In this document: positions 1-61,230 of the stretch, in pieces | How the letters are laid out: the number at the start of each line of letters is the position of its first letter | Numbering within the stretch: position 1 is the stretch's first letter | IMG/VR virus record: IMGVR_UViG_3300028025_002039 | Coordinates: 1 to 61,230 of that record | Reading direction: 5' to 3' (one strand) | Source: a virus | DNA: 61,230 nucleotides | Position numbers and translations under genes: made by a program | Notes under the pieces: model-generated | What the model was told of the DNA's origin: nothing | Databases searched by the model: none | The model's input: only the letters and a program-made list of their open reading frames with translations

Positions 1-657
1 GGATTGGTAACAATCTCAGAAGAAGAAGCAGCAACTAGCCCAGTTACTGGTGCAAGTATGCAGAACATAGGTTTTGTTGAGAAGTCAGATACTGACAAGA
101 TTGACATGATAAAGTTCTTAGTAGATAGTGCTAAAGGCATTAATACTTCTAAGACTATTAAAAAGGAGAATGATAACATGACTGAAAACGAAAACGTTGA
201 ATCAGTAGATGTCGCTCCAGAGGCAGAAGTTGTTGACGCTCCTGCTACAGAAGAAGTTGTTGAAGAGGCTCCAGTAGCCGAGCCAGCACATGTAGAAGAA
301 GTTGTAGAAGAAGAATCAGGTTCAGAGGAAGTAATTGCTAAGGCAGTTGCAGAACTAGGTTCGACAGTTACCACAGCCTTTAGCGACATTGCAGCAATTG
401 TCAAGTCACTAGCAGATGCAAATGCATCACTAGTTAATGAAGTTGCTGAACTAAAGAAGTCTCTCGGATTTGTTACCTCAAAGGTTACAGATGCAGAGTC
501 AGACTTTAACAATCTTGGAAAGCGTATTGACGCAGTAGAAGCAGACACCGCTTTCCGTAAGTCTGGTGACCTCGGTGAGGTCATTCAGGAACCAGTACTG
601 GTGGAAAAATCAGTATGGGGCGGAAGTTTCCTCACAACATCCGATTTACTAAAATAA
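1..657 (+). CDS. Head assembly protein, C-terminal part (protease/scaffold region), partial
   Basis: The frame is open to the left edge, so only the C-terminal ~218 residues are visible. The first ~50 residues are a polar linker. The rest is very acidic and rich in Glu, Val, Ala and Pro, followed by a probable coiled coil (about residues 110-185) and a short C-terminal tail. It lies directly before the major capsid gene, where siphophages keep the head maturation protease and scaffold, often as one frame. The visible part has no protease motif, so a protease upstream is inferred from position only. An internal start at 178 with its own ribosome binding site is described separately. Confidence 0.55.
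   Translation, partial: GLVTISEEEAATSPVTGASMQNIGFVEKSDTDKIDMIKFLVDSAKGINTSKTIKKENDNMTENENVESVDVAPEAEVVDAPATEEVVEEAPVAEPAHVEEVVEEESGSEEVIAKAVAELGSTVTTAFSDIAAIVKSLADANASLVNEVAELKKSLGFVTSKVTDAESDFNNLGKRIDAVEADTAFRKSGDLGEVIQEPVLVEKSVWGGSFLTTSDLLK
178..657 (+). CDS. Probable scaffolding protein from a nested in-frame start
   Basis: An in-frame ATG at 178 follows AAGGAG with about 9 nt spacing, inside the longer frame that enters from the left edge. Starting there gives a 159-residue acidic, coiled-coil protein: an N-terminal Glu/Val/Ala/Pro-rich stretch, then heptad-like helices. This is the usual make-up of a capsid scaffold. In lambda and other phages the scaffold is made from an internal start within the protease gene. 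The start signal is visible in the sequence; the scaffold role is inferred from composition and from lying 24 bp before the capsid gene. Confidence 0.5.
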   Translation: MTENENVESVDVAPEAEVVDAPATEEVVEEAPVAEPAHVEEVVEEESGSEEVIAKAVAELGSTVTTAFSDIAAIVKSLADANASLVNEVAELKKSLGFVTSKVTDAESDFNNLGKRIDAVEADTAFRKSGDLGEVIQEPVLVEKSVWGGSFLTTSDLLK

Positions 658-681
658 ATTCACTAGGAGGTGAAAAATAAA

Positions 682-1845
682 ATGTCAGAAGAAATTATCA
701 AAAATATGCCTTCAGGTGCGTCTCCAGTTTCTGGATACCCTAACGCTGAAGGTGCTTTCGGTACAGCAGATAGCGTTTCGTCAGGTACAGGTGCTTTTTC
801 CGAGCACGGTACTTTTCTGGGCAACAGCCCAACCGCTAACTTTGGTGTAACCACTGGTGCTAATGGTGTAAACCCATCAGCCACTGCAAGTCCAACATAC
901 CCAGGTACTGGTATCCTACGCCCTGAACAGGCACGTCGTTTCATCGACTATGTTTGGGACGCAACTACCCTTGCTCAGGACGGACGCAGAGTGACTATGA
1001 GAGCAAACACAATGGAACTTGAGAAGATTAACGTGGGAGACCGTGTTATTCGTGCTGCAAGCCAGGGTGTTTCAACATACACTAACACTGGTGCCACCTT
1101 CTCTAAGGTAGAACTAACAACCAAGAAGATTCGTCTAGACTGGGAAGTTTCTGCAGAGTCACTTGAAGACAACATCGAAGGTGCTGCTCTTGAGGACCAC
1201 CTAGTTCGTCTTATGACTAATGCTTTCGGTAACGACATCGAAGACCTAGCCATTAACGGTGACGGTTCGACAGGTTCGTTCCTAAGCATTATGAACGGAT
1301 TCATTAACTTGGAGAAGACCAACCCAAACGTTGGTTCTGGTTCAAACCTTGGAAGTGCACACGAAGTAATTAACACAACTCTAGTTGGGTCAAATGCTGC
1401 GTTCACAGACTGGACTACTGAAAGACTGCAAGCACTTATCTTGGCTATGCCTCGCAGATACCGTGCCATCACAAATGGACTAAAGTTCTATGCTGGTACA
1501 GACACATTTGCTAACATCGTTAAGAATAACGCTACTGTCTACTCAACCATTGGTTCGACCGAAAACACTCGTAACGAGTTCATCGGTGGTGCAAACCAGA
1601 CCTTTGGTGGAGCACGTCAGACTCGTGTTCTAGGTGTACCTGTTCTTGAAGTTCCTTACTACCCTGCAGGATTCGTTGACCTAACGTTCCCACAGAACCG
1701 TATTTGGGGCTTCCAGAGAGATATCACTGTGAACCGTTTCTATGTACCAAAGAAGGACACTGTAGAATATACAGTATTCGTTCGCTTTGGAATTGCATGG
1801 GAAGAACTGGATGCAGTTGCATTCGCAGACGCAGCAGCAGAGTAA
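682..1845 (+). CDS. Major capsid protein (HK97-fold type)
   Basis: This 387-residue protein builds the icosahedral head. The N-terminal ~80 residues are Gly/Ser/Ala/Pro-rich. The rest has the composition and length of HK97-like capsid proteins and ends in a beta-rich stretch with an Asp/Ala tail. The ATG at 682 is preferred over a GTG at 670 because AGGAGGT (665-671) sits about 10 nt before it and would overlap the GTG. It follows the scaffold-like gene and is closed by a strong hairpin terminator, which suggests a high-expression unit. The call rests on gene order and protein character. Confidence 0.8.
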   Translation: MSEEIIKNMPSGASPVSGYPNAEGAFGTADSVSSGTGAFSEHGTFLGNSPTANFGVTTGANGVNPSATASPTYPGTGILRPEQARRFIDYVWDATTLAQDGRRVTMRANTMELEKINVGDRVIRAASQGVSTYTNTGATFSKVELTTKKIRLDWEVSAESLEDNIEGAALEDHLVRLMTNAFGNDIEDLAINGDGSTGSFLSIMNGFINLEKTNPNVGSGSNLGSAHEVINTTLVGSNAAFTDWTTERLQALILAMPRRYRAITNGLKFYAGTDTFANIVKNNATVYSTIGSTENTRNEFIGGANQTFGGARQTRVLGVPVLEVPYYPAGFVDLTFPQNRIWGFQRDITVNRFYVPKKDTVEYTVFVRFGIAWEELDAVAFADAAAE

Positions 1846-1869
1846 TCTGTCAAACGTCACCCTTTGATT

Positions 1870-1900
1870 GGGGGTAGGGATTAATTTCTCTACCCCCTTT
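1870..1900 (+). terminator. Rho-independent terminator after the capsid gene
   Basis: The arms GGGGGTAG (1870-1877) and CTACCCCC (1890-1897) pair perfectly over 8 bp around a 12-nt loop, followed by TTT and an AT-rich run. It separates the capsid gene from the connector genes. Confidence 0.8.
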
Positions 1901-1911
1901 CTATATTTATC

Positions 1912-1920
1912 TGGTATAAT
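1912..1920 (+). promoter_or_regulatory. Extended -10 promoter for the connector genes
   Basis: TGGTATAAT directly follows the capsid terminator and precedes the AAGGAGG ribosome binding site of the gene at 1947. No convincing -35 box is visible at 17 nt, where the terminator arm lies. Confidence 0.55.
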
Positions 1921-1946
1921 TAAAACAAATCTAAGGAGGTTTTATC

Positions 1947-2330
1947 ATGGCTGAAGAAAAAAAGACACCTACCCCAAAGCCTGTTGTTGCAGAAGCAGTT
2001 GTAGAAGCACCAGCAGAAGTTGTTGTGGAGGATGTAATCGTAGCACCAGAATCCAAGAAAGACGTACCTACATTGGGATTCAATGAGGACGGCGTAATGG
2101 GTTCAACAACTACCGCTGCTGGAAAAGCAAAGGTAGAGAAGGCAGTAGCAGCAGAGGCTCCAGTAACCACAAAGGTTGCTCTATTCTCAACTCGCAACGT
2201 ATATGCAGATGGTTTTGGAAAGATTAATGTTGGTTACAACATTGTTCCAAAGAAGCATGTAGACTTCTGGACAGCACAAAGAGGCATTCGCCTTGCAACT
2301 CCAGAAGAAGTAGCGGAGGCATTTGCCTAA
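1947..2330 (+). CDS. Capsid-adjacent protein of unknown function
   Basis: This 127-residue protein starts 9 nt after AAGGAGG. Its first ~75 residues are Pro/Val/Ala/Glu-rich and probably disordered. The C-terminal ~50 residues look like a small folded alpha/beta domain containing VGYNIVPKKHVDFW. It lies between the capsid gene and the head-tail adaptor and its TAA stop abuts the next ATG. Similar slots in siphophages hold minor head or decoration proteins, but I recognise no specific family. Confidence 0.6.
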   Translation: MAEEKKTPTPKPVVAEAVVEAPAEVVVEDVIVAPESKKDVPTLGFNEDGVMGSTTTAAGKAKVEKAVAAEAPVTTKVALFSTRNVYADGFGKINVGYNIVPKKHVDFWTAQRGIRLATPEEVAEAFA

Positions 2331-3467
2331 ATGGAGGTTTTGAGAGTTCCGCCTTATCCTATTACGGTTAAATTTGACGTGCCTAGTGCAAACACAGCAT
2401 ACTCAATTTATGTAGAGGATTTGGTGGACCACTCATTCGAAACATCCACACTAACCTCAGACTCAGGAAAACAAATTTCTTATGTTTTGCCAAGGTCAAA
2501 GGTACAGTTTGACCGTGACTTTCTGTTTAAAGCAACAGACTCAAGCGGTGAAGTTGTAGTAGAAGATAACCTAAGCGTTTACAGACCATATGTAAACCCA
2601 AACACTCTTGCTACAACTGCTGCAGATATTGCGGAATACAAGAAATGGGAAATCATTGCTAGGTCTATGATGGACCAATATCTAAACAATTCAGATTTCT
2701 ACAATCACAAACTAGTTATTGTAAAAGAAGGTCAGGGAGGAGATTACTTCCCAATCTGGCATCCAGTAAACAGAGTTCTAAAAGTATACGAAAACAATGT
2801 TCTTACCTATAACGGAGAAGACGTTGCCATCACTCTAAACACACAGACTCCAACAATCTCTTCTGGAACAGTAACCCTGACAACAGCATCTGCACACGGC
2901 TTTGAGGTTGGGGATGTAGTCACAATTGCAACGGTAGTTCCAACTGGATATCGTGGCACATTCTCAGTAACAGCAGTACCAACCACAACATCATTTAGTT
3001 TTTCAAACTCAACCACAGGTAACGTAACTACAGCAGGAACTGTTACAAGAATTTGGGAATATGAATACAAGACTTTGCTAGATGGCTCTGCTATTGCAAG
3101 AGTAGAAGCAAATGGGACATACAATAGAAGCCAGTCTACCCCACTAAGGCTTCCACCGTCCTCTGGTGACCTTGGCGGATACCCTGGTGGTGCTCTCGTA
3201 GCATTCCCAGAAGGACACGATTTTACGTTTATTCTTGACGCTGGCTACAAAACCATTCCACCAGATGTTGAGAAGGCTGCCCAGATTTTGGTAGAAGAGT
3301 TAAAGTGCGGAAACAATGACTACTACAAGAGATTTGTTACACAGTATAGCACGGAACAATTTGACATTAAGTTTGCCCCACAATTTTTGGAGGGAACTGG
3401 CAACATGCTCGTTGATAAAATTCTTAACAACTACAAGGGCAATACGTTCAAGCCAGCAATACTATAA
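2331..3467 (+). CDS. Head-tail adaptor (connector) with an inserted beta module
   Basis: This 378-residue protein occupies the adaptor position after the capsid. Its N-terminal ~85 residues look like a beta-sandwich. An adaptor-like alpha-helical part follows. Residues ~165-240 form a Thr/Val/Ser-rich beta module containing HGFEVGDVVTI, typical of small beta-barrel modules inserted into phage structural proteins. The C-terminal helix resembles head-tail connectors (RSMMDQYL, VEKAAQILVEELK). It starts at the first base after the previous stop and overlaps the next gene by one base, so the connector genes are translationally coupled. Confidence 0.6.
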   Translation: MEVLRVPPYPITVKFDVPSANTAYSIYVEDLVDHSFETSTLTSDSGKQISYVLPRSKVQFDRDFLFKATDSSGEVVVEDNLSVYRPYVNPNTLATTAADIAEYKKWEIIARSMMDQYLNNSDFYNHKLVIVKEGQGGDYFPIWHPVNRVLKVYENNVLTYNGEDVAITLNTQTPTISSGTVTLTTASAHGFEVGDVVTIATVVPTGYRGTFSVTAVPTTTSFSFSNSTTGNVTTAGTVTRIWEYEYKTLLDGSAIARVEANGTYNRSQSTPLRLPPSSGDLGGYPGGALVAFPEGHDFTFILDAGYKTIPPDVEKAAQILVEELKCGNNDYYKRFVTQYSTEQFDIKFAPQFLEGTGNMLVDKILNNYKGNTFKPAIL

Positions 3468-3913
3468 TGATATGCGAAACTACAGACTTCACCTACCCAC
3501 TACTTGCTGATATCTACTATCCAATTGTAGACGTTGGGGCATACGGTAATGTTAAGAAGCAATGGGTTTTAGATAAAACGGTTGCTTGCTTTTTCAATGT
3601 TGCTGGAAGCAAGTTCAAACAAGAAGTAGGGACCGAAGCAAATATTAACATCAGTAACTCTATCATTGGCAGAGTAAAAAACAATCCAACAATATCCAGC
3701 ACTGAGTCTTTGCACTCTATTACAAACATTGTAATTACTAATATTCGTGGAAATGATGGGAACACTATTTATAACGAAAGTGCAGGACCTCGTTCGGGAA
3801 ACTCCACTCTATTTGAGATAGCAACACTAAACCCTATCGTTGGTCCATTTGGAAAAGTAGAATACTACAAGGTTGTTCTTAGACGTTCAGAGAATCAGGC
3901 GGTAGACCTTTGA
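3467..3913 (+). CDS. Probable head closure (stopper) protein
   Basis: This 148-residue, mostly beta protein starts at an ATG overlapping the previous stop by one base and ends in a TTGA overlap with the next gene. Its position, second after the adaptor, and its size match head-tail stoppers, which seal the connector after packaging. No diagnostic motif is visible, so the name rests on synteny. Confidence 0.5.
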   Translation: MICETTDFTYPLLADIYYPIVDVGAYGNVKKQWVLDKTVACFFNVAGSKFKQEVGTEANINISNSIIGRVKNNPTISSTESLHSITNIVITNIRGNDGNTIYNESAGPRSGNSTLFEIATLNPIVGPFGKVEYYKVVLRRSENQAVDL

Positions 3914-4587
3914 AAGTAACCTTTGACGCAAAGCAACTGATAAACAGTTTAAACAATGTAACTGAATACTCATTGGGTTTTTTGGATGGGGCTAAAGCAG
4001 GAAAGAAAGAACTGCTAGATAATTTAGGTCAGTCCATTATTGAATCACTAAAAAACTTTATAGACTCAAATGCTAGAGTAAGTCCAGAAACATTGCATCA
4101 CGTTTATGAATGGTATCAGACTGGTTCGCCAGAAGCAAGACTGTTTGATATTAACTATATTATTAAAGATAATGTTGGTCTTTCGTTTAACTATACCTTT
4201 TCTCAATCTACATCATATTCAAAAGGTTCAAGCAAGGCTTTTTATGACAAGGCAAACATTATGGAAAACGGTATCCCAGTAACAATTAAGCCACAGCCAG
4301 GAGGAGTTCTTTCATTTGAAAAAGATGGAGAGCAAGTCTTCACAAGAAAGCCAATCGTTGTAGAGAATCCAGGAGGTCAGGATGTTCAGGGAGGATTTGA
4401 AAGAACGTTAAAGATGTTTTTTGATAACTACTTTACTCAATCATTCATAGTTTCAAGCGGTATCCTGGGACACCTTAATGATGCCAAAGACTTTAAGGAT
4501 AACTTCTATGCAGGTTCAAAGCAAGGAAAGCCACTAGGCTTTAGAGTTGGCTACAAATGGATAACGAAAGGTGGTAGAATAGAGTAA
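3910..4587 (+). CDS. Tail completion / neck protein (HK97 gp10-like position)
   Basis: This 225-residue protein starts with TTG in a TTGA overlap. The N-terminal helical segment (FDAKQLINSLNN, then LLDNLGQSIIESLKNF) followed by a beta-rich half is the usual pattern of gp10-like tail completion proteins. Residues ~70-75 (YEWYQTGSPEARLFD) and the C-terminal GYKWITKGGRIE suit a structural neck component. Its stop overlaps the tail terminator start. Assignment is by gene order and fold-like pattern. Confidence 0.5.
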   Translation: MKVTFDAKQLINSLNNVTEYSLGFLDGAKAGKKELLDNLGQSIIESLKNFIDSNARVSPETLHHVYEWYQTGSPEARLFDINYIIKDNVGLSFNYTFSQSTSYSKGSSKAFYDKANIMENGIPVTIKPQPGGVLSFEKDGEQVFTRKPIVVENPGGQDVQGGFERTLKMFFDNYFTQSFIVSSGILGHLNDAKDFKDNFYAGSKQGKPLGFRVGYKWITKGGRIE

Positions 4588-5111
4588 TGAGTAAAACATC
4601 TATTCTTAATACACCTGTTCTATGGATTAACGCATACCTACAGGAAAAACTAGAGGGGCTTGGTTTTGAGACCGTTCCCTTCTTTCCTACTACCCCATCT
4701 ACAATTAATGACGTAACCGAATACTTTCCTACAGGCGGAGTCATGTGTACCTACGATAGGCTTATGCGTATGCGTAGAAACGCATTTCCACACATTAAGT
4801 GCGAGGAACTACTTTACTACTTTTATGCCACAGCCGAGAACTCAATTATCAACATGATTAAAATCACTGAAAAGGTAAACAGACTTCTTGATGGGGAAGA
4901 TGAAAGTGCTCAGGACATCAACAACTGGTGTGCAAACAAAGGCTCTTTGACAGTTGAAGGAGAGTCTATTGAGCCTAACTTTAGATTCCACAATTTCAAG
5001 GTATTTCAACTCCAGGAAACTAGGGACATTATTAACTTTGCCAGTGCCAGAACCTATGGCGGTAACAAGATTATCGTCTATTACGACTATACGATGGTCG
5101 AACTGGAGTAA
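4587..5111 (+). CDS. Tail terminator protein
   Basis: This 174-residue protein sits immediately before the tail tube gene, the normal place of the protein that caps the tail and joins it to the head. It is an alpha/beta protein with a central helix (NMIKITEKVNRLLDG) and a C-terminal strand pair ending YYDYTMVELE. TAATG overlap couples it to the previous gene. The role is inferred from position and size. Confidence 0.55.
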   Translation: MSKTSILNTPVLWINAYLQEKLEGLGFETVPFFPTTPSTINDVTEYFPTGGVMCTYDRLMRMRRNAFPHIKCEELLYYFYATAENSIINMIKITEKVNRLLDGEDESAQDINNWCANKGSLTVEGESIEPNFRFHNFKVFQLQETRDIINFASARTYGGNKIIVYYDYTMVELE

Positions 5112-5123
5112 TTTCCAAAAGCA

Positions 5124-5132
5124 TGGTATACT
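5124..5132 (+). promoter_or_regulatory. Extended -10 promoter for the major tail protein
   Basis: TGGTATACT lies 56 nt before the tail tube start in the only sizeable gap of the connector region. No clear -35 box is seen. Confidence 0.5.
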
Positions 5133-5187
5133 AATACAGAGGAAACACCGTTCACAAAATTCATAATGAAAGATGGTGAAATAAAAT

Positions 5188-5928
5188 ATGGCTTATACAA
5201 GAGGCTCAAATGCTAACATTATCGTTGGTGCTGCTGCTCTTTTCGTAACAAAGGATTCGGCTGCTCTAACATCGACAACCGTTCCTAACTTCATTGATGG
5301 AGAATCTTACAAGGAGACACTAGCCCTTCGTGAAACGACTAACTTCCGTAACGTTGGTTACACCAACAACGGTCTAGAAATCGCTTTTGCTCCAGACTTT
5401 GGTGAGGTTATGGTAGACCAACTACTAGACACCGCTAAAATCTTCAAGCAGGGAATGAAGGTTACTCTAAAGACTACTCTTGCTGAAGCGACCTTGGAGA
5501 ACCTTCTCCTTGCAATCGCTGGCAAGACTTCAGACTTTGGCGTACTGAACTATGGTACATCGACAGAAGTTACACGACTTCTAACACTCGGTGCTCCACA
5601 GACAGGAACTGTTGCAGCATCTGCTGTTCTAACATCAGGTGGTACAGACGTTAACACATTCCTAAATATTACTTCTGGTGACTTGGGTGACTACCCAATC
5701 GAACGTGGTATTATTGCTGTTGGTCCAGGTCTAGGTAACCTTTCAGGTACTACCCCAGACTCAACCAGCAACCAGGCAGAGCGTGTTTACGTTGCATACC
5801 GTGCTGTGTCGATTGACTCAGTAACAGTATCCGCAAAGCGTGATGCAGCAACATCCTTCGAAGTATCGTTCCGTCTGCTTCCAGACAACAACGGTGCTTA
5901 CGGTAAGATTGTTGACCGCAGTTACTAA
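5188..5928 (+). CDS. Major tail (tube) protein
   Basis: This 246-residue protein forms the tail tube. It is a Thr/Ala/Gly-rich beta protein with a typical tube N-terminus (NANIIVGAAALFVTKDSAA) and C-terminus (TSFEVSFRLLPDN). It has its own promoter and is followed by a terminator, consistent with the high copy number of this protein. It lies between the tail terminator and the assembly chaperones. GGTGA (5175-5179) is the likely ribosome binding site. Confidence 0.75.
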   Translation: MAYTRGSNANIIVGAAALFVTKDSAALTSTTVPNFIDGESYKETLALRETTNFRNVGYTNNGLEIAFAPDFGEVMVDQLLDTAKIFKQGMKVTLKTTLAEATLENLLLAIAGKTSDFGVLNYGTSTEVTRLLTLGAPQTGTVAASAVLTSGGTDVNTFLNITSGDLGDYPIERGIIAVGPGLGNLSGTTPDSTSNQAERVYVAYRAVSIDSVTVSAKRDAATSFEVSFRLLPDNNGAYGKIVDRSY

Positions 5929-5944
5929 AATTTAATAGTGTGAG

Positions 5945-5980
5945 ACTGCCCTGGGTTTACGCCTGGGGCAGTTTCTTTTT
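5945..5980 (+). terminator. Rho-independent terminator after the major tail protein
   Basis: ACTGCCC (5945-5951) pairs with GGGCAGT (5966-5972), followed by a T-rich run through 5981. Confidence 0.75.
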
Positions 5981-5989
5981 TGGTATACT
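5981..5989 (+). promoter_or_regulatory. Extended -10 promoter, predicted leaderless start for the long chaperone
   Basis: TGGTATACT ends 6 nt before the ATG at 5996. Transcription would begin at or next to the start codon. There is no room for a ribosome binding site. Confidence 0.6.
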
Positions 5990-5995
5990 TATATA

Positions 5996-6700
5996 ATGCC
6001 TACACAAATATACGAAATTTCAGAAGTTGAACTTATCGACGGAACAATCATAGAAATATCACCACTAAAAATTAAGTATCTCAAGCAATTCATGGAAAAG
6101 TTTGAGTCGGTAAAGCAAGCAAAAAACGACGAAGAATCAATCTCAACACTAGTAGAGTGCATAAGAATAGCAATGAAGCAATACCTACCTTCAATTAAGA
6201 CAATAGAAGATGTTGAGGATAACGTTGACCTACCAACAATATATAAGATTATTGAATTGTGTGCAGGTATCAGAATTAACCAGTCTGAAGAAACAGAGAA
6301 AAAGCCAATATCCCCACAGCCACCATCCGAAAACACTTGGGAAAAGTTAGACTTGGCAAAACTAGAATCTGAGTTGTTTGTTTTGGGGTCTTGGAAAAAC
6401 TTTGACGACCTAGAGTCAAATATATCAATGCCAGAACTAATGGCTATCCTTGAATCAACTAGGGAATTGGATTACAGTGAAAAGAAGTTTATGGCTGCAA
6501 TGCAGGGTGTAGACCTAGACGAACAAACTGGAAAGAAAGAGGAAGACCCTTGGGAAGCCATGAAAGCCAGGGTTGCATCCCAAGTTTCTGGTATTGGTAA
6601 TGGAGACCCTAACGACATTACATCTCTACAAGGACAGAAAGCACAGCAGTACGGATTCGGTATCGGCATGGGTCTTGACTACGAAGTTGTTTCAAAATAA
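5996..6700 (+). CDS. Tail assembly chaperone, long form (G+T-like)
   Basis: This 234-residue protein has two parts. Residues 1-97 are homologous by eye to the whole of the next gene (shared VELxDGT, PLKI, FMxKFE, LxECxxIAxKQY and DLPTxYKI). Residues ~98-234 are an acidic extension containing PELMAILESTRE and a Gly-rich end. In most siphophages the short and long tail chaperones come from one gene by -1 frameshifting. Here the long form is a separate gene. It has no ribosome binding site and probably a leaderless mRNA. Chaperones bind the tape measure during tail assembly; the tape measure gene lies just downstream. Confidence 0.7.
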   Translation: MPTQIYEISEVELIDGTIIEISPLKIKYLKQFMEKFESVKQAKNDEESISTLVECIRIAMKQYLPSIKTIEDVEDNVDLPTIYKIIELCAGIRINQSEETEKKPISPQPPSENTWEKLDLAKLESELFVLGSWKNFDDLESNISMPELMAILESTRELDYSEKKFMAAMQGVDLDEQTGKKEEDPWEAMKARVASQVSGIGNGDPNDITSLQGQKAQQYGFGIGMGLDYEVVSK

Positions 6701-6710
6701 CATTCTTTAT

Positions 6711-6718
6711 GTTATAAT
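6711..6718 (+). promoter_or_regulatory. Extended -10 promoter for the short chaperone and tape measure
   Basis: TATAAT at 6713-6718 preceded by TG at 6710-6711. It gives a ~20-nt leader with a strong AAGGAGG ribosome binding site before the ATG at 6744. Confidence 0.55.
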
Positions 6719-6743
6719 TGACTAGAAACCATAAGGAGGATTC

Positions 6744-7070
6744 ATGTCTACAACTATTAACGAGACAAAAACTGTAGAACTACTAGACGGAACTAAGATT
6801 CCAGTTCGTCCACTAAAAATCTCTCTTCTTCGCCCTTTTATGACAAAGTTTGAGGGTATTGCAGAAGTAGCAGATAACAACGAGAAGTCTATGACTCTTC
6901 TCATGGAGTGTGTCCAGATTGCTCTAAAGCAGTACGCTCCAGACCTAGCAACAGACCTGAAGGCACTAGAAGAACTTCTAGACCTTCCGACCGTATACAA
7001 GATTGTCGAAGAGGCATCTGGTATCAAACTCAGCGAAGCCTCGCTAATGGGTGGTCTAATTAACGGCTAA
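6744..7070 (+). CDS. Tail assembly chaperone, short form (G-like)
   Basis: This 108-residue paralogue matches the N-terminal ~97 residues of the preceding gene and lacks its extension. It has an AAGGAGG ribosome binding site and its own promoter. Only 18 bp separate its stop from the tape measure start, so a frameshift extension like that of lambda GT has no room, and I see no X-XXY-YYZ slippery heptamer near its end. Two separate genes therefore seem to supply the short and long chaperones, at levels set by different promoters and start sites. Confidence 0.7.
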   Translation: MSTTINETKTVELLDGTKIPVRPLKISLLRPFMTKFEGIAEVADNNEKSMTLLMECVQIALKQYAPDLATDLKALEELLDLPTVYKIVEEASGIKLSEASLMGGLING

Positions 7071-7088
7071 TTATAGCGGTGTTGTTGA

Positions 7089-10000
7089 ATGGCTGATATC
7101 GAAACCAATGTAAATATAAATATAGATACGTCAGATGCTCTGTCGCAACTAAAACTTTTACAACAGCAGATATCAGCCTTTCAGCAAGCAATGAAGAATG
7201 CTGGTGCAGCCAACGCTCAAGCAGCAGCCCAGATGCAATCAAACCTAGTAAATTCAATTAATGCTACTGGGAAATTTAGAGCAAATATACAAACAATTAA
7301 AACAACTGCCGAATCTTTTACAGAATCGCTTGAAAAAAACAAGATGTCTATTGGCGAATACTTTCGCTACGCAGGTGGGGCATCCAAGACTTTTGGTAAG
7401 TTGTTCAAGTCTGAGTTTGAAACAATCAATCAGGTTGCTCGTGAACGAGTAAAGGAACTACAGACACAATACATTAAACTTGGTAGAGATGCCAACGGTG
7501 CAATGAAAGCAATTTCTGTAAGACCGCTATCTCTTGACATGGAAAGTCTGGCAGTAAAAACCCAACTGGCAGCACAAAGACAGCAACTGTTTAACCAGTT
7601 GATGAAACAGGGTTCAACTCAACTTCTAAACTTCGGTAAGAATACACAATGGGCTGGTCGTCAGTTGATGGTTGGTTTTACCATTCCACTTACCCTTATG
7701 GGTTCTGCTGCTGCCAAAGCATACATGGAAATTGAAAAGGCTTCCATTTCCTTCAAGCGTGTTTATGGTGACATCAACACAACAGCAGGTGAAACCGAAA
7801 AGATGGTTAAGCAGGTTCAGGCTCTTGCCAGCGAATTTACCAAGTATGGTCTAGCAGTTGCAGATACTATGGACATGGCAGCCAAGGCTGCTGCTATGGG
7901 TAAGACTGGGGTAGACCTACTAGCACAGATTGACCAAGCAGCAAAACTATCTGTATTGGGTAACGTAGACCAGGCACAAGCCCTAGAAACAACCATCTCT
8001 CTAACAAATGCTTTTAGAGTCTCTACAGATGAACTAGCATCAAGCGTAGACTTCTTGAACGCAGTAGAAAACCAAACCGTAGTTAGCATTGAAGACCTTA
8101 CGATTGCTATTCCAAAAGCAGCCCCAGTTGTTCAGCAACTTGGTGGAGACGTAAAGGACCTAACGTTCTTCCTTACAGCAATGAAGGAAGGTGGCATTAA
8201 CGCATCGGAAGGTGCTAACGCTCTAAAGTCTGGTCTTGCGTCTATGATTAACCCAACTAAAAAGGCTTCCGACTTCCTCGCAACATTTGGAGTTAACATC
8301 CAAGCAATTGTTGAGGGCAACAAGGGCGACATCAAGCAAACAGTTATTGACTTCGCTAGAGCACTTGATACCCTTGACCCACTAAACCGTGCTCGTGCAA
8401 TTGAGCAGATGTTTGGTAAGTTCCAGTTCTCACGTCTATCAACATTGTTCCAAAACGTTATTGCCGAGGGTAGCCAAGCAACCAAGGTAGCAGGACTAGC
8501 AAACCAGACAGCAGAAGAACTAGCAGTGCTATCCGAACGAGAATTGAAAAAAGTCTCTGACTCACCAATGTTTAAGTTCCAGAAGTCTATCGAACAGATG
8601 CAAGCAAAACTTGCACCAGTTGGTGAAGCCTTCCTAAAGGCTGTTACTCCAATTATCGAATTCGTTACAAAGATTCTAGATGGATTTAATAACCTTAGTA
8701 GCGGAACCAAAAGTTTTATAACCATTCTTGTAACCGCTGTTGCAGGTATTGGTCCAATCTTGCTAATGACCTTTGGTCTTATTGCTAACGGTGTAGCCAA
8801 CGTAATGAAGTTGTTTACCAACATGAAGTCTTTCATTAATAAAACAACTAAGCCTTCAGACATGCTAGGTGAACAAACTGAATACATGAACACTGAGCAA
8901 CTTAAGGCAGCAGCAGTAGCAGCATCTCTTGACCAAGCACACGCAAAACTAAAGCAAACTTTCGATGCTGAAAGAGGTGCAATTGAACAACTAACTCAGG
9001 CATATCGTAACGCTGTCAACGCACAACAAGCCTTTACTGGTGTTCCTGGAGTTCCTGTAGGCGACGCTAATGCTATGACACCAAAGAAGTATGCCAAGGG
9101 TGTCTCTATGGTTCCTGGTCCAAAGGGTGCAGGAGACATTGTTCCAGCCCTACTATCCCCAGGTGAAGCAGTTATTCCTGCAAAACATGCACAGAAGTAT
9201 GCACCAGTAATTGCTGGTATGGTTGCTGGAAACCTTCCAGGATTTGAGAACGGAACCACTGGCGTAGGAATGCGTCAAAGCGTTTACGGACCAATGACGC
9301 TAAAGCAGACAGAAGGTCTTGCAAGAACTGGTGTCCAACTAAAAGACATTAGCGAGGAGGTTATGGCTGGTCCATATGCAAACGTCCCACCAACTGATTT
9401 CGGTACACAGATTTCTCCAACATCTGGTCACTCATTCCCTGCATTTGAAGTAGGTGGAATTTACCAGAAGCCAGACGGCACAAAGGTATTTGTTAAGCCA
9501 CAGATTGACCTAACTGGTGCAATGGCTGAAGTTCGTGGTACGGAGATTGCTCGCAGTGTTCATGGTCTAGTTGCTCCTAAGCAAGAAATCCGTGTAATGA
9601 TGGACCCAACAGACCCAGAGCGAAAGCGTAGATTCCTTGTTCTTGAATCAGCACTTGATGAAAGAATTGCAAACGTTCCAACTAAGTTTAGCAACAATGA
9701 GTACTTTACACAATTGGTTGCTTCACTTCTTCGTGGAGACAAAGACCTTGGTATTGGAAACCTAGGAGGCAATATCCTAGCCGATGTTGGTCCTGCTGGT
9801 GTGTTTGGCAGGGCATCTGGAAAACGTGCTCTGGGTAGTGCTGTTAACTCTATGGAAGAACAAGCCATCATTAACCTTCTTGGTGTAAAGGGTGGTGCTA
9901 AGAGATTCTTTGCAGAAGCAACTGCTGAACAAATTTCTAAGATGACTCCTGGAGAATACAATGCAGCAATGCAAGCAGAAATGCAAAGAGTTGCTCCTAA

Positions 10001-13000
10001 ACTTCAAGCAACAATTGCTGGTTTTGGAAACATGTCTCCAGAAGAACAGGCTGCTTATCAAGCAATGCAGCAACGACTCCAGACAGGTATGACTGTTGAC
10101 TGGAGCAGGTATCAGATTATGCACTCTGCTGTAAAGCCAAAAGAATACAAAAAGGGTGTAATCTCTGCTGGGTTTGCAAGTCCTAAAAACCCAATGGCAT
10201 TTGCTCAATCATTGCAAGCAATGAGCAATGAAGAAATTAAAAAGCAACTTCGTGTTCAGGATACTCACCTAGTAACAGCACTAGATATTAAAGACCCTAA
10301 ATTTTTGGCACAGGTTCAAAGAGTTTATCCTGGTGCTACAAAAGAAGAACTAGAACTATTTGAGCCAGTATCTAACCTAACTGCTCAACTTCCAGGAAAT
10401 GCAAACCAAGTTATGAAGGGAAAGAGTGGATATCCTGGTTCATTCTTTAGAACAGTTTGGGACGGACTTGAAAACAAGTTGTCAAAAACTGCTCAGATTG
10501 CTGGAGTATCGTTAAATGAATCACAGACAATAGAAAATGAAATTGGAAGTGTTATTGGTAGTTATCCAGAACTTATAAATGACACAACCATGGGCGACAT
10601 TATCGGACAGGTTCTTGGCTCTACAGCAAAAGTAACAGACGACGCAATGATGAAACGAAGAATGTGGGAGTTGTCAGAACGAGTTGCTGGTCTTCGTAGC
10701 AAACCTAAAAAGGCAAATCTAAAGCCAGGCGGTCTCGGTGGCGACGACGATGAAGGTGACGCTGGAACTACAGACATTATTCGTAAAATGTTGCAGGACG
10801 ATGCTTTGTATTGGGACAAGACAACCCTTAGAAGGAAACTTGCTTCAGGTGCGGAGGGACCACGTTTTGGTGGGGTAAACATTGACCAGTTCGGACACTC
10901 CTCTGGAAGTATTGAGGACATAGCAGCAAGAAGATTGGCACAGCAAACGCTACAAGAACTTATAGCAAATCCTAACATGCCTATGCCAAGACTTCCTAGA
11001 GCCTTCAGTCTTCCTGATAACTGGGACAAGACAAGTGCTGGTATGTCAGATGAACAGCAAATTGCACAACTAATATCAATGGCAAAGCAGGGTGCGGTCA
11101 AGGTATTAAATAATAATGACAATAACTTGGCAAAGAGAAAGCCAGGAAAACCTGCACCACTTTCATTTACAAAGCGTGATGCAGACGACAAGACATTTAA
11201 TATTGGCAAAGAAGCAAGCGGACAGGCTTACAACTCCTCAAGACTTAAGGGTTCTCCACTAAACTGGGCAGCAAATCAAACTAACGTCTTAGAGGCATAC
11301 AACGCAATGTCTCAACCATTTGAATCCTTCCAGCCAATCATTCCTCCAACAGCATCAGGTCTTAAATTCTTCAACGACCTAGCCCTAAAGATGGAAGAGG
11401 GTGGAATTGTTCCTGGTGCTAAGGCAAAGCCAAAGGCATCTGTATTCGACATTGACGACACACTGCTTGACCTATCATCTTTCATGGAGACCCACAAAGC
11501 AGAAAACGAAAAACTTCCAGAGGGTCAGAAGAAAAAGTGGTATAAGGAAGTTGCCAAAGACCCGAAGGGTATTCCAGCAGGTCTTGCTGCACTAAAGGCT
11601 GCTCAACTTCGTGGCAATAAGATTCTTCTTATGACTGCTCGTCCAGACTTCTACGAGCCATACACAATTGAGACCCTGCAAAAACTTGGTATCGATATGA
11701 ACGGTATTAAACTCATTGCAAGAAGAGATAAAGACTACCGTAAACCAGAGCAGATGAAATATGACAAAACTGCTGCGTTTATGAAGTACTATGATATTGA
11801 AGAGTTCTATGACGATATGCCTAAGACTCGTGGTGCAATTGGTCTACTTGGTATTCCAGCGTATGACCCTCTAAAACTTTCTAATGGCGTATTCTCAGTA
11901 CCAGGACCAAAGGGTGCTGGCGATGTTGTCCCTGCAATGCTTTCTCCAGGTGAGGCTGTAATCCCTGCTAAGTCAGCAGCAAAGAACCGCCCACTCATTC
12001 AGCAAATGATTTCTGGAAATGTTCCAGGATACGAGATTGGAAAGAATGACCCTGCTCCAGGAGAATCGCTTCCTAAGATTCCAGGTGTTTCAGGACCAAT
12101 TCCAGGTGTCACAGCACCACTACCAATAGTTCAGCAGGACGCAGGGAAAACAGAGAAATTCCTTGACGGAATTAAGAATGCTGTAAAGGAAGGTGCTAAA
12201 AAAGCAGTTTCTGTTATTGGAGAAAAAACTAAAGAAGCAGCCGAAACAGCACTAATTCCTTTTGTAAGATATTTAACTAATGATGAAGTTACTCTTACAG
12301 ACGAAAAGGGTAATACAAGATTTAATGCAGATACAAAAGAAACTCTTGACAAAGATGGTAACGTTGTTGCAAAACAGGTAGACCTTGAAAAACAAAAAGC
12401 AGACCTACTTGAAGAACAAAGAATTAGGGTTGAAGAAGAACTAGAGGCAACTGACCAAGAGTATGTAACTGAAAGAAGAAAAGTCGAACAACTTGAAATT
12501 AGATTGGCAAAGAATGAAGTCCTAAACGCCGAAGAACTTGCACAACTAGAAAATTCAAAAAGAATTCTTGAAGAAAAGAGAAATCTTGTTCGCAAAGAAA
12601 TGGGTTTTGAAAACGAAAAAGCCGCTAAAGAAAAGTCTGGCTTCTTTACTAGAACAAAGGGTACTGGAAATATTCAGGCAGCAGCCTATGGTTTAACCAC
12701 TGCCATGACTATGCTTTCAACAATTCCTGGTCAAATTGGAGAGACTGCACAAAAAGCACTTTTGCCACTTGGTTCATTCACAACTGCAATGTCTATTATT
12801 CCAGGTAAGGCTGGTATTCTGGTTGGTGTGTTTGCTGCCATGATAACTGCAGGAATTCAAATAAATGACCACCTAGTTAAGACAAGTCAAGAGAGTGCCA
12901 GACTTGCAAAAGCCATGGGTGCAGGAACCGAAGCAATTGGAAAGTTTGCTGAGTTTGCAAAAACTGTAAGCGGTACAGAGGCAATGAACAAGCAGCGTGA

Positions 13001-16000
13001 GCAAAGTGCTGGACAGTTCTTTAATGTTGTAGAAGGAAAAACAACATTCGGTGAATCTTACATGAAGTCCGATGCTGGTAAGCAACTTGTTAAAGATGTA
13101 AATGATTCAATTAAGCAAGGTGGCACAGGTGGTCTAGATGATGCAAAAACACTAATCACTAACCAACTCACTACTGCAATTGCAGCAGGAGTTATGACAC
13201 CAGGACAGGCTAGAAGTATTGCTGCAAATCTTGGTGCAGAGATGAAAGACATGCAGTTCGGTCTTGAGGTATCTGGAAGAATTACAGACCTAGTTGGACC
13301 AAAGGGGGAAGACCTCAAGAATGAGCCACTGCTTGTAAGAATGAGACTTGTTGAAGAAGCAGGTTCTCAATTTGAAAAGCAAGCAGGAGTTGCTAACAGC
13401 AAGGTTAACGCTGGAACTACCACAGGTGCAATTGCTGGCGGTGTTGGCACAGGCGTTGTTGCTGGTGGTGCAACATTACTAGGAGCAACAGCCATATCAG
13501 GTGCAGTTGCGTCAAGTGCCGCCCTTATGTCAACAGCAGTTGGTGCAACCATTGCATCTGGACCTTTTGCTCCTGTAACAGCAGCCATCGCAGCCATTAC
13601 CGTTGCAACAGTAATGATTGTAAACTACCAAACAGAAGTGGCAAAACAATCTGGTATCCTACAGGCTAACTTGGGCAACGTTCTTTCTGTCCAGCAACAA
13701 ATGGTTGACTCCTTAGAAATTGACTATCAAAAGAGAATTGCATCCGCAAAGGCTGCAGGAGATATTGCTGAAGCAACTAGATTGCAAAATCAATACCTAG
13801 AAGACCAAGCAAAACTTCTAGAGGTAAATGCAAAACAAACAGCAGAGATGTACGACATTCTTGACAAGCAGGGAACTGGTTTTGCAGGTATTGGAGATAT
13901 GCAAACAGCACTTGGAAATACAGCAAACGATGCAATCAAGAAGGCATTCGAAGGTACAGGTCAAGAGGTAGGTGCTCAACTAGCAACAGACACTATTAAT
14001 GCTATGTCAGCAAGCACTAACCAAAAGACAATGCTAAAGACTGCAGTTGCTCAAAAACTAATTGGCTTTGACCAAATTGGAACCGCTTCTGAAGTGTTTG
14101 GAAAAGACCAGGCAGGGGCAGACCAACTACAAAAACTTATAGAGCAAAGCCCAACAGAGGCAGGTAGAGCCTTGGGCTTGGCAACAAACCTTAAGGGCGA
14201 CCAGAAGAAACAGTTCCTCGTCGACATGAGCCTAAAGGACCCAATTGCTACAAAGCAAATGAACGATGCTCTTGAAATGGCTCAAAAGACTACTGGTGTA
14301 TTCTTTGGTCAGAAACAGGTTGCCGAAGCGGTAATGAAGTTTGCTGTAGAAAACCCAGAGCAGATGCTTCAGTTCAAGGCAAACATTGATGCACTAAAAG
14401 ACCAAAAGACAATTACTCTTGCAGTAGTTCAAAAAATTATGGGTCCAAGCATTTCTAAACTTCTTGGCGACAAAGGCGTTGCTAAATTCTTTACCAAGTA
14501 CAACAAAGAAAACAAGATTGTATTCTTGACAGAACTGCAACAGATTATGGCTATGAAGGGTGACCCAGAAATGATTGCCTCTTGGAACCTTTGGAACAAA
14601 GAGAATGGTCAGACAAAGAGTTTTGCTGAGTACGCTGCGTATCAGGCAGATAGAACTGTTACTACTCAGGGTGTAGACAATACTTTTGGTGCAGGTGAAA
14701 AGAAAGATTCTGGTGCTGGCAGTGGTCCACAAGCGTCTATCCTAGACCAGTTTGTTCAGATGGCTAGAGAGGGTTCTAACTTCCAGCAAAAACTAACTGT
14801 TGGATGGGACGCTTCTTACAAGGCTCTAAAGAACTACACAACAAAATCAATTAGCCTTATGGCTGGTTGGGCGGTACGTCTAAAACAGCAGGGTGTAGAT
14901 GCTAACATTATCGACATCTTTATGGGTGCTACTGAAGAAGAGCAAAACAAAATTCTAGATAAGAGAACTGGTAAGTTAAAGGCTGGTGCTTTTAAACTTC
15001 TAGAAGACATAAAGAAGATTAAGGACATGCGTGAATTTGGTCTTACTTATGTTCTTGCAAGTGACACAGAGAGAATGGCTAAAGACAATGAACTTTTCCA
15101 GGCTGGTCTTGACGTTATTGCTGGTAAAGAAAAGAAGATTAATGACAGATACGACAAGAGAATCAAGGCTCTTGATGAAATTGGAAAACTGCAAGAAAGA
15201 AACAACCAGCAACAGCAGGATACACTAACTATTGCAGACGCACTCTCTAAGGGTGACATTGCTGGTGCTGCTAGAGCGGCTCAAAAAGCAAGAGAAAATA
15301 TGCAAAGACAGGCTTTGGAAAATGCCAAGGCAAGTGTTGAAAAAGCACGTCAAGATGAACTAGCAGCAATCACTGTAAAGATTCTTGGCGAAAGCAAGAC
15401 AAGGGCACAAATAGAAGCAGATATGGTAGTCAATACTGAAAAGATTGCTGCAGCGAAACTTCTAGAAATGAACCGTCAAATTACAATTGGAAAGAATGCT
15501 GTTATTGCAGCAGACGCTGCTGCTAGACAACTTAAAAACAATAAGTTGATAAACCAACTTCCTGGATTTAATGGCTCTAGCAGTGGCAACGGAGGCAACG
15601 ACGGCGGAAAAGATGGCGGAAAGGATGGCAAAGATGATGGCAAAGATGGGGGCAAGGATGGCGGTTCAAAAACAAGTTCTGGTCTAAAAGGTGCAGTTCT
15701 TTCTTCATCTATGAGTGCTAGTGGTCAGAAGGCACAGATGGCTAAGGTTGACGCTGTTATTGCACAAAAGAATGATGGAACTGGTGCTGCAAAAGAAGCA
15801 TCACAGGCGTACTTTACTGCAAAGGCTAAGGCTGGACCAGAAATGAGTAACGCTGAAGCAGCAAAGAAATTTGGCGGAACAAACACACAAAAGTTTAAAG
15901 ACTGGCAAGCAAATCAAACAGCACTTGCAGCGGCACTCACAAAGGCAGAGAGTTTTGGAATTGTTTCGGGCGGCAAGGTTAAGACATCAGCAGACATCGA

Positions 16001-16913
16001 TGCTTTGACAGACAAACAAAAAAGAGGTATAACCAACTCTGCAGGAAATCAGGCAGTTGTAACTGAACTAATGAAACAGATTCCAGCAGAAATTGCAGAT
16101 AGGGCTGCAGTACTTAAAAATGCTGCAAAGAAATTTAAAAAAGACCAAACTGAACTAGATGGTTTAAAGACTTCACTTAAGACTGCAATGGGCAAGGTTT
16201 CTGGTGCATCAATGTCTACTCTTGCAGCAGATTATCAAAAATGGTTAAATAGTTCAGATGCCGCAAGACCATCTACAACTTTTGGAAAAATTATTGCTGC
16301 TGGCGGAGACCCAGAAGCATTTATGAAAAAGGCAACTGGAATTGCCAGATACTTTGTCACTGTAGACAAATACAGAAACGAACTAAGGGCTGGTGGCTAC
16401 ACCGACTCAAAACTTTATCAGGCAGGTCTTTTTGACTATAACTATGGAGACGATGGACAGACCACCAAACAGACTTCAGACTTTGCAACTGGTCAAATGT
16501 TTGTTGAGCGTGGTCCTTTTAAAGGTGGAACAATTGGATACGCTGCAAAAAACATTGTTCCAGATGGCGAAAACATAACTAGATTTAGTAATAAATACTA
16601 CGCTATGGGTGGAATGGTTTATGCAAACAGGGGTCTTGAGATTGCTGCAAGCAAGTATGCACTAGGAACAGACACTATTCCTGCTATGCTTACACCAGGC
16701 GAATTTGTTATGCAAAAGTCTGCGGTAGACTCAATTGGTGCAGACAGGCTTACCTCTATGAATAACGGAACATCAATGGGCGAATCCGTGTATAATTATA
16801 GTATTACAGTAAACGCTACAGGAAACGGTCTGGATGCCAATGACCTTGCTAGACAAGTCATGGAACAGATTAAACGAGTAGACTCACAAAGAATTAGGAG
16901 CAATAATTACTAA
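7089..16913 (+). CDS. Tape measure protein with embedded HAD-like and possible kinase-like domains
   Basis: At 3274 residues this is by far the largest gene. It sets tail length and lines the tube. The N-terminus is helical. Hydrophobic segments lie near residues ~190-210, ~545-570, ~1900-1925 and ~2110-2180. The proline-glycine module PGPKGAGDxVPAxLSPGEA occurs at residues ~675 and ~1604, with a diverged copy near 3195. Between the first two copies are enzyme-like segments. Residues ~785-905 have a kinase-like pattern (GGIYQKPDGTKVFVKP with K803, then GDKDLGIGNLGGNILADVG with D884, N895, D899). Residues ~1447-1590 look like a HAD phosphatase (FDIDDT, D1454/D1456; MTARPD; DDMPKT, D1575/D1576). 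A Gly/Asp/Lys repeat lies at ~2835-2860. The stop overlaps the next ATG. Confidence 0.85.
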   Translation: MADIETNVNINIDTSDALSQLKLLQQQISAFQQAMKNAGAANAQAAAQMQSNLVNSINATGKFRANIQTIKTTAESFTESLEKNKMSIGEYFRYAGGASKTFGKLFKSEFETINQVARERVKELQTQYIKLGRDANGAMKAISVRPLSLDMESLAVKTQLAAQRQQLFNQLMKQGSTQLLNFGKNTQWAGRQLMVGFTIPLTLMGSAAAKAYMEIEKASISFKRVYGDINTTAGETEKMVKQVQALASEFTKYGLAVADTMDMAAKAAAMGKTGVDLLAQIDQAAKLSVLGNVDQAQALETTISLTNAFRVSTDELASSVDFLNAVENQTVVSIEDLTIAIPKAAPVVQQLGGDVKDLTFFLTAMKEGGINASEGANALKSGLASMINPTKKASDFLATFGVNIQAIVEGNKGDIKQTVIDFARALDTLDPLNRARAIEQMFGKFQFSRLSTLFQNVIAEGSQATKVAGLANQTAEELAVLSERELKKVSDSPMFKFQKSIEQMQAKLAPVGEAFLKAVTPIIEFVTKILDGFNNLSSGTKSFITILVTAVAGIGPILLMTFGLIANGVANVMKLFTNMKSFINKTTKPSDMLGEQTEYMNTEQLKAAAVAASLDQAHAKLKQTFDAERGAIEQLTQAYRNAVNAQQAFTGVPGVPVGDANAMTPKKYAKGVSMVPGPKGAGDIVPALLSPGEAVIPAKHAQKYAPVIAGMVAGNLPGFENGTTGVGMRQSVYGPMTLKQTEGLARTGVQLKDISEEVMAGPYANVPPTDFGTQISPTSGHSFPAFEVGGIYQKPDGTKVFVKPQIDLTGAMAEVRGTEIARSVHGLVAPKQEIRVMMDPTDPERKRRFLVLESALDERIANVPTKFSNNEYFTQLVASLLRGDKDLGIGNLGGNILADVGPAGVFGRASGKRALGSAVNSMEEQAIINLLGVKGGAKRFFAEATAEQISKMTPGEYNAAMQAEMQRVAPKLQATIAGFGNMSPEEQAAYQAMQQRLQTGMTVDWSRYQIMHSAVKPKEYKKGVISAGFASPKNPMAFAQSLQAMSNEEIKKQLRVQDTHLVTALDIKDPKFLAQVQRVYPGATKEELELFEPVSNLTAQLPGNANQVMKGKSGYPGSFFRTVWDGLENKLSKTAQIAGVSLNESQTIENEIGSVIGSYPELINDTTMGDIIGQVLGSTAKVTDDAMMKRRMWELSERVAGLRSKPKKANLKPGGLGGDDDEGDAGTTDIIRKMLQDDALYWDKTTLRRKLASGAEGPRFGGVNIDQFGHSSGSIEDIAARRLAQQTLQELIANPNMPMPRLPRAFSLPDNWDKTSAGMSDEQQIAQLISMAKQGAVKVLNNNDNNLAKRKPGKPAPLSFTKRDADDKTFNIGKEASGQAYNSSRLKGSPLNWAANQTNVLEAYNAMSQPFESFQPIIPPTASGLKFFNDLALKMEEGGIVPGAKAKPKASVFDIDDTLLDLSSFMETHKAENEKLPEGQKKKWYKEVAKDPKGIPAGLAALKAAQLRGNKILLMTARPDFYEPYTIETLQKLGIDMNGIKLIARRDKDYRKPEQMKYDKTAAFMKYYDIEEFYDDMPKTRGAIGLLGIPAYDPLKLSNGVFSVPGPKGAGDVVPAMLSPGEAVIPAKSAAKNRPLIQQMISGNVPGYEIGKNDPAPGESLPKIPGVSGPIPGVTAPLPIVQQDAGKTEKFLDGIKNAVKEGAKKAVSVIGEKTKEAAETALIPFVRYLTNDEVTLTDEKGNTRFNADTKETLDKDGNVVAKQVDLEKQKADLLEEQRIRVEEELEATDQEYVTERRKVEQLEIRLAKNEVLNAEELAQLENSKRILEEKRNLVRKEMGFENEKAAKEKSGFFTRTKGTGNIQAAAYGLTTAMTMLSTIPGQIGETAQKALLPLGSFTTAMSIIPGKAGILVGVFAAMITAGIQINDHLVKTSQESARLAKAMGAGTEAIGKFAEFAKTVSGTEAMNKQREQSAGQFFNVVEGKTTFGESYMKSDAGKQLVKDVNDSIKQGGTGGLDDAKTLITNQLTTAIAAGVMTPGQARSIAANLGAEMKDMQFGLEVSGRITDLVGPKGEDLKNEPLLVRMRLVEEAGSQFEKQAGVANSKVNAGTTTGAIAGGVGTGVVAGGATLLGATAISGAVASSAALMSTAVGATIASGPFAPVTAAIAAITVATVMIVNYQTEVAKQSGILQANLGNVLSVQQQMVDSLEIDYQKRIASAKAAGDIAEATRLQNQYLEDQAKLLEVNAKQTAEMYDILDKQGTGFAGIGDMQTALGNTANDAIKKAFEGTGQEVGAQLATDTINAMSASTNQKTMLKTAVAQKLIGFDQIGTASEVFGKDQAGADQLQKLIEQSPTEAGRALGLATNLKGDQKKQFLVDMSLKDPIATKQMNDALEMAQKTTGVFFGQKQVAEAVMKFAVENPEQMLQFKANIDALKDQKTITLAVVQKIMGPSISKLLGDKGVAKFFTKYNKENKIVFLTELQQIMAMKGDPEMIASWNLWNKENGQTKSFAEYAAYQADRTVTTQGVDNTFGAGEKKDSGAGSGPQASILDQFVQMAREGSNFQQKLTVGWDASYKALKNYTTKSISLMAGWAVRLKQQGVDANIIDIFMGATEEEQNKILDKRTGKLKAGAFKLLEDIKKIKDMREFGLTYVLASDTERMAKDNELFQAGLDVIAGKEKKINDRYDKRIKALDEIGKLQERNNQQQQDTLTIADALSKGDIAGAARAAQKARENMQRQALENAKASVEKARQDELAAITVKILGESKTRAQIEADMVVNTEKIAAAKLLEMNRQITIGKNAVIAADAAARQLKNNKLINQLPGFNGSSSGNGGNDGGKDGGKDGKDDGKDGGKDGGSKTSSGLKGAVLSSSMSASGQKAQMAKVDAVIAQKNDGTGAAKEASQAYFTAKAKAGPEMSNAEAAKKFGGTNTQKFKDWQANQTALAAALTKAESFGIVSGGKVKTSADIDALTDKQKRGITNSAGNQAVVTELMKQIPAEIADRAAVLKNAAKKFKKDQTELDGLKTSLKTAMGKVSGASMSTLAADYQKWLNSSDAARPSTTFGKIIAAGGDPEAFMKKATGIARYFVTVDKYRNELRAGGYTDSKLYQAGLFDYNYGDDGQTTKQTSDFATGQMFVERGPFKGGTIGYAAKNIVPDGENITRFSNKYYAMGGMVYANRGLEIAASKYALGTDTIPAMLTPGEFVMQKSAVDSIGADRLTSMNNGTSMGESVYNYSITVNATGNGLDANDLARQVMEQIKRVDSQRIRSNNY

Positions 16914-18055
16914 TGACTAAAGCAGCATACATGGCTCAAAGAGCACCATACAATCGTCCACAAGCAATGCTGTGGGCTGATAACTCTGGCTCGTTAGTAG
17001 CATACCCTAGTTCAATCAATATGATTACTAATTCTAATTTTGAAACAGATACTACAGGTGCGGCAGTAGCAGGATGGACCAATACCGCTGGGGTAACAAA
17101 CGTTAAATCAATTGCACAATATAACGTGGGTGCGGCATCTTGTGCAATCACTTTACCAGCAACAGCATTTAGCGGTATCTACACCACAACCAGAGTATCC
17201 CTAGAGACAAACAATACATATACTTTTTCTGCATACGTCAAAGATGATGCCACCAACCCAACTGCAGTTAACTGGAGATTGGCAGCAGTTCTATACAACG
17301 CCTCAACTGGTGGCTCTGCATATGCAACAACATTCACCTCAGCCGTAGCAACACCGACAACATCTTCTTGGACCAGATACTCTGTTACCTTTATTGTTCC
17401 TACTGGATACACATACGCCCAACTCTATGTTCAGTCAGGTAGCACAGCACCACTAGCAAACAAGGTAGCCTATGTAGATGGAATTCTTCTACAAGAAGGC
17501 TCTGCCCTAAATGCTTATGTAGATGGAACAACATCCGCATCATACTTCTATGCACCAACTGGTTATGAAGTGTATGACTCAACAGCAGGAGACAACTTCC
17601 TAATTATCTCTGACCACAACCGTGCAGCACTTGACTTTAAAACAGAGCGTATTGAGAAGCGTGAGCGTATGATTAATGGACGTATGCGTTCATATCACGT
17701 TGCAGACAAACTAACTGTATCAACTTCCTGGAGCAATCTTCCGTCTCGCTCATTTGCTACAGACCCTGCCTATGACCCTGCAACAGGAACAACCTTGGCA
17801 TCAACACAGTACACTGTAGATGGTGGTGCTGGAGGTGCAGATTTGCTAAAGTGGTACGAAGACCACAAGGGTCCATTCTGGGTCTATCTTTCTTACGACA
17901 ACCCAAATAACTTTGCAACGGATAGGTACAACCACCTTGACCAATATAGCGAAGTTATTGAAATGTATATCTCAGACTTTAGTTGGACTGTAGAAAAACG
18001 TGGCGGTAGAAACTATGACTTTTGGAATGTTAACGTCACCTTGGAAGAGGTATAA
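16913..18055 (+). CDS. Distal tail-like minor tail protein with carbohydrate-binding-type insertion
   Basis: This 380-residue protein follows the tape measure, the usual distal tail protein position. Residues ~35-210 form a Ser/Thr/Tyr-rich beta-sandwich resembling a carbohydrate-binding module (TNSNFETDTTGAAVAGW, later YVDGILLQEG), a motif common in phage tail proteins. The flanking parts contain the tail-joining fold (ISDFSWTVEKRGGRNYDFW). It begins in a TAATG overlap and ends in another with the hub gene. The module suggests contact with surface glycans; that is inference. Confidence 0.6.
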   Translation: MTKAAYMAQRAPYNRPQAMLWADNSGSLVAYPSSINMITNSNFETDTTGAAVAGWTNTAGVTNVKSIAQYNVGAASCAITLPATAFSGIYTTTRVSLETNNTYTFSAYVKDDATNPTAVNWRLAAVLYNASTGGSAYATTFTSAVATPTTSSWTRYSVTFIVPTGYTYAQLYVQSGSTAPLANKVAYVDGILLQEGSALNAYVDGTTSASYFYAPTGYEVYDSTAGDNFLIISDHNRAALDFKTERIEKRERMINGRMRSYHVADKLTVSTSWSNLPSRSFATDPAYDPATGTTLASTQYTVDGGAGGADLLKWYEDHKGPFWVYLSYDNPNNFATDRYNHLDQYSEVIEMYISDFSWTVEKRGGRNYDFWNVNVTLEEV

Positions 18056-21000
18056 TGTTTGACAACGCAACCCTACATACACACCTAACTACATCATCTA
18101 CAGTAAAAAGTCAGGCAGCAATTATTGCAGAATGGAACTTAAACTACGCAACAAACATTGATGAAATTGGTAACTATTTTTATAATCCTGCTGTGGGCGG
18201 TCTTACCAATACGTTTGCTAAAGAAACATCTCTTACATCTTCACCAAAGTATTTTGGTGGAACAGAATCTAATGTTAAAACAAACGCAGGGTATGACCAA
18301 GATGGAAATGTTGCAACTGCCTTTACAAAACCAAATCAGCGAGAGAAGTTCTTATACTCACTTGAAGACTGCCTTGCAAGGTTTAGACCTCGTTCTGGAA
18401 TCAACAAACTAAGGTATTTTTCTACAGGATTTACACACAACACTTCTTCCAATATGGCAACTAGACCAAGATACTACATGGGGTCTAAGAATGACAAGTT
18501 TAAGTACTGGAGTTCTTTTAAAAATAAGAATGGTTCTGTTTACGGAATTGCAAAAACTCCTGTATCTGGAACAACCTCTCCATACTACATCACCGACGCT
18601 GTTCCGTTTGTAACATACAAAAGTGCAGTGCCAGCAAACAGGTTGGTTATTAAGATGCAAACCAATGTCGGTAGCACAGATTTAGGAAACATTGTAAAGA
18701 CAGACAAGACTGTTATTGCAGACCCTTTCTATGGCACAGCCAACAAGACAACCCCCATTACTTGGAAGGTCCAAGTTCTGCAGGGTACAACCTGGACAGA
18801 TGCAAAATCATTTACCTCTGACGTAGTGCCAACAGATGGCTATGTAGAATTGTCTTATGGCATTACAAATATTCCAGTAGCGTATGCCAATAATTTTGTT
18901 TATGCAGGGGAACTAACAAGCGAAAGCCTACTTCCACCACAATCAATTACAGGATACGCTTACTTGATTAGAACTGGGACAGCAATTGGTCAATACAAAG
19001 TTTGGAACGGAACAGCCTATGATGCTGGCTTTACACCAACATACGGATGGTATCAGTCAACAGATGGATTGTCTCCTACCTCTAGCGTTGTTACAGAACT
19101 AGTTAATGCACCATATTACGTTAGCGGAACAGCACAGTTTAGAGACTTTCAGTATATCCAGGGTATGCGTATCGTAGTAGACACTATGAACAAATACAAC
19201 TCAACCTTTGACCTAATAGAAATGTCTCCTAGACTTGTTGCAGATTTGTCAGATATAACAATGAGTTATAACGCAAGCAAAACACTATCAGACCTTTCTA
19301 CAAGCGGTATTCCAGTAGGTCAACTATTAGCCTCACAAGGTTCGCTATCAATCTTCGACTCAGAACAAGCATTCAATCCAAACAATACCAACAGTCTTAT
19401 AAAGAACTTTTCGTCGATTAATCTTCAGGTAAAGTTCTATGAAATTATATCTCAAGTTAGCGGTGTAGACTATTATGTTCCAATTAAGACATACTATGCA
19501 GAGGGGTTTCCAGAGTTTGACAATGAGAGCAGACAGATATCTATACAACTAAGAGACCTATTCTTTTACTTCGAATCCCTGACTGCCCCACAGTTGTTTA
19601 TTCGCAATGCATCAATGAGTTATATCATTTCAACTCTTATGGACTCTATTGGTTTTAGTAACTATACCTTTAGAAGAAATCCAGGGGAAACAGAAGAACC
19701 AATAATTCCATACTTCATTGTAAGACCAGACACTACTGTAGCACAGGTACTAAACGACCTAGCAATTTCAACACAGTCAGCAATGTTCTTTGACGAATAC
19801 AATAACTTTGTTGTAATGAGCAGAAACAGAATGATGCCAACTGTTGCGGAAAAAGCAACAGATATGACACTTGCTGGCTCAGTAGATTCTACAGACAACG
19901 GTATTGTAAAAAATCTTCCAAACGGAAACACAATGTCCAATATCATTAGCGTTGCGTCTGTAGTTAAAGACATATATAATGACGGAAAGATTTCATATAC
20001 TAATAGATATATTCAGCGTTCCTACGGCTCTCTCAAAGAAGCAGGTCAATTAAACAAAGACCAACGATTTGTTTACAAGCCAGTACTACTTTGGGAAGTT
20101 AGCGGAACTTCAAATGTTCGTCCAGTCAACAGCGAGTTCTCAAGCCAATCATCTTTTGCTTTAGGTGCAATTCCTCTAAGAACCACACTTAGTCAACAGT
20201 TGCCTTTTGCAACTTCAAGTGAAACTATTGTAAATAATACTATCGACCTAGGAGAAGCAGTATACTGGCTACCTAGATATAAGGGTTATTTTTATGCTAA
20301 TGGAGAAATCATTAAGTACGATGCTGTAGAGTATGCCGTAGATGGCGTGGGTATCGTTTGGATTTCAGATGTGCAAGAGTATAGCAACTACTTCCAGCAA
20401 CTACCATTTAATGGTTCAATCTATCCTACAGGATTGGTCAGAATCTTCTCTGAACCGTACTACACATCTGGTGGCAGCATCGACCACTCAGTGCCATATG
20501 TAGACGCAGACGGAACATCTTATGACGGAACAACACGAGGTGCTGTTGCAAAACATGGTCGTGGTCAATTTGGAACAGAAATTGCAAAACACAATGCTGG
20601 GCTAGACTCTCACTGGACAAACACAAATAACATGCATGGATGTTACATGGACTCTAGATTCTTGTTTAACAGAAAAGTTGAAAGAGCCTTTAATGGAACG
20701 GCATCGGTAATTGGTTCGGCTATTGTCAAAGACACAAACTTTACTAACCTAGACGATAACACCTCTGTTGTTCTAGATGCAAGTCAATCTGGAAAGACAA
20801 TTGCAGACGGAACAGTTACAAGTTCAAATACAAAAGCAAGAGCGTCTACAGTCAACGGAATTATTAAGAACTTTCTAAGTTCAGACTATGAGTCTGAGAT
20901 TCCATTTACATCTCAGCAATCCCCAACTCCAGGAACAATGCAGTCTTCAGCATTAATCTTTAATGGTCCTAACTTTGATACCCTGAATCCAATCAACTTT

Positions 21001-22476
21001 ATTTCTTATCTGCACAAACCATTAACAAGTTCTTTTAATCACTTTGGAACAAGAATGAGAATTATTGGTCAACTAGAGGATACAAAGAAAGAGAATACTG
21101 CTAGAACTCAAACAGCGGTAGGAAGCACTCCAATGTTTACTACTTCAGAAAAAGAGGCTGCGTCTGCTAAAGTAGTTTCTGGCTCTTCAGGCGGTATTGG
21201 AATTATGGTAAGCCCAACAAACAATACAGGATACTTCTTTGAAATAGTTGCATTGACAGAACAAAGTTCAAAGACTGCCCAGGGAACAAAAGAACTAGCA
21301 AATATTTATTTCTACAAAAATCTAGCAACAAAATCAGCAGGTGATTCAGCAGCCACAGTGCCTGTAGAACTTTACCACGGATTAATGCAAATTCTTGTAG
21401 ACGATGGAAACTTTACTGGACAGCAAAAAATGAAGGGGGAGCAAACTCCAAGCGTGTATGACCTGTCTATAGAATATGAAAAAATTAACACTGGTCTTAG
21501 ATTCTCTCTAAGCGTAAACGGAAACACTGTTGCTATTGTGGAAGATACAGAACCTTTGCCAATCACTCAATCTGTGGCACTGTTTGTTCGTGGCTCCTCT
21601 CGCTGCATGTTTGAAAATGTTTTTGCATTAGCACAAGTAGACTCATACGGTTCTTCTTCAGGAGTAAAGCCTGTAGCATCTTCGCAACCATTCGCTCTGG
21701 ATAACCCAGACTCCAAGTATGAAAGGTATGGACTAAACCGTGTAGTAAAGAACACATTCCTTACACAGGTTAAGCCATCTGGAGAACCAGAGTTCAAGTT
21801 TTTCTATGACGAATTTGGAACAATTATGAGAGAGGCTGCTTATTTTAATATTAAATATGACAAAGCCTACCCTGCACTAATGGCACAGATTTCTCCAACA
21901 TTCAATACCTACAAGGGTTATGCGGTTTCTGGCTTTACCCCAAACGCTTATGGTGCAGAATTTCTAATCTTTAATACAATGGATACTGTTCTTAATCTAG
22001 ATGAAACATCTGGAAACTACTTAAGAATTCAGGGTGTTACGTTTACTCAAGAATCAACTCACGACCTGACAGTAGACGAATACTTTAACAAAAAGTCAGA
22101 CCTATCAAATCCATCGTTGGCTGGAACAAGTCAGTCTCCTAGTTTAGAAAAACAAACATACATAGACCTTGCAAACAGCAGGTCCGTTTATGGAAGAAAA
22201 GACTTTTCAATTTCAGCACCATACATTCAGGATGCGGATACTGCAAACAAACTAATGGACTGGATGATTAAAAGAATTATGAAGCCAAGAAGGTCGGTTG
22301 GTCTAAACATTTTTGCTATGCCGACTATGCAACTTGGAGATATTGTAGAGATTGATTATGTAGACAAAAACTCAATCAACCAGGTATCGTCTTCAAGATT
22401 TATTGTTTATTCAATGGAGTACTCAAAAGATGGTTCTGGACCATCTATGACTGTTTATCTAAGTGAGGTTGTGTAA
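18055..22476 (+). CDS. Large minor tail protein (baseplate hub / tail-associated)
   Basis: This 1473-residue protein is the likely hub at the tail tip. The middle part (~380-560, with ISIQLRDLFFYFE and PYFIVRPDTTVAQVLNDLA) and the C-terminal part (GLNIFAMPTMQLGDIVEIDY) resemble gp27-like hub folds of siphophage tail-associated proteins. A lectin-like beta domain (~990-1200) lies between. No peptidase or muramidase motif was recognised. It is translationally coupled to the distal tail gene and two bases upstream of the next gene. Confidence 0.6.
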   Translation: MFDNATLHTHLTTSSTVKSQAAIIAEWNLNYATNIDEIGNYFYNPAVGGLTNTFAKETSLTSSPKYFGGTESNVKTNAGYDQDGNVATAFTKPNQREKFLYSLEDCLARFRPRSGINKLRYFSTGFTHNTSSNMATRPRYYMGSKNDKFKYWSSFKNKNGSVYGIAKTPVSGTTSPYYITDAVPFVTYKSAVPANRLVIKMQTNVGSTDLGNIVKTDKTVIADPFYGTANKTTPITWKVQVLQGTTWTDAKSFTSDVVPTDGYVELSYGITNIPVAYANNFVYAGELTSESLLPPQSITGYAYLIRTGTAIGQYKVWNGTAYDAGFTPTYGWYQSTDGLSPTSSVVTELVNAPYYVSGTAQFRDFQYIQGMRIVVDTMNKYNSTFDLIEMSPRLVADLSDITMSYNASKTLSDLSTSGIPVGQLLASQGSLSIFDSEQAFNPNNTNSLIKNFSSINLQVKFYEIISQVSGVDYYVPIKTYYAEGFPEFDNESRQISIQLRDLFFYFESLTAPQLFIRNASMSYIISTLMDSIGFSNYTFRRNPGETEEPIIPYFIVRPDTTVAQVLNDLAISTQSAMFFDEYNNFVVMSRNRMMPTVAEKATDMTLAGSVDSTDNGIVKNLPNGNTMSNIISVASVVKDIYNDGKISYTNRYIQRSYGSLKEAGQLNKDQRFVYKPVLLWEVSGTSNVRPVNSEFSSQSSFALGAIPLRTTLSQQLPFATSSETIVNNTIDLGEAVYWLPRYKGYFYANGEIIKYDAVEYAVDGVGIVWISDVQEYSNYFQQLPFNGSIYPTGLVRIFSEPYYTSGGSIDHSVPYVDADGTSYDGTTRGAVAKHGRGQFGTEIAKHNAGLDSHWTNTNNMHGCYMDSRFLFNRKVERAFNGTASVIGSAIVKDTNFTNLDDNTSVVLDASQSGKTIADGTVTSSNTKARASTVNGIIKNFLSSDYESEIPFTSQQSPTPGTMQSSALIFNGPNFDTLNPINFISYLHKPLTSSFNHFGTRMRIIGQLEDTKKENTARTQTAVGSTPMFTTSEKEAASAKVVSGSSGGIGIMVSPTNNTGYFFEIVALTEQSSKTAQGTKELANIYFYKNLATKSAGDSAATVPVELYHGLMQILVDDGNFTGQQKMKGEQTPSVYDLSIEYEKINTGLRFSLSVNGNTVAIVEDTEPLPITQSVALFVRGSSRCMFENVFALAQVDSYGSSSGVKPVASSQPFALDNPDSKYERYGLNRVVKNTFLTQVKPSGEPEFKFFYDEFGTIMREAAYFNIKYDKAYPALMAQISPTFNTYKGYAVSGFTPNAYGAEFLIFNTMDTVLNLDETSGNYLRIQGVTFTQESTHDLTVDEYFNKKSDLSNPSLAGTSQSPSLEKQTYIDLANSRSVYGRKDFSISAPYIQDADTANKLMDWMIKRIMKPRRSVGLNIFAMPTMQLGDIVEIDYVDKNSINQVSSSRFIVYSMEYSKDGSGPSMTVYLSEVV

Positions 22477-22478
22477 AT

Positions 22479-22976
22479 ATGGGCATTGGCGGCAATATAA
22501 TTTTTCCAACACCTATGCACCCAGACGGTGACTCGCCACTAGACTTTGCTTTGAGGCAACATCAGCAGGGCAAGGCAACCAGGGTAGCCGCCAGCAACCT
22601 ACTTATAGAGCCACAAGACGCATCAATTGACCTAATGACACAAATGACCATTGAAGACATTGGCTCACTAGAACTAATTAACACAGCAAGACATAACCTG
22701 ATTACTGGAAACAACATTGTTTACAAGCCTTTCTCTAAACTGTCAATTCTTAATTCTCAGTATGACCCACTTAGGATTCTTGCTTTAGCAGACGGAACAC
22801 CAGCACAATTTGATGCATTCTCAATACCTCTAGAAAACTACCTGCCAGACCAACTAACAAACGTATCAATAGACAATTCTGGCAATATAATCATTGATTT
22901 TATTAATATTCAGGACGGAGACTTTGTGGAAGTTGAAATTCTTTCACAGGGTACGTTGTATAATGATACAATATAG
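22479..22976 (+). CDS. Minor tail protein, unknown role
   Basis: This 165-residue protein starts 2 bp after the hub gene stop. The N-terminus is Gly/Pro-rich (GIGGNIIFPTPMHPDGDSP). The C-terminus looks like beta strands (NIIIDFINIQDGDFVEVEI). Its position within the tail-tip cluster supports a structural role; I recognise no family. Confidence 0.5.
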   Translation: MGIGGNIIFPTPMHPDGDSPLDFALRQHQQGKATRVAASNLLIEPQDASIDLMTQMTIEDIGSLELINTARHNLITGNNIVYKPFSKLSILNSQYDPLRILALADGTPAQFDAFSIPLENYLPDQLTNVSIDNSGNIIIDFINIQDGDFVEVEILSQGTLYNDTI

Positions 22977-22987
22977 TAGGAGAACAT

Positions 22988-24103
22988 ATGATTACTGATA
23001 AAGGAAAGACCATAATTAGCAAGTTTTTGCTTGGTCAAACAACATCTTATGCATCGCACATTGCTGTGGGCTGTGGGGCTGCTCCACTACTATCCAACGA
23101 CACTTTGGGCGACTACTCTGCTAAGACTTCCCTGGACTATGAAATGTTTAGAGTTCCAATTGTTTCTCGTGGCTACATCTTTGAAGACGGCATTGACAAA
23201 CTTGTTGTTACAGCAGAGTTACCAACAGAAGAAAGATATGAAATTACTGAAATTGGACTGTTCTCTGCAGGTGCAAACCCAACTGTCCTTAGAGACAGCA
23301 AGCAAGTTTTTGTATTTTCTGGTAGCGAAAACTGGGAGTATCATGGAGCAAGCAGTGCTGTAGCACTTCCAATACAAGCAAACAGATTGGACTTGGGTAA
23401 CGAAAGTACTGGAAATATGTCTGCCTCAATCACAGACCCAGCATTCTTTGCAAAAGCAGACAACGAGTTTTTTAATCTAACCACTAGGCTTTCAAGACAG
23501 GAAAGACCACGGTATCTTAATGACAGCATTCTAGCAGTAGGAAACCTATCTGGAACAATTACTACTGGAGCAGGTGCATGGTCTTCTAGCAGCGGATATC
23601 ACATTCACCTAACAAACCTATCGCTAGACTTAGACAAGAATGCTTCTACAGATGAATTAAGATTAGCATTTTCTGTTATCAATAAAAACACAACCGATGC
23701 TGCCCCATCAACTGTAACTGTATACGTTGAGTTTGCTGATACTCACGATGGTGCAAACTATGCACAGTTCCAATACACAGGCTCTGTAACACCAAGCAAC
23801 AGGTATATTGTTGCAAGCAAAGAGTTAGGAGACCTATACAAAACAGCAGGATTTACCTGGGACTCAGTGACAACAGCAAAGATTTATGTTAGCGTTGGAA
23901 ACAGTTCCGACTACTACGTTACCCTTGATGGAATGAGACTAGAAAATCTTTATGCTGGAAACCCACTATACGGATTGACAGGATACTCTGCTGTAAGAAA
24001 TACTTTTACAGACTCTAACTATATTTCTTACGCCAAGCCAGTAATCAAAAATCCAAATACTTCAAACTACATAGAGTTTAGATTTGGTGTGGATGTAGTA
24101 TAA
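22988..24103 (+). CDS. Tail fibre / tip protein with jelly-roll-like domain
   Basis: This 371-residue protein has an AGGAGA ribosome binding site 5 nt before its ATG. Residues 1-150 look like a baseplate attachment domain of the type seen in phage fibre proteins (ITDKGKTIISKFLLGQ, then YEITEIGLFSAGANP). Residues ~175-320 form a beta-sandwich similar to carbohydrate-binding modules (YVTLDGMRLENLY). It is probably part of the receptor-binding apparatus. It overlaps the next gene by one base. Confidence 0.55.
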   Translation: MITDKGKTIISKFLLGQTTSYASHIAVGCGAAPLLSNDTLGDYSAKTSLDYEMFRVPIVSRGYIFEDGIDKLVVTAELPTEERYEITEIGLFSAGANPTVLRDSKQVFVFSGSENWEYHGASSAVALPIQANRLDLGNESTGNMSASITDPAFFAKADNEFFNLTTRLSRQERPRYLNDSILAVGNLSGTITTGAGAWSSSSGYHIHLTNLSLDLDKNASTDELRLAFSVINKNTTDAAPSTVTVYVEFADTHDGANYAQFQYTGSVTPSNRYIVASKELGDLYKTAGFTWDSVTTAKIYVSVGNSSDYYVTLDGMRLENLYAGNPLYGLTGYSAVRNTFTDSNYISYAKPVIKNPNTSNYIEFRFGVDVV

Positions 24104-24852
24104 TGGCTAATGAAATTGTTAAAAAGATAACGATTCCAAGAAGCGAAATTGAGTCTCTGTCTTCGGATGGATATTACTTTCTTAGATATAGAATAGTTTC
24201 AGAAGACAAGACAAGACTATCCCACTGGTCTCAAATATACGGTGTCGATGGAGGCAATCTTCAAAACGCTTCAAACATTATTTCTCTTCTTCAGGAAGCC
24301 AATGGTATTAGCATTGCTTGGGGTGTGCTAAATACCTTGGGCGTTAATAACTATGATGTCTATGTAAGATACGATGATTCTTCGACGAGTGCTTGGAACG
24401 GTGGCACAAACTCAACTGCTACAGAACTTACTGGATTTGTTGCCACTTTGGCTACAGGAACCAATGTTGTGACCCTAACAACTGGAACTACAGCAAATAT
24501 TAAGGTTGGTCAGTCGGTAACAAAAACAAGCGGCTCAGGAGCATTCAATGCAAGTGGGGTGTACGTTATTGCAATTACAGGAGCAACAACATTTACCGTT
24601 GGCAATATTGACGGAACAGCCCTAAATCATGCCACCCCTGGCTCTACCACTTTTAAAGTTAATGGCAACTCTTTTAACTTCTACAAGTCTACTGTAAACA
24701 ATACGCTTTTTGTGCCAAAACCTGCAGTTGGAACAAGTGTATACGCAGCAGTTTTAGCAAGAAGTTTTCCAAAATACTCAAAGTTATCGTCTTTTAATCC
24801 GAGCAAACCAGAAACTTTTTTGGTGGAAAGTCTAGCACTAACTGTAGTTTAG
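24103..24852 (+). CDS. Minor tail protein with beta module
   Basis: This 249-residue protein contains fibronectin-like strands early on (YYFLRYRIVSEDKTRLSHWS) and, at ~115-200, a beta module (VVTLTTGTTANIKVGQSV) like the one inserted in the head-tail adaptor at 2331. It belongs to the tail-tip cluster. An inverted repeat spans its 3' end and stop. Confidence 0.5.
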   Translation: MANEIVKKITIPRSEIESLSSDGYYFLRYRIVSEDKTRLSHWSQIYGVDGGNLQNASNIISLLQEANGISIAWGVLNTLGVNNYDVYVRYDDSSTSAWNGGTNSTATELTGFVATLATGTNVVTLTTGTTANIKVGQSVTKTSGSGAFNASGVYVIAITGATTFTVGNIDGTALNHATPGSTTFKVNGNSFNFYKSTVNNTLFVPKPAVGTSVYAAVLARSFPKYSKLSSFNPSKPETFLVESLALTVV

Positions 24853-24857
24853 TGCTA
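24833..24857 (+). promoter_or_regulatory. 9-bp perfect inverted repeat at gene boundary
   Basis: TAGCACTAA (24833-24841) and TTAGTGCTA (24849-24857) are perfect arms around a 7-nt loop. The right arm shares its last two bases with the -10 box of the next gene. It lacks a T run, so it could be an operator as well as a weak terminator for the tail operon. Confidence 0.5.
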
Positions 24858-24861
24858 TAAT
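24853..24861 (+). promoter_or_regulatory. Extended -10 promoter with predicted leaderless start
   Basis: TGCTATAAT ends 6 nt before the ATG at 24868. No ribosome binding site lies in between. Confidence 0.6.
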
Positions 24862-24867
24862 TGAGAT

Positions 24868-25326
24868 ATGATTTCAGCGACTCCACAAGAAGGTCAGCCA
24901 CTAGACCTACAGTATATTTCAGAACTGGCACAGTCAGTAATTGAACTAAACAAGGCAGCAACAAAGAATAACTCGTACAGCAACTCCTACATTAAAAACA
25001 AGGACAACATTGTAAAGTATGACAAGACGACTAACACATCTTTTTATGCTGTATTTGAGCCAATTCTTGAGGGCAAAACAGTCAATGCAGGACATCTAGA
25101 AAGTTTTTCTTACACTTTTGAGCACAGTTTTATAAATACTCCAGTTGTAACTGTAACAGCAGTTAACATTCCAACAACGACAATTGGAAATAACGTAAGC
25201 GTTGTGCTTACAGACGTTACGCCTGGCTCCATTAGCGGATATATAAAGTTAAACAACACTACTAGCGGAACCGCTAATATTGGACTAAACATTATTGCTA
25301 TTGGTTTCCAAGGCGGCATGAACTAA
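24868..25326 (+). CDS. Minor tail / virion-associated protein, unknown role
   Basis: This 152-residue protein has an N-terminal helix (YISELAQSVIELNKAA) and a beta-rich C-terminal half (SYTFEHSFINTPVVTVTAV, ending GLNIIAIGFQGG). That pattern occurs in small tail-tip or fibre-tip proteins with a trimeric beta end. It is the last gene of the tail region and has its own promoter. Function not recognised. Confidence 0.45.
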   Translation: MISATPQEGQPLDLQYISELAQSVIELNKAATKNNSYSNSYIKNKDNIVKYDKTTNTSFYAVFEPILEGKTVNAGHLESFSYTFEHSFINTPVVTVTAVNIPTTTIGNNVSVVLTDVTPGSISGYIKLNNTTSGTANIGLNIIAIGFQGGMN

Positions 25327-25336
25327 TAGGCTAACT

Positions 25337-25867
25337 ATGGCTGCCCAAACAATGGAAGAGTATAACTCGTCCCCAATTATTCCAGGGAATAAAAAAGTTT
25401 GGTTTCTAAACGGAGACCTAGTAAGAACACATCACCTCAATAAGTCTAATGGGATTATGTCTGTTTATAATATTATCAAAGACCAGATTGAAAGTTGTCT
25501 TATTAGTGATTTTAAAAAGAATAGGGAACGTGCTTATACTGTTGGTCAAACAGCAGCCCTAGTAAATAGGCACAAGAAATACATGCCAGAACTAGTAAAG
25601 AAAGGCGTTATCCCAGAACCAATGGGGGCACAGCCTGGAGGAGCCAGGGCATGGCAAGTAAGAAGTTATTATTCGGAGTCGCAAGTTCGTGAACTTCGTG
25701 ATATACTAGCATCATACCATCACGGAAGACCTCGCAATGACGGTCTGATTACCAACGATGTAACTCCTACAAAACAGGAGTTGACAAGACGTATGGGAGA
25801 TGGTATACTGACATATACAAGGACAGAAGACGGACGTTACATCCCAATCTGGTCGGAATCAATTTAA
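25337..25867 (+). CDS. Helix-turn-helix DNA-binding protein
   Basis: This 176-residue protein contains a MerR/excisionase-like helix-turn-helix around residues 70-115 (AYTVGQTAALVNRHKKYMP, then GGARAWQVRSYYSESQV). The C-terminus has a second helical part (TKQELTRRMGDGILTY) that may also bind DNA. It stands at the switch from tail genes to replication genes, so a regulatory role in timing is plausible. No ligand-binding domain is seen. Confidence 0.55.
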   Translation: MAAQTMEEYNSSPIIPGNKKVWFLNGDLVRTHHLNKSNGIMSVYNIIKDQIESCLISDFKKNRERAYTVGQTAALVNRHKKYMPELVKKGVIPEPMGAQPGGARAWQVRSYYSESQVRELRDILASYHHGRPRNDGLITNDVTPTKQELTRRMGDGILTYTRTEDGRYIPIWSESI

Positions 25868-25882
25868 TCCATTAGGAGAGAC

Positions 25883-26092
25883 ATGGAAAACGAAAGTACT
25901 AAAGTAACAGTGGGTTTGGGCTATACCCTTAATCTAGGCAACTTCCAATCACTACGCATTGATATCTCTATCGCAGATAACAAGCGTGAGGGTGAGACTG
26001 CCAACGAAGCCTTTGAGCGTGTCTACAAGTTTGTAGAAGAGAAACTGGCTGAGAAGGTTCGTGAGTCTGTAGAAGAGACTGAGAGCAAGTAA
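25883..26092 (+). CDS. Small conserved-looking protein upstream of helicase
   Basis: This 69-residue protein starts 5 nt after AGGAGA. It has beta strands (VTVGLGYTLNLGNFQSLRID) followed by an acidic helix (ANEAFERVYKFVEEKLAEKV). Its TAATG overlap with the next gene places it in the replication operon. The function is unknown. Confidence 0.6.
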   Translation: MENESTKVTVGLGYTLNLGNFQSLRIDISIADNKREGETANEAFERVYKFVEEKLAEKVRESVEETESK

Positions 26093-26400
26093 TGGCTGAA
26101 CGCAAAGACCGCATGGCTTTGCTCAGTCGCTACAGTAAGTTACACACTGTAAGATACGAAGAAAAGCCTTCACTAAATTTGAATGTGGAACAATGGGCAT
26201 CAGATGCTCTCATTGAATCCTACGGTATTCCAGAATGCTATGACCTACTGGAGTACTACTTTGAAACAGCAACATCACCAACATGGAAATACTTTGCAAA
26301 CTACGCTGACAAAATTGTTGAGGCTAGAAAGCAATTCCAACAAGACCTTAAGGAGAGAGCCGAACGCCGTCAAAAGGCTAAGGAGTGGCTAAATGACTAA
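26092..26400 (+). CDS. Small helical protein before DnaB-like helicase, possible loader
   Basis: This 102-residue protein is mostly helical with a strongly charged C-terminus (QQDLKERAERRQKAKEWLND). It overlaps the helicase gene by 8 bp. Helicase loaders often sit directly before the helicase gene, but no loader motif is visible and it lacks a Walker box. The loader idea is inference. Confidence 0.5.
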   Translation: MAERKDRMALLSRYSKLHTVRYEEKPSLNLNVEQWASDALIESYGIPECYDLLEYYFETATSPTWKYFANYADKIVEARKQFQQDLKERAERRQKAKEWLND

Positions 26401-27613
26401 TACAGAATCTAAACTAATATCTGCAGTATTGGCAGACAAGCAGGTCCACGTCCTGCTACAAGCAAACGTGGAAAACATTCTTCGTACACACACGGATATT
26501 TGGACGTTCATTCGCAACTATTCCGAAACTAATGGAACTGTCCCACCTGTCTCTCTAGTGGTAGACAAGTTCCGTGACTTCTCTCCAGAAGATGGCGTGG
26601 GTGCTACGAAGTACCATTTGGAAGAACTACAGGCTGAGTTCCTAAACGATAGTCTAAAGGATGTGCTACGCTCTACTGCTGCAGAAGTACAGGCAGGTCA
26701 AGGTACTAAGGCACTAGAAGACCTTATCCAGAAGACTTCAGAACTTAAGAAGAACACAGCGGTTATCAAGGACATTGATGCTACTGATATTGATTCTGCT
26801 GTTGCCTACTTTGAGAACCTTGCTCGTCAGAATGAACTAGGCTCAATCGGTATCAAGACTGGTCTGCCAGGCTTTGACAACTACTTACCTGCTGGTATTA
26901 CTCCAGGTCAGTTGGGTGTGTTTCTAGCCTACCCAGGTATTGGTAAGTCTTGGTTTGCTCTATACATGGCGGTACAGGCATGGAAGGCTGGAAAGTCTCC
27001 ACTAATCATCTCACTTGAAATGTCAGAGACAGAGGTTCGTAACCGTGTATTTGCTATCATGGGTGAGGGTCTATGGTCACACCGCAAGTTGAGCAACGGT
27101 CAGGTAGATATTGAAGACCTAAAGCGTTGGCACAAGAAAGAACTGCAGGGTAAGCCAGAGTTCCACATTATCTCTAATGATTCTGGTGGTGAAGTTACCC
27201 CATCTGTTATTCGTGGTAAGATGGACCAGTACAAGCCAGACCTAGTTATCGTGGACTACCTACAGTTGATGTCACCTAACCAAAAGTCAGACAACGAGAC
27301 TGTTCGTATGAAGAACCTTTCTCGTGAACTTAAACTTATGGCTATCTCGGAATCAATTCCTATCATTGCTATCTCGTCTGCTACACCTGACGATGTTAAC
27401 AAATTGGATACCGTTCCTACGCTTGGTCAAACCGCTTGGTCACGCCAGATTGCCTACGATGCTGACTGGGTGCTTGCACTTGGTCGTGCTACTAACTCGG
27501 ATATCCTAGAGTGTGTGTTCCGCAAGAACCGTAACGGCTTCATGGGTGAGTTCCTAGTTCAGGTAGACTTCGATAAGGGCTGGTATAAATACAAGGATTT
27601 CGAAGAAAACTAG
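26393..27613 (+). CDS. DnaB-family replicative helicase
   Basis: This 406-residue protein unwinds DNA at the phage replication fork. The N-terminal ~130 residues are a helical primase-interacting-type domain. The RecA-like core has Walker A AYPGIGKSW (179-187), the conserved PLIISLEMSETEVRNR that follows strand 2 in DnaB, and Walker B PDLVIVDYLQLM (283-293). The last third has the expected Gln/Arg-containing motifs (TAWSRQIAYDADWVL, FRKNRNG). Length is close to the ~450 residues of bacterial DnaB. It lies 13 bp before the primase-associated genes. Confidence 0.9.
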   Translation: MTNTESKLISAVLADKQVHVLLQANVENILRTHTDIWTFIRNYSETNGTVPPVSLVVDKFRDFSPEDGVGATKYHLEELQAEFLNDSLKDVLRSTAAEVQAGQGTKALEDLIQKTSELKKNTAVIKDIDATDIDSAVAYFENLARQNELGSIGIKTGLPGFDNYLPAGITPGQLGVFLAYPGIGKSWFALYMAVQAWKAGKSPLIISLEMSETEVRNRVFAIMGEGLWSHRKLSNGQVDIEDLKRWHKKELQGKPEFHIISNDSGGEVTPSVIRGKMDQYKPDLVIVDYLQLMSPNQKSDNETVRMKNLSRELKLMAISESIPIIAISSATPDDVNKLDTVPTLGQTAWSRQIAYDADWVLALGRATNSDILECVFRKNRNGFMGEFLVQVDFDKGWYKYKDFEEN

Positions 27614-27614
27614 T

Positions 27615-27620
27615 TATAAT
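27615..27620 (+). promoter_or_regulatory. -10 box immediately before a GTG start
   Basis: TATAAT ends 5 nt before GTG at 27626, which gives a predicted leaderless mRNA for the gene before the primase. Confidence 0.45.
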
Positions 27621-27625
27621 AGTAT

Positions 27626-27970
27626 GTGGAACATTTACATCATAAGTCTATTAAAACCTTTACTGTTGACGGTATCATCAAAGATGATGCTGCTATCGGT
27701 AGGCTCAGGCTTGAGATTGAAAGATTACAAATACTACAGATGCGTGAACTAGGGTATGTGCCAAGGCTTGACATTGACCCAAACTTTACGATACAATATA
27801 ACAATACAAAAGAATACTTTGAATTTATACTAACGCTATACGGAACATATTTAGGAAAGAAGAAATCACAATGCATAATGGGAATAGACGGAACACTACT
27901 GGTTCCTACTCACAAGAACAGATTAAAAGAGTTATCAATGGGTCAGGAATCAATGTCGAATCAGAAGTAG
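27626..27970 (+). CDS. Small protein overlapping the primase gene
   Basis: This 114-residue protein starts with GTG; an ATG two bases earlier is in a frame that stops after about 43 codons. Residues ~25-45 form a charged helix (IGRLRLEIERLQILQMREL). The second half is Tyr-rich (EYFEFILTLYGTYLGKKK). Its last ~100 bases overlap the primase start in another frame, which is long for this genome. Function unknown. It could end early in related phages, or the primase could start later. Confidence 0.5.
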   Translation: MEHLHHKSIKTFTVDGIIKDDAAIGRLRLEIERLQILQMRELGYVPRLDIDPNFTIQYNNTKEYFEFILTLYGTYLGKKKSQCIMGIDGTLLVPTHKNRLKELSMGQESMSNQK

Positions 27971-28815
27971 ATTCTGACTACATCATATTCTGCCCTTTTC
28001 ACAACAACTACCGCTCACCTGCTGGTGAAGTGGACAAGCGTTCTGGTTTCTTCTATTGCTTCTCGTGCCAGCATGTTTCAGACCTGCCATCCCTAATTAT
28101 GAAAACATCTGGTCGTACCTACTTTGAAGCGGTACGTTTTATCAAGTCTAAAGAAACAGAGACTGACCTATCTTATCAAATTAATCAGTCATTAGTAAAC
28201 AAGCCAGACTATCTTCCATACGATGAACTGCTAATCAAGCGACTAAGTGCTCAAGCATTAGAATCGCCACGAGCCATGAGATACTACTCAGGAAGGCTCA
28301 TAAACGACTCCTCAGTACGCAAATTCGATTTAGGGTACTCGGAGAAGCAAGACATGGTTACAATCCCTGTACACTCGCCTGACGGCGTTTCTGTGGGGTT
28401 TGTGGGACGGTCTGTCGAAGGTAAAGACTTCAAGAATACTCCAGGACTGCCAAAGAGCAAAGTCCTATTCAATCTACACAGAGTAAAGACTGCTGGTAAA
28501 GTCTATGTAGTTGAATCATCATTTGATGCTATCCGCTTAGACCAGTGTGGATTTCCTGCGGTAGCAACTCTGGGTGCAAACGTATCCAGAATACAAACAG
28601 ACTTGCTTCAGAAGTATTTCAATAACGTTATTGTTATTGCTGATAATGACGAGGCTGGAGGTAACATGAAAGACAAGATTGTAGAACGACTAGGTTCTCG
28701 TGTTACTGTAATTAAAATAGATAAACAATACAAGGATATCGGTGATATGTCTGACGAAGCAATAAAAAATATTGATGAAACATTTGACAAAACCATCGCT
28801 AGTATGCTAAACTAG
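27871..28815 (+). CDS. DnaG-like primase
   Basis: This 314-residue protein should make RNA primers for the replication fork. An N-terminal zinc-binding domain has CPFH (41-44) and CFSC (63-66), the pattern of DnaG. A TOPRIM core follows with the acidic motif VYVVESSFDAIRL and IADNDEAG, supplying the metal-binding Glu and Asp residues. It is shorter than bacterial DnaG (~600) and lacks the C-terminal helicase-binding domain, as is common in phages. It sits directly after the helicase unit. Confidence 0.85.
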   Translation: MHNGNRRNTTGSYSQEQIKRVINGSGINVESEVDSDYIIFCPFHNNYRSPAGEVDKRSGFFYCFSCQHVSDLPSLIMKTSGRTYFEAVRFIKSKETETDLSYQINQSLVNKPDYLPYDELLIKRLSAQALESPRAMRYYSGRLINDSSVRKFDLGYSEKQDMVTIPVHSPDGVSVGFVGRSVEGKDFKNTPGLPKSKVLFNLHRVKTAGKVYVVESSFDAIRLDQCGFPAVATLGANVSRIQTDLLQKYFNNVIVIADNDEAGGNMKDKIVERLGSRVTVIKIDKQYKDIGDMSDEAIKNIDETFDKTIASMLN

Positions 28816-28846
28816 ACATCCGCTAAAAAACATAAGGAGAAATACT

Positions 28847-29500
28847 ATGAGCGTAATTAAAGGGCTAAAAGATATCGGTGCACTAATGGATAAGCCAAAG
28901 TACGAAAACACAGGTCAGAAAGTTCGTTGGGTCAAGTTGGCTGACGGACAGTCTGCAAAGATTCGATTCGTCGAAGAACTAGACAGCGACTCAGCAAACT
29001 TTGCTGAAGAGCGTGGTCTCTCTGTAGTAATTGCAGAACACACTAATCCAAAGGATTACAAGCGTAAGGCAGCATGTACCATCGATTCAGAGGGTCGTTG
29101 CTACGGTTGTGAAATGGCTCGTAAGGAGCCAAAGGGTGGATGGCGTTCACGCCTTCGTTGGTACGGTAACGTAATCATCGATGATGGAACCGAAGCACCA
29201 TATGTGGCTGTATGGTCACAGGGCATTTCAAAGCAGTCTGCTTTCGGTAACCTCCGTGAGTATGCTATTGAGACTGGCTCAATCTCAAACCTTGAGTGGA
29301 AGATTAAGCGTAATGGTCAGGGAACTGAAACCAACTACACCTTGCTTCCAACCAAGCCAGATTCAGAACCACACAAGTGGGGCGAACTGGAAACATTCGA
29401 CCTTGAGAAGGTTGTCCGTGAAGTTAAGTACGAAGACCAAGAAAACTTCTACTTCGGATTTGAAAACACTTCAGTAACTGCCAGCAACACTGACTGGTAG
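28847..29500 (+). CDS. Single-stranded DNA-binding protein (gp32-like)
   Basis: This 217-residue protein has a central zinc-binding segment (CTIDSEGRCYGC) inside an OB-like core with many aromatic residues, and an acidic C-terminus ending NTDW. T4 gp32 and related phage SSBs share a zinc-containing OB fold and an acidic tail that recruits replication partners. An AAGGAGA ribosome binding site precedes the ATG. A strong hairpin follows. Its place between primase and polymerase fits the role. Confidence 0.7.
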   Translation: MSVIKGLKDIGALMDKPKYENTGQKVRWVKLADGQSAKIRFVEELDSDSANFAEERGLSVVIAEHTNPKDYKRKAACTIDSEGRCYGCEMARKEPKGGWRSRLRWYGNVIIDDGTEAPYVAVWSQGISKQSAFGNLREYAIETGSISNLEWKIKRNGQGTETNYTLLPTKPDSEPHKWGELETFDLEKVVREVKYEDQENFYFGFENTSVTASNTDW

Positions 29501-29512
29501 TACCCATTGACT

Positions 29513-29548
29513 GTGGGGGTAGGTGACCAACATCCTTACCCCCACTTT
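29513..29548 (+). terminator. Terminator after the SSB gene
   Basis: GTGGGGGTAGG (29513-29523) pairs with CCTTACCCCCAC (29534-29545) with one bulge, followed by TTT. It belongs to a family of C/G-run hairpins also found at 1870 and 58693. Confidence 0.75.
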
Positions 29549-29554
29549 CGTCAC

Positions 29555-29583
29555 TTGACAAGAACACCCAGATGCATTATACT
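29555..29583 (+). promoter_or_regulatory. Sigma70-type promoter for the DNA polymerase operon
   Basis: TTGACA (29555-29560), 17-nt spacer, TATACT (29578-29583). The polymerase ATG is at 29616. Confidence 0.8.
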
Positions 29584-29615
29584 TGTAATACAATAACTAC
29601 TAACAAAGGTAAATA

Positions 29616-32600
29616 ATGAGCAGTTACGCTCCACTTCACGTTCACACACACTATAGTCTATTTGATGGCATTGCCACCCCACAGGAGTACGTTGACCGTG
29701 CTGTATCTGTCGGTATGACTTCTATTTCAATCACAGACCACGGTTCTCTTTCGGGACACCGTGAGATGTATCGTGCTGCAAAAGCATCAGGTATCAAGCC
29801 AATCCTTGGAGTCGAAGGGTACATCTGTAAAGACCGCTTTGACCACGAAGAAAAGGATAAGGAAGACCTACTTAATCTAAACTACAACCACCTTATCATC
29901 CTTGCTAAGAATGCACAGGGTCTAGAGAACCTTAACAAGTTGAACGAACTTGCCTGGACTGAAGGCTTCTACAAGAAGCCACGCATGGACTGGGACATTC
30001 TTGAGAAATACAAGGATGGTCTAGTAATTACTTCAGGATGTCTATCAGGATATCTCTGCAAGGCTATCGAAGCAGACAACCTAGCAGTAGCCAAGGAACA
30101 CATCCAGTGGGCTAAGAAAACATTTGGTGACAACTACTACATTGAAGTTATGCCACACAACCCACCAGAAGTAAACAAGTTGCTACTTGACCTTGCTGAC
30201 GAGTTTGGTGTCAAGCCTGTTATTACTCCAGACTGCCACCACGCAGACTCTTCACAGCGTGAGATTCAGGAACTTAAACTAATCCTAAACTCATACTCTA
30301 ACAAGGTAGTTGGCGATGCAAACTTTGCTGGTACTCAAGAGTATGACAACTTGCTAGATAAACTAGATTACCTTTACGGTGCAGACCGTCAGATGTCATT
30401 CAAGGACTTTGAGATTCACCTACTGTCTGACGAAGAAATGCGTAACGCTATGCTAAAGCAGGGTATTGACCGTGAGGACATGTATCAGAACAGCATTGAC
30501 ATTGCAGAACAGATTGAAGACTATGACCTGCCAGACCACCTTGACCTACTGCCTGTGCAGTACCAAGACCCAGACACAGAACTAAAAGAACTGGCTATGG
30601 CTGGTCTTGTTGAACGTGGTCTTGCTGACAAACAGGAATACCTAGACCGCCTAGATGAAGAACTTACTATCATTAAGGACAAGAAGTTCGGTCCTTACTT
30701 CCTAGTTGTTCGTAACATGATTAACTGGGCTAAGAAAGAAGACGTAATGGTTGGTCCAGGACGTGGTTCGTCTGCTGGCTCGTTGCTCTGCTACACGCTG
30801 GGCATTACAGACATTGACCCAATCCAACACGGTCTGCTGTTCTTTCGATTCATTAACCCAGAGCGTAATGACTTCCCAGATATCGATACAGATATTCAAG
30901 ACTCACGCAGAGAAGATGTTAAAGACTATCTAGTTAGACAGTATCGCCACGTTGCTTCGATTGCAACCTTTCTTGAGTTTAAGGGCAAGGGTGTTGTTCG
31001 TGACATTGCTCGTGTGCTAAACATTCCACTAGCAGATGTAAACAAGGTTCTTAAACTTGTTGACGACTGGGACGACTACCTAACTTCTAAATCAACTGCA
31101 GAGTTCCGTGAGAAGTATCCAGAGATTGAATACTACGGTGAGCAACTTCGTGGTCGTATTCGTGGTACTGGTATCCACGCTGCTGGTGTTGTAACCTCTA
31201 AGGAGCCTATCTTCAAGTTCGCTCCGCTAGAAACTCGTACAGCCCCAGGTAGCAAGGAACGCATTCCAGTAGTAGCAGTAGACATGGAAGAAGCAGAGCG
31301 TATTGGTCTGATTAAGATTGATGCTCTGGGTCTAAAGACCCTATCTGTTGTCCAGGATACTATTAAGATTATTAAGGAGCGTTCTGGTACAGACATTGAC
31401 CTACACGCCTTGAACATGGAAGACGCAAATGTATATCGTATGCTATCTGACGGATACACCAAGGGTGTGTTCCAGTGTGAAGCGACACCATACACCAACC
31501 TGCTAGTTAAGATGGGTGTCAAAAACTTTAACGAGTTGGCTGCTTCTAACGCTCTGGTTCGCCCAGGTGCTATGAATACTATTGGTAAAGACTACATTGC
31601 TCGTAAGCACGGTAAGCAGAACATCTCTTACCACCACCAGTTGATGAAGCCATTCACAATTGACACCTACGGATGTATCTTGTATCAGGAACAGGTTATG
31701 CAAGCCTGTACAGAACTTGGCGGTATGACAATGGCTGAGGCTGACAAGGTTCGTAAGATTATTGGTAAGAAGAAAGATGCCAAGGAGTTCGACCAGTTCC
31801 AAGAGCAATTTGTTAATGGTGCTTCTCGCTTCATGTCGCCTAACCTTGCTAAGGATTTGTGGACAGACTTTGAGGCTCACGCTGGATACTCATTCAACAA
31901 GTCTCACGCTGTAGCCTACTCAACTGTTTCTTACTGGACAGCATGGCTGAAGTACTACTACCCAATTGAGTTTATGTTTGCATTGCTCAAGAACGAAAGC
32001 GACAAGGATGCTCGCACAGAGTACCTGATTGAAGCAAAGCGTATGGGTATTCAGGTCAAGTTGCCACACATCAACGACTCTGACATCGACTTCAAGATTG
32101 AGGGCAAGGGTATTCGCTTTGGTCTATCGTCTATTAAGTTTATTAGCGATAACATTGCAGAGAAGTACATGTCTGCTCGTCCATTCAAGTCTTACAAAGA
32201 ACTTGAGGAGTTCACCTTTGGTAAGGGTAACGGAGTAAACTCTCGTGCCTTGCAAGCACTAAAAGTTATTGGTGCTGCAACCTTTGAAGACAATCCACGC
32301 AACGATGAAGAAGTCAGGGAGAACCTGTACGAGTATCTAAACTTGCCAGAGTTCAACATGTCTGTTCCGTCACACTACCACGCATTTATTAATGATGTAG
32401 AAGAGTATGAGGAAAAGGGTGCTTACGTTCTTATGGGAATGGTCAAGACAATTAAGCGTGGTAAGGGCTGGTCTCGTGTAGAGATTCTGGATAAGACTGG
32501 TAGCACTGGTATCTTCGACGAAGAGCAGTCTACTGTCGAAGCAGGTCGTACCTACATTATTCTAGCAAGCGACAATCGTATCGTCACAGCAATTCCTGTG

Positions 32601-32894
32601 GACGAAGCCAAGGGTAACACTAGCGGATTGATTAAGATTCTTAACTTCCGTCAACTACCCTACAAGGATGATGAACTGTATGTTGTATCATTCAAGTCAA
32701 GAGTTACCAAGGCTGGCAAGAAGATGGCTTCTTTGGTCTTGGCAGATTCTTCAAGGGAACTACACAGCGTTACCGTGTTCCCCACTGCCTATCCAAAGGC
32801 TTACATGAAGATTGATGAAGGTAACGTATACAAATTCTCTTTGGGTAAAACTAAAGATGGAACAACTATTATGGAGGACGTATTTAATGTTTGA
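29616..32894 (+). CDS. dnaE: DNA polymerase III alpha subunit
   Basis: This 1092-residue C-family DNA polymerase replicates the phage genome. The N-terminal PHP domain begins LHVHTHYSLFDG and contains SITDHGSLSG. The palm has GPGRGSSAGSLLCY and the catalytic DFPDIDTDIQ around residues 418-425. The finger region has VLYQEQ-type and YSFNKSHAVAYS motifs (~755). The C-terminal part looks like an OB domain (KTIKRGKGWSRVEILDKTG). Length is near that of bacterial DnaE (~1160). It is read from its own promoter and overlaps the next gene by 8 bp. Few phages carry a DnaE-type enzyme instead of a family A or B polymerase. Confidence 0.92.
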   Translation: MSSYAPLHVHTHYSLFDGIATPQEYVDRAVSVGMTSISITDHGSLSGHREMYRAAKASGIKPILGVEGYICKDRFDHEEKDKEDLLNLNYNHLIILAKNAQGLENLNKLNELAWTEGFYKKPRMDWDILEKYKDGLVITSGCLSGYLCKAIEADNLAVAKEHIQWAKKTFGDNYYIEVMPHNPPEVNKLLLDLADEFGVKPVITPDCHHADSSQREIQELKLILNSYSNKVVGDANFAGTQEYDNLLDKLDYLYGADRQMSFKDFEIHLLSDEEMRNAMLKQGIDREDMYQNSIDIAEQIEDYDLPDHLDLLPVQYQDPDTELKELAMAGLVERGLADKQEYLDRLDEELTIIKDKKFGPYFLVVRNMINWAKKEDVMVGPGRGSSAGSLLCYTLGITDIDPIQHGLLFFRFINPERNDFPDIDTDIQDSRREDVKDYLVRQYRHVASIATFLEFKGKGVVRDIARVLNIPLADVNKVLKLVDDWDDYLTSKSTAEFREKYPEIEYYGEQLRGRIRGTGIHAAGVVTSKEPIFKFAPLETRTAPGSKERIPVVAVDMEEAERIGLIKIDALGLKTLSVVQDTIKIIKERSGTDIDLHALNMEDANVYRMLSDGYTKGVFQCEATPYTNLLVKMGVKNFNELAASNALVRPGAMNTIGKDYIARKHGKQNISYHHQLMKPFTIDTYGCILYQEQVMQACTELGGMTMAEADKVRKIIGKKKDAKEFDQFQEQFVNGASRFMSPNLAKDLWTDFEAHAGYSFNKSHAVAYSTVSYWTAWLKYYYPIEFMFALLKNESDKDARTEYLIEAKRMGIQVKLPHINDSDIDFKIEGKGIRFGLSSIKFISDNIAEKYMSARPFKSYKELEEFTFGKGNGVNSRALQALKVIGAATFEDNPRNDEEVRENLYEYLNLPEFNMSVPSHYHAFINDVEEYEEKGAYVLMGMVKTIKRGKGWSRVEILDKTGSTGIFDEEQSTVEAGRTYIILASDNRIVTAIPVDEAKGNTSGLIKILNFRQLPYKDDELYVVSFKSRVTKAGKKMASLVLADSSRELHSVTVFPTAYPKAYMKIDEGNVYKFSLGKTKDGTTIMEDVFNV

Positions 32895-33222
32895 TGAACT
32901 AGCAATGCAACTGCACGAAACCGCAGTCAAAAAAGGTTTCTGGAAAGTAATTGACGAGGCTACCACCGAGCAGGTAGACATATTCGTAACTAAACAACTA
33001 ATGATGATTGTGTCAGAAGTTACTGAGGTTATGGAAGCAATCCGCAAAGACAAGGGCGAAGACGAAATTGCTGCAGAGTTTGCAGACATTCTTATTCGCA
33101 CACTTGACCTGTATGCTGGTCTGGTAGAGCAGGGCTACACAACTGTATCGCTAGACTACGCACTTGACAAGAAGACTGGGTTCAATGAGACTCGTCCAGA
33201 GAAGCATGGGGTACGTTTCTAA
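32887..33222 (+). CDS. MazG-like nucleotide pyrophosphohydrolase
   Basis: This 111-residue protein starts at ATG 32887, after GGAGGA, inside the end of the polymerase gene. The helical core with SEVTEVMEAIRKDKGED and AAEFADILIRTLDL carries the ExxE...ExxD metal-binding pattern of the all-alpha NTP pyrophosphatases (MazG/dUTPase-like). These enzymes hydrolyse NTPs or (p)ppGpp-type signals. It ends overlapping the NrdH gene, so nucleotide metabolism and replication are coupled. Confidence 0.75.
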   Translation: MFDELAMQLHETAVKKGFWKVIDEATTEQVDIFVTKQLMMIVSEVTEVMEAIRKDKGEDEIAAEFADILIRTLDLYAGLVEQGYTTVSLDYALDKKTGFNETRPEKHGVRF

Positions 33223-33449
33223 TGGCTGTTGTTGTATATACAAATCCAAACTGCGTTCAGTGCGAGCAGACCAAGAAGTTCTTGGACAAGGAGGGCATTG
33301 AATACACTGTAGAGAATCTGCAATCAGACGACAACTACGAGAAGTTGGTTGACTTCGTTAATCGTGGATTCAAGTCTGCACCAATTGTTGTAACAGATAC
33401 AGAAACCTGGTCTGGATATAAGCCAGACAAGTTGGGAGCAATCAAATGA
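33222..33449 (+). CDS. nrdH: NrdH-like glutaredoxin
   Basis: This 75-residue thioredoxin-fold protein has the redox motif CVQC (11-14), the cis-proline region SAPIVV, and SGYKPDKL near the end, all typical of NrdH. NrdH passes electrons to ribonucleotide reductase. No reductase gene is in this window, so it may serve the host enzyme or one elsewhere in the phage. It overlaps both neighbours by 1-4 bp. Confidence 0.85.
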   Translation: MAVVVYTNPNCVQCEQTKKFLDKEGIEYTVENLQSDDNYEKLVDFVNRGFKSAPIVVTDTETWSGYKPDKLGAIK

Positions 33450-34459
33450 CCACATTCGAAGAAGCAATGGCACAACTAGACCCACGCATTCGTAAGCGTT
33501 TGTCTAACGGTACAGGGTTTGAAACAACCTATCAGGCTACTCCTAGTTTTGGTCTTAACCGTGCTCTGCTCGGTGGACTACCAATGGGTCGTCAAGTATT
33601 AATCTGGGGAAGCAAGTCGTCTGCAAAGTCTTCACTTTGTCTACAGATGATTGCTCAAGCACAAGAAGAGGGTAAATTATGTGCTTGGATTGATGCTGAG
33701 ATGTCCTACTCGGAAGACTGGGCTAAGAAACTTGGGGTAGATACAGACAACCTAATCGTCTCACAGGCTCGTACAATTAACGAGATGGTAGATGTAGGAA
33801 CTAATCTAATGAATGCTGGTGTAGATATCATCGTGGTTGACTCAATCACATCGCTACTACCTGCTATTTATTTTGAGAAGGATACTGACGAACTCAAGCA
33901 ACTTGAGAACACCAAGCAGATTGGTGCAGAGTCTCGTGATTTCAGCAACGCATGGAAGATGCTTAACTATGCTAATAACAAAGTCAAGCCTACGCTATTC
34001 GTTCTGATTAGCCAGAGCCGTAACAACATCTCTGCTATGTACACTAGCCAACAGCCAACAGGTGGACAGGCTACCAAGTTCTATTCATCAACAGTAATTA
34101 AACTATTTAGTTCTGAGTCAGACAACCAAGCCATCAAAGGCAAGATTGCTATTGGCGATAAGTTGATTGAAGAAAAGATTGGTCGTAAGGTTCGTTGGGA
34201 ACTTCAGTTCTCTAAGACATCTCCAGGCTTCCAGTCTGGCGAGTATGACTTCTACTTCAGAGGTCCTCTCGTAGGCATAGACAGCATTGGAGACTTGGTT
34301 GACACTGCAGAGATGATGGGCATTGTAGAGCGTACAGGAGCCTGGTACATCCTTCCTGACGGCACTAAGTTGCAGGGCAGAGATAAGTTCGTAGCAAGAG
34401 TACGAGAAGACCTAGACCTACAGGACAGCATTAAGGCTATGGTAAGTAGCAATGGCTAA
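33446..34459 (+). CDS. RecA/UvsX-like recombinase
   Basis: This 337-residue strand-exchange ATPase has Walker A GSKSSAKS (55-62), Walker B DIIVVDSI (~127-134), the catalytic-Glu region DAEMSYSEDW (83-92), and a C-terminal RecA-like beta part. The Walker A is unusual: the common PESSGKT has Ala in place of Gly and Ser in place of Thr. The gene begins four bases before the NrdH stop and ends overlapping the next gene. It probably acts with the Cas4-like, RuvC-like and Hjc-like genes downstream in recombination-dependent replication. Confidence 0.85.
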   Translation: MTTFEEAMAQLDPRIRKRLSNGTGFETTYQATPSFGLNRALLGGLPMGRQVLIWGSKSSAKSSLCLQMIAQAQEEGKLCAWIDAEMSYSEDWAKKLGVDTDNLIVSQARTINEMVDVGTNLMNAGVDIIVVDSITSLLPAIYFEKDTDELKQLENTKQIGAESRDFSNAWKMLNYANNKVKPTLFVLISQSRNNISAMYTSQQPTGGQATKFYSSTVIKLFSSESDNQAIKGKIAIGDKLIEEKIGRKVRWELQFSKTSPGFQSGEYDFYFRGPLVGIDSIGDLVDTAEMMGIVERTGAWYILPDGTKLQGRDKFVARVREDLDLQDSIKAMVSSNG

Positions 34460-34622
34460 GTACACTATTTATCCTGGTAAGTTTCCTTGCCACACTTGCA
34501 AAGTAGAAGTAAAGACTGTAAGGGTGTATCCCGAAACTAAAGAGATTACATGGATGTGTCCCGAAAAACATGTCAGTGTGGTAAACTTGAGTACAAAGAA
34601 ATCTAGGAAGGATTATGAGTGA
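34452..34622 (+). CDS. Small zinc-ribbon protein
   Basis: This 56-residue protein has CHTC (residues 13-16) and CPEKH (36-40), a likely four-ligand zinc site. It overlaps RecA upstream and the resolvase-like gene downstream by 8 bp each. It is probably a nucleic-acid or protein-binding accessory. I recognise no family. Confidence 0.6.
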   Translation: MAKYTIYPGKFPCHTCKVEVKTVRVYPETKEITWMCPEKHVSVVNLSTKKSRKDYE

Positions 34623-34914
34623 GCGTAGTGAGTCTAAGCGTATCGATGCCAAACAGCACAAGAACTCTGGTAGGAACACCCACAAGGGTGACGCTACCTG
34701 GAGAAATTTTACAGCCGATTTCAAGGAGGTTGGCAAGTCCTTTACGCTTAACAAAGAGGTCTGGGCTAAGGCTACTACTGATGCTATCCGCAATAACAAT
34801 GACCCTATCATTATTGTCGTACTGGGCGATTCAGGAGTCAAGACTCGCCTCGCTGTTATTGAGTTCAGCCTGTTAGAGATGATACTTGACCAATTGCCCC
34901 CAGATAGTGTATAA
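34615..34914 (+). CDS. Holliday-junction resolvase-like nuclease (PD-(D/E)XK type)
   Basis: This 99-residue protein has the layout of small phage Hjc-like resolvases: a basic Gly-rich start (KQHKNSGRNTHKGD), a core strand ending in an acidic-x-Lys pair (ADFKEVGKSFTLNKEVW), then a strand and helix. Asp in HKGD, Asp/Lys of DFKE and the following Lys could form the active site. It lies between RecA and Cas4-like genes. A RuvC-like gene follows at 36321, so the window may hold two junction enzymes. Confidence 0.5.
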   Translation: MSERSESKRIDAKQHKNSGRNTHKGDATWRNFTADFKEVGKSFTLNKEVWAKATTDAIRNNNDPIIIVVLGDSGVKTRLAVIEFSLLEMILDQLPPDSV

Positions 34915-34915
34915 T
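34886..34915 (+). promoter_or_regulatory. Sigma70-type promoter
   Basis: TTGACC (34886-34891), 18-nt spacer, TATAAT (34910-34915), overlapping the end of the preceding gene and 25 nt before the next ATG. Confidence 0.65.
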
Positions 34916-34940
34916 AGAACTACAACATTAAGGAAACAAA

Positions 34941-35246
34941 ATGGAACAAAACACTAACACAATTGATATGGTCAATGGTCTCACAGAGATTGCTGACTAC
35001 ATGAATGACGAGGAACTGACTACTGCTCTTACTTTTATTGCTAAGGTAATTCTTAAGCCAGACATTCCGCTAAATGTTGCTCAAGTGGAAATCGTTCGTT
35101 TGCAAGCAATTGCTGCGAAGATGTCCTTCAAAGCCACATGGCTAACCAATGTAGAAAAAGGAGATAGAGCGAAGAAGAATATTTATTACACCGCTGCTGA
35201 GTCAATCAACAACTTAGTTTCGGCTCTTAAATATATTACTCGCTAG
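34941..35246 (+). CDS. Helical protein of unknown function
   Basis: This 101-residue, nearly all-helical protein starts 9 nt after AAGGA. It has an acidic N-terminal half and a more basic C-terminal half (FKATWLTNVEKGDRAKKN). It has its own promoter and precedes the Cas4-like nuclease by 7 bp. Role unknown; it could be a subunit or inhibitor within the recombination block. Confidence 0.6.
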   Translation: MEQNTNTIDMVNGLTEIADYMNDEELTTALTFIAKVILKPDIPLNVAQVEIVRLQAIAAKMSFKATWLTNVEKGDRAKKNIYYTAAESINNLVSALKYITR

Positions 35247-35253
35247 TATTAAC

Positions 35254-36063
35254 ATGGCTAAAAGTTTATTGCAACAAGTAATGCTCAAGAAGATTGATTC
35301 GAATCCTAATTCGAAGCCATCGTTCCTTGACAAAGACGCACTGATTGAAAAGATTAACTCTGGTTATACTGTCAATCGTGTAGATAAGTTTCAGACTAAG
35401 AAGACCTTTGCACCTAGCACAATTGCATTCTCTCACGGAGAGTGTCCTCGTTACTGGTACTTAGCATTCGAAGGTGCAAACTTCGTAGACAACGCCGATG
35501 CCTATGGCGGTGCTAACATGACCGCTGGTACAAAGGCACACGAAAGAATCCAGGAAGCAATGGGCAACGTCCCAGGACTTCTGGTTGATTCTGAATTTAA
35601 GGTTACATACAATGACCCACCTATCTTCGGATACGGTGACGTTATTCTTAACTGGGAAGACTCAGAACTTCTTGGCGAAATTAAGACAATGCCTAATGAA
35701 GGCTTTGAGTATCGTAAAACTGCAGGGAAGCCTAAACTGGGACACATGGTCCAGTTACTTATTTATATGAAGATTCTTAATAAGAATAAGGCAATCCTGA
35801 TTTATGAGAACAAGAACAATCACGAACTGTTGATTTTTCCTGTAGAATTAAATCAGTACATGTACGAGTGGGTAGAGAACACTTTTGAGTGGATGCGTAA
35901 TGTTCGAAAGGCTTGGGACGATAAAACCCTGCCAGAGAAGAACTACCGTAGCAACTCAAAGATTTGCAAGACATGCCCTATTCAGGCTGCCTGTGCATCT
36001 GCTGGTTCTGGAGAGATTAAAATTAAATCTTTGGAGCCACTAGATGAAAAGCAAACACTGTAG
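35254..36063 (+). CDS. Cas4/RecB-like PD-(D/E)XK exonuclease with iron-sulphur cysteines
   Basis: This 269-residue nuclease shows the full motif order: a Cys in HGECPRYW, a His in GTKAHERI, Asp in GYGDVIL, Glu-x-Lys in LLGEIKTMP, Gln in HMVQLLIY, and a C-terminal cluster CKTCPIQAAC. The Cys pattern fits the 4Fe-4S cluster of Cas4/AddB-type enzymes. Phage Cas4-like nucleases process ends for recombination or packaging. No CRISPR array or other cas gene is present, so a CRISPR role is not supported. It overlaps the next gene by 20 bp. Confidence 0.8.
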   Translation: MAKSLLQQVMLKKIDSNPNSKPSFLDKDALIEKINSGYTVNRVDKFQTKKTFAPSTIAFSHGECPRYWYLAFEGANFVDNADAYGGANMTAGTKAHERIQEAMGNVPGLLVDSEFKVTYNDPPIFGYGDVILNWEDSELLGEIKTMPNEGFEYRKTAGKPKLGHMVQLLIYMKILNKNKAILIYENKNNHELLIFPVELNQYMYEWVENTFEWMRNVRKAWDDKTLPEKNYRSNSKICKTCPIQAACASAGSGEIKIKSLEPLDEKQTL

Positions 36064-36343
36064 TTACTGCGATAACCAGTTCGATACCAAGTTATCTTAC
36101 CAGATATACTGCTCTGCCCTGTGTAGGGAAGAAGCAACAAAAGAAAAAATTGTTGAAAAGTATAATCGGGACAAGGTAAAAAAGCGTCAGGGTAAGAACA
36201 GACCCTGTAAGTCTTGCGGTAAACAAATGTCAGCCTATAACGATAGCCAGACCTGTTTATCCTGCGAGTCTAATCCTGATGATGTAAACCAAGTACTAAA
36301 AGAGATGAAGAGGATTGCAAATGGTAAAATTGAATTTGATTAA
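36044..36343 (+). CDS. Double zinc-finger small protein
   Basis: This 99-residue protein has two cysteine clusters: CSYC with CSALC (6-27) and CKSC with CLSC (~55-75). A basic linker (KYNRDKVKKRQGKNRPC) lies between. It is likely to bind nucleic acid. It is nested between the Cas4-like and RuvC-like genes, overlapping both by about 20 bp. Confidence 0.65.
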   Translation: MKSKHCSYCDNQFDTKLSYQIYCSALCREEATKEKIVEKYNRDKVKKRQGKNRPCKSCGKQMSAYNDSQTCLSCESNPDDVNQVLKEMKRIANGKIEFD

Positions 36344-36896
36344 TAAGCCAAAGCAGTTCTGTGCAATTGATGCTAGTACCAATAGCCTTGCCTTTGCAAT
36401 CTTTGAAGATAAGAAAATTGTTGCTTGTGGCAAGATTGAGTTTGCAGGTCTAACTACATACGATAAGGTCATGGACTCTGCCAGAAAGACCAAGGCATTC
36501 TTTGACCACTTCAACTTTGAAGCAATCATAATTGAACACACAGTATTTATGAACAGCCCTAAGACTGCTGCACAACTGGCGATGGTCCAGGGAGCACTTC
36601 TTGGGGCTGCTTCAATGTCTGGGGTAAAGAAGATTGGCTCAGTCTCACCTATGACATGGCAGAACTTTATTGGTAATAAGAAACTAACTAAAGAAGAAAA
36701 GCATGAGATTCAGAAAAAGAATCCAGGCAAGTCTGTGTCTTGGTTTAAGAATGAAGAACGCAAGGTTAGAAAGCAAAGAACAATTAACTTCATTAATATT
36801 AATTATGATAAGCAGTTGGAAGATGATGATGTTGCAGATGCGTGTGCAATTGGTCACTGGGCATTGTCTAACTGGGACAAGGCTTTCGGGTATTGA
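36321..36896 (+). CDS. RuvC-like Holliday junction resolvase
   Basis: This 191-residue protein has an RNase H fold: the first Asp in CAIDASTNSLAF, Glu in IIIEHTVFMNS, a conserved helix (AAQLAMVQGALLGA) and the C-terminal acidic site DDDVADACAIGHWAL. Resolvases cut branched DNA before packaging. ATG 36321 is preferred over TTG 36315 because the AGAGG at 36309 is better spaced. The protein has an insertion with many Lys residues (~110-145). Confidence 0.8.
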   Translation: MVKLNLINKPKQFCAIDASTNSLAFAIFEDKKIVACGKIEFAGLTTYDKVMDSARKTKAFFDHFNFEAIIIEHTVFMNSPKTAAQLAMVQGALLGAASMSGVKKIGSVSPMTWQNFIGNKKLTKEEKHEIQKKNPGKSVSWFKNEERKVRKQRTINFININYDKQLEDDDVADACAIGHWALSNWDKAFGY

Positions 36897-36921
36897 CATC
36901 ATGGCAAATAAGTTGTATACT
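36893..36921 (+). promoter_or_regulatory. Sigma70-type promoter overlapping a start codon
   Basis: TTGACA (36893-36898), 17-nt spacer, TATACT (36916-36921). The predicted start of transcription lies inside the gene at 36901, so this promoter should serve the lipoprotein gene at 37053. Confidence 0.65.
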
Positions 36922-37056
36922 AGTGAAGCGTGGTTAAAGAAGCGTTACCACTTAGATAAGAAAACGCCTCAAGATATTGCAAAAGAATGTGGCACGAGCG
37001 TAGAAACTATCTATGTCTATCTAGCCAAGTTCGGATTAAGGAAATCAAAACGATGA
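36901..37056 (+). CDS. Small helix-turn-helix protein
   Basis: This 51-residue basic protein is almost entirely a helix-turn-helix (TPQDIAKECGTSVETIYVYL). It resembles the DNA-binding domains of small sigma-like or Hin-type regulators. Its stop overlaps the lipoprotein ATG. A promoter begins at its start codon, so it is probably read from upstream. Confidence 0.6.
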   Translation: MANKLYTSEAWLKKRYHLDKKTPQDIAKECGTSVETIYVYLAKFGLRKSKR

Positions 37057-37529
37057 AGAAGACCGCACTAGCCCTAGCATTAGGGCTTACATTAGCAACC
37101 ACTGGTTGCTCCCAACCACAGCAGGTAGTCTCTGCAGACAATTGCGTTACGGTTATTGTTGACTTCCAGTCTCTAAAGAGTGAGAAGATTCAGACCTGCG
37201 TAATCGCTGGCTCCGCTATCGATGCTATGACTGCATTCAATCTTGCAGGGTATTCGATTGCTGGTACAGACAAGTATGGTCTACAGATTATCTGTCGTGT
37301 TAATGGACTGCCAGATGCTAAGAACCCAATCATCAGCAAGGACCAAGACACCTACGTTGAGAAGTGTGCAGACATGCCAGCAGAGTTTGCTTACTGGGCA
37401 TTGCTTATTCGCACACCAGAAAAAGACTGGACTTACGCTGACAAGGGCATTGCAGAACTAACTATCAAACCTGGAGAACAGGTAGCCCTACTATTTTCGG
37501 TAGATGGAAAGTTGGAGTTGCCTAACTAA
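37053..37529 (+). CDS. Lipoprotein with DUF4430-like domain
   Basis: This 158-residue protein has a lipoprotein signal: MKKTALALALGLTLATTGC with Cys19. It should be anchored outside the host membrane. The mature part is a small beta-grasp-like domain (VTVIVDFQSLK, AIDAMTAFNLAGY, AYWALLIRTPEKDWTYA, IKPGEQVALLF) resembling DUF4430, and it has three more cysteines. A phage-made surface lipoprotein suggests superinfection exclusion or host modification; that is inference. Its promoter lies within the preceding gene. Confidence 0.65.
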   Translation: MKKTALALALGLTLATTGCSQPQQVVSADNCVTVIVDFQSLKSEKIQTCVIAGSAIDAMTAFNLAGYSIAGTDKYGLQIICRVNGLPDAKNPIISKDQDTYVEKCADMPAEFAYWALLIRTPEKDWTYADKGIAELTIKPGEQVALLFSVDGKLELPN

Positions 37530-37816
37530 TGATTAGTCGCAGGAAAACAAAGCCAGCACCAAGTAAATTCTCTCGTGTATACGAACTACAGGTTGGCACA
37601 TTCACAATCGTCAAGGGTGATATAATTAAGATACAGGATGAACACGGACGCAAGTTCAAGTTCGATAGTGTTGTTACCAATACTGAGACTGGTGCAATGT
37701 GGATAGACTGCTTTGAAGTGCAAAAAGCAACGTCAGGACAGTACTGCTCATTTGCAATTGAGAGAGTAAAGAGAATTCCTACTCGTAGGGGAAAGCGTAA
37801 GAAGATTGTCAATTGA
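37529..37816 (+). CDS. Small basic protein of unknown function
   Basis: This 95-residue protein has a basic start (ISRRKTKPAPSKFSR), a beta-barrel-like middle (GTFTIVKGDIIKIQDEHGRK) and a basic end (RIPTRRGKRKKIVN). The pattern suggests an SH3/KOW-like nucleic-acid binder. It lies between the lipoprotein and the small terminase, overlapping each. Confidence 0.6.
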   Translation: MISRRKTKPAPSKFSRVYELQVGTFTIVKGDIIKIQDEHGRKFKFDSVVTNTETGAMWIDCFEVQKATSGQYCSFAIERVKRIPTRRGKRKKIVN

Positions 37817-38339
37817 AGACTTAACGGTTGAGCATCTTGACGAGATGAACAAAGTTGTGGAGAAGTATCTCCAAGGCGAAGAGCCAACAGCCATCTCTAA
37901 AGAACTTGCTTTGCCACGTCAAAAAGTTGTTGCACACATTAACCAATGGCGTGTAATGGCTTCTGACAATGCTGCTATCCGTGCCAGGGCTAAGGAAGCC
38001 TTGGTCGGAGCAGACACGCACTATAACAAACTAATTAGTAAAGCATATGAAGTTATCGATGATGCAACCACCACAGCCAATCTAGGTGCTAAGACCGCAG
38101 GTATCAAACTTGTGATGGACCTAGAGAAGACTCGTATCGATATGCTACAAAAGGCTGGTCTACTTGAGAACAAAGAACTCGCAGAAGAAATGCTAGAGAT
38201 TGAACGCAAGCAGGATATCCTTGTTGGTATTCTTAGAGATATTGCAAGTGAATATCCGCAGGTACGAGACGAGATTATGCGTAGGCTTTCTCAGGTATCC
38301 AAGGAGCAGGAAGTAATAACTATTGTCAATGTTCAATGA
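37806..38339 (+). CDS. Terminase small subunit
   Basis: This 177-residue protein starts with TTG. Residues ~10-50 have a helix-turn-helix with TAISKELALPRQKVVAHI, followed by long helices for oligomerisation (TRIDMLQKAGLLENKELAEEM). It directly precedes and overlaps the large terminase, which supports the call. It recognises the packaging site and loads DNA on the motor. The gene pair lies far downstream of the capsid genes in this window. Confidence 0.75.
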   Translation: MSIEDLTVEHLDEMNKVVEKYLQGEEPTAISKELALPRQKVVAHINQWRVMASDNAAIRARAKEALVGADTHYNKLISKAYEVIDDATTTANLGAKTAGIKLVMDLEKTRIDMLQKAGLLENKELAEEMLEIERKQDILVGILRDIASEYPQVRDEIMRRLSQVSKEQEVITIVNVQ

Positions 38340-40119
38340 ATTCTTTGAGGTACTGAAAAGCAACGTCTTTGCTGAAGTTCCAGTAGACGTTAAAACATTT
38401 GTGGAGGGGGAAGACTTTCTTCAGCAACCGCCACTATCACAAATTCAGTACGACATTGTAGAGGCTATGAGTCAAATCTACAAACTAGAAGAAGTCATTG
38501 AAATTTTGGGGGAGACAGAAGGTCGTAGATACTACAACAAGTATACTAAGAATGAAGTTATCCTACAACTTGGTAAGGGTTCTGGTAAGGACTTTGTTTC
38601 TACAGTAGCCTGTTGCTACATCGTTTATAAACTACTTTGTCTTAAAGACCCTGCTCGCTATTTTGGTAAGCCTACTGGTGACGCTATTGATATTATTAAC
38701 ATTGCTATTAACGCACAACAGGCTAAGAACGTTTTCTTTAAGGGCTTCAAGAATAAGATTGAACGCTCACCTTGGTTTGCTGGAAAGTTCTACGCCAAGG
38801 CAGATAGCATTGAATTCGACCAAGCCATTACGGTTTACTCTGGTCACTCTGAGCGTGAGTCTCACGAAGGTCTTAACCTTATCCTAGCAGTACTAGACGA
38901 GATTTCTGGTTTCGCACAAGAAGTTGGAACTGGTAACGACCAAGGCAAGACAGCAGACAACATATACAAAGCCTTCCGTGCTTCCGTAGACTCTCGTTTC
39001 CCAGACCTAGGCAAGGTAGCCCTGCTATCGTTCCCTCGTTACCCAGGAGACTTTATCTCCCAAAGATACGATGCAGTGATTGCTGAGAAAGAAGTTATCA
39101 CAAAGCATCACAAGTTTATTATGAATCCTGACCTACCAGAAGATACAGAGGGAAACACCCTAGAGATTGAGTGGGACGAAGATACAATTCTGTCTTACAA
39201 GTTTCCAGGAATGTTTGCTATCAAGAGACCAACGTGGGTAGTAAATCCTACTCGTAAGATTGACGATTTTAAATTAGCCTTTTATACAGACCTAGGCGAT
39301 GCCATGCAACGCTTTGCGTGTGTACCAACCTACATGTCAGACGCATTCTTCAAGCAGCAAGAAAAGATTCGTGCCTGTATGACAATCGTAAACCCTATTG
39401 ACACTAACAAAAGTTTTATGGATTCCTTCAAGCCAGACCCAGACAAGAAATACTTCGTCCACGCTGACCTTGCACAGCGACACGACAAGTGTGCTGTTGC
39501 TATTGCTCACGTTGAGAAGTGGGTAAATGTCCAGGTAGTTAAAGACTATGCACAAGTAATGCCTATCGTAGTTGTAGATGCAGTAGTATACTGGGAGCCA
39601 AAGATTGAAGGTCCTGTTAACCTTTCAGAAGTAAAGCAGTGGATTCAGAACCTACGCAGACTTGGTTTTGATATCGGAATGGTTTCCTTTGACCGTTGGC
39701 AATCCTTTGACATACAGAATGAACTTAAGTCTGTTGGTATAAAGACTGAGACTGTTTCTGTTGCAAAGAAGCATTATGAGGATATGGCTATGCTTGTTTA
39801 CGAAGAGCGACTAGCCCTGCCAGCAATTGACCTGCTATTTGAAGAACTAACTGAGTTGAAAATTATGAAGGGTAATCGTGTAGACCACCCTCGCAAATCT
39901 TCTAAGGACTTGGCGGATGCTGTGTGCGGTGCTATCTTCGGTGCTATCTCTCACACACCTAGAGACCTAAACCAGATGGTGGAGATTCATACCTTCCGTG
40001 ATAGGAAAAAGACCGAAGAAATGCATGATTTTGATAAGCGTAGCATTATAGAACGCAATAAACCAGCAGATAAAGACCTTGAATCCTACTTTAAACAGTT
40101 TAACATTAACGTAATTTAG
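38329..40119 (+). CDS. Terminase large subunit
   Basis: This 596-residue packaging motor has an ATPase domain with Walker A QLGKGSGKD (~80-88) and Walker B LAVLDEIS (~184-192), and a C-terminal RNase H-like nuclease with HADLAQRHDK, SFDRWQS and KDLADAVCGA acidic positions. ATG 38329 is chosen; TTG 38323 two codons earlier is possible, and AAGGAG at 38301 is somewhat far for either. The TAG stop at 40117 is followed in the same frame, without another stop, by the PA14 protein. Confidence 0.88.
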   Translation: MFNEFFEVLKSNVFAEVPVDVKTFVEGEDFLQQPPLSQIQYDIVEAMSQIYKLEEVIEILGETEGRRYYNKYTKNEVILQLGKGSGKDFVSTVACCYIVYKLLCLKDPARYFGKPTGDAIDIINIAINAQQAKNVFFKGFKNKIERSPWFAGKFYAKADSIEFDQAITVYSGHSERESHEGLNLILAVLDEISGFAQEVGTGNDQGKTADNIYKAFRASVDSRFPDLGKVALLSFPRYPGDFISQRYDAVIAEKEVITKHHKFIMNPDLPEDTEGNTLEIEWDEDTILSYKFPGMFAIKRPTWVVNPTRKIDDFKLAFYTDLGDAMQRFACVPTYMSDAFFKQQEKIRACMTIVNPIDTNKSFMDSFKPDPDKKYFVHADLAQRHDKCAVAIAHVEKWVNVQVVKDYAQVMPIVVVDAVVYWEPKIEGPVNLSEVKQWIQNLRRLGFDIGMVSFDRWQSFDIQNELKSVGIKTETVSVAKKHYEDMAMLVYEERLALPAIDLLFEELTELKIMKGNRVDHPRKSSKDLADAVCGAIFGAISHTPRDLNQMVEIHTFRDRKKTEEMHDFDKRSIIERNKPADKDLESYFKQFNINVI

Positions 40120-40128
40120 TGGTATAAT
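40120..40128 (+). promoter_or_regulatory. Extended -10 promoter for the PA14 gene and lysis-type genes
   Basis: TGGTATAAT directly after the terminase stop, about 36 nt before the proposed ATT start at 40165. Confidence 0.55.
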
Positions 40129-40164
40129 GTACTTGTTGGGCACTTCCAACGAGGAGAAAAACAA

Positions 40165-41790
40165 ATTAATAAACCCCAAAGATTTTTAATCGCACTACTT
40201 TTAGCACTTGCCCCTATCTTTTCTGCACAAACAGCCTTTGCTCAATCAAGAGCAGACTACGATGTATTGATTGCTGAGGCACAGGCTAAAGTTTCTGCTG
40301 CTCAGGAGGCTCTCAGCGTCGCACAGAAGGCTTTAGATGCAGCCAAACAACTTCAGGTAGATACGAATAATGCAGTTTTAGAAGCACAGCAAGTCTTACA
40401 AAATAAACAATCAGACGCAGACCAAAAGGCAGATGCCCTGGCGGTAGCGAAACAAGCGGTAGACCAAGCCCAAATTGAATACGACACTAAACTAATAGAA
40501 ACCCCTAGCGAAAATACAGAACCGACGATACCAGGTCTACAAGCAGACATATATACATTTGACCCACAGTATTACTACCCAGAACGCTCAACGACAGCAC
40601 ACACATTCTGTAAAACAATTACAGTTAATCAAATAGATATAGATTGGGGCGGTGGAGATATTGAAGGCTGTGGAGGAGATTTTGTTATTATCCACTATAC
40701 TGGCTTCTTCACCGTTCCCACAACAGACAACTATGAATTCCTGGCACAGGTTGACGACGGCTGGTACATGACTATCGGAGACACAGTTGTAAACGACAAC
40801 TGGGTTCTAAAAGGTTGTGGTGGCTGGTGGAGTCAGCCAGTTGCTTTAGAGGCTAACAAATCTTATCCTATTGACGCATGGTTTTATGAGTATGGTGGTG
40901 GTGCTTGTAATCAACTACTATATCTAACTCCACAAACATGGGATGTAGTTCCTGCAGACTGGTTCTCTCAAAATCAAAAGGCACAGGTTGTTCTTACAAA
41001 AGACCCTGCACTATTAGAACTATTAAACTTAGCAATTTCTAAGCAAGATGCGGCAACAACATCATACGAAGCAGCACAGTCAAGCCTATCTTCGGCAACC
41101 GCAGAACTTATTTCACTACAGGATAAACAATCTAAAATCCCTGGTACAATAGAGGTAGCGTCTCAGGACGTAACAAGTAAACAGGAGGAATTGATTGTCC
41201 GTCAACAGGAACTACAAGCCATTCCACCTTTTAGCGAGCCAACACCTACGCCTGAAGAGACCCAGGAACCTGTTGAAAAGCCAGCAGAGATTATCCCAGA
41301 ACCGATACCAGAACCAATCACGCCAGAAGCCCCCAAACCCAGTGAACCTGAGTTACCAGTAAACGTAGAAACCGTTGACCCTCAATCTTTGACCCCTACA
41401 CAGGCAGAGGAATTAAAAGCGGTAGCAAATGAAATTCTTGAAACAGCAGAGCAAGGCTCACCAGAATATGAAGAAGCACTTACAGCCCTATTCGTGGTAG
41501 CACAAGCAGACGACATTGTGGTTGATGAAGAACTTGCAGCAGTTCCAGTACTGGGTGCTACAGTTGTAGCCCTTACAGATGCCCTAAACTTTATGGGTAA
41601 CGCTGGTGCTGACATGTCACCCAAAGTAAGAGAAGAGTCTAAAAAGATTGTTGTGACAGCCGTTGTTGCTGTTGGAGCAGCAGTCAACGCAGCAACAGGA
41701 GCAGCACTTACTGCAGCAGCACCATCAGCAGCAGCATCTGTATCAGCAGGTGGCTCAGGTGGAACATCAGGCATGAGGAGGAAAGATTAA
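40165..41790 (+). CDS. Secreted PA14-domain protein with coiled coils, ATT start
   Basis: Starting at ATT 40165 gives a 541-residue protein with an ideal signal peptide: basic NKPQR, a hydrophobic core (FLIALLLALAPIF) and AFA-Q cleavage. GAGGAG at 40151-40156 is 8 nt upstream. No ATG, GTG or TTG exists between the terminase stop and the end of this signal; the next is TTG 40267, which would lose it. After the signal come a coiled coil (~35-110), a PA14-type beta domain (~125-270, with VDDGWYMTIGD and two Trp/Gly-rich Cys loops), a second coiled coil, a Pro/Glu hinge and an Ala-rich helical end. PA14 domains bind glycans. It may act on the host surface. Confidence 0.7.
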   Translation: MNKPQRFLIALLLALAPIFSAQTAFAQSRADYDVLIAEAQAKVSAAQEALSVAQKALDAAKQLQVDTNNAVLEAQQVLQNKQSDADQKADALAVAKQAVDQAQIEYDTKLIETPSENTEPTIPGLQADIYTFDPQYYYPERSTTAHTFCKTITVNQIDIDWGGGDIEGCGGDFVIIHYTGFFTVPTTDNYEFLAQVDDGWYMTIGDTVVNDNWVLKGCGGWWSQPVALEANKSYPIDAWFYEYGGGACNQLLYLTPQTWDVVPADWFSQNQKAQVVLTKDPALLELLNLAISKQDAATTSYEAAQSSLSSATAELISLQDKQSKIPGTIEVASQDVTSKQEELIVRQQELQAIPPFSEPTPTPEETQEPVEKPAEIIPEPIPEPITPEAPKPSEPELPVNVETVDPQSLTPTQAEELKAVANEILETAEQGSPEYEEALTALFVVAQADDIVVDEELAAVPVLGATVVALTDALNFMGNAGADMSPKVREESKKIVVTAVVAVGAAVNAATGAALTAAAPSAAASVSAGGSGGTSGMRRKD

Positions 41791-41969
41791 TGAAGAAATT
41801 TTTAAATGACCTATTGGGTCAGGCATGGACACTTCTTGGTATGTTTGTTGCATGGCTGGTACTTGAGGGTTCAGCAAAGACAGTTGTAGGATATGCAATC
41901 ATTGGCACAACATTTGTGTGGATGATTACTTACCCACTAAGAAATCCAAAAGATAAGGAGGAAGATTAA
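41790..41969 (+). CDS. Small two-helix membrane protein, holin-like
   Basis: This 59-residue protein has two transmembrane segments (about 12-27 and 33-50) separated by a short turn, with a charged C-terminus KDKEED. It overlaps the PA14 gene and the next membrane gene by one base each, with GAGGA ribosome binding sites. Size and topology fit a holin or an antiholin, but there is no direct proof. Confidence 0.55.
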   Translation: MKKFLNDLLGQAWTLLGMFVAWLVLEGSAKTVVGYAIIGTTFVWMITYPLRNPKDKEED

Positions 41970-42205
41970 TGAATTACTTAAAGATTGCAAAGCGTATGCT
42001 TTCATTGTTTTTGGTCTCAGCCCTAGCAACCGTTGGTGCTGGTGCAGCAATTGGTATTGATGTCGTACAGGCAGCACTCCTTGCTGGTATTATGGGTGTT
42101 GCAAACGTTGTAGAAGACCTTGCTCGTGGATACCTAAACGATGGAGAACTTACAGAAGACGAAATTGACCGTGCATTTGTGGACAACATCCCTTCAGAAA
42201 AATAA
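41969..42205 (+). CDS. Small membrane protein, holin-like
   Basis: This 78-residue protein has a basic start, hydrophobic segments at ~10-28 and ~32-48, and an acidic C-terminus. Together with the 59-residue gene upstream it may form a holin/antiholin pair for the M23 endolysin 0.7 kb downstream. Transcription after it probably ends at the inverted repeat at 42217. Confidence 0.55.
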   Translation: MNYLKIAKRMLSLFLVSALATVGAGAAIGIDVVQAALLAGIMGVANVVEDLARGYLNDGELTEDEIDRAFVDNIPSEK

Positions 42206-42209
42206 ATAG

Positions 42210-42260
42210 TTGACAGCCCTCTCTAGTTACTGTATAATAGATACATGACCTAGAGAGGGT
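42210..42260 (+). promoter_or_regulatory. Promoter placed in the loop of an inverted repeat
   Basis: TTGACA (42210-42215), 17-nt spacer, TATAAT (42233-42238). Perfect 10-bp arms CCCTCTCTAG (42217-42226) and CTAGAGAGGG (42250-42259) flank the -10 box, and TTTTATT follows the right arm. Transcripts from upstream contain both arms and could form a terminator hairpin that also covers the ribosome binding site of the gene at 42267. Transcripts starting here (about 42245) contain only the right arm. Confidence 0.65.
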
Positions 42261-42266
42261 TTTATT

Positions 42267-42467
42267 ATGTTCAAGAAGAAAAATGTTACAAACATTTCAG
42301 AGACTACAGAAGTCTGGGAATGGATGGACTTCGGAATTCAGAAAGGCTGGATTACTGAACCGTTCTGTTACACACACGACGGTGACCCATACATGACCGA
42401 AGAAGAAGAAGCAGAGTGGGAAGAGGGCGGAGACCCTTGCTCACCAGTAACCAAATTCCTTATTTAG
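42267..42467 (+). CDS. Small acidic protein of unknown function
   Basis: This 66-residue protein has a Trp-rich centre (VWEWMDFGIQKGW) and an acidic stretch (TEEEEAEWEEGGD). GAGAGGG within the inverted repeat arm is its ribosome binding site. It stands alone before the tRNA cluster with its own strong promoter. Function unknown; acidic small proteins are often inhibitors or DNA mimics, which is only a guess here. Confidence 0.55.
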   Translation: MFKKKNVTNISETTEVWEWMDFGIQKGWITEPFCYTHDGDPYMTEEEEAEWEEGGDPCSPVTKFLI

Positions 42468-42471
42468 GTAT

Positions 42472-42512
42472 TTGACAACTCTTCCTTTGTCCTGTATACT
42501 GGATGAAGGAAG
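42472..42512 (+). promoter_or_regulatory. Promoter of the tRNA cluster with flanking inverted repeat
   Basis: TTGACA (42472-42477), 17-nt spacer, TATACT (42495-42500). Arms CTTCCTTTGTCC (42481-42492) and GGATGAAGGAAG (42501-42512) match at 10 of 12 positions and bracket the -10 box, as in the promoter at 42210. Confidence 0.65.
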
Positions 42513-42515
42513 TAT

Positions 42516-42588
42516 TCCCCTATAACTCAGTTGGTAGAGTGTTCGGCTGTTAACCGAAATGTCATTGGTTCGAGTCCAGTTGGGGGAG
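42516..42588 (+). tRNA. tRNA-Asn (anticodon GTT)
   Basis: 73 nt. Full 7-bp acceptor stem (TCCCCTA with TGGGGGA), D arm ACTC/GAGT, anticodon stem TTCGG/CCGAA with loop CTGTTAA, T loop TTCGAGT. CCA is not encoded in full (GCA follows). Confidence 0.93.
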
Positions 42589-42689
42589 CACACACCAAGC
42601 GGTATGCGAAAGCATAGTTGGCTTTAACAGGATACTAGTAAAGACTGTTACAGATGTTGTCCCTATCTGGGTTTTGACAAGGGACATTT
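42589..42689 (+). other. Structured spacer between tRNA genes
   Basis: This 101-bp gap has no gene. It contains a hairpin TATGC-GAAA-GCATA (42603-42616) with a GNRA-type loop, a short inverted pair AACAG/CTGTT around 42626-42650, and arms TGTCCCT (42658-42664) and AGGGACA (42680-42686). It is probably part of the tRNA precursor. No T-arm or acceptor stem is present, so it is not an intact tRNA. Confidence 0.45.
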
Positions 42690-42763
42690 GATTTCGTAGT
42701 TCAGTTGGTTAGAACGCTACCCTGTCACGGTAGAGGTCGTGGGTTCAAGTCCCATCGGAATCG
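42690..42763 (+). tRNA. tRNA-Asp (anticodon GTC)
   Basis: 74 nt. Acceptor stem GATTTCG/CGGAATC (one G-T pair), D stem GTTC/GAAC, anticodon stem CTACC/GGTAG with loop CTGTCAC, T stem GTGGG/CCCAT. No encoded CCA. Confidence 0.92.
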
Positions 42764-42767
42764 CTTC

Positions 42768-42839
42768 GCCACCTTAACTCAGCGGTAGAGTGCCATACTT
42801 GTAATATGGAGGTCAACAGTTCGAATCTGTTAGGTGGCT
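42768..42839 (+). tRNA. tRNA-Thr (anticodon TGT)
   Basis: 72 nt. Acceptor stem GCCACCT/AGGTGGC, D stem ACTC/GAGT, anticodon stem CCATA/TATGG with loop CTTGTAA, T stem AACAG/CTGTT. Only 4 bp separate it from tRNA-Asp. Confidence 0.93.
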
Positions 42840-42853
42840 CTGATTATGCTTTA

Positions 42854-42862
42854 TGGTATAAT
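42854..42862 (+). promoter_or_regulatory. Extended -10 promoter for the endolysin
   Basis: TGGTATAAT, 24 nt before the ATG at 42887, followed by an AAGGAG ribosome binding site. Confidence 0.6.
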
Positions 42863-42886
42863 TATTTTAGAAGGAGATGATGCGTT

Positions 42887-43618
42887 ATGGCAAAATCACA
42901 ATATCCAGTAGATGGAGTTCCAGGGAAGTCCTGGAAAGTAACCTCACCATTTGGTTACCGAATTCATCCAATTAAGAAAACAAAGAAGCACCACAACGGT
43001 GTTGACATCTGGCAGGGTGGAGAAACTACCTATCTAGAAGCATGGGCAGACGGCAAGGTAATTGCAGTCAAGCCAAATGACTCACCAACATCTGGTGGTC
43101 ACTCAATCATTGTTCAGTCAACTGTAATGGGTAAGAAGGTCACATGGACTTACTTCCACATGGTTAAAGGTTCAATCAAAGTTAAGGTTGGTCAGAAGAT
43201 TACTGCTGGCACAATCGTTGGTAAGATGGGTGCAACTGGTTTCGCAACTGGTAAGCACCTACACTGGGAAATCTGGGCAGGTCACATCAAGAGTCAGCCA
43301 CTAGCAGGTTTCCACAACGGTAAGGGTTACTATGACCCAATGGCATTCATCAAGGCAGTCATTGCTTTTGAGAAGGCTGAAGCCGAGGCACACAAGGAGA
43401 CTCCTGAGACTGCCACTGTTACTGTAGCACCAACACACTCAGTAGCAGACGTTCCAACTGTTGCTAACCCAACAGAGGCAAAGGTTGTTAAGCCAGTTAA
43501 GACTGCGGCTGCAAAGCCAAAGGTTCTACCTGCACCAAAGCCAGCGGCAAACGTGTCACCAGTAACTGCTACCAAGCCTGTTGCTGTTGCACCAAAGGCT
43601 GCACCAAAAGCAGAATAA
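42887..43618 (+). CDS. M23-family peptidase, likely endolysin
   Basis: This 243-residue protein has a LytM-type zinc peptidase domain (~15-150): HNGVD (His36, Asp40), His91 in WTYFHM and HLHWE (His124, His126). Such enzymes cut peptidoglycan cross-links. No signal peptide is present, so release through a holin is expected. The C-terminal ~90 residues are Ala/Pro/Lys/Val-rich and probably extended, perhaps for cell-wall attachment. It follows the tRNA cluster, with its own promoter and terminator, and lies about 0.7 kb after two holin-like genes. Confidence 0.8.
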   Translation: MAKSQYPVDGVPGKSWKVTSPFGYRIHPIKKTKKHHNGVDIWQGGETTYLEAWADGKVIAVKPNDSPTSGGHSIIVQSTVMGKKVTWTYFHMVKGSIKVKVGQKITAGTIVGKMGATGFATGKHLHWEIWAGHIKSQPLAGFHNGKGYYDPMAFIKAVIAFEKAEAEAHKETPETATVTVAPTHSVADVPTVANPTEAKVVKPVKTAAAKPKVLPAPKPAANVSPVTATKPVAVAPKAAPKAE

Positions 43619-43625
43619 CTAATTA

Positions 43626-43668
43626 TGTGTCGTGGTAATCATTCTATGTGGTTACCACGCACATTTTT
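43626..43668 (+). terminator. Rho-independent terminator after the endolysin
   Basis: TGTGTCGTGGTAA (43626-43638) pairs with TTACCACGCACA (43652-43663) with one bulge, followed by TTTTTA. Confidence 0.8.
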
Positions 43669-43681
43669 ATAAGGAGATAGA

Positions 43682-43858
43682 ATGCCATCATACGAATACA
43701 AATGTCCAGAATGTGACCAAAGACTAGTGGTCACTAGAGGTGTCAATGACGCTGACCCTGGATATGAATGCGACACTTGCAAAATTGCTCTAACTAAGGT
43801 ATACTCAGTAGGAGCAGTAACTTTCAAGGGTAGCGGATTCTACAGAACGGATAAGTAA
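43682..43858 (+). CDS. FmdB-like zinc-ribbon protein
   Basis: This 58-residue protein has MPSYEYKCPECD, CDTCK and the C-terminal FKGSGFYRTD, which match the FmdB family of small zinc-ribbon proteins. AAGGAGA is its ribosome binding site. FmdB proteins are poorly understood and often regulatory. It opens an operon of accessory genes. Confidence 0.75.
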   Translation: MPSYEYKCPECDQRLVVTRGVNDADPGYECDTCKIALTKVYSVGAVTFKGSGFYRTDK

Positions 43859-44088
43859 TGACATCAGAACTTCTAGATACACCAGCAAAAGAATGGCAAC
43901 TAACTGCCACCGATAGATGCGACTACTGTGGAGCACAAGCATACGTCCGTGTAACAGGAGTAACAGGCTCGCTTGATTTCTGTGGACACCACTACAATAG
44001 ACACCAAGATAAACTAACTTCGTTTGCCTTTGAAACTATTGATGAACGAGACAAACTTATTGAGAACAGGCTTCAGGGCGAAGACTAA
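43858..44088 (+). CDS. Small zinc-binding protein (DUF7455-like)
   Basis: This 76-residue protein has CDYCGAQAYVRV and LDFCGHHYNRH, the two halves of a zinc site seen in a small protein family common in Actinobacteria and their phages. It overlaps both neighbours by one base. Function unknown. Confidence 0.65.
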   Translation: MTSELLDTPAKEWQLTATDRCDYCGAQAYVRVTGVTGSLDFCGHHYNRHQDKLTSFAFETIDERDKLIENRLQGED

Positions 44089-45008
44089 TGAAACATCCAG
44101 TCTTTCAATACAACGAAGCATTCTTTGGTGGAACAGAAACAATGGCTAGAGGATTTATTAAAAACATTCTGCCAGACATGACAAACATTCACAAGTACAC
44201 TAATGTAATTATTCCAGGACACTTGCCAGACCTTCAGACCATGGGCATTGACGGAAGCAGATATATCTTTTGGCTTCACAATAATGTTAGCCAGTTCATT
44301 GGACCTGTAGGAAGACTATTAAATAATAATCTGGTTAGAAAAGCAACTGAACGTGTCATTGCTGTATCCGAATACGAAAAGAAAGTTCTAGCAAAAGAAC
44401 TAGACATGGACCTAAGTATGATTTATGTAATACCAAATGCAATTGAGTTGGCTACCCCAAACCCAGACAAGTTTAAAAAGATTGATAAGGTTAAACTTAT
44501 CCATGCATCCACTGCCGAACGTGGCATGGATATTTTACTAAAGGCTGTGCCATTAATTGAGGAAGACTTTGAACTAAATATCTTCAATGACTTCTATCCA
44601 GACCTACCACACAACTATAGCCTAGATGGTGTCAATGATTCAAGGGTAAACTTCTATGGCAAGACACCACGCAAGACGCTATACAAATTCTTTGCGGATG
44701 CTCACATCCACGCCTACCCATCCACCTACCCAGAAACGTCCTGCCTGACACAAATGGAAGCCATGTCTGCTGGATGCTACACAGTCCACACAGACTTGGG
44801 GGCATTGCCAGAAACATCTTTGGGATATGGAATAATGATTCCGTCTCACGAACTTACGCCAGAACGATATGCAGAAGAACTAACCAAGGCTATCAGGATG
44901 ATTAAAGAGCAAGGGTATGACTACACACAGCAAGTAGAAGATATCAAGAACAACTTCACCTGGGACAAAGCAAAGCAAAACTGGCTTGCTTTTGATGCAA
45001 CAATCTAG
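44088..45008 (+). CDS. Glycosyltransferase, GT-B fold (GT4-like)
   Basis: This 306-residue enzyme has an N-terminal Rossmann part (FGGTETMARGFIKN; VIAVSEYEKKVL) and a C-terminal nucleotide-sugar domain with KLIHASTAERGMDILL, HAYPSTYPETSCLTQMEAMS and GCYTVHTDLGALPE. The last two contain the Glu-x7-Glu-type donor-binding motif. It is shorter than most GT4 enzymes. With two GT-A enzymes and a CTP-transferase 6 kb downstream it may decorate phage DNA, virion or host surface. Confidence 0.75.
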   Translation: MKHPVFQYNEAFFGGTETMARGFIKNILPDMTNIHKYTNVIIPGHLPDLQTMGIDGSRYIFWLHNNVSQFIGPVGRLLNNNLVRKATERVIAVSEYEKKVLAKELDMDLSMIYVIPNAIELATPNPDKFKKIDKVKLIHASTAERGMDILLKAVPLIEEDFELNIFNDFYPDLPHNYSLDGVNDSRVNFYGKTPRKTLYKFFADAHIHAYPSTYPETSCLTQMEAMSAGCYTVHTDLGALPETSLGYGIMIPSHELTPERYAEELTKAIRMIKEQGYDYTQQVEDIKNNFTWDKAKQNWLAFDATI

Positions 45009-45014
45009 TATAAT
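45009..45014 (+). promoter_or_regulatory. -10 box directly after the glycosyltransferase stop
   Basis: TATAAT, with a GAAGGTGA ribosome binding site (45019-45026) before the ATG at 45031. No strong -35 box. Confidence 0.5.
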
Positions 45015-45030
45015 AGTTGAAGGTGATTAG

Positions 45031-45444
45031 ATGGAATATTTTGCAGGTTCAATAGTAACCTTAGTGACAATGTATATTGTTGCAAAACTAGTTAATCATC
45101 CTAAGAATAATATTAAGTCTGCCAAGACAATGTTTAGCCAGTCTCGTCAGTATGAGTTGGTAGCAGATTTTATTCCTATCATTCCACCAAAGCCAACAAT
45201 TAGCCAGTCGATAAAGCACAACCGCTCACAGTATACTCGCATCTTCTTTATTGGTGACGATGCATACTGGATTGAGGACAACAGCGTTTACACGTCTAAG
45301 TTTGAGAATGGTGTCATTGACCAGGAAAATAAAAAAACAGTTGACATGACTACCATAGATAAGGTAGAATTAGAGAAGATGATATTTGTCGTCGAACGAT
45401 TAACGGAAGGACTATCAGATGATAGTAGGGATTCAGGGAACTAA
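45031..45444 (+). CDS. Single-pass membrane protein of unknown function
   Basis: This 137-residue protein begins with a membrane anchor (AGSIVTLVTMYIVAKLV) followed by a soluble cytoplasmic-type domain with TRIFFIGDDAYWIEDNSVY and a charged C-terminus. It overlaps the next gene by 26 bp. I recognise no family. Confidence 0.6.
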   Translation: MEYFAGSIVTLVTMYIVAKLVNHPKNNIKSAKTMFSQSRQYELVADFIPIIPPKPTISQSIKHNRSQYTRIFFIGDDAYWIEDNSVYTSKFENGVIDQENKKTVDMTTIDKVELEKMIFVVERLTEGLSDDSRDSGN

Positions 45445-45769
45445 AGGTTTCACTGATTATGCAGTATTTCTGCGTGGCATTGGGAACGCTTTGCGTGACC
45501 TACCAAAGGACGATAAGGTATTTACCATCATGTCTGCTGGTCCTGTTAACATTAATCAGTTTGCATTAGAGTTTGCAAATATTTCTGAGCGTAGCCTAAA
45601 GGCTCACGGTGTAAGAATTAAGTTAGTCAAGGTTCCACCTGCGTGGATTAAAGACAATATTAATTCTATTAACTATTTCCTATTCTTTAGCAAACCTAAA
45701 GAGGATTATTCCGAGTTGGTAAAGTTGGCAGAAGCCAAAGATATCGAAGTCGGAGTATATCGCTACTAG
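45419..45769 (+). CDS. Rossmann-like (possibly SLOG-type) protein
   Basis: This 116-residue alpha/beta protein begins with a strand and Gly-rich loop (IVGIQGTKGFTDYAVF). Further strands follow at IMSAGPVNINQFALEFA and YFLFFSKPK. The layout recalls small nucleotide-binding SLOG or DprA-like domains. The ATG has ACGGAAGGA upstream. No catalytic residue can be named. Confidence 0.5.
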   Translation: MIVGIQGTKGFTDYAVFLRGIGNALRDLPKDDKVFTIMSAGPVNINQFALEFANISERSLKAHGVRIKLVKVPPAWIKDNINSINYFLFFSKPKEDYSELVKLAEAKDIEVGVYRY

Positions 45770-45844
45770 CGATAGCAATCCCTGCAACCAATCTAACGTG
45801 GTTGTTCAGGAGACACACAGGTAACATAACAGAAAGTGATAACA

Positions 45845-46066
45845 ATGTTAATTAAATCACTAGAACAAATGGAGACCATTGTAGATAACAATGAGTCGCT
45901 ATCGTGGGATGGCTGGACTGTGCTTGAGGCGAAGAAGTCGCCAACAGCATGGATGCAACCCAATGCCAAGTTCATCAAGCATGAGTGGCACACCGTCAAT
46001 CGATTTGACATTACTGAAAGCGGTTGGGATATCCCAGCCAAGTTAGTGAAGAAGAATGGCGAATGA
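45845..46066 (+). CDS. Small protein of unknown function
   Basis: This 73-residue protein contains several Trp residues (LSWDGWTVLEAK, KHEWHTVNRF, SGWDIPAKL). ATG 45845 is preferred; GTG 45836 is possible. It overlaps the WhiB-like gene by 11 bp, so the two are probably co-translated. It follows a 75-bp gap holding a short hairpin (CAACCA/TGGTTG at 45785-45804). Confidence 0.55.
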   Translation: MLIKSLEQMETIVDNNESLSWDGWTVLEAKKSPTAWMQPNAKFIKHEWHTVNRFDITESGWDIPAKLVKKNGE

Positions 46067-46346
46067 CAAGAACTGGAGAGAGTCTGCCAAGTGTGACGGC
46101 TGGGACACCAATCTCTTCTTTGACAAGTATGAAGAAGATGTCGAACTAAGAAAAGATATCGATGAATTCTGTTCCACCTGTCCTGTGATGCGTCAGTGCT
46201 TTGCAGTTGGGGTATCAACCAAACAGGTCGGAGTATGGGGCGGAGTCTATCTAGATAATGGTAAAATATCTAGAGAGTTTAATAGACACAAAACAAAAGA
46301 AGCCTGGGCTAACACCTGGTCCGATTTAACAATAGATAAGGAATAA
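46056..46346 (+). CDS. WhiB-family iron-sulphur regulator
   Basis: This 96-residue protein has the four cysteines of WhiB proteins (Cys13, Cys39, Cys42, Cys48; C-x25-C-x2-C-x5-C) and the turn GVWGGVY (59-65). A basic tail follows (REFNRHKTKEAW). WhiB proteins bind a 4Fe-4S cluster and contact the main sigma factor; the family is confined to Actinobacteria and their phages. In mycobacteriophage TM4 a WhiB homologue inhibits host WhiB2 and excludes superinfection. A role in reprogramming host transcription is likely here. Confidence 0.88.
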   Translation: MANDKNWRESAKCDGWDTNLFFDKYEEDVELRKDIDEFCSTCPVMRQCFAVGVSTKQVGVWGGVYLDNGKISREFNRHKTKEAWANTWSDLTIDKE

Positions 46347-46347
46347 T

Positions 46348-46581
46348 ATGTATACTACCGAAATGGCTACAGCATTTAAGGCACTAGTACCACCAGAGAA
46401 CTTTGGCGTAACTATCCTAGATGCTAACGATTTTCTGACTGTTCAGATTGACCCAGAAGACATTGAAAGTCTTCTTGACCACCAAGTAGAAGACGCTATT
46501 CAATACATCAAAGATGTAAAGAGAGTGTTGGAAGAGCAGGGTGCTATTGTTTACATTGTTCGTGAAGCGTTGAAGGACTGA
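46348..46581 (+). CDS. Small acidic protein of unknown function
   Basis: This 77-residue protein has an alpha/beta pattern (ENFGVTILDANDFLTVQI, then IQYIKDVKRVLEEQGAIVYI). It follows WhiB by one base and overlaps the next gene by one base. Function not recognised. Confidence 0.55.
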   Translation: MYTTEMATAFKALVPPENFGVTILDANDFLTVQIDPEDIESLLDHQVEDAIQYIKDVKRVLEEQGAIVYIVREALKD

Positions 46582-47027
46582 TGTATATGATTCCATCTTG
46601 GATTGACTCTGTGGTTGTTGGGGTATTAGTAACAATCATTATCTATCTTGTTTATAGATTCTTTAAGACCAAGACATTGTTTAAAGCCTTGTCTGAACTA
46701 TACATGCAAGAGATGGCAGATAGAATGCTTTTGCAGAAAAAGGTGGAAGAACTATATCAGGATATCGAAAACGTTAAACTGGAACAGACTGATGGATTCT
46801 TGAAGTTTGTATCAGAATCTCGTGACTGGGCTTTCCAGTATATCGAAGAGGTGCAATCAGCCCTATCTGAATTTGATAAGGACGTTGCACCAACAATTGA
46901 GTGGGCTAATACCTTTGGACAAGTCCTTGGCGAAACTGCTCACACAAATGCACTAAAGAGAATTTCCGAGGCATACGACAAACTAAAAGAAGTATTGCCA
47001 AAAGAAAACCAAACGCCTAATAACTAG
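46581..47027 (+). CDS. Membrane-anchored coiled-coil protein
   Basis: This 148-residue protein has one N-terminal transmembrane segment (VVVGVLVTIIIYLVYRFF) and a long helical, coiled-coil-like soluble part. The arrangement resembles i-spanin-like or membrane-tethered adaptor proteins, but Gram-positive-type hosts do not need spanins. Function open. Confidence 0.55.
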   Translation: MYMIPSWIDSVVVGVLVTIIIYLVYRFFKTKTLFKALSELYMQEMADRMLLQKKVEELYQDIENVKLEQTDGFLKFVSESRDWAFQYIEEVQSALSEFDKDVAPTIEWANTFGQVLGETAHTNALKRISEAYDKLKEVLPKENQTPNN

Positions 47028-47047
47028 GCATTAACAAGGAGAAATAA

Positions 47048-47329
47048 ATGAACGCACAAATTAAAGCACTACTAGCATCGTATGGAAGAAGCGTACTTGG
47101 TGCGGCTTCTGCACTATACCTAGCAGGAGTAACTGACCCACTAGACCTAGTATGGTCATTGGTCGCTGCTGTCTTGCCAGTTGCTCTAAGATACCTCAAC
47201 CCGAAGGACGCTGCTTTTGGTATCGTTCCAAAGGAAGAAGACATCAAGGAAGCACTTGCAAAGGCAACTCCTCAGAAGGCTCCAGTCAAAAAGACTGTAA
47301 CAGTCAAAAAGACTATCACAAAGAAGTAG
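47048..47329 (+). CDS. Holin-like small membrane protein
   Basis: This 93-residue protein has two hydrophobic segments (~12-27 and ~32-48) and a Lys-rich C-terminus (KKTVTVKKTITKK). This is the topology of many actinophage holins. It has an AAGGAGA ribosome binding site and is followed by a terminator. It is the third holin candidate in the window. Confidence 0.6.
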   Translation: MNAQIKALLASYGRSVLGAASALYLAGVTDPLDLVWSLVAAVLPVALRYLNPKDAAFGIVPKEEDIKEALAKATPQKAPVKKTVTVKKTITKK

Positions 47330-47340
47330 TCTAACTATCC

Positions 47341-47368
47341 TGGGCATGATTAAAAACTGCCCACCTTT
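47341..47368 (+). terminator. Probable terminator
   Basis: TGGGCA (47341-47346) pairs with TGCCCA (47358-47363), followed by CCTTTAAT. Short stem, so moderate confidence. Confidence 0.5.
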
Positions 47369-47376
47369 AATAGATA

Positions 47377-47385
47377 TGGTATAAT
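47377..47385 (+). promoter_or_regulatory. Extended -10 promoter, predicted leaderless start
   Basis: TGGTATAAT ends 6 nt before the ATG at 47392. Confidence 0.6.
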
Positions 47386-47391
47386 AATCAA

Positions 47392-48510
47392 ATGGAACAA
47401 TTCTTTTTTAAATCAGAATATGGGGCAAACCCATCGTCAACACCAAACCCAACCTATCCCAATTCTGGGGTAAAGACACCAACCTCAATGCGTGGTGGAA
47501 AGAAAGTCAAACTTCGTAAACCAAAACTACAGGGTGGCAATGGAGCCAATGCGTCTGGTGCTGTCTCTAGTGGTGGCACATCTATTAGTGCTATGTATAA
47601 GGCTGACACAATTGTTGAAGGTGACTATGTAATGGGCAATACCAAAGAGGGTATGGTTCATGGTCGTGTTGAACACATCATGGTAGAGGGAGGAATCCTT
47701 GGAACTCCTGGAACAGAATATGCTTTGGAATCTATGCCACCAGAAAACCCAGCAATGTCTGTTAGAGTTTATGAAGAAGAAGATGAAGGTGTATGGGAAG
47801 AGACAGCATACAGCATTGGTATGATGTACATGGATGCAATGAAACTTGATACCCTAGATGGTCACACTATGGAAGAAGACGAAGAGTACGAAGAAGAGTA
47901 CGAGATGGATAAGGCTGAGGGATATTCTCCAACTGCTGGAATGAAGGCTGCCGCCGCTCGTGCTATCCGTTGGAGAGAAGAGGGTAAGGCTACAGGTGCA
48001 GGAACTCCAGTTGGCTGGGGTAGAGCAAGAGACATCGTTGCAGGACGCTCAATGTCACTAAGCGTTGTCAAGCGTATGTATTCATTCTTCTCTCGCCACG
48101 AGGTAGACAAGAAGGGCAAAGACTTTAACAACACATCCAATCCTTCCAACGGAAGAATCATGTGGGACGCTTGGGGCGGTGACGCTGGATTCAGTTGGTC
48201 TCGTGCCATTGCAACTAGAGAAGCAGACAAGGCTTTGTTTATTGATTTTGGTAAAGATTACTCAGGACAGGGACAAGAAGTTTCTAAGGCTGTAGGCGTT
48301 GGCAGCATGGTATCCTGGAATTCTTCTGGGGGTACAGCAACAGGAAAGATTGTTAGAATTATTCGTAATGGCAAATACAATGTTCCAAACTCAGATTTCA
48401 CAGTAACAGGTACACTAGAAGCACCTGCCGCAGTCATTAGAGTATATCGTGATGGCAAGCCAACAGACACACTTGTTGGACACAAACTCGGAACACTTAG
48501 AAGCAAATAG
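47392..48510 (+). CDS. Tudor/SH3-like (DUF2945-like) protein, possibly virion-associated
   Basis: This 372-residue protein has three parts. Residues ~65-150 are an SH3-like barrel (VEGDYVMGNTKEGMVHGRVE) followed by a very acidic run (EEDEEYEEEYEMD). Residues ~175-270 are a helical domain with SPTAGMKAAAARAIRWREEG, VKRMYSFFSRHEVDKKGK and IMWDAWGGDAGFSWSR, a pattern often met in phage head-region proteins. Residues ~298-372 match the Tudor-like DUF2945 pattern (VGSMVSWNSSGGTATGKIV, then HKLGTLRSK). It is isolated from the structural genes and has its own leaderless-type promoter. Confidence 0.6.
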   Translation: MEQFFFKSEYGANPSSTPNPTYPNSGVKTPTSMRGGKKVKLRKPKLQGGNGANASGAVSSGGTSISAMYKADTIVEGDYVMGNTKEGMVHGRVEHIMVEGGILGTPGTEYALESMPPENPAMSVRVYEEEDEGVWEETAYSIGMMYMDAMKLDTLDGHTMEEDEEYEEEYEMDKAEGYSPTAGMKAAAARAIRWREEGKATGAGTPVGWGRARDIVAGRSMSLSVVKRMYSFFSRHEVDKKGKDFNNTSNPSNGRIMWDAWGGDAGFSWSRAIATREADKALFIDFGKDYSGQGQEVSKAVGVGSMVSWNSSGGTATGKIVRIIRNGKYNVPNSDFTVTGTLEAPAAVIRVYRDGKPTDTLVGHKLGTLRSK

Positions 48511-48513
48511 GTA

Positions 48514-48542
48514 TTGACAAGACTAACATCTTGCTGTAAAAT
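48514..48542 (+). promoter_or_regulatory. Sigma70-type promoter, predicted leaderless start
   Basis: TTGACA (48514-48519), 17-nt spacer, TAAAAT (48537-48542), then 6 nt to the ATG at 48549. Confidence 0.75.
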
Positions 48543-48548
48543 ATATCC

Positions 48549-48875
48549 ATGATTATTAAAGTTGGCTCTCAGGAGTATAGAGTAGAAGAACGTAGCAGTA
48601 AAGACGACGGCATGATAAACGACGGCAACCATGGGTACACTGTTGAGGCTGGTAATCTTATTGTTATAAACAAGGACGTTACAAAGGACAAGAAACAGGT
48701 AACACTGTTACACGAAATCCTACATGCTATTCGTTTTGTTAATGATGGTATGCCAAAGCCAAAAGCCAAAGATGAATTTGAAGACTGGGAACACTACTTC
48801 ATTGCACTTTATGAAGACAACCTGTTGGCGGTACTAAAGAACAACCCAGAACTAAAAGACTGGCTTACCAAATGA
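48549..48875 (+). CDS. ImmA/IrrE-like zinc metalloprotease
   Basis: This 108-residue protein has the HExxH site HEILHAIRF (His55, Glu56, His59) followed by an acidic helix (DEFEDWEHYFIALYEDN) that could supply the third ligand. It resembles the small metallopeptidases that cut phage repressors or other regulators. No repressor gene is adjacent. It is the first gene of a run of small genes leading to GroES and ThyX. Confidence 0.65.
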   Translation: MIIKVGSQEYRVEERSSKDDGMINDGNHGYTVEAGNLIVINKDVTKDKKQVTLLHEILHAIRFVNDGMPKPKAKDEFEDWEHYFIALYEDNLLAVLKNNPELKDWLTK

Positions 48876-49015
48876 TTAGCCGAATAGTCTTGCCGCTATT
48901 GACAATACTTGCTGTTGTTGGTATAATTATATCTATAACAACACAAGTCCCCACTAATTGTTGGGAGAAATATCAAACTGAGAGAGATGCAATTATGCAT
49001 TGTGAGGAGCACTAA
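48872..49015 (+). CDS. Tiny membrane-anchored protein
   Basis: This 47-residue protein consists of one membrane segment (IVLPLLTILAVVGIIIS) and a short outer or inner tail with two Cys and several His/Glu residues. It overlaps its neighbours by 4 and 1 bases. A complete promoter lies inside it. Confidence 0.55.
   Translation: MISRIVLPLLTILAVVGIIISITTQVPTNCWEKYQTERDAIMHCEEH
48899..48927 (+). promoter_or_regulatory. Intragenic sigma70-type promoter
   Basis: TTGACA (48899-48904), 17-nt spacer, TATAAT (48922-48927) inside the 47-residue gene. It would drive 49015 onward (Nmad1-like, GroES, ThyX). Confidence 0.65.
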
Positions 49016-49227
49016 TGGAACACGAAGAACATCTACACGAGGGCGAGACCCTGCTAGAAACAATCATGGAAGTAACATTCGGTCTAGAGCATATGGTATC
49101 AGAATTTTTCTGGAACGCTGTATTTCTAATCGTTGGCTATGCAGTATCTAAGGCAATCGCACTACGCAAGATTCACAAGTACATTGACGACAAGCACGGT
49201 GTAGAACACCAGAAAGACGAGTACTAA
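49015..49227 (+). CDS. Small membrane protein of unknown function
   Basis: This 70-residue protein has an acidic, His-containing N-terminus (MEHEEHLHEGETLLET), one hydrophobic segment (FFWNAVFLIVGYAVSKAIAL) and a charged, His-containing end. Function unknown. Confidence 0.55.
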   Translation: MEHEEHLHEGETLLETIMEVTFGLEHMVSEFFWNAVFLIVGYAVSKAIALRKIHKYIDDKHGVEHQKDEY

Positions 49228-49228
49228 A

Positions 49229-49516
49229 ATGGAACTAAGTAAAGAATTTACCCAATCAGTATCAAAGGTCTTTAAGGAAGCGGAGACGCTTCTGGTAAGC
49301 AAGCACAAGGACTACGGACCGAAGAATATCTCTGGCAGTCCAGGCGGTCCACTAAACGGTTTGCGTGTGCGTATGCACGATAAGTTGGCTCGTATTAATC
49401 ACCTTGTTGATTCAGGTGTTGACCCAGAGCACGAGAGCCTTCGTGATTCATTCATTGACATGGCAAACTACGCACTAATTGCACTACTAGTAATTGACGA
49501 GAACTGGGAGAAGTAA
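49229..49516 (+). CDS. Nucleotide-modification-associated domain 1 / DUF1599-like protein
   Basis: This 95-residue helical protein has KHKDYGPKNISG, GLRVRMHDKLARINHL and DSFIDMANYALIALL, which match the pattern of the Nmad1/DUF1599 family (lysine-rich DYG motif, then a D-x2-NYA motif). The family occurs in phages, often near genes for modified nucleotides, and may be related to all-alpha NTP pyrophosphatases. It lies in an operon with ThyX. Confidence 0.7.
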   Translation: MELSKEFTQSVSKVFKEAETLLVSKHKDYGPKNISGSPGGPLNGLRVRMHDKLARINHLVDSGVDPEHESLRDSFIDMANYALIALLVIDENWEK

Positions 49517-49830
49517 TGATTAAAGCACCAGAAGACATTATCATTATCAAGATGGAGAAGAAGAGTTCAGAGCCTGAGCAGAATGCCAGCGGTCTCTTGA
49601 TTATCCGCAACGAAGTAGATGAACCAAAGAACATCGGTGTTGCCTTTGCTGTAGGCGAGGGTAGACAACTAAAGAGCGGTGTTCGTGTACCAATGGACGT
49701 TAAGGTTGGAGACAAGATTATGTTTAATCCAAACAACGTTGTCAAGTTTAAGCATGAGGGTGAAGACTACATCTCACTATTTAGTGCAAGCGTATTGGCT
49801 ATCCTAGGAGATGAAGATGGAGAAGATTAG
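49516..49830 (+). CDS. GroES-like co-chaperonin
   Basis: This 104-residue protein follows the Cpn10 pattern: PEDIIIIKMEKKSSEPEQNA at the start, a mobile-loop region (ASGLLIIRNEVDEPKN), GVAFAVGEGRQ, VKVGDKIMFN and ISLFSASVLAIL at the end. Phage co-chaperonins such as T4 gp31 redirect host GroEL to fold capsid proteins. The loop LLIIRNE stands where GroES has its hydrophobic GroEL-binding tripeptide. It overlaps ThyX by 14 bp. Confidence 0.8.
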   Translation: MIKAPEDIIIIKMEKKSSEPEQNASGLLIIRNEVDEPKNIGVAFAVGEGRQLKSGVRVPMDVKVGDKIMFNPNNVVKFKHEGEDYISLFSASVLAILGDEDGED

Positions 49831-50506
49831 TCTACTTGATGAAGGCTATGTCCGTCTAGTCGATACTATGGGTGACGACTTGTCTATCGTAAACGCTGCT
49901 CGTGTATCCTATGACAAAGAGTCGCACCTGTTTGAAGAACGTGATGCTAGACTACTTAGATTCTTATTGGGTGAGGGACACACATCACCATTTCGTCATG
50001 CTGCATTGACATTTGAAATCTACGCACCGCTATTCGTAGCACGTCAGTGGTGGAAGCACACAGTCGCATCCACACACGTTGACGAGCAGAATGGATGGAA
50101 CGAGTCGTCTCGCCGTTACATTACAGAAGACGAAGCATTCTATGTACCAGAGCCCGATGCCTGGAGGAGCAAGCCTGAGAATTCTAAGCAGGGTAGCGGA
50201 GAGCCAGTAGCAGAATCACTAGGCATGGCATACACTAATAAGTTAATTAAGATGATTGCAGATGGCACACAGGCATACCACGATGCTATGGACGATGGTG
50301 TTGCACCAGAGTTGGCTCGTCTATTCCTACCTGCCTATGGTATGTATGTACGCTGGCGTTGGACAACATCTCTGCAAAGCGTTATTACATTCCTGGAACA
50401 GCGTTTGGCATACGATGCACAGTTTGAGATTCAGAGTTACGCTGAGGCTGTAAGCAAGTTGGCACACGATGCATTCCCAGAAACATTTAGGGCGTTGAAA
50501 GACTAG
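49817..50506 (+). CDS. thyX: Flavin-dependent thymidylate synthase
   Basis: This 229-residue protein has the ThyX core: EGHTSPFRHAALTFEI, ARQWWKHTVAS (the RxxxR-type signature region) and NESSRRY, followed by RLFLPAYGMYVRWRWTTSLQ. It makes dTMP from dUMP using FAD and folate. ATG 49817 is preferred over 49811 because AGGAG at 49805 is too close to the latter. Its stop overlaps the GTG start of the CTP-transferase gene. Confidence 0.9.
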   Translation: MEKISLLDEGYVRLVDTMGDDLSIVNAARVSYDKESHLFEERDARLLRFLLGEGHTSPFRHAALTFEIYAPLFVARQWWKHTVASTHVDEQNGWNESSRRYITEDEAFYVPEPDAWRSKPENSKQGSGEPVAESLGMAYTNKLIKMIADGTQAYHDAMDDGVAPELARLFLPAYGMYVRWRWTTSLQSVITFLEQRLAYDAQFEIQSYAEAVSKLAHDAFPETFRALKD

Positions 50507-50928
50507 TGGGGCTAAAGGTTTACACAGGAGGAACGTTCGACCTGTTCCACTCAGGACATGTAGCATTGCTGAAGCGTTGCTCAGAGATAGGGTCTGTCAC
50601 TGTTGCTTTAAACACAGATGAATTTATTACTAAGTACAAGGGCAAGGCTCCTGTCGTAAGTTATTCGGAGCGTGAGGCTGTTCTGTTGGCTTGTCGCTAT
50701 GTGGATGCCGTTGTGCCAAATACTGGTGGAACGGATTCGACTATTGCGATTGAGGCTGTGGGACCAGACATAATTGTGATTGGTTCTGACTGGGCTAGAC
50801 GTGACTACTATGCACAGATGAACTTTGACCAGGACTGGCTGGACGAGCGAGGTATTGGTCTGGCATACATTCCATACACCAAAGGCATTAGCACAACTGA
50901 CCTAAAGAAGAGGATTAAAGATGTCTAG
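50506..50928 (+). CDS. Cytidylyltransferase-like nucleotidyltransferase
   Basis: This 140-residue protein has the class signature GGTFDLFHSGHVALLKR (HxGH) and KGISTTDLKKRI, as in glycerol-3-phosphate cytidylyltransferase and RfaE/HldE C-terminal domains. It would activate a phosphorylated alcohol or sugar with CTP or another NTP. It begins at GTG overlapping the ThyX stop and overlaps a glycosyltransferase by 8 bp, so nucleotide-linked sugar or polyol chemistry is encoded together. Confidence 0.8.
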   Translation: MGLKVYTGGTFDLFHSGHVALLKRCSEIGSVTVALNTDEFITKYKGKAPVVSYSEREAVLLACRYVDAVVPNTGGTDSTIAIEAVGPDIIVIGSDWARRDYYAQMNFDQDWLDERGIGLAYIPYTKGISTTDLKKRIKDV

Positions 50929-51571
50929 GGTATTACTGATTGTTCCAACTAAGGGCAGACCAGATAAGCACCTGGAGTTCTATGAGTCATTTAAAGATAA
51001 CTCAACAGACACTGACCTTATATTTGTACTAAGTTTGGGAGACATTCAGTATCCTAGAATTCCTGGGGTAAAGTATGAAACCGTAGACAGTCCTACAATG
51101 AGTGGTAAGTTAAACACTACTGCAGTAAAGTATGCTAATGATTATGATTACATTGCATTCATGGGGGACGATGTTCGTATTAGAACAGAAGCCTGGGATG
51201 CTAAGATGCTACAGGAGATATCGTCTATTCCAAATGTTATTGCATATGGTAACGACTTGTATCAGGGTGAGGCATTGCCTACCGCAGTTCTGATGAATAC
51301 AAACATCATCAAGACCCTAGGCTTTATGTCTCCCCCAGAGTTCAAGCATCTTTATATAGATAACTATTGGAAGTCCCTAGGAACAAAGTTGTCAAGTTTG
51401 AAATATTTTTCAGAAATCATTTTGGAGCATTTGCACTTTACAATTGGTAAAGCGGTAGAGGACAGCACATACAGGGAGTCAAGTTCTAACGAAGCATTCT
51501 TTCACGATAGACAGGCTTACCAGGACTACATTGCTAATAAACTAGATAGTGATGTTGCAAAACTAACATAG
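50921..51571 (+). CDS. Glycosyltransferase-like protein, GT-A fold
   Basis: This 216-residue protein begins with LLIVPTKGRPDKHLEFYES, the first strand and loop of GT-A enzymes. It has a DxD-like site in IAFMGDDVRIR (~84-94). The C-terminal part is Tyr/His-rich (EFKHLYIDNYW; EIILEHLHF). Substrate unknown. It is followed by tRNA-Arg. Confidence 0.65.
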   Translation: MSRVLLIVPTKGRPDKHLEFYESFKDNSTDTDLIFVLSLGDIQYPRIPGVKYETVDSPTMSGKLNTTAVKYANDYDYIAFMGDDVRIRTEAWDAKMLQEISSIPNVIAYGNDLYQGEALPTAVLMNTNIIKTLGFMSPPEFKHLYIDNYWKSLGTKLSSLKYFSEIILEHLHFTIGKAVEDSTYRESSSNEAFFHDRQAYQDYIANKLDSDVAKLT

Positions 51572-51576
51572 CACCA

Positions 51577-51649
51577 CCCCTCGTAACTCAGTGGATAGAG
51601 TAGGAGCCTTCTAATCTCTTAGTCGCTGGTTCGATTCCAGCCGAGGGGA
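51577..51649 (+). tRNA. tRNA-Arg (anticodon TCT)
   Basis: 73 nt. Acceptor stem CCCCTCG/CGAGGGG, D stem ACTC/GAGT, anticodon loop CTTCTAA, T stem GCTGG/CCAGC. One C-T mismatch at the base of the anticodon loop (31-39). No encoded CCA. It reads AGA, a frequent codon in this window. Confidence 0.9.
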
Positions 51650-51658
51650 CAGATAAGG

Positions 51659-51664
51659 TATAAT
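51659..51664 (+). promoter_or_regulatory. -10 box with predicted leaderless start
   Basis: TATAAT ends 6 nt before the ATG at 51671, 10 bp after tRNA-Arg. Confidence 0.55.
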
Positions 51665-51670
51665 AAGAAT

Positions 51671-52354
51671 ATGAAAATAGGACTCATAATCCCATGGAGA
51701 GAAACTCCAACCAGACTAAGACCATTGCAAGCAGTTCTTGAATGGTATGAAACTAACTTACCAGACATTGAGATATTCTATGCAGATAAGCCAGGTGAGA
51801 AATGGTCTGCTTCAGGTAGCCGTAATTTAGGGGTCAGGAAGGCACAGGAGGCTGGCTGTGACATCGTAATTTTGAATGATGCAGATACCCTACCAGAGTT
51901 GCCTTCGCTCCTAGAAGCGATAGATGCTGCCTATTCTGATGGCATGATACACAACCCATACAGAATCTGCAAATACTTTGACATGAGAATGAGTGAACTC
52001 TTTTATGCTGGTATGAATAGAGATATTCTAAAGCATACATTATACACAGAAGCCAATGGTGGTGTCTGGGTATGCACACCACAGGCTTGGTGGGACTTGG
52101 GCGGTATGGATGAAAAGTTTATGCAATGGGGAGCAGAAGATTCAGCATTTGAATTAGCACACAAAGTCATTAAGGGTAGTAATTTTATTAAGCATGATGG
52201 AACTATCTATTGCCTGGGGCATGAGACACAGATACACGACCCTGGATTTAATCACAGCCAGATGAAGAACATTGAACTTTACTGGTTATACTATTCTGCA
52301 TCTACACCAGAAAGAATGCTGGCTCTAGTAAAACAAAAGACCAATCACGATTAG
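51671..52354 (+). CDS. Glycosyltransferase, GT2-like (GT-A fold)
   Basis: This 227-residue enzyme has IGLIIPWRETPTRLRPLQAV, the donor-site aspartates in DIVILNDADTLPE (~73-85) and the acceptor-side GGVWVCTPQAWWDLGGMDE with FMQWGAEDSAFEL, as in galactosyltransferase-type GT2 enzymes. It probably transfers a sugar to a phage or host acceptor. It ends tail-to-tail with a minus-strand gene, overlapping by four bases. Confidence 0.75.
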   Translation: MKIGLIIPWRETPTRLRPLQAVLEWYETNLPDIEIFYADKPGEKWSASGSRNLGVRKAQEAGCDIVILNDADTLPELPSLLEAIDAAYSDGMIHNPYRICKYFDMRMSELFYAGMNRDILKHTLYTEANGGVWVCTPQAWWDLGGMDEKFMQWGAEDSAFELAHKVIKGSNFIKHDGTIYCLGHETQIHDPGFNHSQMKNIELYWLYYSASTPERMLALVKQKTNHD

Positions 52355-52563
52355 ATTTCGGATAGTCTTTCATAAGCCCAGCCAAGAACGGCTGCAGCAG
52401 TTGTGTCATTCTCTTGTTCTTTTTCCAGGATTAGTTCTCTGAGTCTTTCAAAGAATTCAAAGCGTTCTTCTTCGCCACCAAGTGAATATAACTCAGCATG
52501 AATGTCGTCAATCTTGTGGTAGAGTTCATCTACTCTGCCTTCGATATCCTGTATGTTATCCAT
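52351..52563 (-). CDS. Small charged helical protein
   Basis: This 70-residue protein is acidic and helical (RVDELYHKIDDIHAELYSL; RFEFFERLRELILEKEQEN), likely a short coiled coil. TATAAT on the minus strand (52569-52574) ends 5 nt before its ATG, so it is predicted to be leaderless. Function unknown. Confidence 0.6.
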   Translation of the reverse strand: MDNIQDIEGRVDELYHKIDDIHAELYSLGGEEERFEFFERLRELILEKEQENDTTAAAVLGWAYERLSEI

Positions 52564-52582
52564 ACTTAATTATAACGGCTGT

Positions 52583-52969
52583 TTAGTATCCGCTGTTAGA
52601 TTCGAACGTAGCCCAGAACTTGTCCATGTCTGGAACATCGTTAGGATGAATAGCCTTAATGCCTTCGGCTTCGTAAGCCTTTCTAGCACCAGCGTTGTCG
52701 TCAATAGCCAGGGTAGCGTCGTTCAACTTATTAGCACACTCAGCCTTCCACTTGTTGGTAAGCCTATAGTCATAAGGGTTAAGAAGAAGACTGCTGTATC
52801 TTAATCCAGCATCCCTGAGAGCCTTCTCTGTCTCTGCCCTCATGCTTCTTGGTCTTCCGCTAATCACAATTACCTTAGTGTTTAGTGAGTTGATGTACTT
52901 AATAGTTTTTTTAATGGGGGTAGAACTCAAGTGTTCTAGTACCGTGTCGTCAATGTCTGTAATAATCAT
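52583..52969 (-). CDS. HAD-family phosphatase
   Basis: This 128-residue protein has HAD motif I ITDIDDTVLE (Asp5, Asp7), motif II VIVISGRPRS, a lysine-containing segment (TNKWKAECANKL) and the acidic motif ATLAIDDNAGA. Similar small phage HAD proteins act on nucleotides or on DNA 3'-phosphates. A minus-strand TATAAT (52976-52981) ends 6 nt before the start, so the mRNA is predicted leaderless. Confidence 0.75.
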   Translation of the reverse strand: MIITDIDDTVLEHLSSTPIKKTIKYINSLNTKVIVISGRPRSMRAETEKALRDAGLRYSSLLLNPYDYRLTNKWKAECANKLNDATLAIDDNAGARKAYEAEGIKAIHPNDVPDMDKFWATFESNSGY

Positions 52970-52991
52970 ATACCAATTATACCAGAACCCA

Positions 52992-53020
52992 TGGACAATG
53001 TAAAGTATCTAGTGTATAAT
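52992..53020 (+). promoter_or_regulatory. Sigma70-type promoter, predicted leaderless start
   Basis: TGGACA (52992-52997), 17-nt spacer, TATAAT (53015-53020), then 6 nt to the ATG at 53027. It is divergent from the HAD gene promoter next to it. Confidence 0.7.
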
Positions 53021-53026
53021 AGTAGT

Positions 53027-53254
53027 ATGAATTGTCCTTTATGTAATGAAGCCCTTGTAGAAGTGGTTTACGGCTTCCCCACTATGGAAATGATTGACCT
53101 AGCGAAGAACGATAAGATTGTTCTGGGTGGATGTCCAAAGCCAAACGTCTTTAGACCTACTCACTTTTGCTATCCGTGTCTTGAACAGTATCCTCAGAAT
53201 GAACCTGAGTACGACAAGGACACTCACACACCCATGTTTTCTCATAATAATTAA
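53027..53254 (+). CDS. Small zinc-ribbon protein
   Basis: This 75-residue protein has CPLC (3-6), a lone Cys in GGCPKPN and CYPC (~48-51), giving a four-Cys zinc site. It resembles short zinc-ribbon proteins of phages. It is an island on the plus strand between minus-strand genes. Confidence 0.6.
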   Translation: MNCPLCNEALVEVVYGFPTMEMIDLAKNDKIVLGGCPKPNVFRPTHFCYPCLEQYPQNEPEYDKDTHTPMFSHNN

Positions 53255-53311
53255 TAACTGGTTTACAGTTATGGTGATGCCCTGTCATACAGAAGCCACA
53301 CTTACGCAAGA

Positions 53312-53437
53312 TTAATCCTCGTCGTTGTAGTCTAGACCATCATAGGTTTTGTCATGCTTATCGACAGCCCACGATACCAGCATTAGAAAGCCCATGCCAA
53401 CGACAACCATTGCTACGTTAAAAATTGTTTCCCACAT
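53312..53437 (-). CDS. Tiny membrane protein
   Basis: This 41-residue protein has one hydrophobic segment (IFNVAMVVVGMGFLMLVSWA) and an acidic end (YDGLDYNDED). It is the last gene of a tight minus-strand run and starts one base after the stop of its upstream neighbour. Small, but gene packing and composition support it. Confidence 0.5.
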   Translation of the reverse strand: MWETIFNVAMVVVGMGFLMLVSWAVDKHDKTYDGLDYNDED

Positions 53438-53438
53438 A

Positions 53439-53597
53439 CTATTCCATTTCCTTTTCAATCAAACCGATTACCCAATCGGAGCATACAGAGTCTTGTTCCT
53501 GTAGCATCTTAATAACTTCTTTAAGCGTGTCCTCTTTAATACTTTCACAGCAGACACAATCTGGTCCTTCGTAATAAGGTTGTTTAAAGTCACGCAT
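53439..53597 (-). CDS. Small Cys-containing protein
   Basis: This 52-residue acidic protein has CVCC near residues 14-17 and a helix (KEVIKMLQEQDSVCSDWVI). It overlaps its upstream neighbour by 8 bp. Function unknown. Confidence 0.5.
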   Translation of the reverse strand: MRDFKQPYYEGPDCVCCESIKEDTLKEVIKMLQEQDSVCSDWVIGLIEKEME

Positions 53598-53766
53598 TGT
53601 TCATTCCACGATTCATGCCAGCAATGTATCCAGCCTGGAATGCAACCACTTCGTTCTTTGTCGGGGCAGACGAGAGACTAAGAATCCAAGTCTCAGTATC
53701 CTTAACAGCCTTCTTTTTAATTGTATTAATAATACGCTCGTTATCTCTACGAGTCTTTCTATCCAT
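53590..53766 (-). CDS. Small basic protein
   Basis: This 58-residue protein has a strongly basic start (MDRKTRRDNERIINTIKKK) and a C-terminal helix (EVVAFQAGYIAGMNRGMN). It directly abuts the 37-residue gene upstream. Function unknown. Confidence 0.5.
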   Translation of the reverse strand: MDRKTRRDNERIINTIKKKAVKDTETWILSLSSAPTKNEVVAFQAGYIAGMNRGMNNA

Positions 53767-53880
53767 TTAACTAACCTTTACTAGTCTACGCTTCGCAGGG
53801 TCAAAAACCTTTGGAGACTTCTTGGAAGCCTTGCCGTTCTGACGGTTGCTGTTGCGTGTCGATGCCTTTTTAGCAGCCAT
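53767..53880 (-). CDS. Tiny basic protein, possibly nucleic-acid binding
   Basis: This 37-residue protein is very rich in Lys, Arg, Ser and Asn (MAAKKASTRNSNRQNGKASK) and likely disordered. TTGACA and TATAAT lie directly upstream, but only two bases separate the -10 box from the ATG, so start of transcription and translation are unusually close. Confidence 0.45.
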   Translation of the reverse strand: MAAKKASTRNSNRQNGKASKKSPKVFDPAKRRLVKVS

Positions 53881-53882
53881 TT

Positions 53883-53912
53883 ATTATACCAAACTTTCCT
53901 GTGTATTGTCAA
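53883..53912 (-). promoter_or_regulatory. Sigma70-type promoter for the minus-strand small genes
   Basis: On the minus strand TTGACA (53912-53907), 18-nt spacer, TATAAT (53888-53883), overlapping the end of the upstream gene. Confidence 0.6.
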
Positions 53913-54075
53913 ACGGTACGACCTCGTATCCGAACATTGCTTCTACATACTTCTTCCTTAGCACATCTGGAATAATATTAACAATGTCCTGACCCAGAAC
54001 TTCGACCTCTTCGCCATCAACTTTGACGACGTAGGTTCTTTCTGGGTAGATAGCGTAACGATATTTGTCTAACAT
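53884..54075 (-). CDS. Small protein of unknown function
   Basis: This 63-residue protein starts at ATG 54075, 6 nt after a minus-strand TATAAT (54087-54082), so a leaderless start is predicted. A frame extending upstream crosses the promoter and is not favoured. It has a beta hairpin (ERTYVVKVDGEEVEVLGQD) followed by an acidic helical end. Confidence 0.6.
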   Translation of the reverse strand: MLDKYRYAIYPERTYVVKVDGEEVEVLGQDIVNIIPDVLRKKYVEAMFGYEVVPFDNTQESLV

Positions 54076-54081
54076 ATTTCT

Positions 54082-54120
54082 ATTATAGCACTTGACACGG
54101 ACTTCCGTATGCCTTATAAT
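54082..54120. promoter_or_regulatory. Overlapping divergent promoters
   Basis: A minus-strand TATAAT (54087-54082) serves the gene at 54075. A plus-strand TTGACA (54092-54097), 17-nt spacer and TATAAT (54115-54120) serve the gene at 54152. Only four bases separate the two elements, so polymerase cannot occupy both at once. Confidence 0.7.
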
Positions 54121-54151
54121 GGAGTAAGGAATATAAACAGAAGGAGTTCCT

Positions 54152-54346
54152 GTGGGAAGACTAGCAGATTTAGACGGACAAGGGGTCACGGACCTCACCT
54201 CATACCTTATTGGTATTATGAATGAGCGAGACAGATTCTTGGCAATCCTGGATGCAGAGCAGAAGCGTAGTAATCTTGGGTTTGTTCAGTATGATGTTCT
54301 CCGCAAATTGATTGAAAGTTCGGACGGAAAAAGTTCGGCGGTATAG
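54152..54346 (+). CDS. Small protein of unknown function
   Basis: This 64-residue protein starts with GTG after GAAGGAG. It has a central helix (LTSYLIGIMNERDRFLAIL) and a polar C-terminus. It is read from a consensus promoter. No family recognised. Confidence 0.6.
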   Translation: MGRLADLDGQGVTDLTSYLIGIMNERDRFLAILDAEQKRSNLGFVQYDVLRKLIESSDGKSSAV

Positions 54347-54357
54347 AGTACCAACGC

Positions 54358-54386
54358 TTGACAAGCAAGCGACTATACTGTATACT
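54358..54386 (+). promoter_or_regulatory. Sigma70-type promoter
   Basis: TTGACA (54358-54363), 17-nt spacer, TATACT (54381-54386). The -10 region is part of a palindrome-like run of TATACTGTATACT. Confidence 0.75.
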
Positions 54387-54418
54387 ATTATATAGGTCCA
54401 TTAAACGAGAGAGAACGA

Positions 54419-54922
54419 ATGCAAACCTTTTTACCTTACAAAGACTTTACCGAGACTGCTAAAGTCCTAGACAGCAAGCGACTTAATAAGCAAGTGCTTG
54501 AGTGCTACCAGATTCTTAATGTACTATCTAACCCAGACCCACGAGCAGGATGGCGTAACCATCCAGCCGTGAAGATGTGGCGTGGTAGTGAGAAGGTTCT
54601 GTGGGGCTATGCTATGGCTATGTTGTTTGAAGCGTCTAGTCGTGGTATTAAGACTGATACGAATGAGAAGAATCTTCGTACTGCATGGCGTGAGAATGCT
54701 GACAATTGGGGTGGTAGTGAACCAGCCTGGTATAACGATGCTATTAAGATGGCTAAGGTTAATGCTACACACAAGGCTAACCTATATAAGAAAGACCCTA
54801 TCCAATACTTCCAGTTCTTTAGTGCATTGTCTGATAGTGACAACCAACCTTGTTGCCCAGACCGCAAAGAACCTTGCAAGTATTACTGGGTAACACACGA
54901 GGAGAATTATGAAACTGCCTAA
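54419..54922 (+). CDS. Pyrimidine-dimer glycosylase-like protein (MSMEG_6728 family)
   Basis: This 167-residue protein begins MQTFLPYKDFTETAKVLDSK, then RLNKQVLECYQIL and GWRNHPAVKMWRGSE, followed by ATHKANLYKKDPIQYFQFF. This order closely resembles the MSMEG_6728 family annotated as pyrimidine-dimer DNA glycosylase, related to T4 endonuclease V. Such enzymes begin repair of UV-damaged DNA. A C-terminal Cys-rich part (QPCCPDRKEPCKYYW) is an addition to the core. It overlaps the next gene by 14 bp. Confidence 0.75.
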   Translation: MQTFLPYKDFTETAKVLDSKRLNKQVLECYQILNVLSNPDPRAGWRNHPAVKMWRGSEKVLWGYAMAMLFEASSRGIKTDTNEKNLRTAWRENADNWGGSEPAWYNDAIKMAKVNATHKANLYKKDPIQYFQFFSALSDSDNQPCCPDRKEPCKYYWVTHEENYETA

Positions 54923-55148
54923 GATATTTAAATGGCGATTACGTTTGGTACAACAGGGTTACGACCTTGGCTGGGAGCATGGCTTCGAAGCAGGTATGGA
55001 CGAGCAACACAAACAAATCATTGATAAAGTTAATAAGTATATACACGATGTAGATTGGTTGAAAGAAGACCCATATACTCGTAAAGAAATTATAGAAGCA
55101 ATTAGAAACCATGAGCCAGAGAAAGAGGTAGTCGGATGGGATTCGTAG
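54909..55148 (+). CDS. Small charged helical protein
   Basis: This 79-residue protein has a basic start (MKLPKIFKWRLRLVQQGYDL) and an acidic end. It overlaps both neighbours by 13-14 bp. Function unknown. Confidence 0.55.
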   Translation: MKLPKIFKWRLRLVQQGYDLGWEHGFEAGMDEQHKQIIDKVNKYIHDVDWLKEDPYTRKEIIEAIRNHEPEKEVVGWDS

Positions 55149-55315
55149 AGAAAGCAAAACTCAATGTCGTAAAGAGACATTGGATACAGATTGGTGAAGA
55201 GCGTGAGAGAGAGCGTATCATTCACCTGCTAGAAGAGATGTATAACGACAAGAGCGGTATTAATCTAAAGGGTGCGTTAGCACTACTGAGAGGCAAGTAT
55301 GGTAATCTTAAGTAA
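55136..55315 (+). CDS. Small charged protein
   Basis: This 59-residue protein has a helix very rich in Glu and Arg (GEERERERIIHLLEEMY) and a short basic end (LRGKYGNLK). It overlaps the previous gene by 13 bp and the cobalamin adenosyltransferase by 17 bp. Function unknown. Confidence 0.55.
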   Translation: MGFVEKAKLNVVKRHWIQIGEERERERIIHLLEEMYNDKSGINLKGALALLRGKYGNLK

Positions 55316-55889
55316 AATCTATACAAAGACTGGCGACAAAGGAACTACAGCCCTTGGAGATAATTCCAGGGTATCTAAGACTGACCCACTAATTGAAGCA
55401 TATTCTACAGTAGATGAAGCAAACGCTGCTATTGGTATGATACTTGCTTTCGGCACTTATGGGAACAGTGGGCACATTGTTTTGACTAGACTACAGAATG
55501 AATTGTTTGATGTAGGTGCAGACCTATGCACACCATACACCGAAGGTGATGGCAAACTGAGAGTAACAGATAAGATGGTTACCAATCTTGAGTTAGATAT
55601 AGACTTATACAATGCAACTCTGGAACCTTTAAGGTCGTTCGTAATGCCTGGAGGCAATCAAACGTCAGCCCTGTTCCACGTTGCTAGAACAATTGTTCGA
55701 CGTGCAGAACGCAGGGTATGGAATGTAACTGGAAGAGAAGTAAATCCTCTAGTAGCACAATACCTAAACAGGCTATCAGACCTGATGTTCGTAATGGCTA
55801 GATTCTACAATGAGAACGAAGTGCTATGGAATCCAGGTGGAGAAAAACATCCTCCTAAGCGTTTCAGAGACATAGGTAATGCTGAATGA
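55299..55889 (+). CDS. PduO-type ATP:cob(I)alamin adenosyltransferase
   Basis: This 196-residue enzyme transfers the adenosyl group of ATP to cob(I)alamin, making adenosylcobalamin. All landmarks of the PduO family are present: KIYTKTGDKGTTALGD (6-21, ATP loop), DVGADL (71-76), FVMPGG (114-119), RTIVRRAERR (130-139) and YLNRLSDLMFVMAR (155-168). Length is usual for the family. It starts inside the upstream gene and ends in an ATGA overlap. B12-dependent ribonucleotide reductase or methylmalonyl-CoA mutase would use the product; neither gene is in the window. Confidence 0.9.
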   Translation: MVILSKIYTKTGDKGTTALGDNSRVSKTDPLIEAYSTVDEANAAIGMILAFGTYGNSGHIVLTRLQNELFDVGADLCTPYTEGDGKLRVTDKMVTNLELDIDLYNATLEPLRSFVMPGGNQTSALFHVARTIVRRAERRVWNVTGREVNPLVAQYLNRLSDLMFVMARFYNENEVLWNPGGEKHPPKRFRDIGNAE

Positions 55890-56107
55890 TTAACTTTGAG
55901 AACAACATGCTGGTACTAAACAATGTGTTCAGCAAAGAGGATGTAAATCAAATCAATGCGTATACAGACTATGTTCGTAATGAAGAGCGTGAACGTCTTA
56001 TCAAGGTGCTATTTGAGTATGGCACTATGAACTACATATCAGAGCAAGTCTATGCTGACTTGGTAGAAGTTATAAAAAATTCGGGGCATACAAAAGATGC
56101 TTCGTAA
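55886..56107 (+). CDS. Small protein of unknown function
   Basis: This 73-residue protein starts in an ATGA overlap with the adenosyltransferase. It is helical, with Arg/Glu repeats (DYVRNEERERLIKVL). Its TAA stop lies inside the first TTCGTAAT element (56101-56108). Confidence 0.55.
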   Translation: MINFENNMLVLNNVFSKEDVNQINAYTDYVRNEERERLIKVLFEYGTMNYISEQVYADLVEVIKNSGHTKDAS

Positions 56108-56131
56108 TCCCTAGTAGAAAGAATACACCTA

Positions 56132-56284
56132 ATGCAATTACACTTTAAACACTTTAAGTTGATATCAGCACCTAAGCCATATGGGTTTAGTTGGATATCC
56201 ACAAAGGAGATAAAGGGCTTTAAGTTCAATACGCCAAAACACCTATTCGGCTTTGGAATTTCCTTCCATACCCTTGAAAAATAG
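56132..56284 (+). CDS. Short Phe/Lys-rich protein
   Basis: This 50-residue frame is rich in Phe, Lys, His and Gly (MQLHFKHFKLISAPKPYGF ... FGFGISFHTLEK). The ribosome binding site is weak (GTAGAAAG). Clear periodicity and position right after a gene favour a real protein, but its 3' end runs into the origin-like region and it could be fortuitous. Confidence 0.4.
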   Translation: MQLHFKHFKLISAPKPYGFSWISTKEIKGFKFNTPKHLFGFGISFHTLEK

Positions 56285-56287
56285 CAC

Positions 56288-56320
56288 TTATACACATACT
56301 TATCCACAGGTTTATCCACA
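56288..56320 (+). repeat. Three DnaA boxes in 12-bp phase
   Basis: TTATACACA (56288-56296), TTATCCACA (56300-56308) and TTATCCACA (56312-56320) all match TTATNCACA and start exactly 12 bp apart in the same orientation. A weaker box of opposite orientation, TTATCAACA, is read from the minus strand at 56333-56341. Confidence 0.75.
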
Positions 56321-56406
56321 GATATAACTTACTGTTGATAACTGTTTTCATTAAGGATATGGATTTTAAATAAGATAGTGTGTAATGGAGCAAATCACTA
56401 ATAGGC

Positions 56407-56777
56407 TTCGTAATCATTTCCCCAAATCCCCATATCGTTATAAAATTGTTATGCCCCATAGCCCCTATATATCCCTATTAAAATACATTAAAATATGGGG
56501 AAAAATGTGGCTATTCGTAATCCTTTTTGAGAATAATTATCAATAATAATATAAAAACATATATAAAATCAGGGAAAAAATATACACGTTCGTAATACAT
56601 GTATAGTGTATATACTACTAGGGAGAATAAAGACTGTCTTCGTAATACCCCCAAAACTTCTGGCGATTTTTTTAGGTCCTTCGTAATACCTTTTTATGTT
56701 AGCGTATCCTGATAAGCATCTTGGGGAAAAATACATGCCTTCGTAATATCTGGGAAAAAATTTTTGGGGTTCGTAAT
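56407..56777 (+). repeat. TTCGTAAT module array, cluster 1
   Basis: TTCGTAAT occurs in one orientation at 56407, 56514, 56589, 56639, 56680, 56740 and 56770, with another copy at 56101. Most copies are preceded by a run such as GGGGAAAAATA starting 16-18 nt upstream. Spacing between copies is 30-107 bp. Nothing is encoded here. Confidence 0.75.
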
Positions 56778-56868
56778 CCCTTATAATGACAAATAATTTT
56801 ATTACAAATTTTGCCCAAATCGCATATAAGATAAATAGTTTTATTGGACATATCCAGAAAATTGGGTA

Positions 56869-56897
56869 TTGACAATGTCGGTGGTATACCTTATAAT
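56869..56897 (+). promoter_or_regulatory. Sigma70-type promoter, predicted leaderless start
   Basis: TTGACA (56869-56874), 17-nt spacer, TATAAT (56892-56897), then 6 nt to the ATG at 56904. It borders the origin-like region. Confidence 0.8.
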
Positions 56898-56903
56898 GGG
56901 GGT

Positions 56904-57134
56904 ATGACAAAACAATATGTAGAAAAATCAACAAAGGTATCAGACGTAGTAGCGTGGGAAGAGTTGTATAACTCTGATAAGGCTAGAGTTTACGAAGCGT
57001 CTAACTACCGTGACTATTACCGAGTAAAGACTAGTAAGACTACTAAGTATTTCAAAGGTGAGAGTGCATGGATGAACGTGCAGCGATATGTTGTAGACCA
57101 GGGTGACTTCGGAGGGTATGGTATCTTCCGATGA
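56904..57134 (+). CDS. Small Tyr-rich protein of unknown function
   Basis: This 76-residue protein is rich in Tyr, Lys and Val (VYEASNYRDYYRVKTSKTTK). It is the first gene right of the origin-like region and is read from a consensus promoter without a leader. It overlaps the next gene by four bases. No family recognised. Confidence 0.6.
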   Translation: MTKQYVEKSTKVSDVVAWEELYNSDKARVYEASNYRDYYRVKTSKTTKYFKGESAWMNVQRYVVDQGDFGGYGIFR

Positions 57135-57346
57135 TAAATCCTAAAGCAATTGCAGATACATCCATTCCTATCCATGACCTAGTACATGGTGAGTTGAAGA
57201 CCCTTATGCTATACGCTGAAGAGCAGATAGAAGCGTCGGACACAGACCTTGCTAACTATTGGAATGGAAGACTAGACGGATATGCTGATGTATATAAACT
57301 AATATACGACCTAATATTTATCCGTGAAGACCTTGACAAGCAGTAG
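57131..57346 (+). CDS. Small acidic helical protein
   Basis: This 71-residue protein has helices with LVHGELKTLMLYAEEQIEA and YWNGRLDGYADVYKLIYDLI. It is coupled to the previous gene by overlap. The -35 box of the next promoter lies in its last codons. Function unknown. Confidence 0.55.
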   Translation: MINPKAIADTSIPIHDLVHGELKTLMLYAEEQIEASDTDLANYWNGRLDGYADVYKLIYDLIFIREDLDKQ

Positions 57347-57361
57347 CCCATACTGTATAAT
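57333..57361 (+). promoter_or_regulatory. Sigma70-type promoter
   Basis: TTGACA (57333-57338), 17-nt spacer, TATAAT (57356-57361), about 32 nt before the ATG at 57393. Confidence 0.8.
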
Positions 57362-57392
57362 AGATATATAACCCTTAGAGAAAGAGAACCCC

Positions 57393-57599
57393 ATGGCAAC
57401 ATTTGATGTAACCGTATCCTTTCACTTCGACACTGAGTATCAGGTAGAAGCAGATAGTTACGAAGAAGCAGAAGAAAAAGCAATGCGTGAAGCAGAAGAG
57501 TGGAAACCTTATTCATCTGAATTAGGATATACTCACGACTGGTATTCAGTAGACATTGAGAATGTACACACTAACGATGAGTTGGATGAAGATGAGTAA
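57393..57599 (+). CDS. Small acidic beta-alpha protein (DpnD-like fold)
   Basis: This 68-residue protein has two strands (FDVTVSFHFDTEYQVEADS) followed by a helix (YEEAEEKAMREAEEW) and an acidic end. A gene with the same plan lies on the minus strand at 59885 (YVQVQVCYDGEIEADSEEQA). Similar small proteins occur in many phages; the function is unknown. Confidence 0.6.
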   Translation: MATFDVTVSFHFDTEYQVEADSYEEAEEKAMREAEEWKPYSSELGYTHDWYSVDIENVHTNDELDEDE

Positions 57600-57831
57600 G
57601 GACCTAACCACAGAAGAGTGGGATGCAGAAATCGACATCCTTTATTCCTATGTTGATAAGTTTGTTAATGATGATTCAGAAGACTTCTCTACCCAGATTA
57701 TTAATCTTGGCAACCTTGCACATATGAAGGGGTGGCACGACGCTATCGCCATGGTATTAGATGTCAGTGGTGGGATGTATAATGGATACGATAACCAAAC
57801 CCTAGAAGAATTGAGACAACGAATTGTGTAA
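57592..57831 (+). CDS. Small acidic protein
   Basis: This 79-residue protein starts at ATG 57592, overlapping the previous stop by 8 bp. It has acidic helices (EEWDAEIDILYSYVDKFVN) and a Gly/Asn-rich end. Function unknown. Confidence 0.55.
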   Translation: MSKDLTTEEWDAEIDILYSYVDKFVNDDSEDFSTQIINLGNLAHMKGWHDAIAMVLDVSGGMYNGYDNQTLEELRQRIV

Positions 57832-58285
57832 TCATACTAAGATTGTTTGCCCTGAACATGACGGTGGCTTTGACTGTACCCCCTTTTGCAGACTATGCGA
57901 AGCAAATCAAGAGTTCTGCCCTTCGTGCGAACAGATGTCTAACGAACACTGGGAGAAGATTTATCTCCCTATGACTAATCATCTAACTAGTGAAGGTATC
58001 TCATACGAGACCTACGGTGATGAAGAAGACTATGTACGTCAGCAGGACGAGCGAAACGTCTGGACTGAAATGGATGGCGACAACGGTGTGTACATTGTAA
58101 ACGGTATGCATTATGTGAACCGCATTCAATACTACATCACTAACAAACCTTGGAATGAAGGTGACAACATCTGCATTACCGTATGCGAGTACATCGACTG
58201 CGATTGCTATGACGGTGATGTGGACCCTAAGAACAACTGCCCTGAGTGTGGCGGTACTGGCACAAAGACAGTGTGGGCAGACTAA
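57824..58285 (+). CDS. Cysteine-rich protein with DnaJ-type zinc finger
   Basis: This 153-residue protein starts with TTG 57824 inside the previous gene. The N-terminus has CPEHDGGFDCTPFCRLC and CPSC, and the C-terminus CDCYDGD followed by CPECGGTGTK, a motif of DnaJ zinc-finger repeats. At least two zinc sites are likely. The acidic middle contains many Tyr and Asp residues. Protein- or RNA-binding is plausible. Confidence 0.6.
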   Translation: MCNHTKIVCPEHDGGFDCTPFCRLCEANQEFCPSCEQMSNEHWEKIYLPMTNHLTSEGISYETYGDEEDYVRQQDERNVWTEMDGDNGVYIVNGMHYVNRIQYYITNKPWNEGDNICITVCEYIDCDCYDGDVDPKNNCPECGGTGTKTVWAD

Positions 58286-58665
58286 TGGTAAGAGAATGGA
58301 ATGAGAACATGCAAAAAGATTGGGACCTAAACATATTCTTCAGAGAGCATTACTCTGACGAAGACGGTACTACATGGGAGAACGTTATAACTATTAATCC
58401 TGTAGTTTATACATGGGACGGTGACCGCTCTGATAACTGGTACACTGACATCCTATTTACCACGACGTTTGCAGAGGCACGGTATCTGAGGAGCCAGTAT
58501 CCAGAAGAAGAGTACGGTACAGACTGGACAGATAGCCTACAGGGCTTCCTAGAGATTGCTCCGCCTAGGTTAAAGTCTTTGCTTGGGACCCTGCCTGGTG
58601 CGGATGAGACTGATGAGATTATTAAACTTGGTGGGTTGAGAGCACTCCCTGCCAATGACGGATAG
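58285..58665 (+). CDS. Protein of unknown function
   Basis: This 126-residue protein starts at ATG 58285 overlapping the previous stop. It is Trp/Asp-rich (NENMQKDWDLNIFFREHY; YTWDGDRSDNWYTDILF) with a helical C-terminal part. A hairpin follows, so it is probably last in its operon. Confidence 0.55.
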   Translation: MVREWNENMQKDWDLNIFFREHYSDEDGTTWENVITINPVVYTWDGDRSDNWYTDILFTTTFAEARYLRSQYPEEEYGTDWTDSLQGFLEIAPPRLKSLLGTLPGADETDEIIKLGGLRALPANDG

Positions 58666-58692
58666 GTTAGGGGTTTCCGATTCCGTCAAACT

Positions 58693-58729
58693 GTGGGGGG
58701 TATGAGTAATTGCTACTTGTATCCCCCAC
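58693..58729 (+). terminator. C/G-run hairpin, probable terminator
   Basis: GTGGGGG (58693-58699) pairs with CCCCCAC (58723-58729), extended by weaker pairs. There is no T run, so terminator strength is uncertain. Confidence 0.5.
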
Positions 58730-58736
58730 CACATTC

Positions 58737-58745
58737 TGGTATAAT
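58737..58745 (+). promoter_or_regulatory. Extended -10 promoter
   Basis: TGGTATAAT, 22 nt before the ATG at 58768. Confidence 0.55.
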
Positions 58746-58767
58746 GATAATAAGAGAATAGAGTAGT

Positions 58768-58968
58768 ATGAGAAAGAGTAATGAAGAAAAATTTGCGACA
58801 TTAGTTAGTAATTTTGTTAGTGATTTGAGATTTGACTTAGAACTAGCAGGAAAGTATTTGGCTTGGTATTTACCAAATGTAACATACCGAAGAATACTAA
58901 CAATCTTAGAAGCAATGAAACACGAAAGAGAAGGTAAGAGCAATGAGTATCACGACACAAGAGAGTAA
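58768..58968 (+). CDS. Small basic helical protein
   Basis: This 66-residue protein is helical with Lys/Arg-rich ends (RKSNEEKFATLVSNFVSDL; YRRILTILEAMKHEREGK). It overlaps the next gene by 26 bp. Function unknown. Confidence 0.55.
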   Translation: MRKSNEEKFATLVSNFVSDLRFDLELAGKYLAWYLPNVTYRRILTILEAMKHEREGKSNEYHDTRE

Positions 58969-59206
58969 GGCAGACATCCTGTCAGAACTATGGCTAGGCT
59001 ATAAGAACGACCAGAACTTTGAGGATTTCTTTTCCTACAATGATTTGGGTCTGCCTCTAGCCTATGCTATTTCGAACGGTATCGTAAAGGCAACAGAGCA
59101 GTCTAATAAATTCATAGATGAGACATTCTCCCTATTACTAGCATCACTAGAGATAGAAGACGAAGGCTATGATGGTCTTGATGATATCTTCCTAATGGCT
59201 GGCTAG
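58943..59206 (+). CDS. Small acidic protein
   Basis: This 87-residue protein has helices (KADILSELWLGYKN; FIDETFSLLLASLEI) and an acidic C-terminus. It is the last plus-strand gene before the second repeat cluster. Confidence 0.55.
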   Translation: MSITTQESKADILSELWLGYKNDQNFEDFFSYNDLGLPLAYAISNGIVKATEQSNKFIDETFSLLLASLEIEDEGYDGLDDIFLMAG

Positions 59207-59207
59207 A

Positions 59208-59333
59208 TTCAGGAAAAAATAAACAGTCTTCGTAATTAGTATCTGATACCTAGATAACCTGGGAAACATGTGTTCCTTCGTAATCGGTATCGGATATCTA
59301 ATTATCTGGGGAAAAATATACAGGGTTCGTAAT
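59208..59333 (+). repeat. TTCGTAAT module array, cluster 2
   Basis: TTCGTAAT occurs at 59229, 59277 and 59326, spaced 48 and 49 bp, each preceded by GGGAAA-type runs. The two full units are diverged direct repeats with palindromic cores (GTATCTGATAC; GATATC). The gap from 59207 to 59390 has no gene. A T6-GCCC-A6 palindrome (59367-59382) lies at its right end between convergent operons. Confidence 0.75.
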
Positions 59334-59390
59334 TAGTTTATTATGCTTGTTTACCTTACATAACATTTTTTGCCCAAAAAATTGAAGCCC

Positions 59391-59528
59391 CTACTCCTGA
59401 AAGAAGTAAGGGTCAACAATTCGTAGACGGAGCAGATTTAGAATAGTCGTTGTAGGAAGGCTGTCCACGTTTGGAATTTCCATGAATGAGTCAATGAGTT
59501 CCAGAACCTTTTCCGTATCACTCTTCAT
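59391..59528 (-). CDS. Small protein of unknown function
   Basis: This 45-residue protein starts at ATG 59528 and overlaps the upstream gene by 11 bp. It is helical (TEKVLELIDSFMEIPN; ILNLLRLRIVDPYF). It is the last gene of the minus-strand operon. Confidence 0.5.
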   Translation of the reverse strand: MKSDTEKVLELIDSFMEIPNVDSLPTTTILNLLRLRIVDPYFFQE

Positions 59529-59649
59529 CGTCCACAGGGGCAAGCATTCGCTGCATTGCCCTAAACTCTTCATACGTTAGTTTATTAACAATCTGCCAGA
59601 TACGCTCGGCACTTGCTTTACGCTCTTCAAACATTTCTTCGATGTTCAC
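59518..59649 (-). CDS. Small helical protein
   Basis: This 43-residue protein starts with GTG after AAGGAGAC. One helix-rich unit (MNIEEMFEERKASAERIW) with an acidic end. It overlaps both neighbours by 4-11 bp. Confidence 0.5.
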   Translation of the reverse strand: MNIEEMFEERKASAERIWQIVNKLTYEEFRAMQRMLAPVDDEE

Positions 59650-59744
59650 TTTGTCTCCTTTATTGGTTTACGAATATAATAAGCACCACAGTTAATACAA
59701 TAATCACAAATGAAAGTGTGTTCACACGCTACCTTTCTAGGCAT
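59646..59744 (-). CDS. Tiny zinc-binding protein
   Basis: This 32-residue protein has CEHTFICDYCINCG, which places three or four Cys and a His as a zinc site, and a basic end (RKPIKETK). It ends in a GTGA overlap with the next gene. Very short, but the Cys pattern and overlaps support it. Confidence 0.5.
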   Translation of the reverse strand: MPRKVACEHTFICDYCINCGAYYIRKPIKETK

Positions 59745-59892
59745 TGTATTTTTCAATGCTAATCATACTATCTAGCATCTCCATGCGGCTCAACAAAAGG
59801 TCGTGCGTCCAATCATTTAGTTTACCTTCAAATTTCTTGAAGTCTGCTTCTACTGCTTTGCGTTCAGCCAATAGGCTTTCCAAATCACTCAT
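59737..59892 (-). CDS. Small coiled-coil protein
   Basis: This 51-residue protein is one long charged helix (LESLLAERKAVEADFKKFEG). It overlaps both neighbours by 8 bp. Function unknown. Confidence 0.5.
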   Translation of the reverse strand: MSDLESLLAERKAVEADFKKFEGKLNDWTHDLLLSRMEMLDSMISIEKYNA

Positions 59893-60076
59893 CTTCGTCC
59901 TCGTCTTCTTCGTCTTCTTCCAACTCTTCTACATCAATGGAATAAACGCTGTCGTAGGTTAGGGCAGGGTCGTCGCCATAGTAAGAGTGCCAAGCCATTT
60001 CTTCTGCTTGCTCTTCGCTATCGGCTTCAATCTCTCCGTCATAACATACTTGAACCTGAACATAGTATCTAGGCAT
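59885..60076 (-). CDS. Small acidic beta-alpha protein (DpnD-like fold)
   Basis: This 63-residue protein has the strand-strand-helix plan of the gene at 57393 (YVQVQVCYDGEIEADSEEQA, then EMAWHSYYGDD) and ends in a run of Glu and Asp. The two are probably paralogues on opposite strands. Confidence 0.6.
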   Translation of the reverse strand: MPRYYVQVQVCYDGEIEADSEEQAEEMAWHSYYGDDPALTYDSVYSIDVEELEEDEEDEDEDE

Positions 60077-60527
60077 TGCTTCCTGCTTTCTTGTTTGAGG
60101 TTTCCATTATACCTGCTACCACCGACATCTTGTCCTGTGGGTAGCCCTTGGCGTAGTATTGCCAAATGGTAAGGTTTGTTTCTAGGCGGTCGCCAAATAG
60201 ACGAACGTGGTCAGCAAGGTCAATAGTTTCATCACTGATTAGCGGAGCCAATTCTTCGGGGGTAATGTCAAGGTATCCACTCATACCATTCTTACCCCAA
60301 TAGTTTATAGGCAACTTGCCGTTCTTGTCAGCATACCAGCCAACACCTTCGTCAAGTAGAGTAGCAACGCCGTTCTCACCATTGACAATAGCCATACGCT
60401 CGGCAGAGAAATCTACATCAGGAGCGTCTAACTTTTCTTTTAGGAATGCGGTTGCTTTCTCAACATCTAGGATGTGGCAAATGGTTCCCTTGGTGCGTTG
60501 TGAATAGCGGTCTGGATAATCTGTCAT
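60069..60527 (-). CDS. Protein of unknown function
   Basis: This 152-residue protein has an AAGGAG ribosome binding site and a consensus-type promoter upstream. It contains INYWGKNGMSGYLDITPEEL and HVRLFGDRLETNLTIWQYY. It is the first gene of the minus-strand operon. No family recognised. Confidence 0.6.
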   Translation of the reverse strand: MTDYPDRYSQRTKGTICHILDVEKATAFLKEKLDAPDVDFSAERMAIVNGENGVATLLDEGVGWYADKNGKLPINYWGKNGMSGYLDITPEELAPLISDETIDLADHVRLFGDRLETNLTIWQYYAKGYPQDKMSVVAGIMETSNKKAGSNA

Positions 60528-60556
60528 TTTGTCTCCTTGTTTTTGGGTTATACTCT

Positions 60557-60585
60557 ATTATACACCTACCCCCCGACATTGTAAA
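60557..60585 (-). promoter_or_regulatory. Sigma70-type promoter of the minus-strand operon
   Basis: Minus-strand TTTACA (60585-60580), 17-nt spacer, TATAAT (60562-60557), leading to the gene at 60527. Confidence 0.7.
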
Positions 60586-60615
60586 TAGGCAATATTTTTT
60601 TGGGCAAAAATTTGG

Positions 60616-60687
60616 CACTCCCAGAGAGAATCGAACTCTCGCCACCAGGATGAAAACCTGGCGTTCTAACCACTAAACTATGGGAGC
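60616..60687 (-). tRNA. tRNA-Glu (anticodon TTC), CCA encoded
   Basis: 72 nt on the minus strand. Acceptor stem GCTCCCA/TGGGAGT (first pair G-T), D stem GTTT/GAAC, anticodon stem CCAGG/CCTGG with loop TTTTCAT, T stem GAGAG/CTCTC. CCA is encoded at 60615-60613. It differs from the plus-strand tRNAs, which lack CCA. Confidence 0.92.
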
Positions 60688-60724
60688 AGGTGAGCAGTTT
60701 GAAATCATGCTCAGGATTAGCAGA

Positions 60725-61230
60725 CTAAGCCATTACGACTTGCTGAACCACTTTCATTAGGCGGTTCTTCTCTGCGTTCATCACAGGGTCAAAGCCAGAA
60801 GCCGAAGCGTAAATGCTTTCGTTGCTTCCACCACGAGCCGAGCGATACCAATCTAGGCGTTCGGTTAGAGCGTTGTAAGCACCCCACGCTGTTCCAGAAA
60901 TGGTGTCGTTGAACTGACCGACATAAATGGCGTTGAGCAGGTCAATCTTGCTGTCGTATTTCTTGAATGAACCCTTGCTGTCTTTTTCAGGGGCAGGGTA
61001 AGCAAGAGCAACAATCTTATCAAAGTCAGCCTTAGTGATTTCCTTTTCAATCATAGCGTTTGCCATAACAGAAAACTCGTCAAGATACTTAGAAGCCAAA
61101 CCTAACGCTTCACGAGCAACTGCGATTTTACCTTCGGCAGTTGAAGTGTGGCGGATTTTGAATGACTGCTTAGAAGCAGACTTACCCTTGAATGAAGATA
61201 GAGCAAGGTTGAGAGTGTTAGCACACACAA
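60725..61230 (-). CDS. DUF932-like phage/plasmid protein, partial
   Basis: The frame runs off the right edge, so the N-terminal part is missing. The visible ~168 residues begin at CANTLNLAL, which matches the conserved CxNTL region in the middle of DUF932 proteins, and continue through AREALGLASKYLDEF and NDTISGTAWGAYNALTERLDW. DUF932 proteins occur in phages and plasmids; a recombination-related role has been suggested for some. No function is assigned here. Confidence 0.65.
   Translation of the reverse strand, partial: VCANTLNLALSSFKGKSASKQSFKIRHTSTAEGKIAVAREALGLASKYLDEFSVMANAMIEKEITKADFDKIVALAYPAPEKDSKGSFKKYDSKIDLLNAIYVGQFNDTISGTAWGAYNALTERLDWYRSARGGSNESIYASASGFDPVMNAEKNRLMKVVQQVVMA

What the first reader, a model, noticed from the sequence alone, without database searches (positions are those of the whole stretch)
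9111..12055. Enzyme-like cassette inside the tape measure protein, flanked by a repeated module
Residues ~675 and ~1604 carry near-identical PGPKGAGDxVPAxLSPGEA modules. Between them lie a HAD-phosphatase-like domain (FDIDDT, MTARPD, DDMPKT) and, earlier, a kinase-like segment (K803; D884, N895, D899). Tape measures are normally coiled coils with at most cell-wall hydrolases. A phosphotransferase-plus-phosphatase cargo inside a protein that enters the host with the DNA could be an injected effector that edits host signalling or nucleotides at the start of infection.
Basis: partly seen in the sequence, partly recalled or inferred. Interest (0 to 1): 0.88.

Follow-up and report, generated by a model that had tools for sequence, protein, structure and literature searches.

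The report
Enzyme cargo inside phage tail ruler
The protein that sets this phage's tail length carries, between two copies of one short motif, an apparently intact kinase-fold enzyme and a T4-type phosphatase; about 418 matches in uncultured-virus sequences carry the same kinase, which suggests that these phages deliver ready-made enzymes with their DNA.

Summary
The 3,274-residue tape measure protein (TMP, 7089-16913) has two copies of a ~52-residue PGPKGAGD module (aa 670-722, 1600-1651). Between them lie a kinase-like domain (760-1015), a variable middle region and a HAD phosphatase (1447-1600). The HAD is solid: Pfam 4e-16, PHROG 4e-15, AlphaFold/Foldseek match to the T4 Pnkp 3'-phosphatase, motifs intact. 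The kinase call is good but not airtight. Sequence libraries find nothing, but the AlphaFold model (pLDDT 88) matches mostly kinases (CtkA, LepB, MAP kinases; best E 5e-3) and phage virion proteins, one named PI3/4-kinase, at E<=3e-4. A survey of relatives supports a cargo slot. Every kinase copy I could place lies in this TMP family (418 IMG/VR matches). It is present in 32 of 54 TMPs sampled by N-terminus. Cassettes range from kinase alone (~300 aa) to ~1,900 aa with further domains. HAD occurs only in a kinase-bearing subset. Best reading: modular enzyme cargo carried in the tail and delivered with the DNA. Precedents: TMP-fused RNA polymerase of P23-45 and 'polyvalent' injected proteins. 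Delivery, activity and substrates are inferred.

The parts
7089..16913 (+). tape measure protein ORF, 3,274 aa, one uninterrupted frame
   Evidence: Pfam PF10145 7.8e-26; PHROG 10030 tape measure 1.7e-97
8706..8804 (+). hydrophobic (membrane-segment-like) stretch, aa 540-572, upstream of the cassette
   Evidence: Kyte-Doolittle window 19, maximum 2.19
9096..9254 (+). module copy 1, aa 670-722 (GVSMVPGPKGAGDIVPALLSPGEAVIPAK...GNLPGFENG)
   Evidence: profile of 97 module copies in relatives
9366..10133 (+). kinase-fold domain, aa 760-1015; K803, E814, D884, D886, N891, D899, G901 invariant
   Evidence: AlphaFold pLDDT 87.9, pTM 0.86 on aa 722-1020; Foldseek; conservation in 88 aligned sequences
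10146..11423 (+). variable middle region, aa 1020-1445; its conserved core (QDTHL...FEPVSNLTA...NQ) is near aa 1057-1153, nt about 10257-10547; function unassigned
   Evidence: no Pfam/PHROG family; folded in the model with pLDDT about 80-94; core found in 24 distinct ORF stretches of relatives, with and without kinase
11427..11888 (+). HAD phosphatase domain, aa 1447-1600, T4-Pnkp 3'-phosphatase / class C acid phosphatase type; motifs D1454-x-D1456-x-T1458, T1516-A-R, R1551/K1557, D1575-D1576
   Evidence: Pfam PF03767 3.9e-16; PHROG 415 3.7e-15; PDB profile hits Pnkp1, lipoprotein e(P4); Foldseek 5uj0, 2ia5, 1ltq, 4xrp, 2i33
11886..12041 (+). module copy 2, aa 1600-1651 (GVFSVPGPKGAGDVVPAMLSPGEAVIPAK...GNVPGYEIG)
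12786..12866 (+). hydrophobic stretch, aa 1900-1926, downstream of the cassette
13455..13631 (+). hydrophobic stretches, aa 2123-2181
16665..16740 (+). C-terminal module-like element (GTDTIPAMLTPGEFVMQKSAV, from aa 3193)
   Evidence: sequence; weak module-profile matches at the same place in relatives

Best explanation
Residues ~670-1650 of the tape measure protein are an optional, modular enzyme cargo, bracketed by two copies of a TMP-specific module and placed between two hydrophobic clusters of the ruler. In this phage the cargo is an atypical kinase-fold enzyme (HipA/CtkA/PI3-4-kinase-like in general shape) and a T4-Pnkp-type HAD phosphatase, separated by a folded region of unknown function. 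I infer that the TMP, packed in the tail tube, is ejected ahead of or with the DNA and inserts in the membrane, and that the cargo then reaches the cytoplasm. There the kinase would modify a host protein or other target and the HAD would remove phosphate, most likely from nucleic-acid or nucleotide ends, before any phage gene is expressed. Shown here: one polypeptide, two modules, the HAD fold and motifs, invariance of kinase-type catalytic residues, presence/absence variation, purifying selection. Inferred: kinase chemistry, presence in the virion, delivery, targets.
For: HAD. Kinase: AlphaFold pLDDT 87.9/pTM 0.86. The top 50 PDB Foldseek matches are nearly all kinases or kinase-fold effectors, led by LepB N-terminal fragment (prob 0.92) and CtkA (prob 0.94). 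Seven BFVD matches at E<=3.2e-4, prob 0.99-1.00, are large phage proteins including one named PI3/4-kinase, a portal fusion and an 'ADP-ribosyltransferase'. K803/E814/D886/N891/D899 are invariant in 88 sequences. In a profile comparison HHTV-1 gp13 ranks first of 153 ORFs and aligns its K, E and NRD...N motif to this domain. Cargo: in four TMPs the kinase alone lies between the modules (cassette 300-303 aa). Cassettes run 300-1,903 aa. Of 54 distinct TMPs sampled by N-terminus, 32 have the kinase and 22 lack it; median length 2,984 against 2,350 aa. Distant TMPs of Streptomyces phages have neither module nor cassette. Median dN/dS about 0.12 for both domains. Precedents: TMP-fused virion RNA polymerase of P23-45 (PMC10770324); TMP found at the inner membrane with host injection proteins (PMC13190303).
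Against: No sequence-library match for the kinase domain, no PDB Foldseek match below E=1e-3 and low global TM-scores (0.2-0.35). The lumen of a tail tube is about 4 nm wide (PMC9022992), so a ~30-kDa folded domain may have to travel unfolded or sit near the tail end. No proteomic or biochemical data. In 22 of 54 TMPs the kinase is dispensable. The phosphatase could be a structural relic, although all its motifs are conserved.
Confidence: 0.58

Rival explanations
1. The cassette works in tail assembly or in the envelope, not in the cytoplasm: for example it modifies tail proteins or chaperones during assembly, or acts on envelope phosphates (class C acid phosphatase-like) while the TMP crosses the wall.
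For: It lies between hydrophobic stretches. Class C acid phosphatases, which are cell-surface lipoproteins such as e(P4), are among the best HAD matches. TMPs are thought to be injected into the cell envelope (PMC10770324).
Against: A kinase needs ATP, which is cytoplasmic. Pnkp-type relatives act on nucleic acids inside the cell. If assembly needed it, 22 of 54 related TMPs would not lack the kinase.
Confidence: 0.2
2. Kinase fold, other chemistry: the domain is a catalytically repurposed kinase-like enzyme (AMPylation as in SelO, glutamylation as in SidJ) or a lipid kinase as reported for LepB, still delivered as cargo.
For: The best PDB match is the LepB N-terminal fragment and SidJ is also listed. 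The sequence is far from every curated kinase family. The Asp-rich loop LRxDKDLxxGN is unusual.
Against: The Lys/Glu/Asp/Asn/Asp set is the canonical phosphotransfer set and is invariant.
Confidence: 0.3
3. RNA-repair kit: the cargo mainly counters host nucleases that cut tRNA or RNA at infection. The HAD removes 3'-phosphates as in T4 Pnkp, and the phage also carries its own tRNA genes.
For: T4 Pnkp and bacterial Pnkp1 match in profile and fold. PHROG 415/505 are 'polynucleotide kinase'. Five tRNA genes in the window.
Against: The kinase is not the P-loop 5'-kinase of Pnkp. No RNA ligase among the 31 ORF proteins scanned with PHROGs. The HAD is missing from most kinase-bearing TMPs.
Confidence: 0.2
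4. Ordinary recombination debris: domains inserted into a tolerant linker with no function.
For: Mosaic, variable middle region; kinase similarity is only weakly correlated with N-terminal TMP similarity (rho 0.17).
Against: dN/dS about 0.12, invariant catalytic residues at down to 38-40% identity, hundreds of independent contigs.
Confidence: 0.05

Closest known systems
TMP-fused virion RNA polymerase of Thermus phage P23-45 (PMC10770324)
   Same: An enzyme unrelated to tail structure is part of the tape measure polypeptide and is proposed to act at the start of infection.
   Different: RNA polymerase at the N-terminus, not kinase/phosphatase; no flanking duplicated modules or interchangeable cassette described in the parts I read.
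Polyvalent proteins (Iyer et al. 2017, PMC5512222)
   Same: Giant multidomain phage proteins with effector enzymes, including kinases, thought to be delivered with the DNA.
   Different: The term 'tape measure' does not occur in that paper. Its kinase group lacks the C-terminal subdomain and has a Gln in the last N-lobe strand; here a C-terminal helical part is present and the equivalent strand carries an invariant Glu (E853).
T4 Pnkp 3'-phosphatase / Pnkp1 / class C acid phosphatases (HAD)
   Same: Fold and all catalytic motifs, significant profile matches.
   Different: Embedded in a tape measure; no P-loop kinase partner; substrate unknown.
HipA/CtkA-like, LepB and PI3/4-kinase-like atypical kinases
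   Same: Predicted fold; Lys-Pro strand (VFVKP), helix Glu, D-x4-N loop, later Asp-x-Gly.
   Different: No detectable sequence homology to curated families; fold matches to solved structures are weak; located in a tail protein.
Kinase-like domains in head-module proteins (HHTV-1 gp13, HSTV-2 gp16)
   Same: Predicted similar fold; gp13 aligns motif by motif; genes lie next to head genes.
   Different: Near head/MuF-type genes, not in the TMP; homology weak (gp13 E 0.0011 for a single comparison; gp16 not significant).

Membership tests
Tape measure protein | TMP sequence profile and gene position between tail chaperone-like genes and tail-tip genes | tested here: met
   PF10145, PHROG 10030; neighbouring major-tail-like and minor tail proteins
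HAD superfamily, T4-Pnkp 3'-phosphatase type | motif I DxDxT, motif II T, motif IV DD, conserved R/K between them | tested here: met
   invariant in the distinct HAD copies; DxD, TAR, R-x-RK and DD align with a phage 'polynucleotide kinase'
HAD superfamily, T4-Pnkp 3'-phosphatase type | Rossmann-like HAD fold | tested here: met
   Foldseek 5uj0 2.4e-5, TM 0.69-0.72 by target length
HAD superfamily, T4-Pnkp 3'-phosphatase type | 3'-phosphatase activity on nucleic acid | not testable with these tools
   needs enzymology
Protein-kinase-like fold (HipA/CtkA/PI3-4K clan) | beta3 Lys, helix-C Glu, catalytic Asp/Asn, Mg-binding Asp | tested here: met
   K803, E814, D886, N891, D899 invariant in 88 sequences; the role of each residue is assigned by analogy
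Protein-kinase-like fold (HipA/CtkA/PI3-4K clan) | three-dimensional fold | tested here: inconclusive
   model good; matches nearly all kinases but best PDB E 5e-3; viral library E down to 5e-5
Protein-kinase-like fold (HipA/CtkA/PI3-4K clan) | match to a curated sequence family (Pfam/PHROG) | tested here: not met
   no relevant hit for any of 42 members
Protein-kinase-like fold (HipA/CtkA/PI3-4K clan) | phosphotransfer activity | not testable with these tools
   -
Polyvalent-protein kinase group of Iyer et al. | loss of C-terminal subdomain; conserved Gln in last N-lobe strand | tested here: not met
   several helices follow the catalytic loop in the model; invariant Glu853 in that strand
TMP-fused virion enzyme (P23-45 type) | enzyme domain in the same polypeptide as the TMP | tested here: met
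   single ORF 7089-16913
TMP-fused virion enzyme (P23-45 type) | present in virions and active early in infection | not testable with these tools
   -

The most novel reading that the evidence does not exclude
A large group of uncultured siphophages uses a standard docking slot in the tape measure protein, defined by duplicated PGPKGAGD modules and GG-x-x-PGY linkers, as an exchangeable magazine of injected enzymes. The kinase-fold enzyme is the common warhead, and HAD phosphatase, GNAT-like and other unassigned domains are loaded in different combinations to fit the host.
Probability: 0.35. Interest if true: 0.88.

Novelty: new variant of a known kind. Interest (0 to 1): 0.74.

Why it matters
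How siphophages act on a host before their first transcript is largely unknown, and the tape measure is the one virion protein known to reach the inner membrane in front of the DNA. A conserved, apparently active enzyme inside it, with presence and absence among close relatives, gives a clean test of whether tape measures deliver effectors in general. It also names a kinase-fold family, with 418 matches in IMG/VR, that Pfam and PHROGs do not recognise and that has no BLAST-level match in the isolate phages searched.

Tried and rejected
Pfam, PHROGs and PDB sequence searches for the kinase segment gave nothing of value (the PDB hits are helical or designed proteins). tblastn of the kinase in 50,697 phage records: none. 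The scan of bacterial and archaeal genomes found none, so no prophage or host homologue was found. Considered and dropped: intein or self-removing insert (no such domain matched). Recent duplication of the module: DNA identity only 67-73%. P-loop polynucleotide kinase partner for the HAD: no such domain. For domain A4 in relatives I suspected an ADP-ribosyltransferase by eye, but Pfam and PDB searches do not support it, so it is left unassigned. HSTV-2 gp16 is kinase-like by Pfam (PF00454 1.5e-5, just under its cut-off) but not significantly related to this domain by profile comparison. Eleven TMP stretches without the kinase domain or beside it that I scanned with Pfam mostly had no match.
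Full report
What is there. The ORF at 7089-16913 encodes a 3,274-residue tape measure protein (Pfam PF10145 7.8e-26; PHROG 10030 1.7e-97) in an ordinary siphophage late region: head maturation protease, head proteins, Ig-domain tail protein and a chaperone-like gene upstream, minor tail proteins downstream. The record is an IMG/VR virus contig of 61,230 bases. The module PGPKGAGDxVPAxLSPGEAVIPAK occurs at aa 676 and 1605 and nowhere else in the record. The copies differ in a third of their bases, so they are held as protein.

The HAD domain (aa 1447-1600). Pfam PF03767 at 3.9e-16, PHROG 415 at 3.7e-15, PDB profile matches to Pnkp1 and class C acid phosphatases. A Foldseek search with the AlphaFold model of aa 1020-1655 gave 36 matches under 1e-3, led by a plant vegetative storage protein (HAD), the T4 Pnkp 3'-phosphatase, T4 Pnkp, Pnkp1 and class C acid phosphatases. 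Motifs D1454-x-D1456-x-T, T1516-A-R, the R-x-x-D-Y-R-K-P segment and D1575-D1576 are conserved in all distinct copies and align with a phage 'polynucleotide kinase' protein, which shares DxD, TAR, R-D-x-D-x-R-K and DD.

The kinase-like domain (aa 760-1015). No curated family recognises it, even when 42 relatives are scanned. The AlphaFold model is confident (pLDDT 87.9, pTM 0.86), with N-lobe strands, a helix carrying E814, a strand carrying K803 (VFVKP), a loop with D884-K-D886-x4-N891, D899-V-G901, and C-terminal helices. Foldseek against the PDB gives no match under 1e-3, but the list is almost all kinases, headed by the LepB N-terminal fragment and H. pylori CtkA. Against viral predicted structures seven matches reach 3.2e-4 or better with probability 0.99-1.00, including a phage protein named PI3/4-kinase, a portal-protein fusion and HHTV-1 gp13. 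By profile comparison gp13 ranks first of 153 ORFs from two haloviruses and aligns K, E and the N-R-D-I-H-G-G-N loop with K803, E814 and D884-K-D-L-G-I-G-N891. The margin over the second ORF is small (35.5 against 29.9), so this is supporting evidence only. I rate a kinase-type fold at about 0.85 and protein or lipid phosphotransfer at about 0.6.

Survey of relatives. Scans of IMG/VR found 418 loci encoding the kinase domain, of which the best 80 were fetched. Across all scans 87 distinct copies were retrieved. 86 of them are in ORFs where the N-terminal TMP profile also matches; the other ORF is cut off at the contig start. The domain is never an ORF of its own. Among 54 distinct TMPs drawn by N-terminal similarity, 32 carry the kinase and 22 do not. 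Complete ORFs have median length 2,984 against 2,350 aa. In four TMPs the kinase alone fills the space between two modules (cassette 300-303 aa). In others the cassette reaches 1,903 aa, with extra domains separated by GG-x-x-PGY-x-x-G linkers, and sometimes three modules. In another group the kinase starts about 1,000 residues in, after an additional segment. HAD is found in 17 contigs, all in kinase-bearing TMPs of this group. Other inserts include a GNAT-like domain (PF00583, E 1.3e-3, just below the Pfam cut-off) and several unassigned domains. Nearest isolate TMPs (Streptomyces phages Muntaha and Mildred21, ~29% identity over the N-terminus) are 2,088-2,104 aa and have neither modules nor cassette. 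Median dN/dS is about 0.12 for kinase and HAD, close to the TMP N-terminus (0.10). Kinase and N-terminal similarities are only weakly correlated (rho 0.17), as expected if cassettes are exchanged, though the pairs are not independent.

How it most likely works. The cassette lies between hydrophobic stretches at aa 540-572 and 1900-1926/2123-2181, so membrane insertion of the TMP could present it as a loop; on which side is unknown. Published work holds that siphophage TMPs are injected into the envelope and help the DNA cross (PMC10770324). For lambda, proximity labelling places the TMP at the inner membrane beside ManYZ during injection (PMC13190303). In P23-45 the TMP carries the virion RNA polymerase that transcribes the pre-early genes (PMC10770324). 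By analogy the cassette is delivered enzyme cargo. The step from 'in the TMP' to 'active in the cytoplasm' is inference. The ~4-nm tail lumen (PMC9022992) means the domains may travel unfolded. The kinase probably modifies a host protein; the HAD probably removes phosphate from nucleic acid or nucleotides. Because the HAD is found with the kinase but most kinase copies lack it, the two need not act on one substrate.

Comparison and novelty. This is not the kinase group of the polyvalent-protein survey, whose defining features were tested and not met (for the definition; for the test). It works like a polyvalent protein placed in the tail. My literature searches found no description of a kinase or phosphatase inside a tape measure, but the library lacks most subscription journals. 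Verdict: real, well conserved, a new variant of TMP-fused virion enzymes.

Noticed in passing
L042 aa 1362-1471 and L041 aa 1362-1471 (L042:4880-6514 stretch): GNAT acetyltransferase-like domain in the cassette of a relative that also carries kinase and HAD (PF00583 1.3e-3, below its cut-off).
   Followed up: partly
L017 (two copies), L006, L039, L042, L062, L093, L094: Unassigned ~150-residue domain (GPGxYF...KGYI...FIQxLxxxGYxGY..NW) in TMPs with and without the kinase; ADP-ribosyltransferase-like by eye only, no library match.
   Followed up: partly
L036/L133 TMP aa 1687-2620: A 156-residue domain (NANKKVFTSSRLKSFKFEDW...) in three near-identical copies within one TMP, with three PGPKGAGD modules.
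   Followed up: no
window 10257-10547 and relatives: Conserved middle core (QDTHL...SNLTA...NQ...KLSK) found in TMP cassettes both with and without kinase; possibly a TMP-specific binding domain.
   Followed up: partly
L204 (HHTV-1) 9436-12738; L203 (HSTV-2) 10647-12119: Haloarchaeal virus head-module proteins, annotated hypothetical, with kinase-like motifs (NRDIHGGN...VDNG; GVFKP...DDRHYGNIL...IDSGG).
   Followed up: partly
window 42516-42840, 51577-51650, 60613-60687: Five tRNA genes (Asn, Asp, Thr, Arg, Glu) in the phage.
   Followed up: no
window 5996-6700 and 6744-7070: Two adjacent related genes just before the TMP (similar N-terminal halves), probably the paired tail assembly chaperones.
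   Followed up: no

What the first reader, a model, noticed from the sequence alone, without database searches (positions are those of the whole stretch)
56101..56777. Array of TTCGTAAT modules beside the DnaA boxes
Eight copies of an 8-mer in the same orientation in ~680 bp, seven of them in non-coding DNA, most with a GGGGAAAAATA-like run 16-18 nt upstream. The octamer also occurs in genes as Arg-Asn codons, but not with this flank. Options: iterons for a phage initiator, stoperator-like repressor sites, a partition site, or a family of small RNAs starting or ending at the octamer.
Basis: seen in the sequence. Interest (0 to 1): 0.82.

Follow-up and report, generated by a model that had tools for sequence, protein, structure and literature searches.

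The report
Polar DNA-site array at phage genome end
A virus of freshwater bacteria carries a cluster of one-way 26-letter DNA sites beside the inferred end of its genome; related viruses, including laboratory Streptomyces phages, keep these sites in the same place and direction, and they probably bind a still unknown protein that stops gene reading from running into the early genes.

Summary
TTCGTAAT occurs 16 times on the + strand and never on the - strand. Eight copies carry a GGGRAAAA run 15-18 nt upstream; shuffles give 0.017. The full module, GGGGAAAAATNNNNNNN(S)TTCGTAAT, recurs across a large group of phages related to the Streptomyces phage family Stanwilliamsviridae: 384 modules on one strand and 0 on the other in 87 (partly redundant) loci. 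In cellular genomes only scattered single chance hits appear.

Alignment to phages with sequenced ends puts the array at the left genome terminus: DnaA boxes, about 70 bp, inferred cut at 56387/56388, first octamer at +20, then the array. Loccivirinae keep variant modules beside DnaA boxes but about 6 kb from their terminus, often just after stop codons. That argues against a terminase site. Isolated copies flank leftward early promoters. No RNA hairpin is conserved.

Best reading: asymmetric sites for an unidentified phage protein that acts in a polar way on rightward transcription, like cluster A stoperators, insulating the terminal-repeat early genes. Binding and function are inferred, not shown. 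Rivals: origin iterons, early-promoter operators, packaging sites. I found no published description of the element.

The parts
56083..56108 (+). module 0 (GGGGCATACAAAAGATGC-TTCGTAAT), overlapping the stop codon of ORF 55886-56107; outside the inferred terminal repeat
   Evidence: counterparts in L129, L130, L131, L132, L102, L084 and G019
56132..56284 (+). small ORF (about 50 aa), probably the last rightward gene before the DnaA boxes
   Evidence: read from the sequence; surrounding DNA 56070-56463 is 81% identical in L129
56300..56308 (+). DnaA box TTATCCACA
   Evidence: aligned with boxes at about -94/-71 from the left terminus in Stanwilliamsviridae
56312..56320 (+). DnaA box TTATCCACA
56387..56388 (.). 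inferred left genome terminus (start of the direct terminal repeat), ...AGTGTGTAATG|GAGCA
   Evidence: alignment to the deposited termini of five Boydwoodruffvirinae records; ends mapped by read pile-up for BE1 phages including Jay2Jay, Mildred21 and Samisti12 (PMC5764925). Inferred for this phage.
56388..56414 (+). module 1: octamer at +20 from the inferred terminus, no GGGAAAA run
56497..56521 (+). full module
56522..56580 (.). AT-rich stretch (84% AT in 56520-56580), possible unwinding element
56572..56596 (+). full module
56621..56646 (+). full module
56663..56687 (+). variant module (GGCGATTTTT...TTCGTAAT)
56723..56747 (+). full module
56752..56777 (+). full module
56862..59166 (.). gene segment inverted relative to the relatives compared; modules on both sides keep + orientation
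   Evidence: blastn/tblastn against L128, L129, L131
56869..56897 (+). sigma-70-type promoter TTGACA-17-TATAAT of the inverted segment
58943..59206 (+). gene of an 87-aa all-helical acidic protein, the commonest neighbour of arrays
59212..59236 (+). full module, second array, 6 nt after the stop codon of 58943-59206
59261..59284 (+). full module, second array
59308..59333 (+). full module, second array

Best explanation
The repeat is a roughly 26-bp asymmetric, bipartite DNA site (GGGRAAAAW at -17, about 9-10 nt, then STTCGTAAT) of a phage-specific regulatory system in relatives of Stanwilliamsviridae. An unidentified phage DNA-binding protein (inferred) occupies these sites. It acts in a polar way on rightward transcription, as cluster A repressors do at stoperators. 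The array lies where the long rightward gene block meets the leftward early genes of the direct terminal repeat. Single copies lie on the upstream side of leftward early promoters. In Loccivirinae, copies lie just after stop codons and at the edge of the DnaA-box region. Proposed effect: late rightward transcription is kept out of the early genes and of the origin/terminus region, and some early promoters may be modulated. Shown: the motif, its strict polarity, its locations, its conservation, and its position at the genome terminus of cultured relatives. Inferred: protein binding, identity of the protein, block of elongation.
For: Strict polarity: 384 modules on the majority strand, 0 on the other, in 87 partly redundant loci; 8:0 in the window. 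Bipartite spacing: gap 9-10 in 99 of 143 matches of a pattern that allows 6-12; GGG at -17..-15 in 59-70% of 182 non-redundant octamer sites. Phage-specific: the strict pattern hits 63 viral stretches, 48 of them with 2 or more modules, against 17 single hits in 257 Gb of cellular genomes. Non-coding: 201 of 241 against 101 of 241 random positions. In the 107-kb record G019 strong modules lie only at 8.4-13.9 kb, all on +. In six cultured Boydwoodruffvirinae the matches (45 forward, 0 reverse) lie in the terminal repeats except one. Wakanda copies follow gene ends in intergenic gaps, all on +; Annadreamy copies follow stop codons and two open its 1.5-kb DnaA-box gap. Isolated modules have a leftward promoter on the GGG side in 18 of 111, against 0, 4 and 3 for the three control arrangements. 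When the segment 56862-59166 became rightward, three modules follow its last gene. No conserved RNA pairing. Stoperators: asymmetric site, monomer with two DNA-binding domains, effect lost when reversed (PMC9283540).
Against: No binding protein was identified, and no transcription data exist. Isolated copies at leftward promoters point against the local transcription, so a strictly syn-oriented rule is not met there. Module 0 lies between two rightward genes, not at the very end of the block. These look like lytic phages, so the purpose of a stoperator would differ from prophage silencing. The position right inside the terminus in Boydwoodruffvirinae and freshwater phages is not explained by transcription alone. 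The promoter-side statistic uses consensus matches only.
Confidence: 0.42

Rival explanations
1. Replication-origin iterons: an initiator binds the modules together with host DnaA at the nearby boxes and opens the AT-rich stretch.
For: Only two DnaA boxes in the window, both here. Boxes are conserved beside the array in most relatives and at about -94/-71 in five cultured phages. AT-rich stretch within the array. Direct repeats on one strand. SPP1 origins are direct repeats plus a DUE (PMC6316719).
Against: Spacing is irregular (28 to more than 190 bp). Copies flank promoters kilobases away and are scattered over 47 kb in Wakanda. Loccivirinae DnaA-box gaps hold their own different repeats (GTTGAAcGTTCAAC), with the modules only at the edge.
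Confidence: 0.2
2. Operators of an early-gene regulator: the protein mainly controls leftward early promoters in the terminal repeat, and the terminal array is a reservoir or looping partner.
For: Leftward promoters on the GGG side of isolated modules, 18 of 111 against 0-4 in controls, octamer to -35 mostly 17-36 bp. The Boydwoodruffvirinae copy about 0.9 kb from the right end lies upstream of the leftward early operon.
Against: Promoter distance is not fixed. The large array is not at a promoter. Strict genome-wide polarity is not needed for such operators. Wakanda copies are mostly not at early promoters.
Confidence: 0.15
3. Packaging site (cosB/pac-like): the terminase small subunit binds the array next to the cut.
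For: In five cultured relatives the terminal repeat starts at the conserved GTGTGTAATG| motif with the aligned module-1 position at about +20 and the array just inside (ends by read pile-up, PMC5764925).
Against: Module 0 lies on the other side of the cut. Copies lie 3-12 kb away. In Annadreamy the copies and DnaA boxes lie about 6 kb from the start of the right terminal repeat, which has no array. Wakanda copies are scattered.
Confidence: 0.1
4. Promoters or an RNA element (small RNAs, processing sites, terminator hairpins).
For: Modules are co-oriented with the rightward genes; some Wakanda copies can form hairpins; T-rich +11..+15.
Against: Complementarity of flanks equals permuted controls in 152 sites. 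No gene follows most array copies. No Rfam match except tRNAs.
Confidence: 0.07

Closest known systems
Stoperators/operators of cluster A mycobacteriophages (L5, TipsytheTRex repressor)
   Same: Asymmetric DNA site; many copies in intergenic gaps and near early promoters; one orientation relative to a genome-wide transcription direction; consensus drifts between relatives (PMC9283540, PMC6550527).
   Different: Module is about 26 bp and bipartite, against 13-14 bp. It is clustered at the terminal repeat rather than spread genome-wide (except Wakanda). Some copies oppose local transcription. No repressor is known; phages appear lytic.
Phage T5 injection stop signal in the terminal repeat
   Same: Repeat-rich DNA with DnaA boxes tied to long terminal repeats carrying pre-early genes (PMC13250531).
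   Different: Here a defined polar module is repeated and there is no evidence on injection. Homology to T5 was not tested.
Phage SPP1 pac and lambda cosB terminase sites
   Same: Protein-binding sites next to the packaging cut (SPP1: PMC6316719; lambda cosB from general knowledge).
   Different: Modules occur on both sides of the inferred cut and kilobases away, and are separate from the terminus in Loccivirinae.
Iteron origins (SPP1 oriL/oriR, iteron plasmids)
   Same: Direct repeats with DnaA boxes and an AT-rich stretch.
   Different: Irregular spacing, promoter-side and dispersed copies; Loccivirinae origin-like gaps use other repeats.

Membership tests
Cluster A stoperators | asymmetric site repeated in the genome | tested here: met
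Cluster A stoperators | orientation follows the direction of local transcription | tested here: not met
   met for array and Loccivirinae copies; isolated copies in the leftward early region point against local transcription
Cluster A stoperators | located in intergenic gaps and early promoters | tested here: met
Cluster A stoperators | 13-14 bp consensus | tested here: not met
   about 26 bp bipartite module
Cluster A stoperators | bound by an HTH plus Stoperator-domain repressor | not tested
   L5 record not held; no HTH family found among the candidate proteins scanned
Cluster A stoperators | binding blocks transcription elongation | not testable with these tools
   needs RNA or reporter assays
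Iteron replication origin | DnaA boxes and AT-rich region next to direct repeats | tested here: met
Iteron replication origin | repeats regularly spaced and confined to the origin | tested here: not met
Iteron replication origin | replication starts there | not testable with these tools
   needs replication mapping
cosB/pac terminase site | adjacent to the packaging cut | tested here: inconclusive
   met in Boydwoodruffvirinae and inferred in freshwater phages; not met in Annadreamy and Wakanda
cosB/pac terminase site | bound by terminase small subunit | not testable with these tools
   needs a binding assay
T5-type injection stop signal | repeats and DnaA boxes associated with a long terminal repeat | tested here: met
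T5-type injection stop signal | DNA entry pauses there | not testable with these tools
   needs infection experiments

The most novel reading that the evidence does not exclude
A previously undescribed polar 26-bp element, kept across a whole family of large lytic actinobacterial phages, marks the border between late rightward transcription and the terminal-repeat early region. It is read by an unknown phage protein that stops RNA polymerase from one side only, a lytic-phage insulator beside both the genome terminus and an origin-like DnaA region.
Probability: 0.38. Interest if true: 0.72.

Novelty: new variant of a known kind. Interest (0 to 1): 0.6.

Why it matters
The element is present in phages that can be grown in laboratory Streptomyces, with known genome ends, so its function can be tested directly. 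It ties together the genome terminus, DnaA boxes, early promoters and a strictly one-way DNA site in a group of phages with few studied regulatory signals. If it blocks transcription from one side, it extends stoperator-like control from prophage immunity to lytic development. It also marks the array side of the terminal repeat in metagenomic contigs, where ends are otherwise invisible.

Tried and rejected
Chance AT-rich repeat: rejected. Host motif: rejected, since only scattered single hits occur in 257 Gb of cellular genomes, in unrelated taxa. Small RNA, hairpin or terminator: no pairing beyond permutation, no Rfam family. ECF-type promoter (GGGAAA/CGTAAT): the distance between the two boxes is a few bases too short by comparison with general knowledge, and most array copies precede no gene. 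Terminase site: first favoured because of the terminus alignment, then downgraded when Loccivirinae showed modules away from the terminus. The 87-aa neighbour as the binding protein: it is strongly acidic, and its confident all-helical model (pLDDT 93.6) gives only insignificant fold matches, many of them XRE/lambda-repressor-type (best E 0.93). No annotated phage has a tblastn match to it. Helical phasing of spacings: R = 0.34 at 10.5 bp, but loci are related, so no conclusion. Nucleotide search of the region in annotated phages: no match. Literature searches found no description of the element; only open-licence papers were searched.

Full report
OBSERVATION. The octamer TTCGTAAT occurs 16 times on the + strand of the window and never on the - strand. 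The eight copies of the finding are at the stated places, and seven lie in non-coding DNA. Counting an octamer with at least 6 of 7 matches to GGGAAAA at -17..-11 (allowing a shift of one), the window has 8 full modules on + and 0 on -. Dinucleotide shuffles of the window give 0.017 and shuffles of the two intergenic regions 0.0005.

CONSERVATION. Gaps of 9 and 10 took 99 of 143 matches, and many loci carry 4-9 octamers in a short array. Over 182 non-redundant sites the consensus is GGG at -17..-15, an A-rich run, G or C at -1, the octamer, rarely T at +8, and T-rich +11..+15. A strict pattern finds 63 viral stretches, 48 with two or more modules, but only 17 single hits in 257 Gb of cellular genomes, spread over unrelated taxa. 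In 87 partly redundant loci with three or more modules, 384 are on the majority strand and none on the other. Modules avoid genes: 201 of 241 against 101 of 241 random positions.

WHICH PHAGE. DNA polymerase III alpha and terminase place the window with Streptomyces phages of Stanwilliamsviridae at about 54% amino-acid identity. No annotated phage matches the region at the nucleotide level. The low-GC actinobacterial host is an inference.

POSITION AT THE GENOME END. Jay2Jay has an 11,438-bp direct terminal repeat in its record. In Jay2Jay, Samisti12, Mildred21, Wofford and Daubenski the left end falls at the same motif, GTGTGTAATG| or close variants, with DnaA boxes near -94/-71. Mildred21 carries an octamer variant at +21. 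The authors of the BE1 phages defined ends by read pile-up (PMC5764925). The window aligns base for base: AGTGTGTAATG|GAGCAAATCACTAATAGGC-TTCGTAAT, boxes at 56300 and 56312, inferred terminus 56387/56388, octamer at +20. This is an inference for this phage, because reads were not available.

CULTURED RELATIVES. Boydwoodruffvirinae use the variant GGGAAATTTT...[AT]TCGTAAA. With up to two mismatches, six genomes give 45 forward and 0 reverse matches. All but one lie in the terminal repeats: within 700 bp of the left edge, and about 0.9-1 kb from the right edge. In the 107-kb record G019 the strong hits lie between 8.4 and 13.9 kb, with one weak hit at 20.5 kb and one weak in-gene hit at 2.3 kb, none on the other strand.

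LOCCIVIRINAE SEPARATE THE MODULE FROM THE TERMINUS. Wakanda has seven copies (AATCCTGAGATTTT...TTCGTAAAG) between 65 and 113 kb, all forward, in gaps just after a gene end. Annadreamy has copies of the form CTCTGGGC...ACCATCGTAA at 116.4 and 118.2-118.5 kb; the last two open a 1.5-kb gap with DnaA boxes. Faust and Wakanda have similar gaps with variant octamers at the left edge. The gaps of Annadreamy and Faust hold other repeats (GTTGAAcGTTCAAC), more typical of origin iterons. The short terminal repeats of these phages (0.77-1.77 kb) start about 6 kb further on. So the module tracks the DnaA-box region and gene ends, not the packaging end.

EARLY PROMOTERS. Isolated modules have a leftward promoter-like site (10 of 12 matches or more) on their GGG side in 18 of 111 cases, against 0, 4 and 3 for the other three arrangements. 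Octamer to -35 distances are mostly 17-36 bp. The same arrangement exists in Jay2Jay near 10.5 kb (read).

THE FLIPPED SEGMENT. Window 56862-59166 is inverted relative to L128, L129 and L131. In those relatives the array sits between convergent gene blocks. In the window the flipped operon runs rightward and three modules begin 6 nt after its last stop codon, whereas L129 has one module at the corresponding place. All modules kept + orientation. This is one case, and an assembly error cannot be excluded.

MECHANISM. Shown: motif, polarity, placement, conservation. Not shown: binding, protein, effect. The flanks do not pair more than permuted ones in 152 sites, which favours a DNA site over an RNA signal. 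An asymmetric bipartite site with strict polarity in gaps after genes and at early promoters matches cluster A stoperators, where a monomer with two DNA-binding domains needs the correct site orientation to stop elongation (PMC9283540, PMC6550527). I therefore favour polar stopping of rightward transcription at the border of the early region, at about 0.42. Origin iterons 0.2, early operators 0.15, packaging 0.1, RNA or promoter elements 0.07. It is not filed as a stoperator: site length and local orientation at isolated copies differ, and no repressor is known.

CANDIDATE PROTEINS. Proteins conserved in all compared genomes include a WhiB-like factor (window 46056-46346) and several unknowns. 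None of the terminal-repeat proteins scanned has a Pfam match. The 87-aa neighbour (58943-59206) is found with 47 of the strict viral loci and folds as an all-helical protein. It is acidic and has no significant fold match. The binder remains open.

Noticed in passing
window 56862-59166: Gene segment inverted relative to L128, L129 and L131, with modules on both sides all still in + orientation; the mechanism of inversion (or an assembly error) is unexplained.
   Followed up: partly
window 58943-59206: 87-aa acidic all-helical protein (motif YNDLGLPLAY) is the commonest neighbour of arrays, with no tblastn match among annotated phages and no significant fold match.
   Followed up: partly
window 55299-55889: Phage-borne cobalamin adenosyltransferase gene (PF01923, E 1e-58) upstream of the array; more than 130 viral stretches encode relatives.
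   Followed up: partly
L267 2937-4421; L268 3177-4710; L269 5769-7140: Loccivirinae carry a 1.3-1.5 kb non-coding gap with DnaA boxes; in Annadreamy and Faust it also has dyad repeats GTTGAAcGTTCAAC and TTGTAGCAATACAA. Looks like a replication origin about 5-6 kb from the right terminal repeat.
   Followed up: partly
NC_029098.1 (L209/L210): The terminal repeat of the Jay2Jay record is 11,438 bp, while PMC5764925 Table 1 lists 10,778 bp, the same value as for Paradiddles.
   Followed up: no
window 46056-46346: WhiB-family transcription factor, conserved in all compared Stanwilliamsviridae and G019; a possible regulator.
   Followed up: no
L129 and L128 just after octamers at 7553 and 4575; L084 upstream of 2246: GC-rich double-hairpin-like sequence (ACCCTGGCtctGCCAGCCCTTCGGGGGTA, with CCACTTCGTGG in L084) within the array of some relatives; may be a structured element.
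   Followed up: no
NC_042012 and related records, right end of the terminal repeat: Right terminus motif TATGGGCGCACTA...GCGAAGCATGTAT| is conserved in five Boydwoodruffvirinae; a similar TATGGGCGCACTA stretch lies near 750 bp in Loccivirinae left ends.
   Followed up: no
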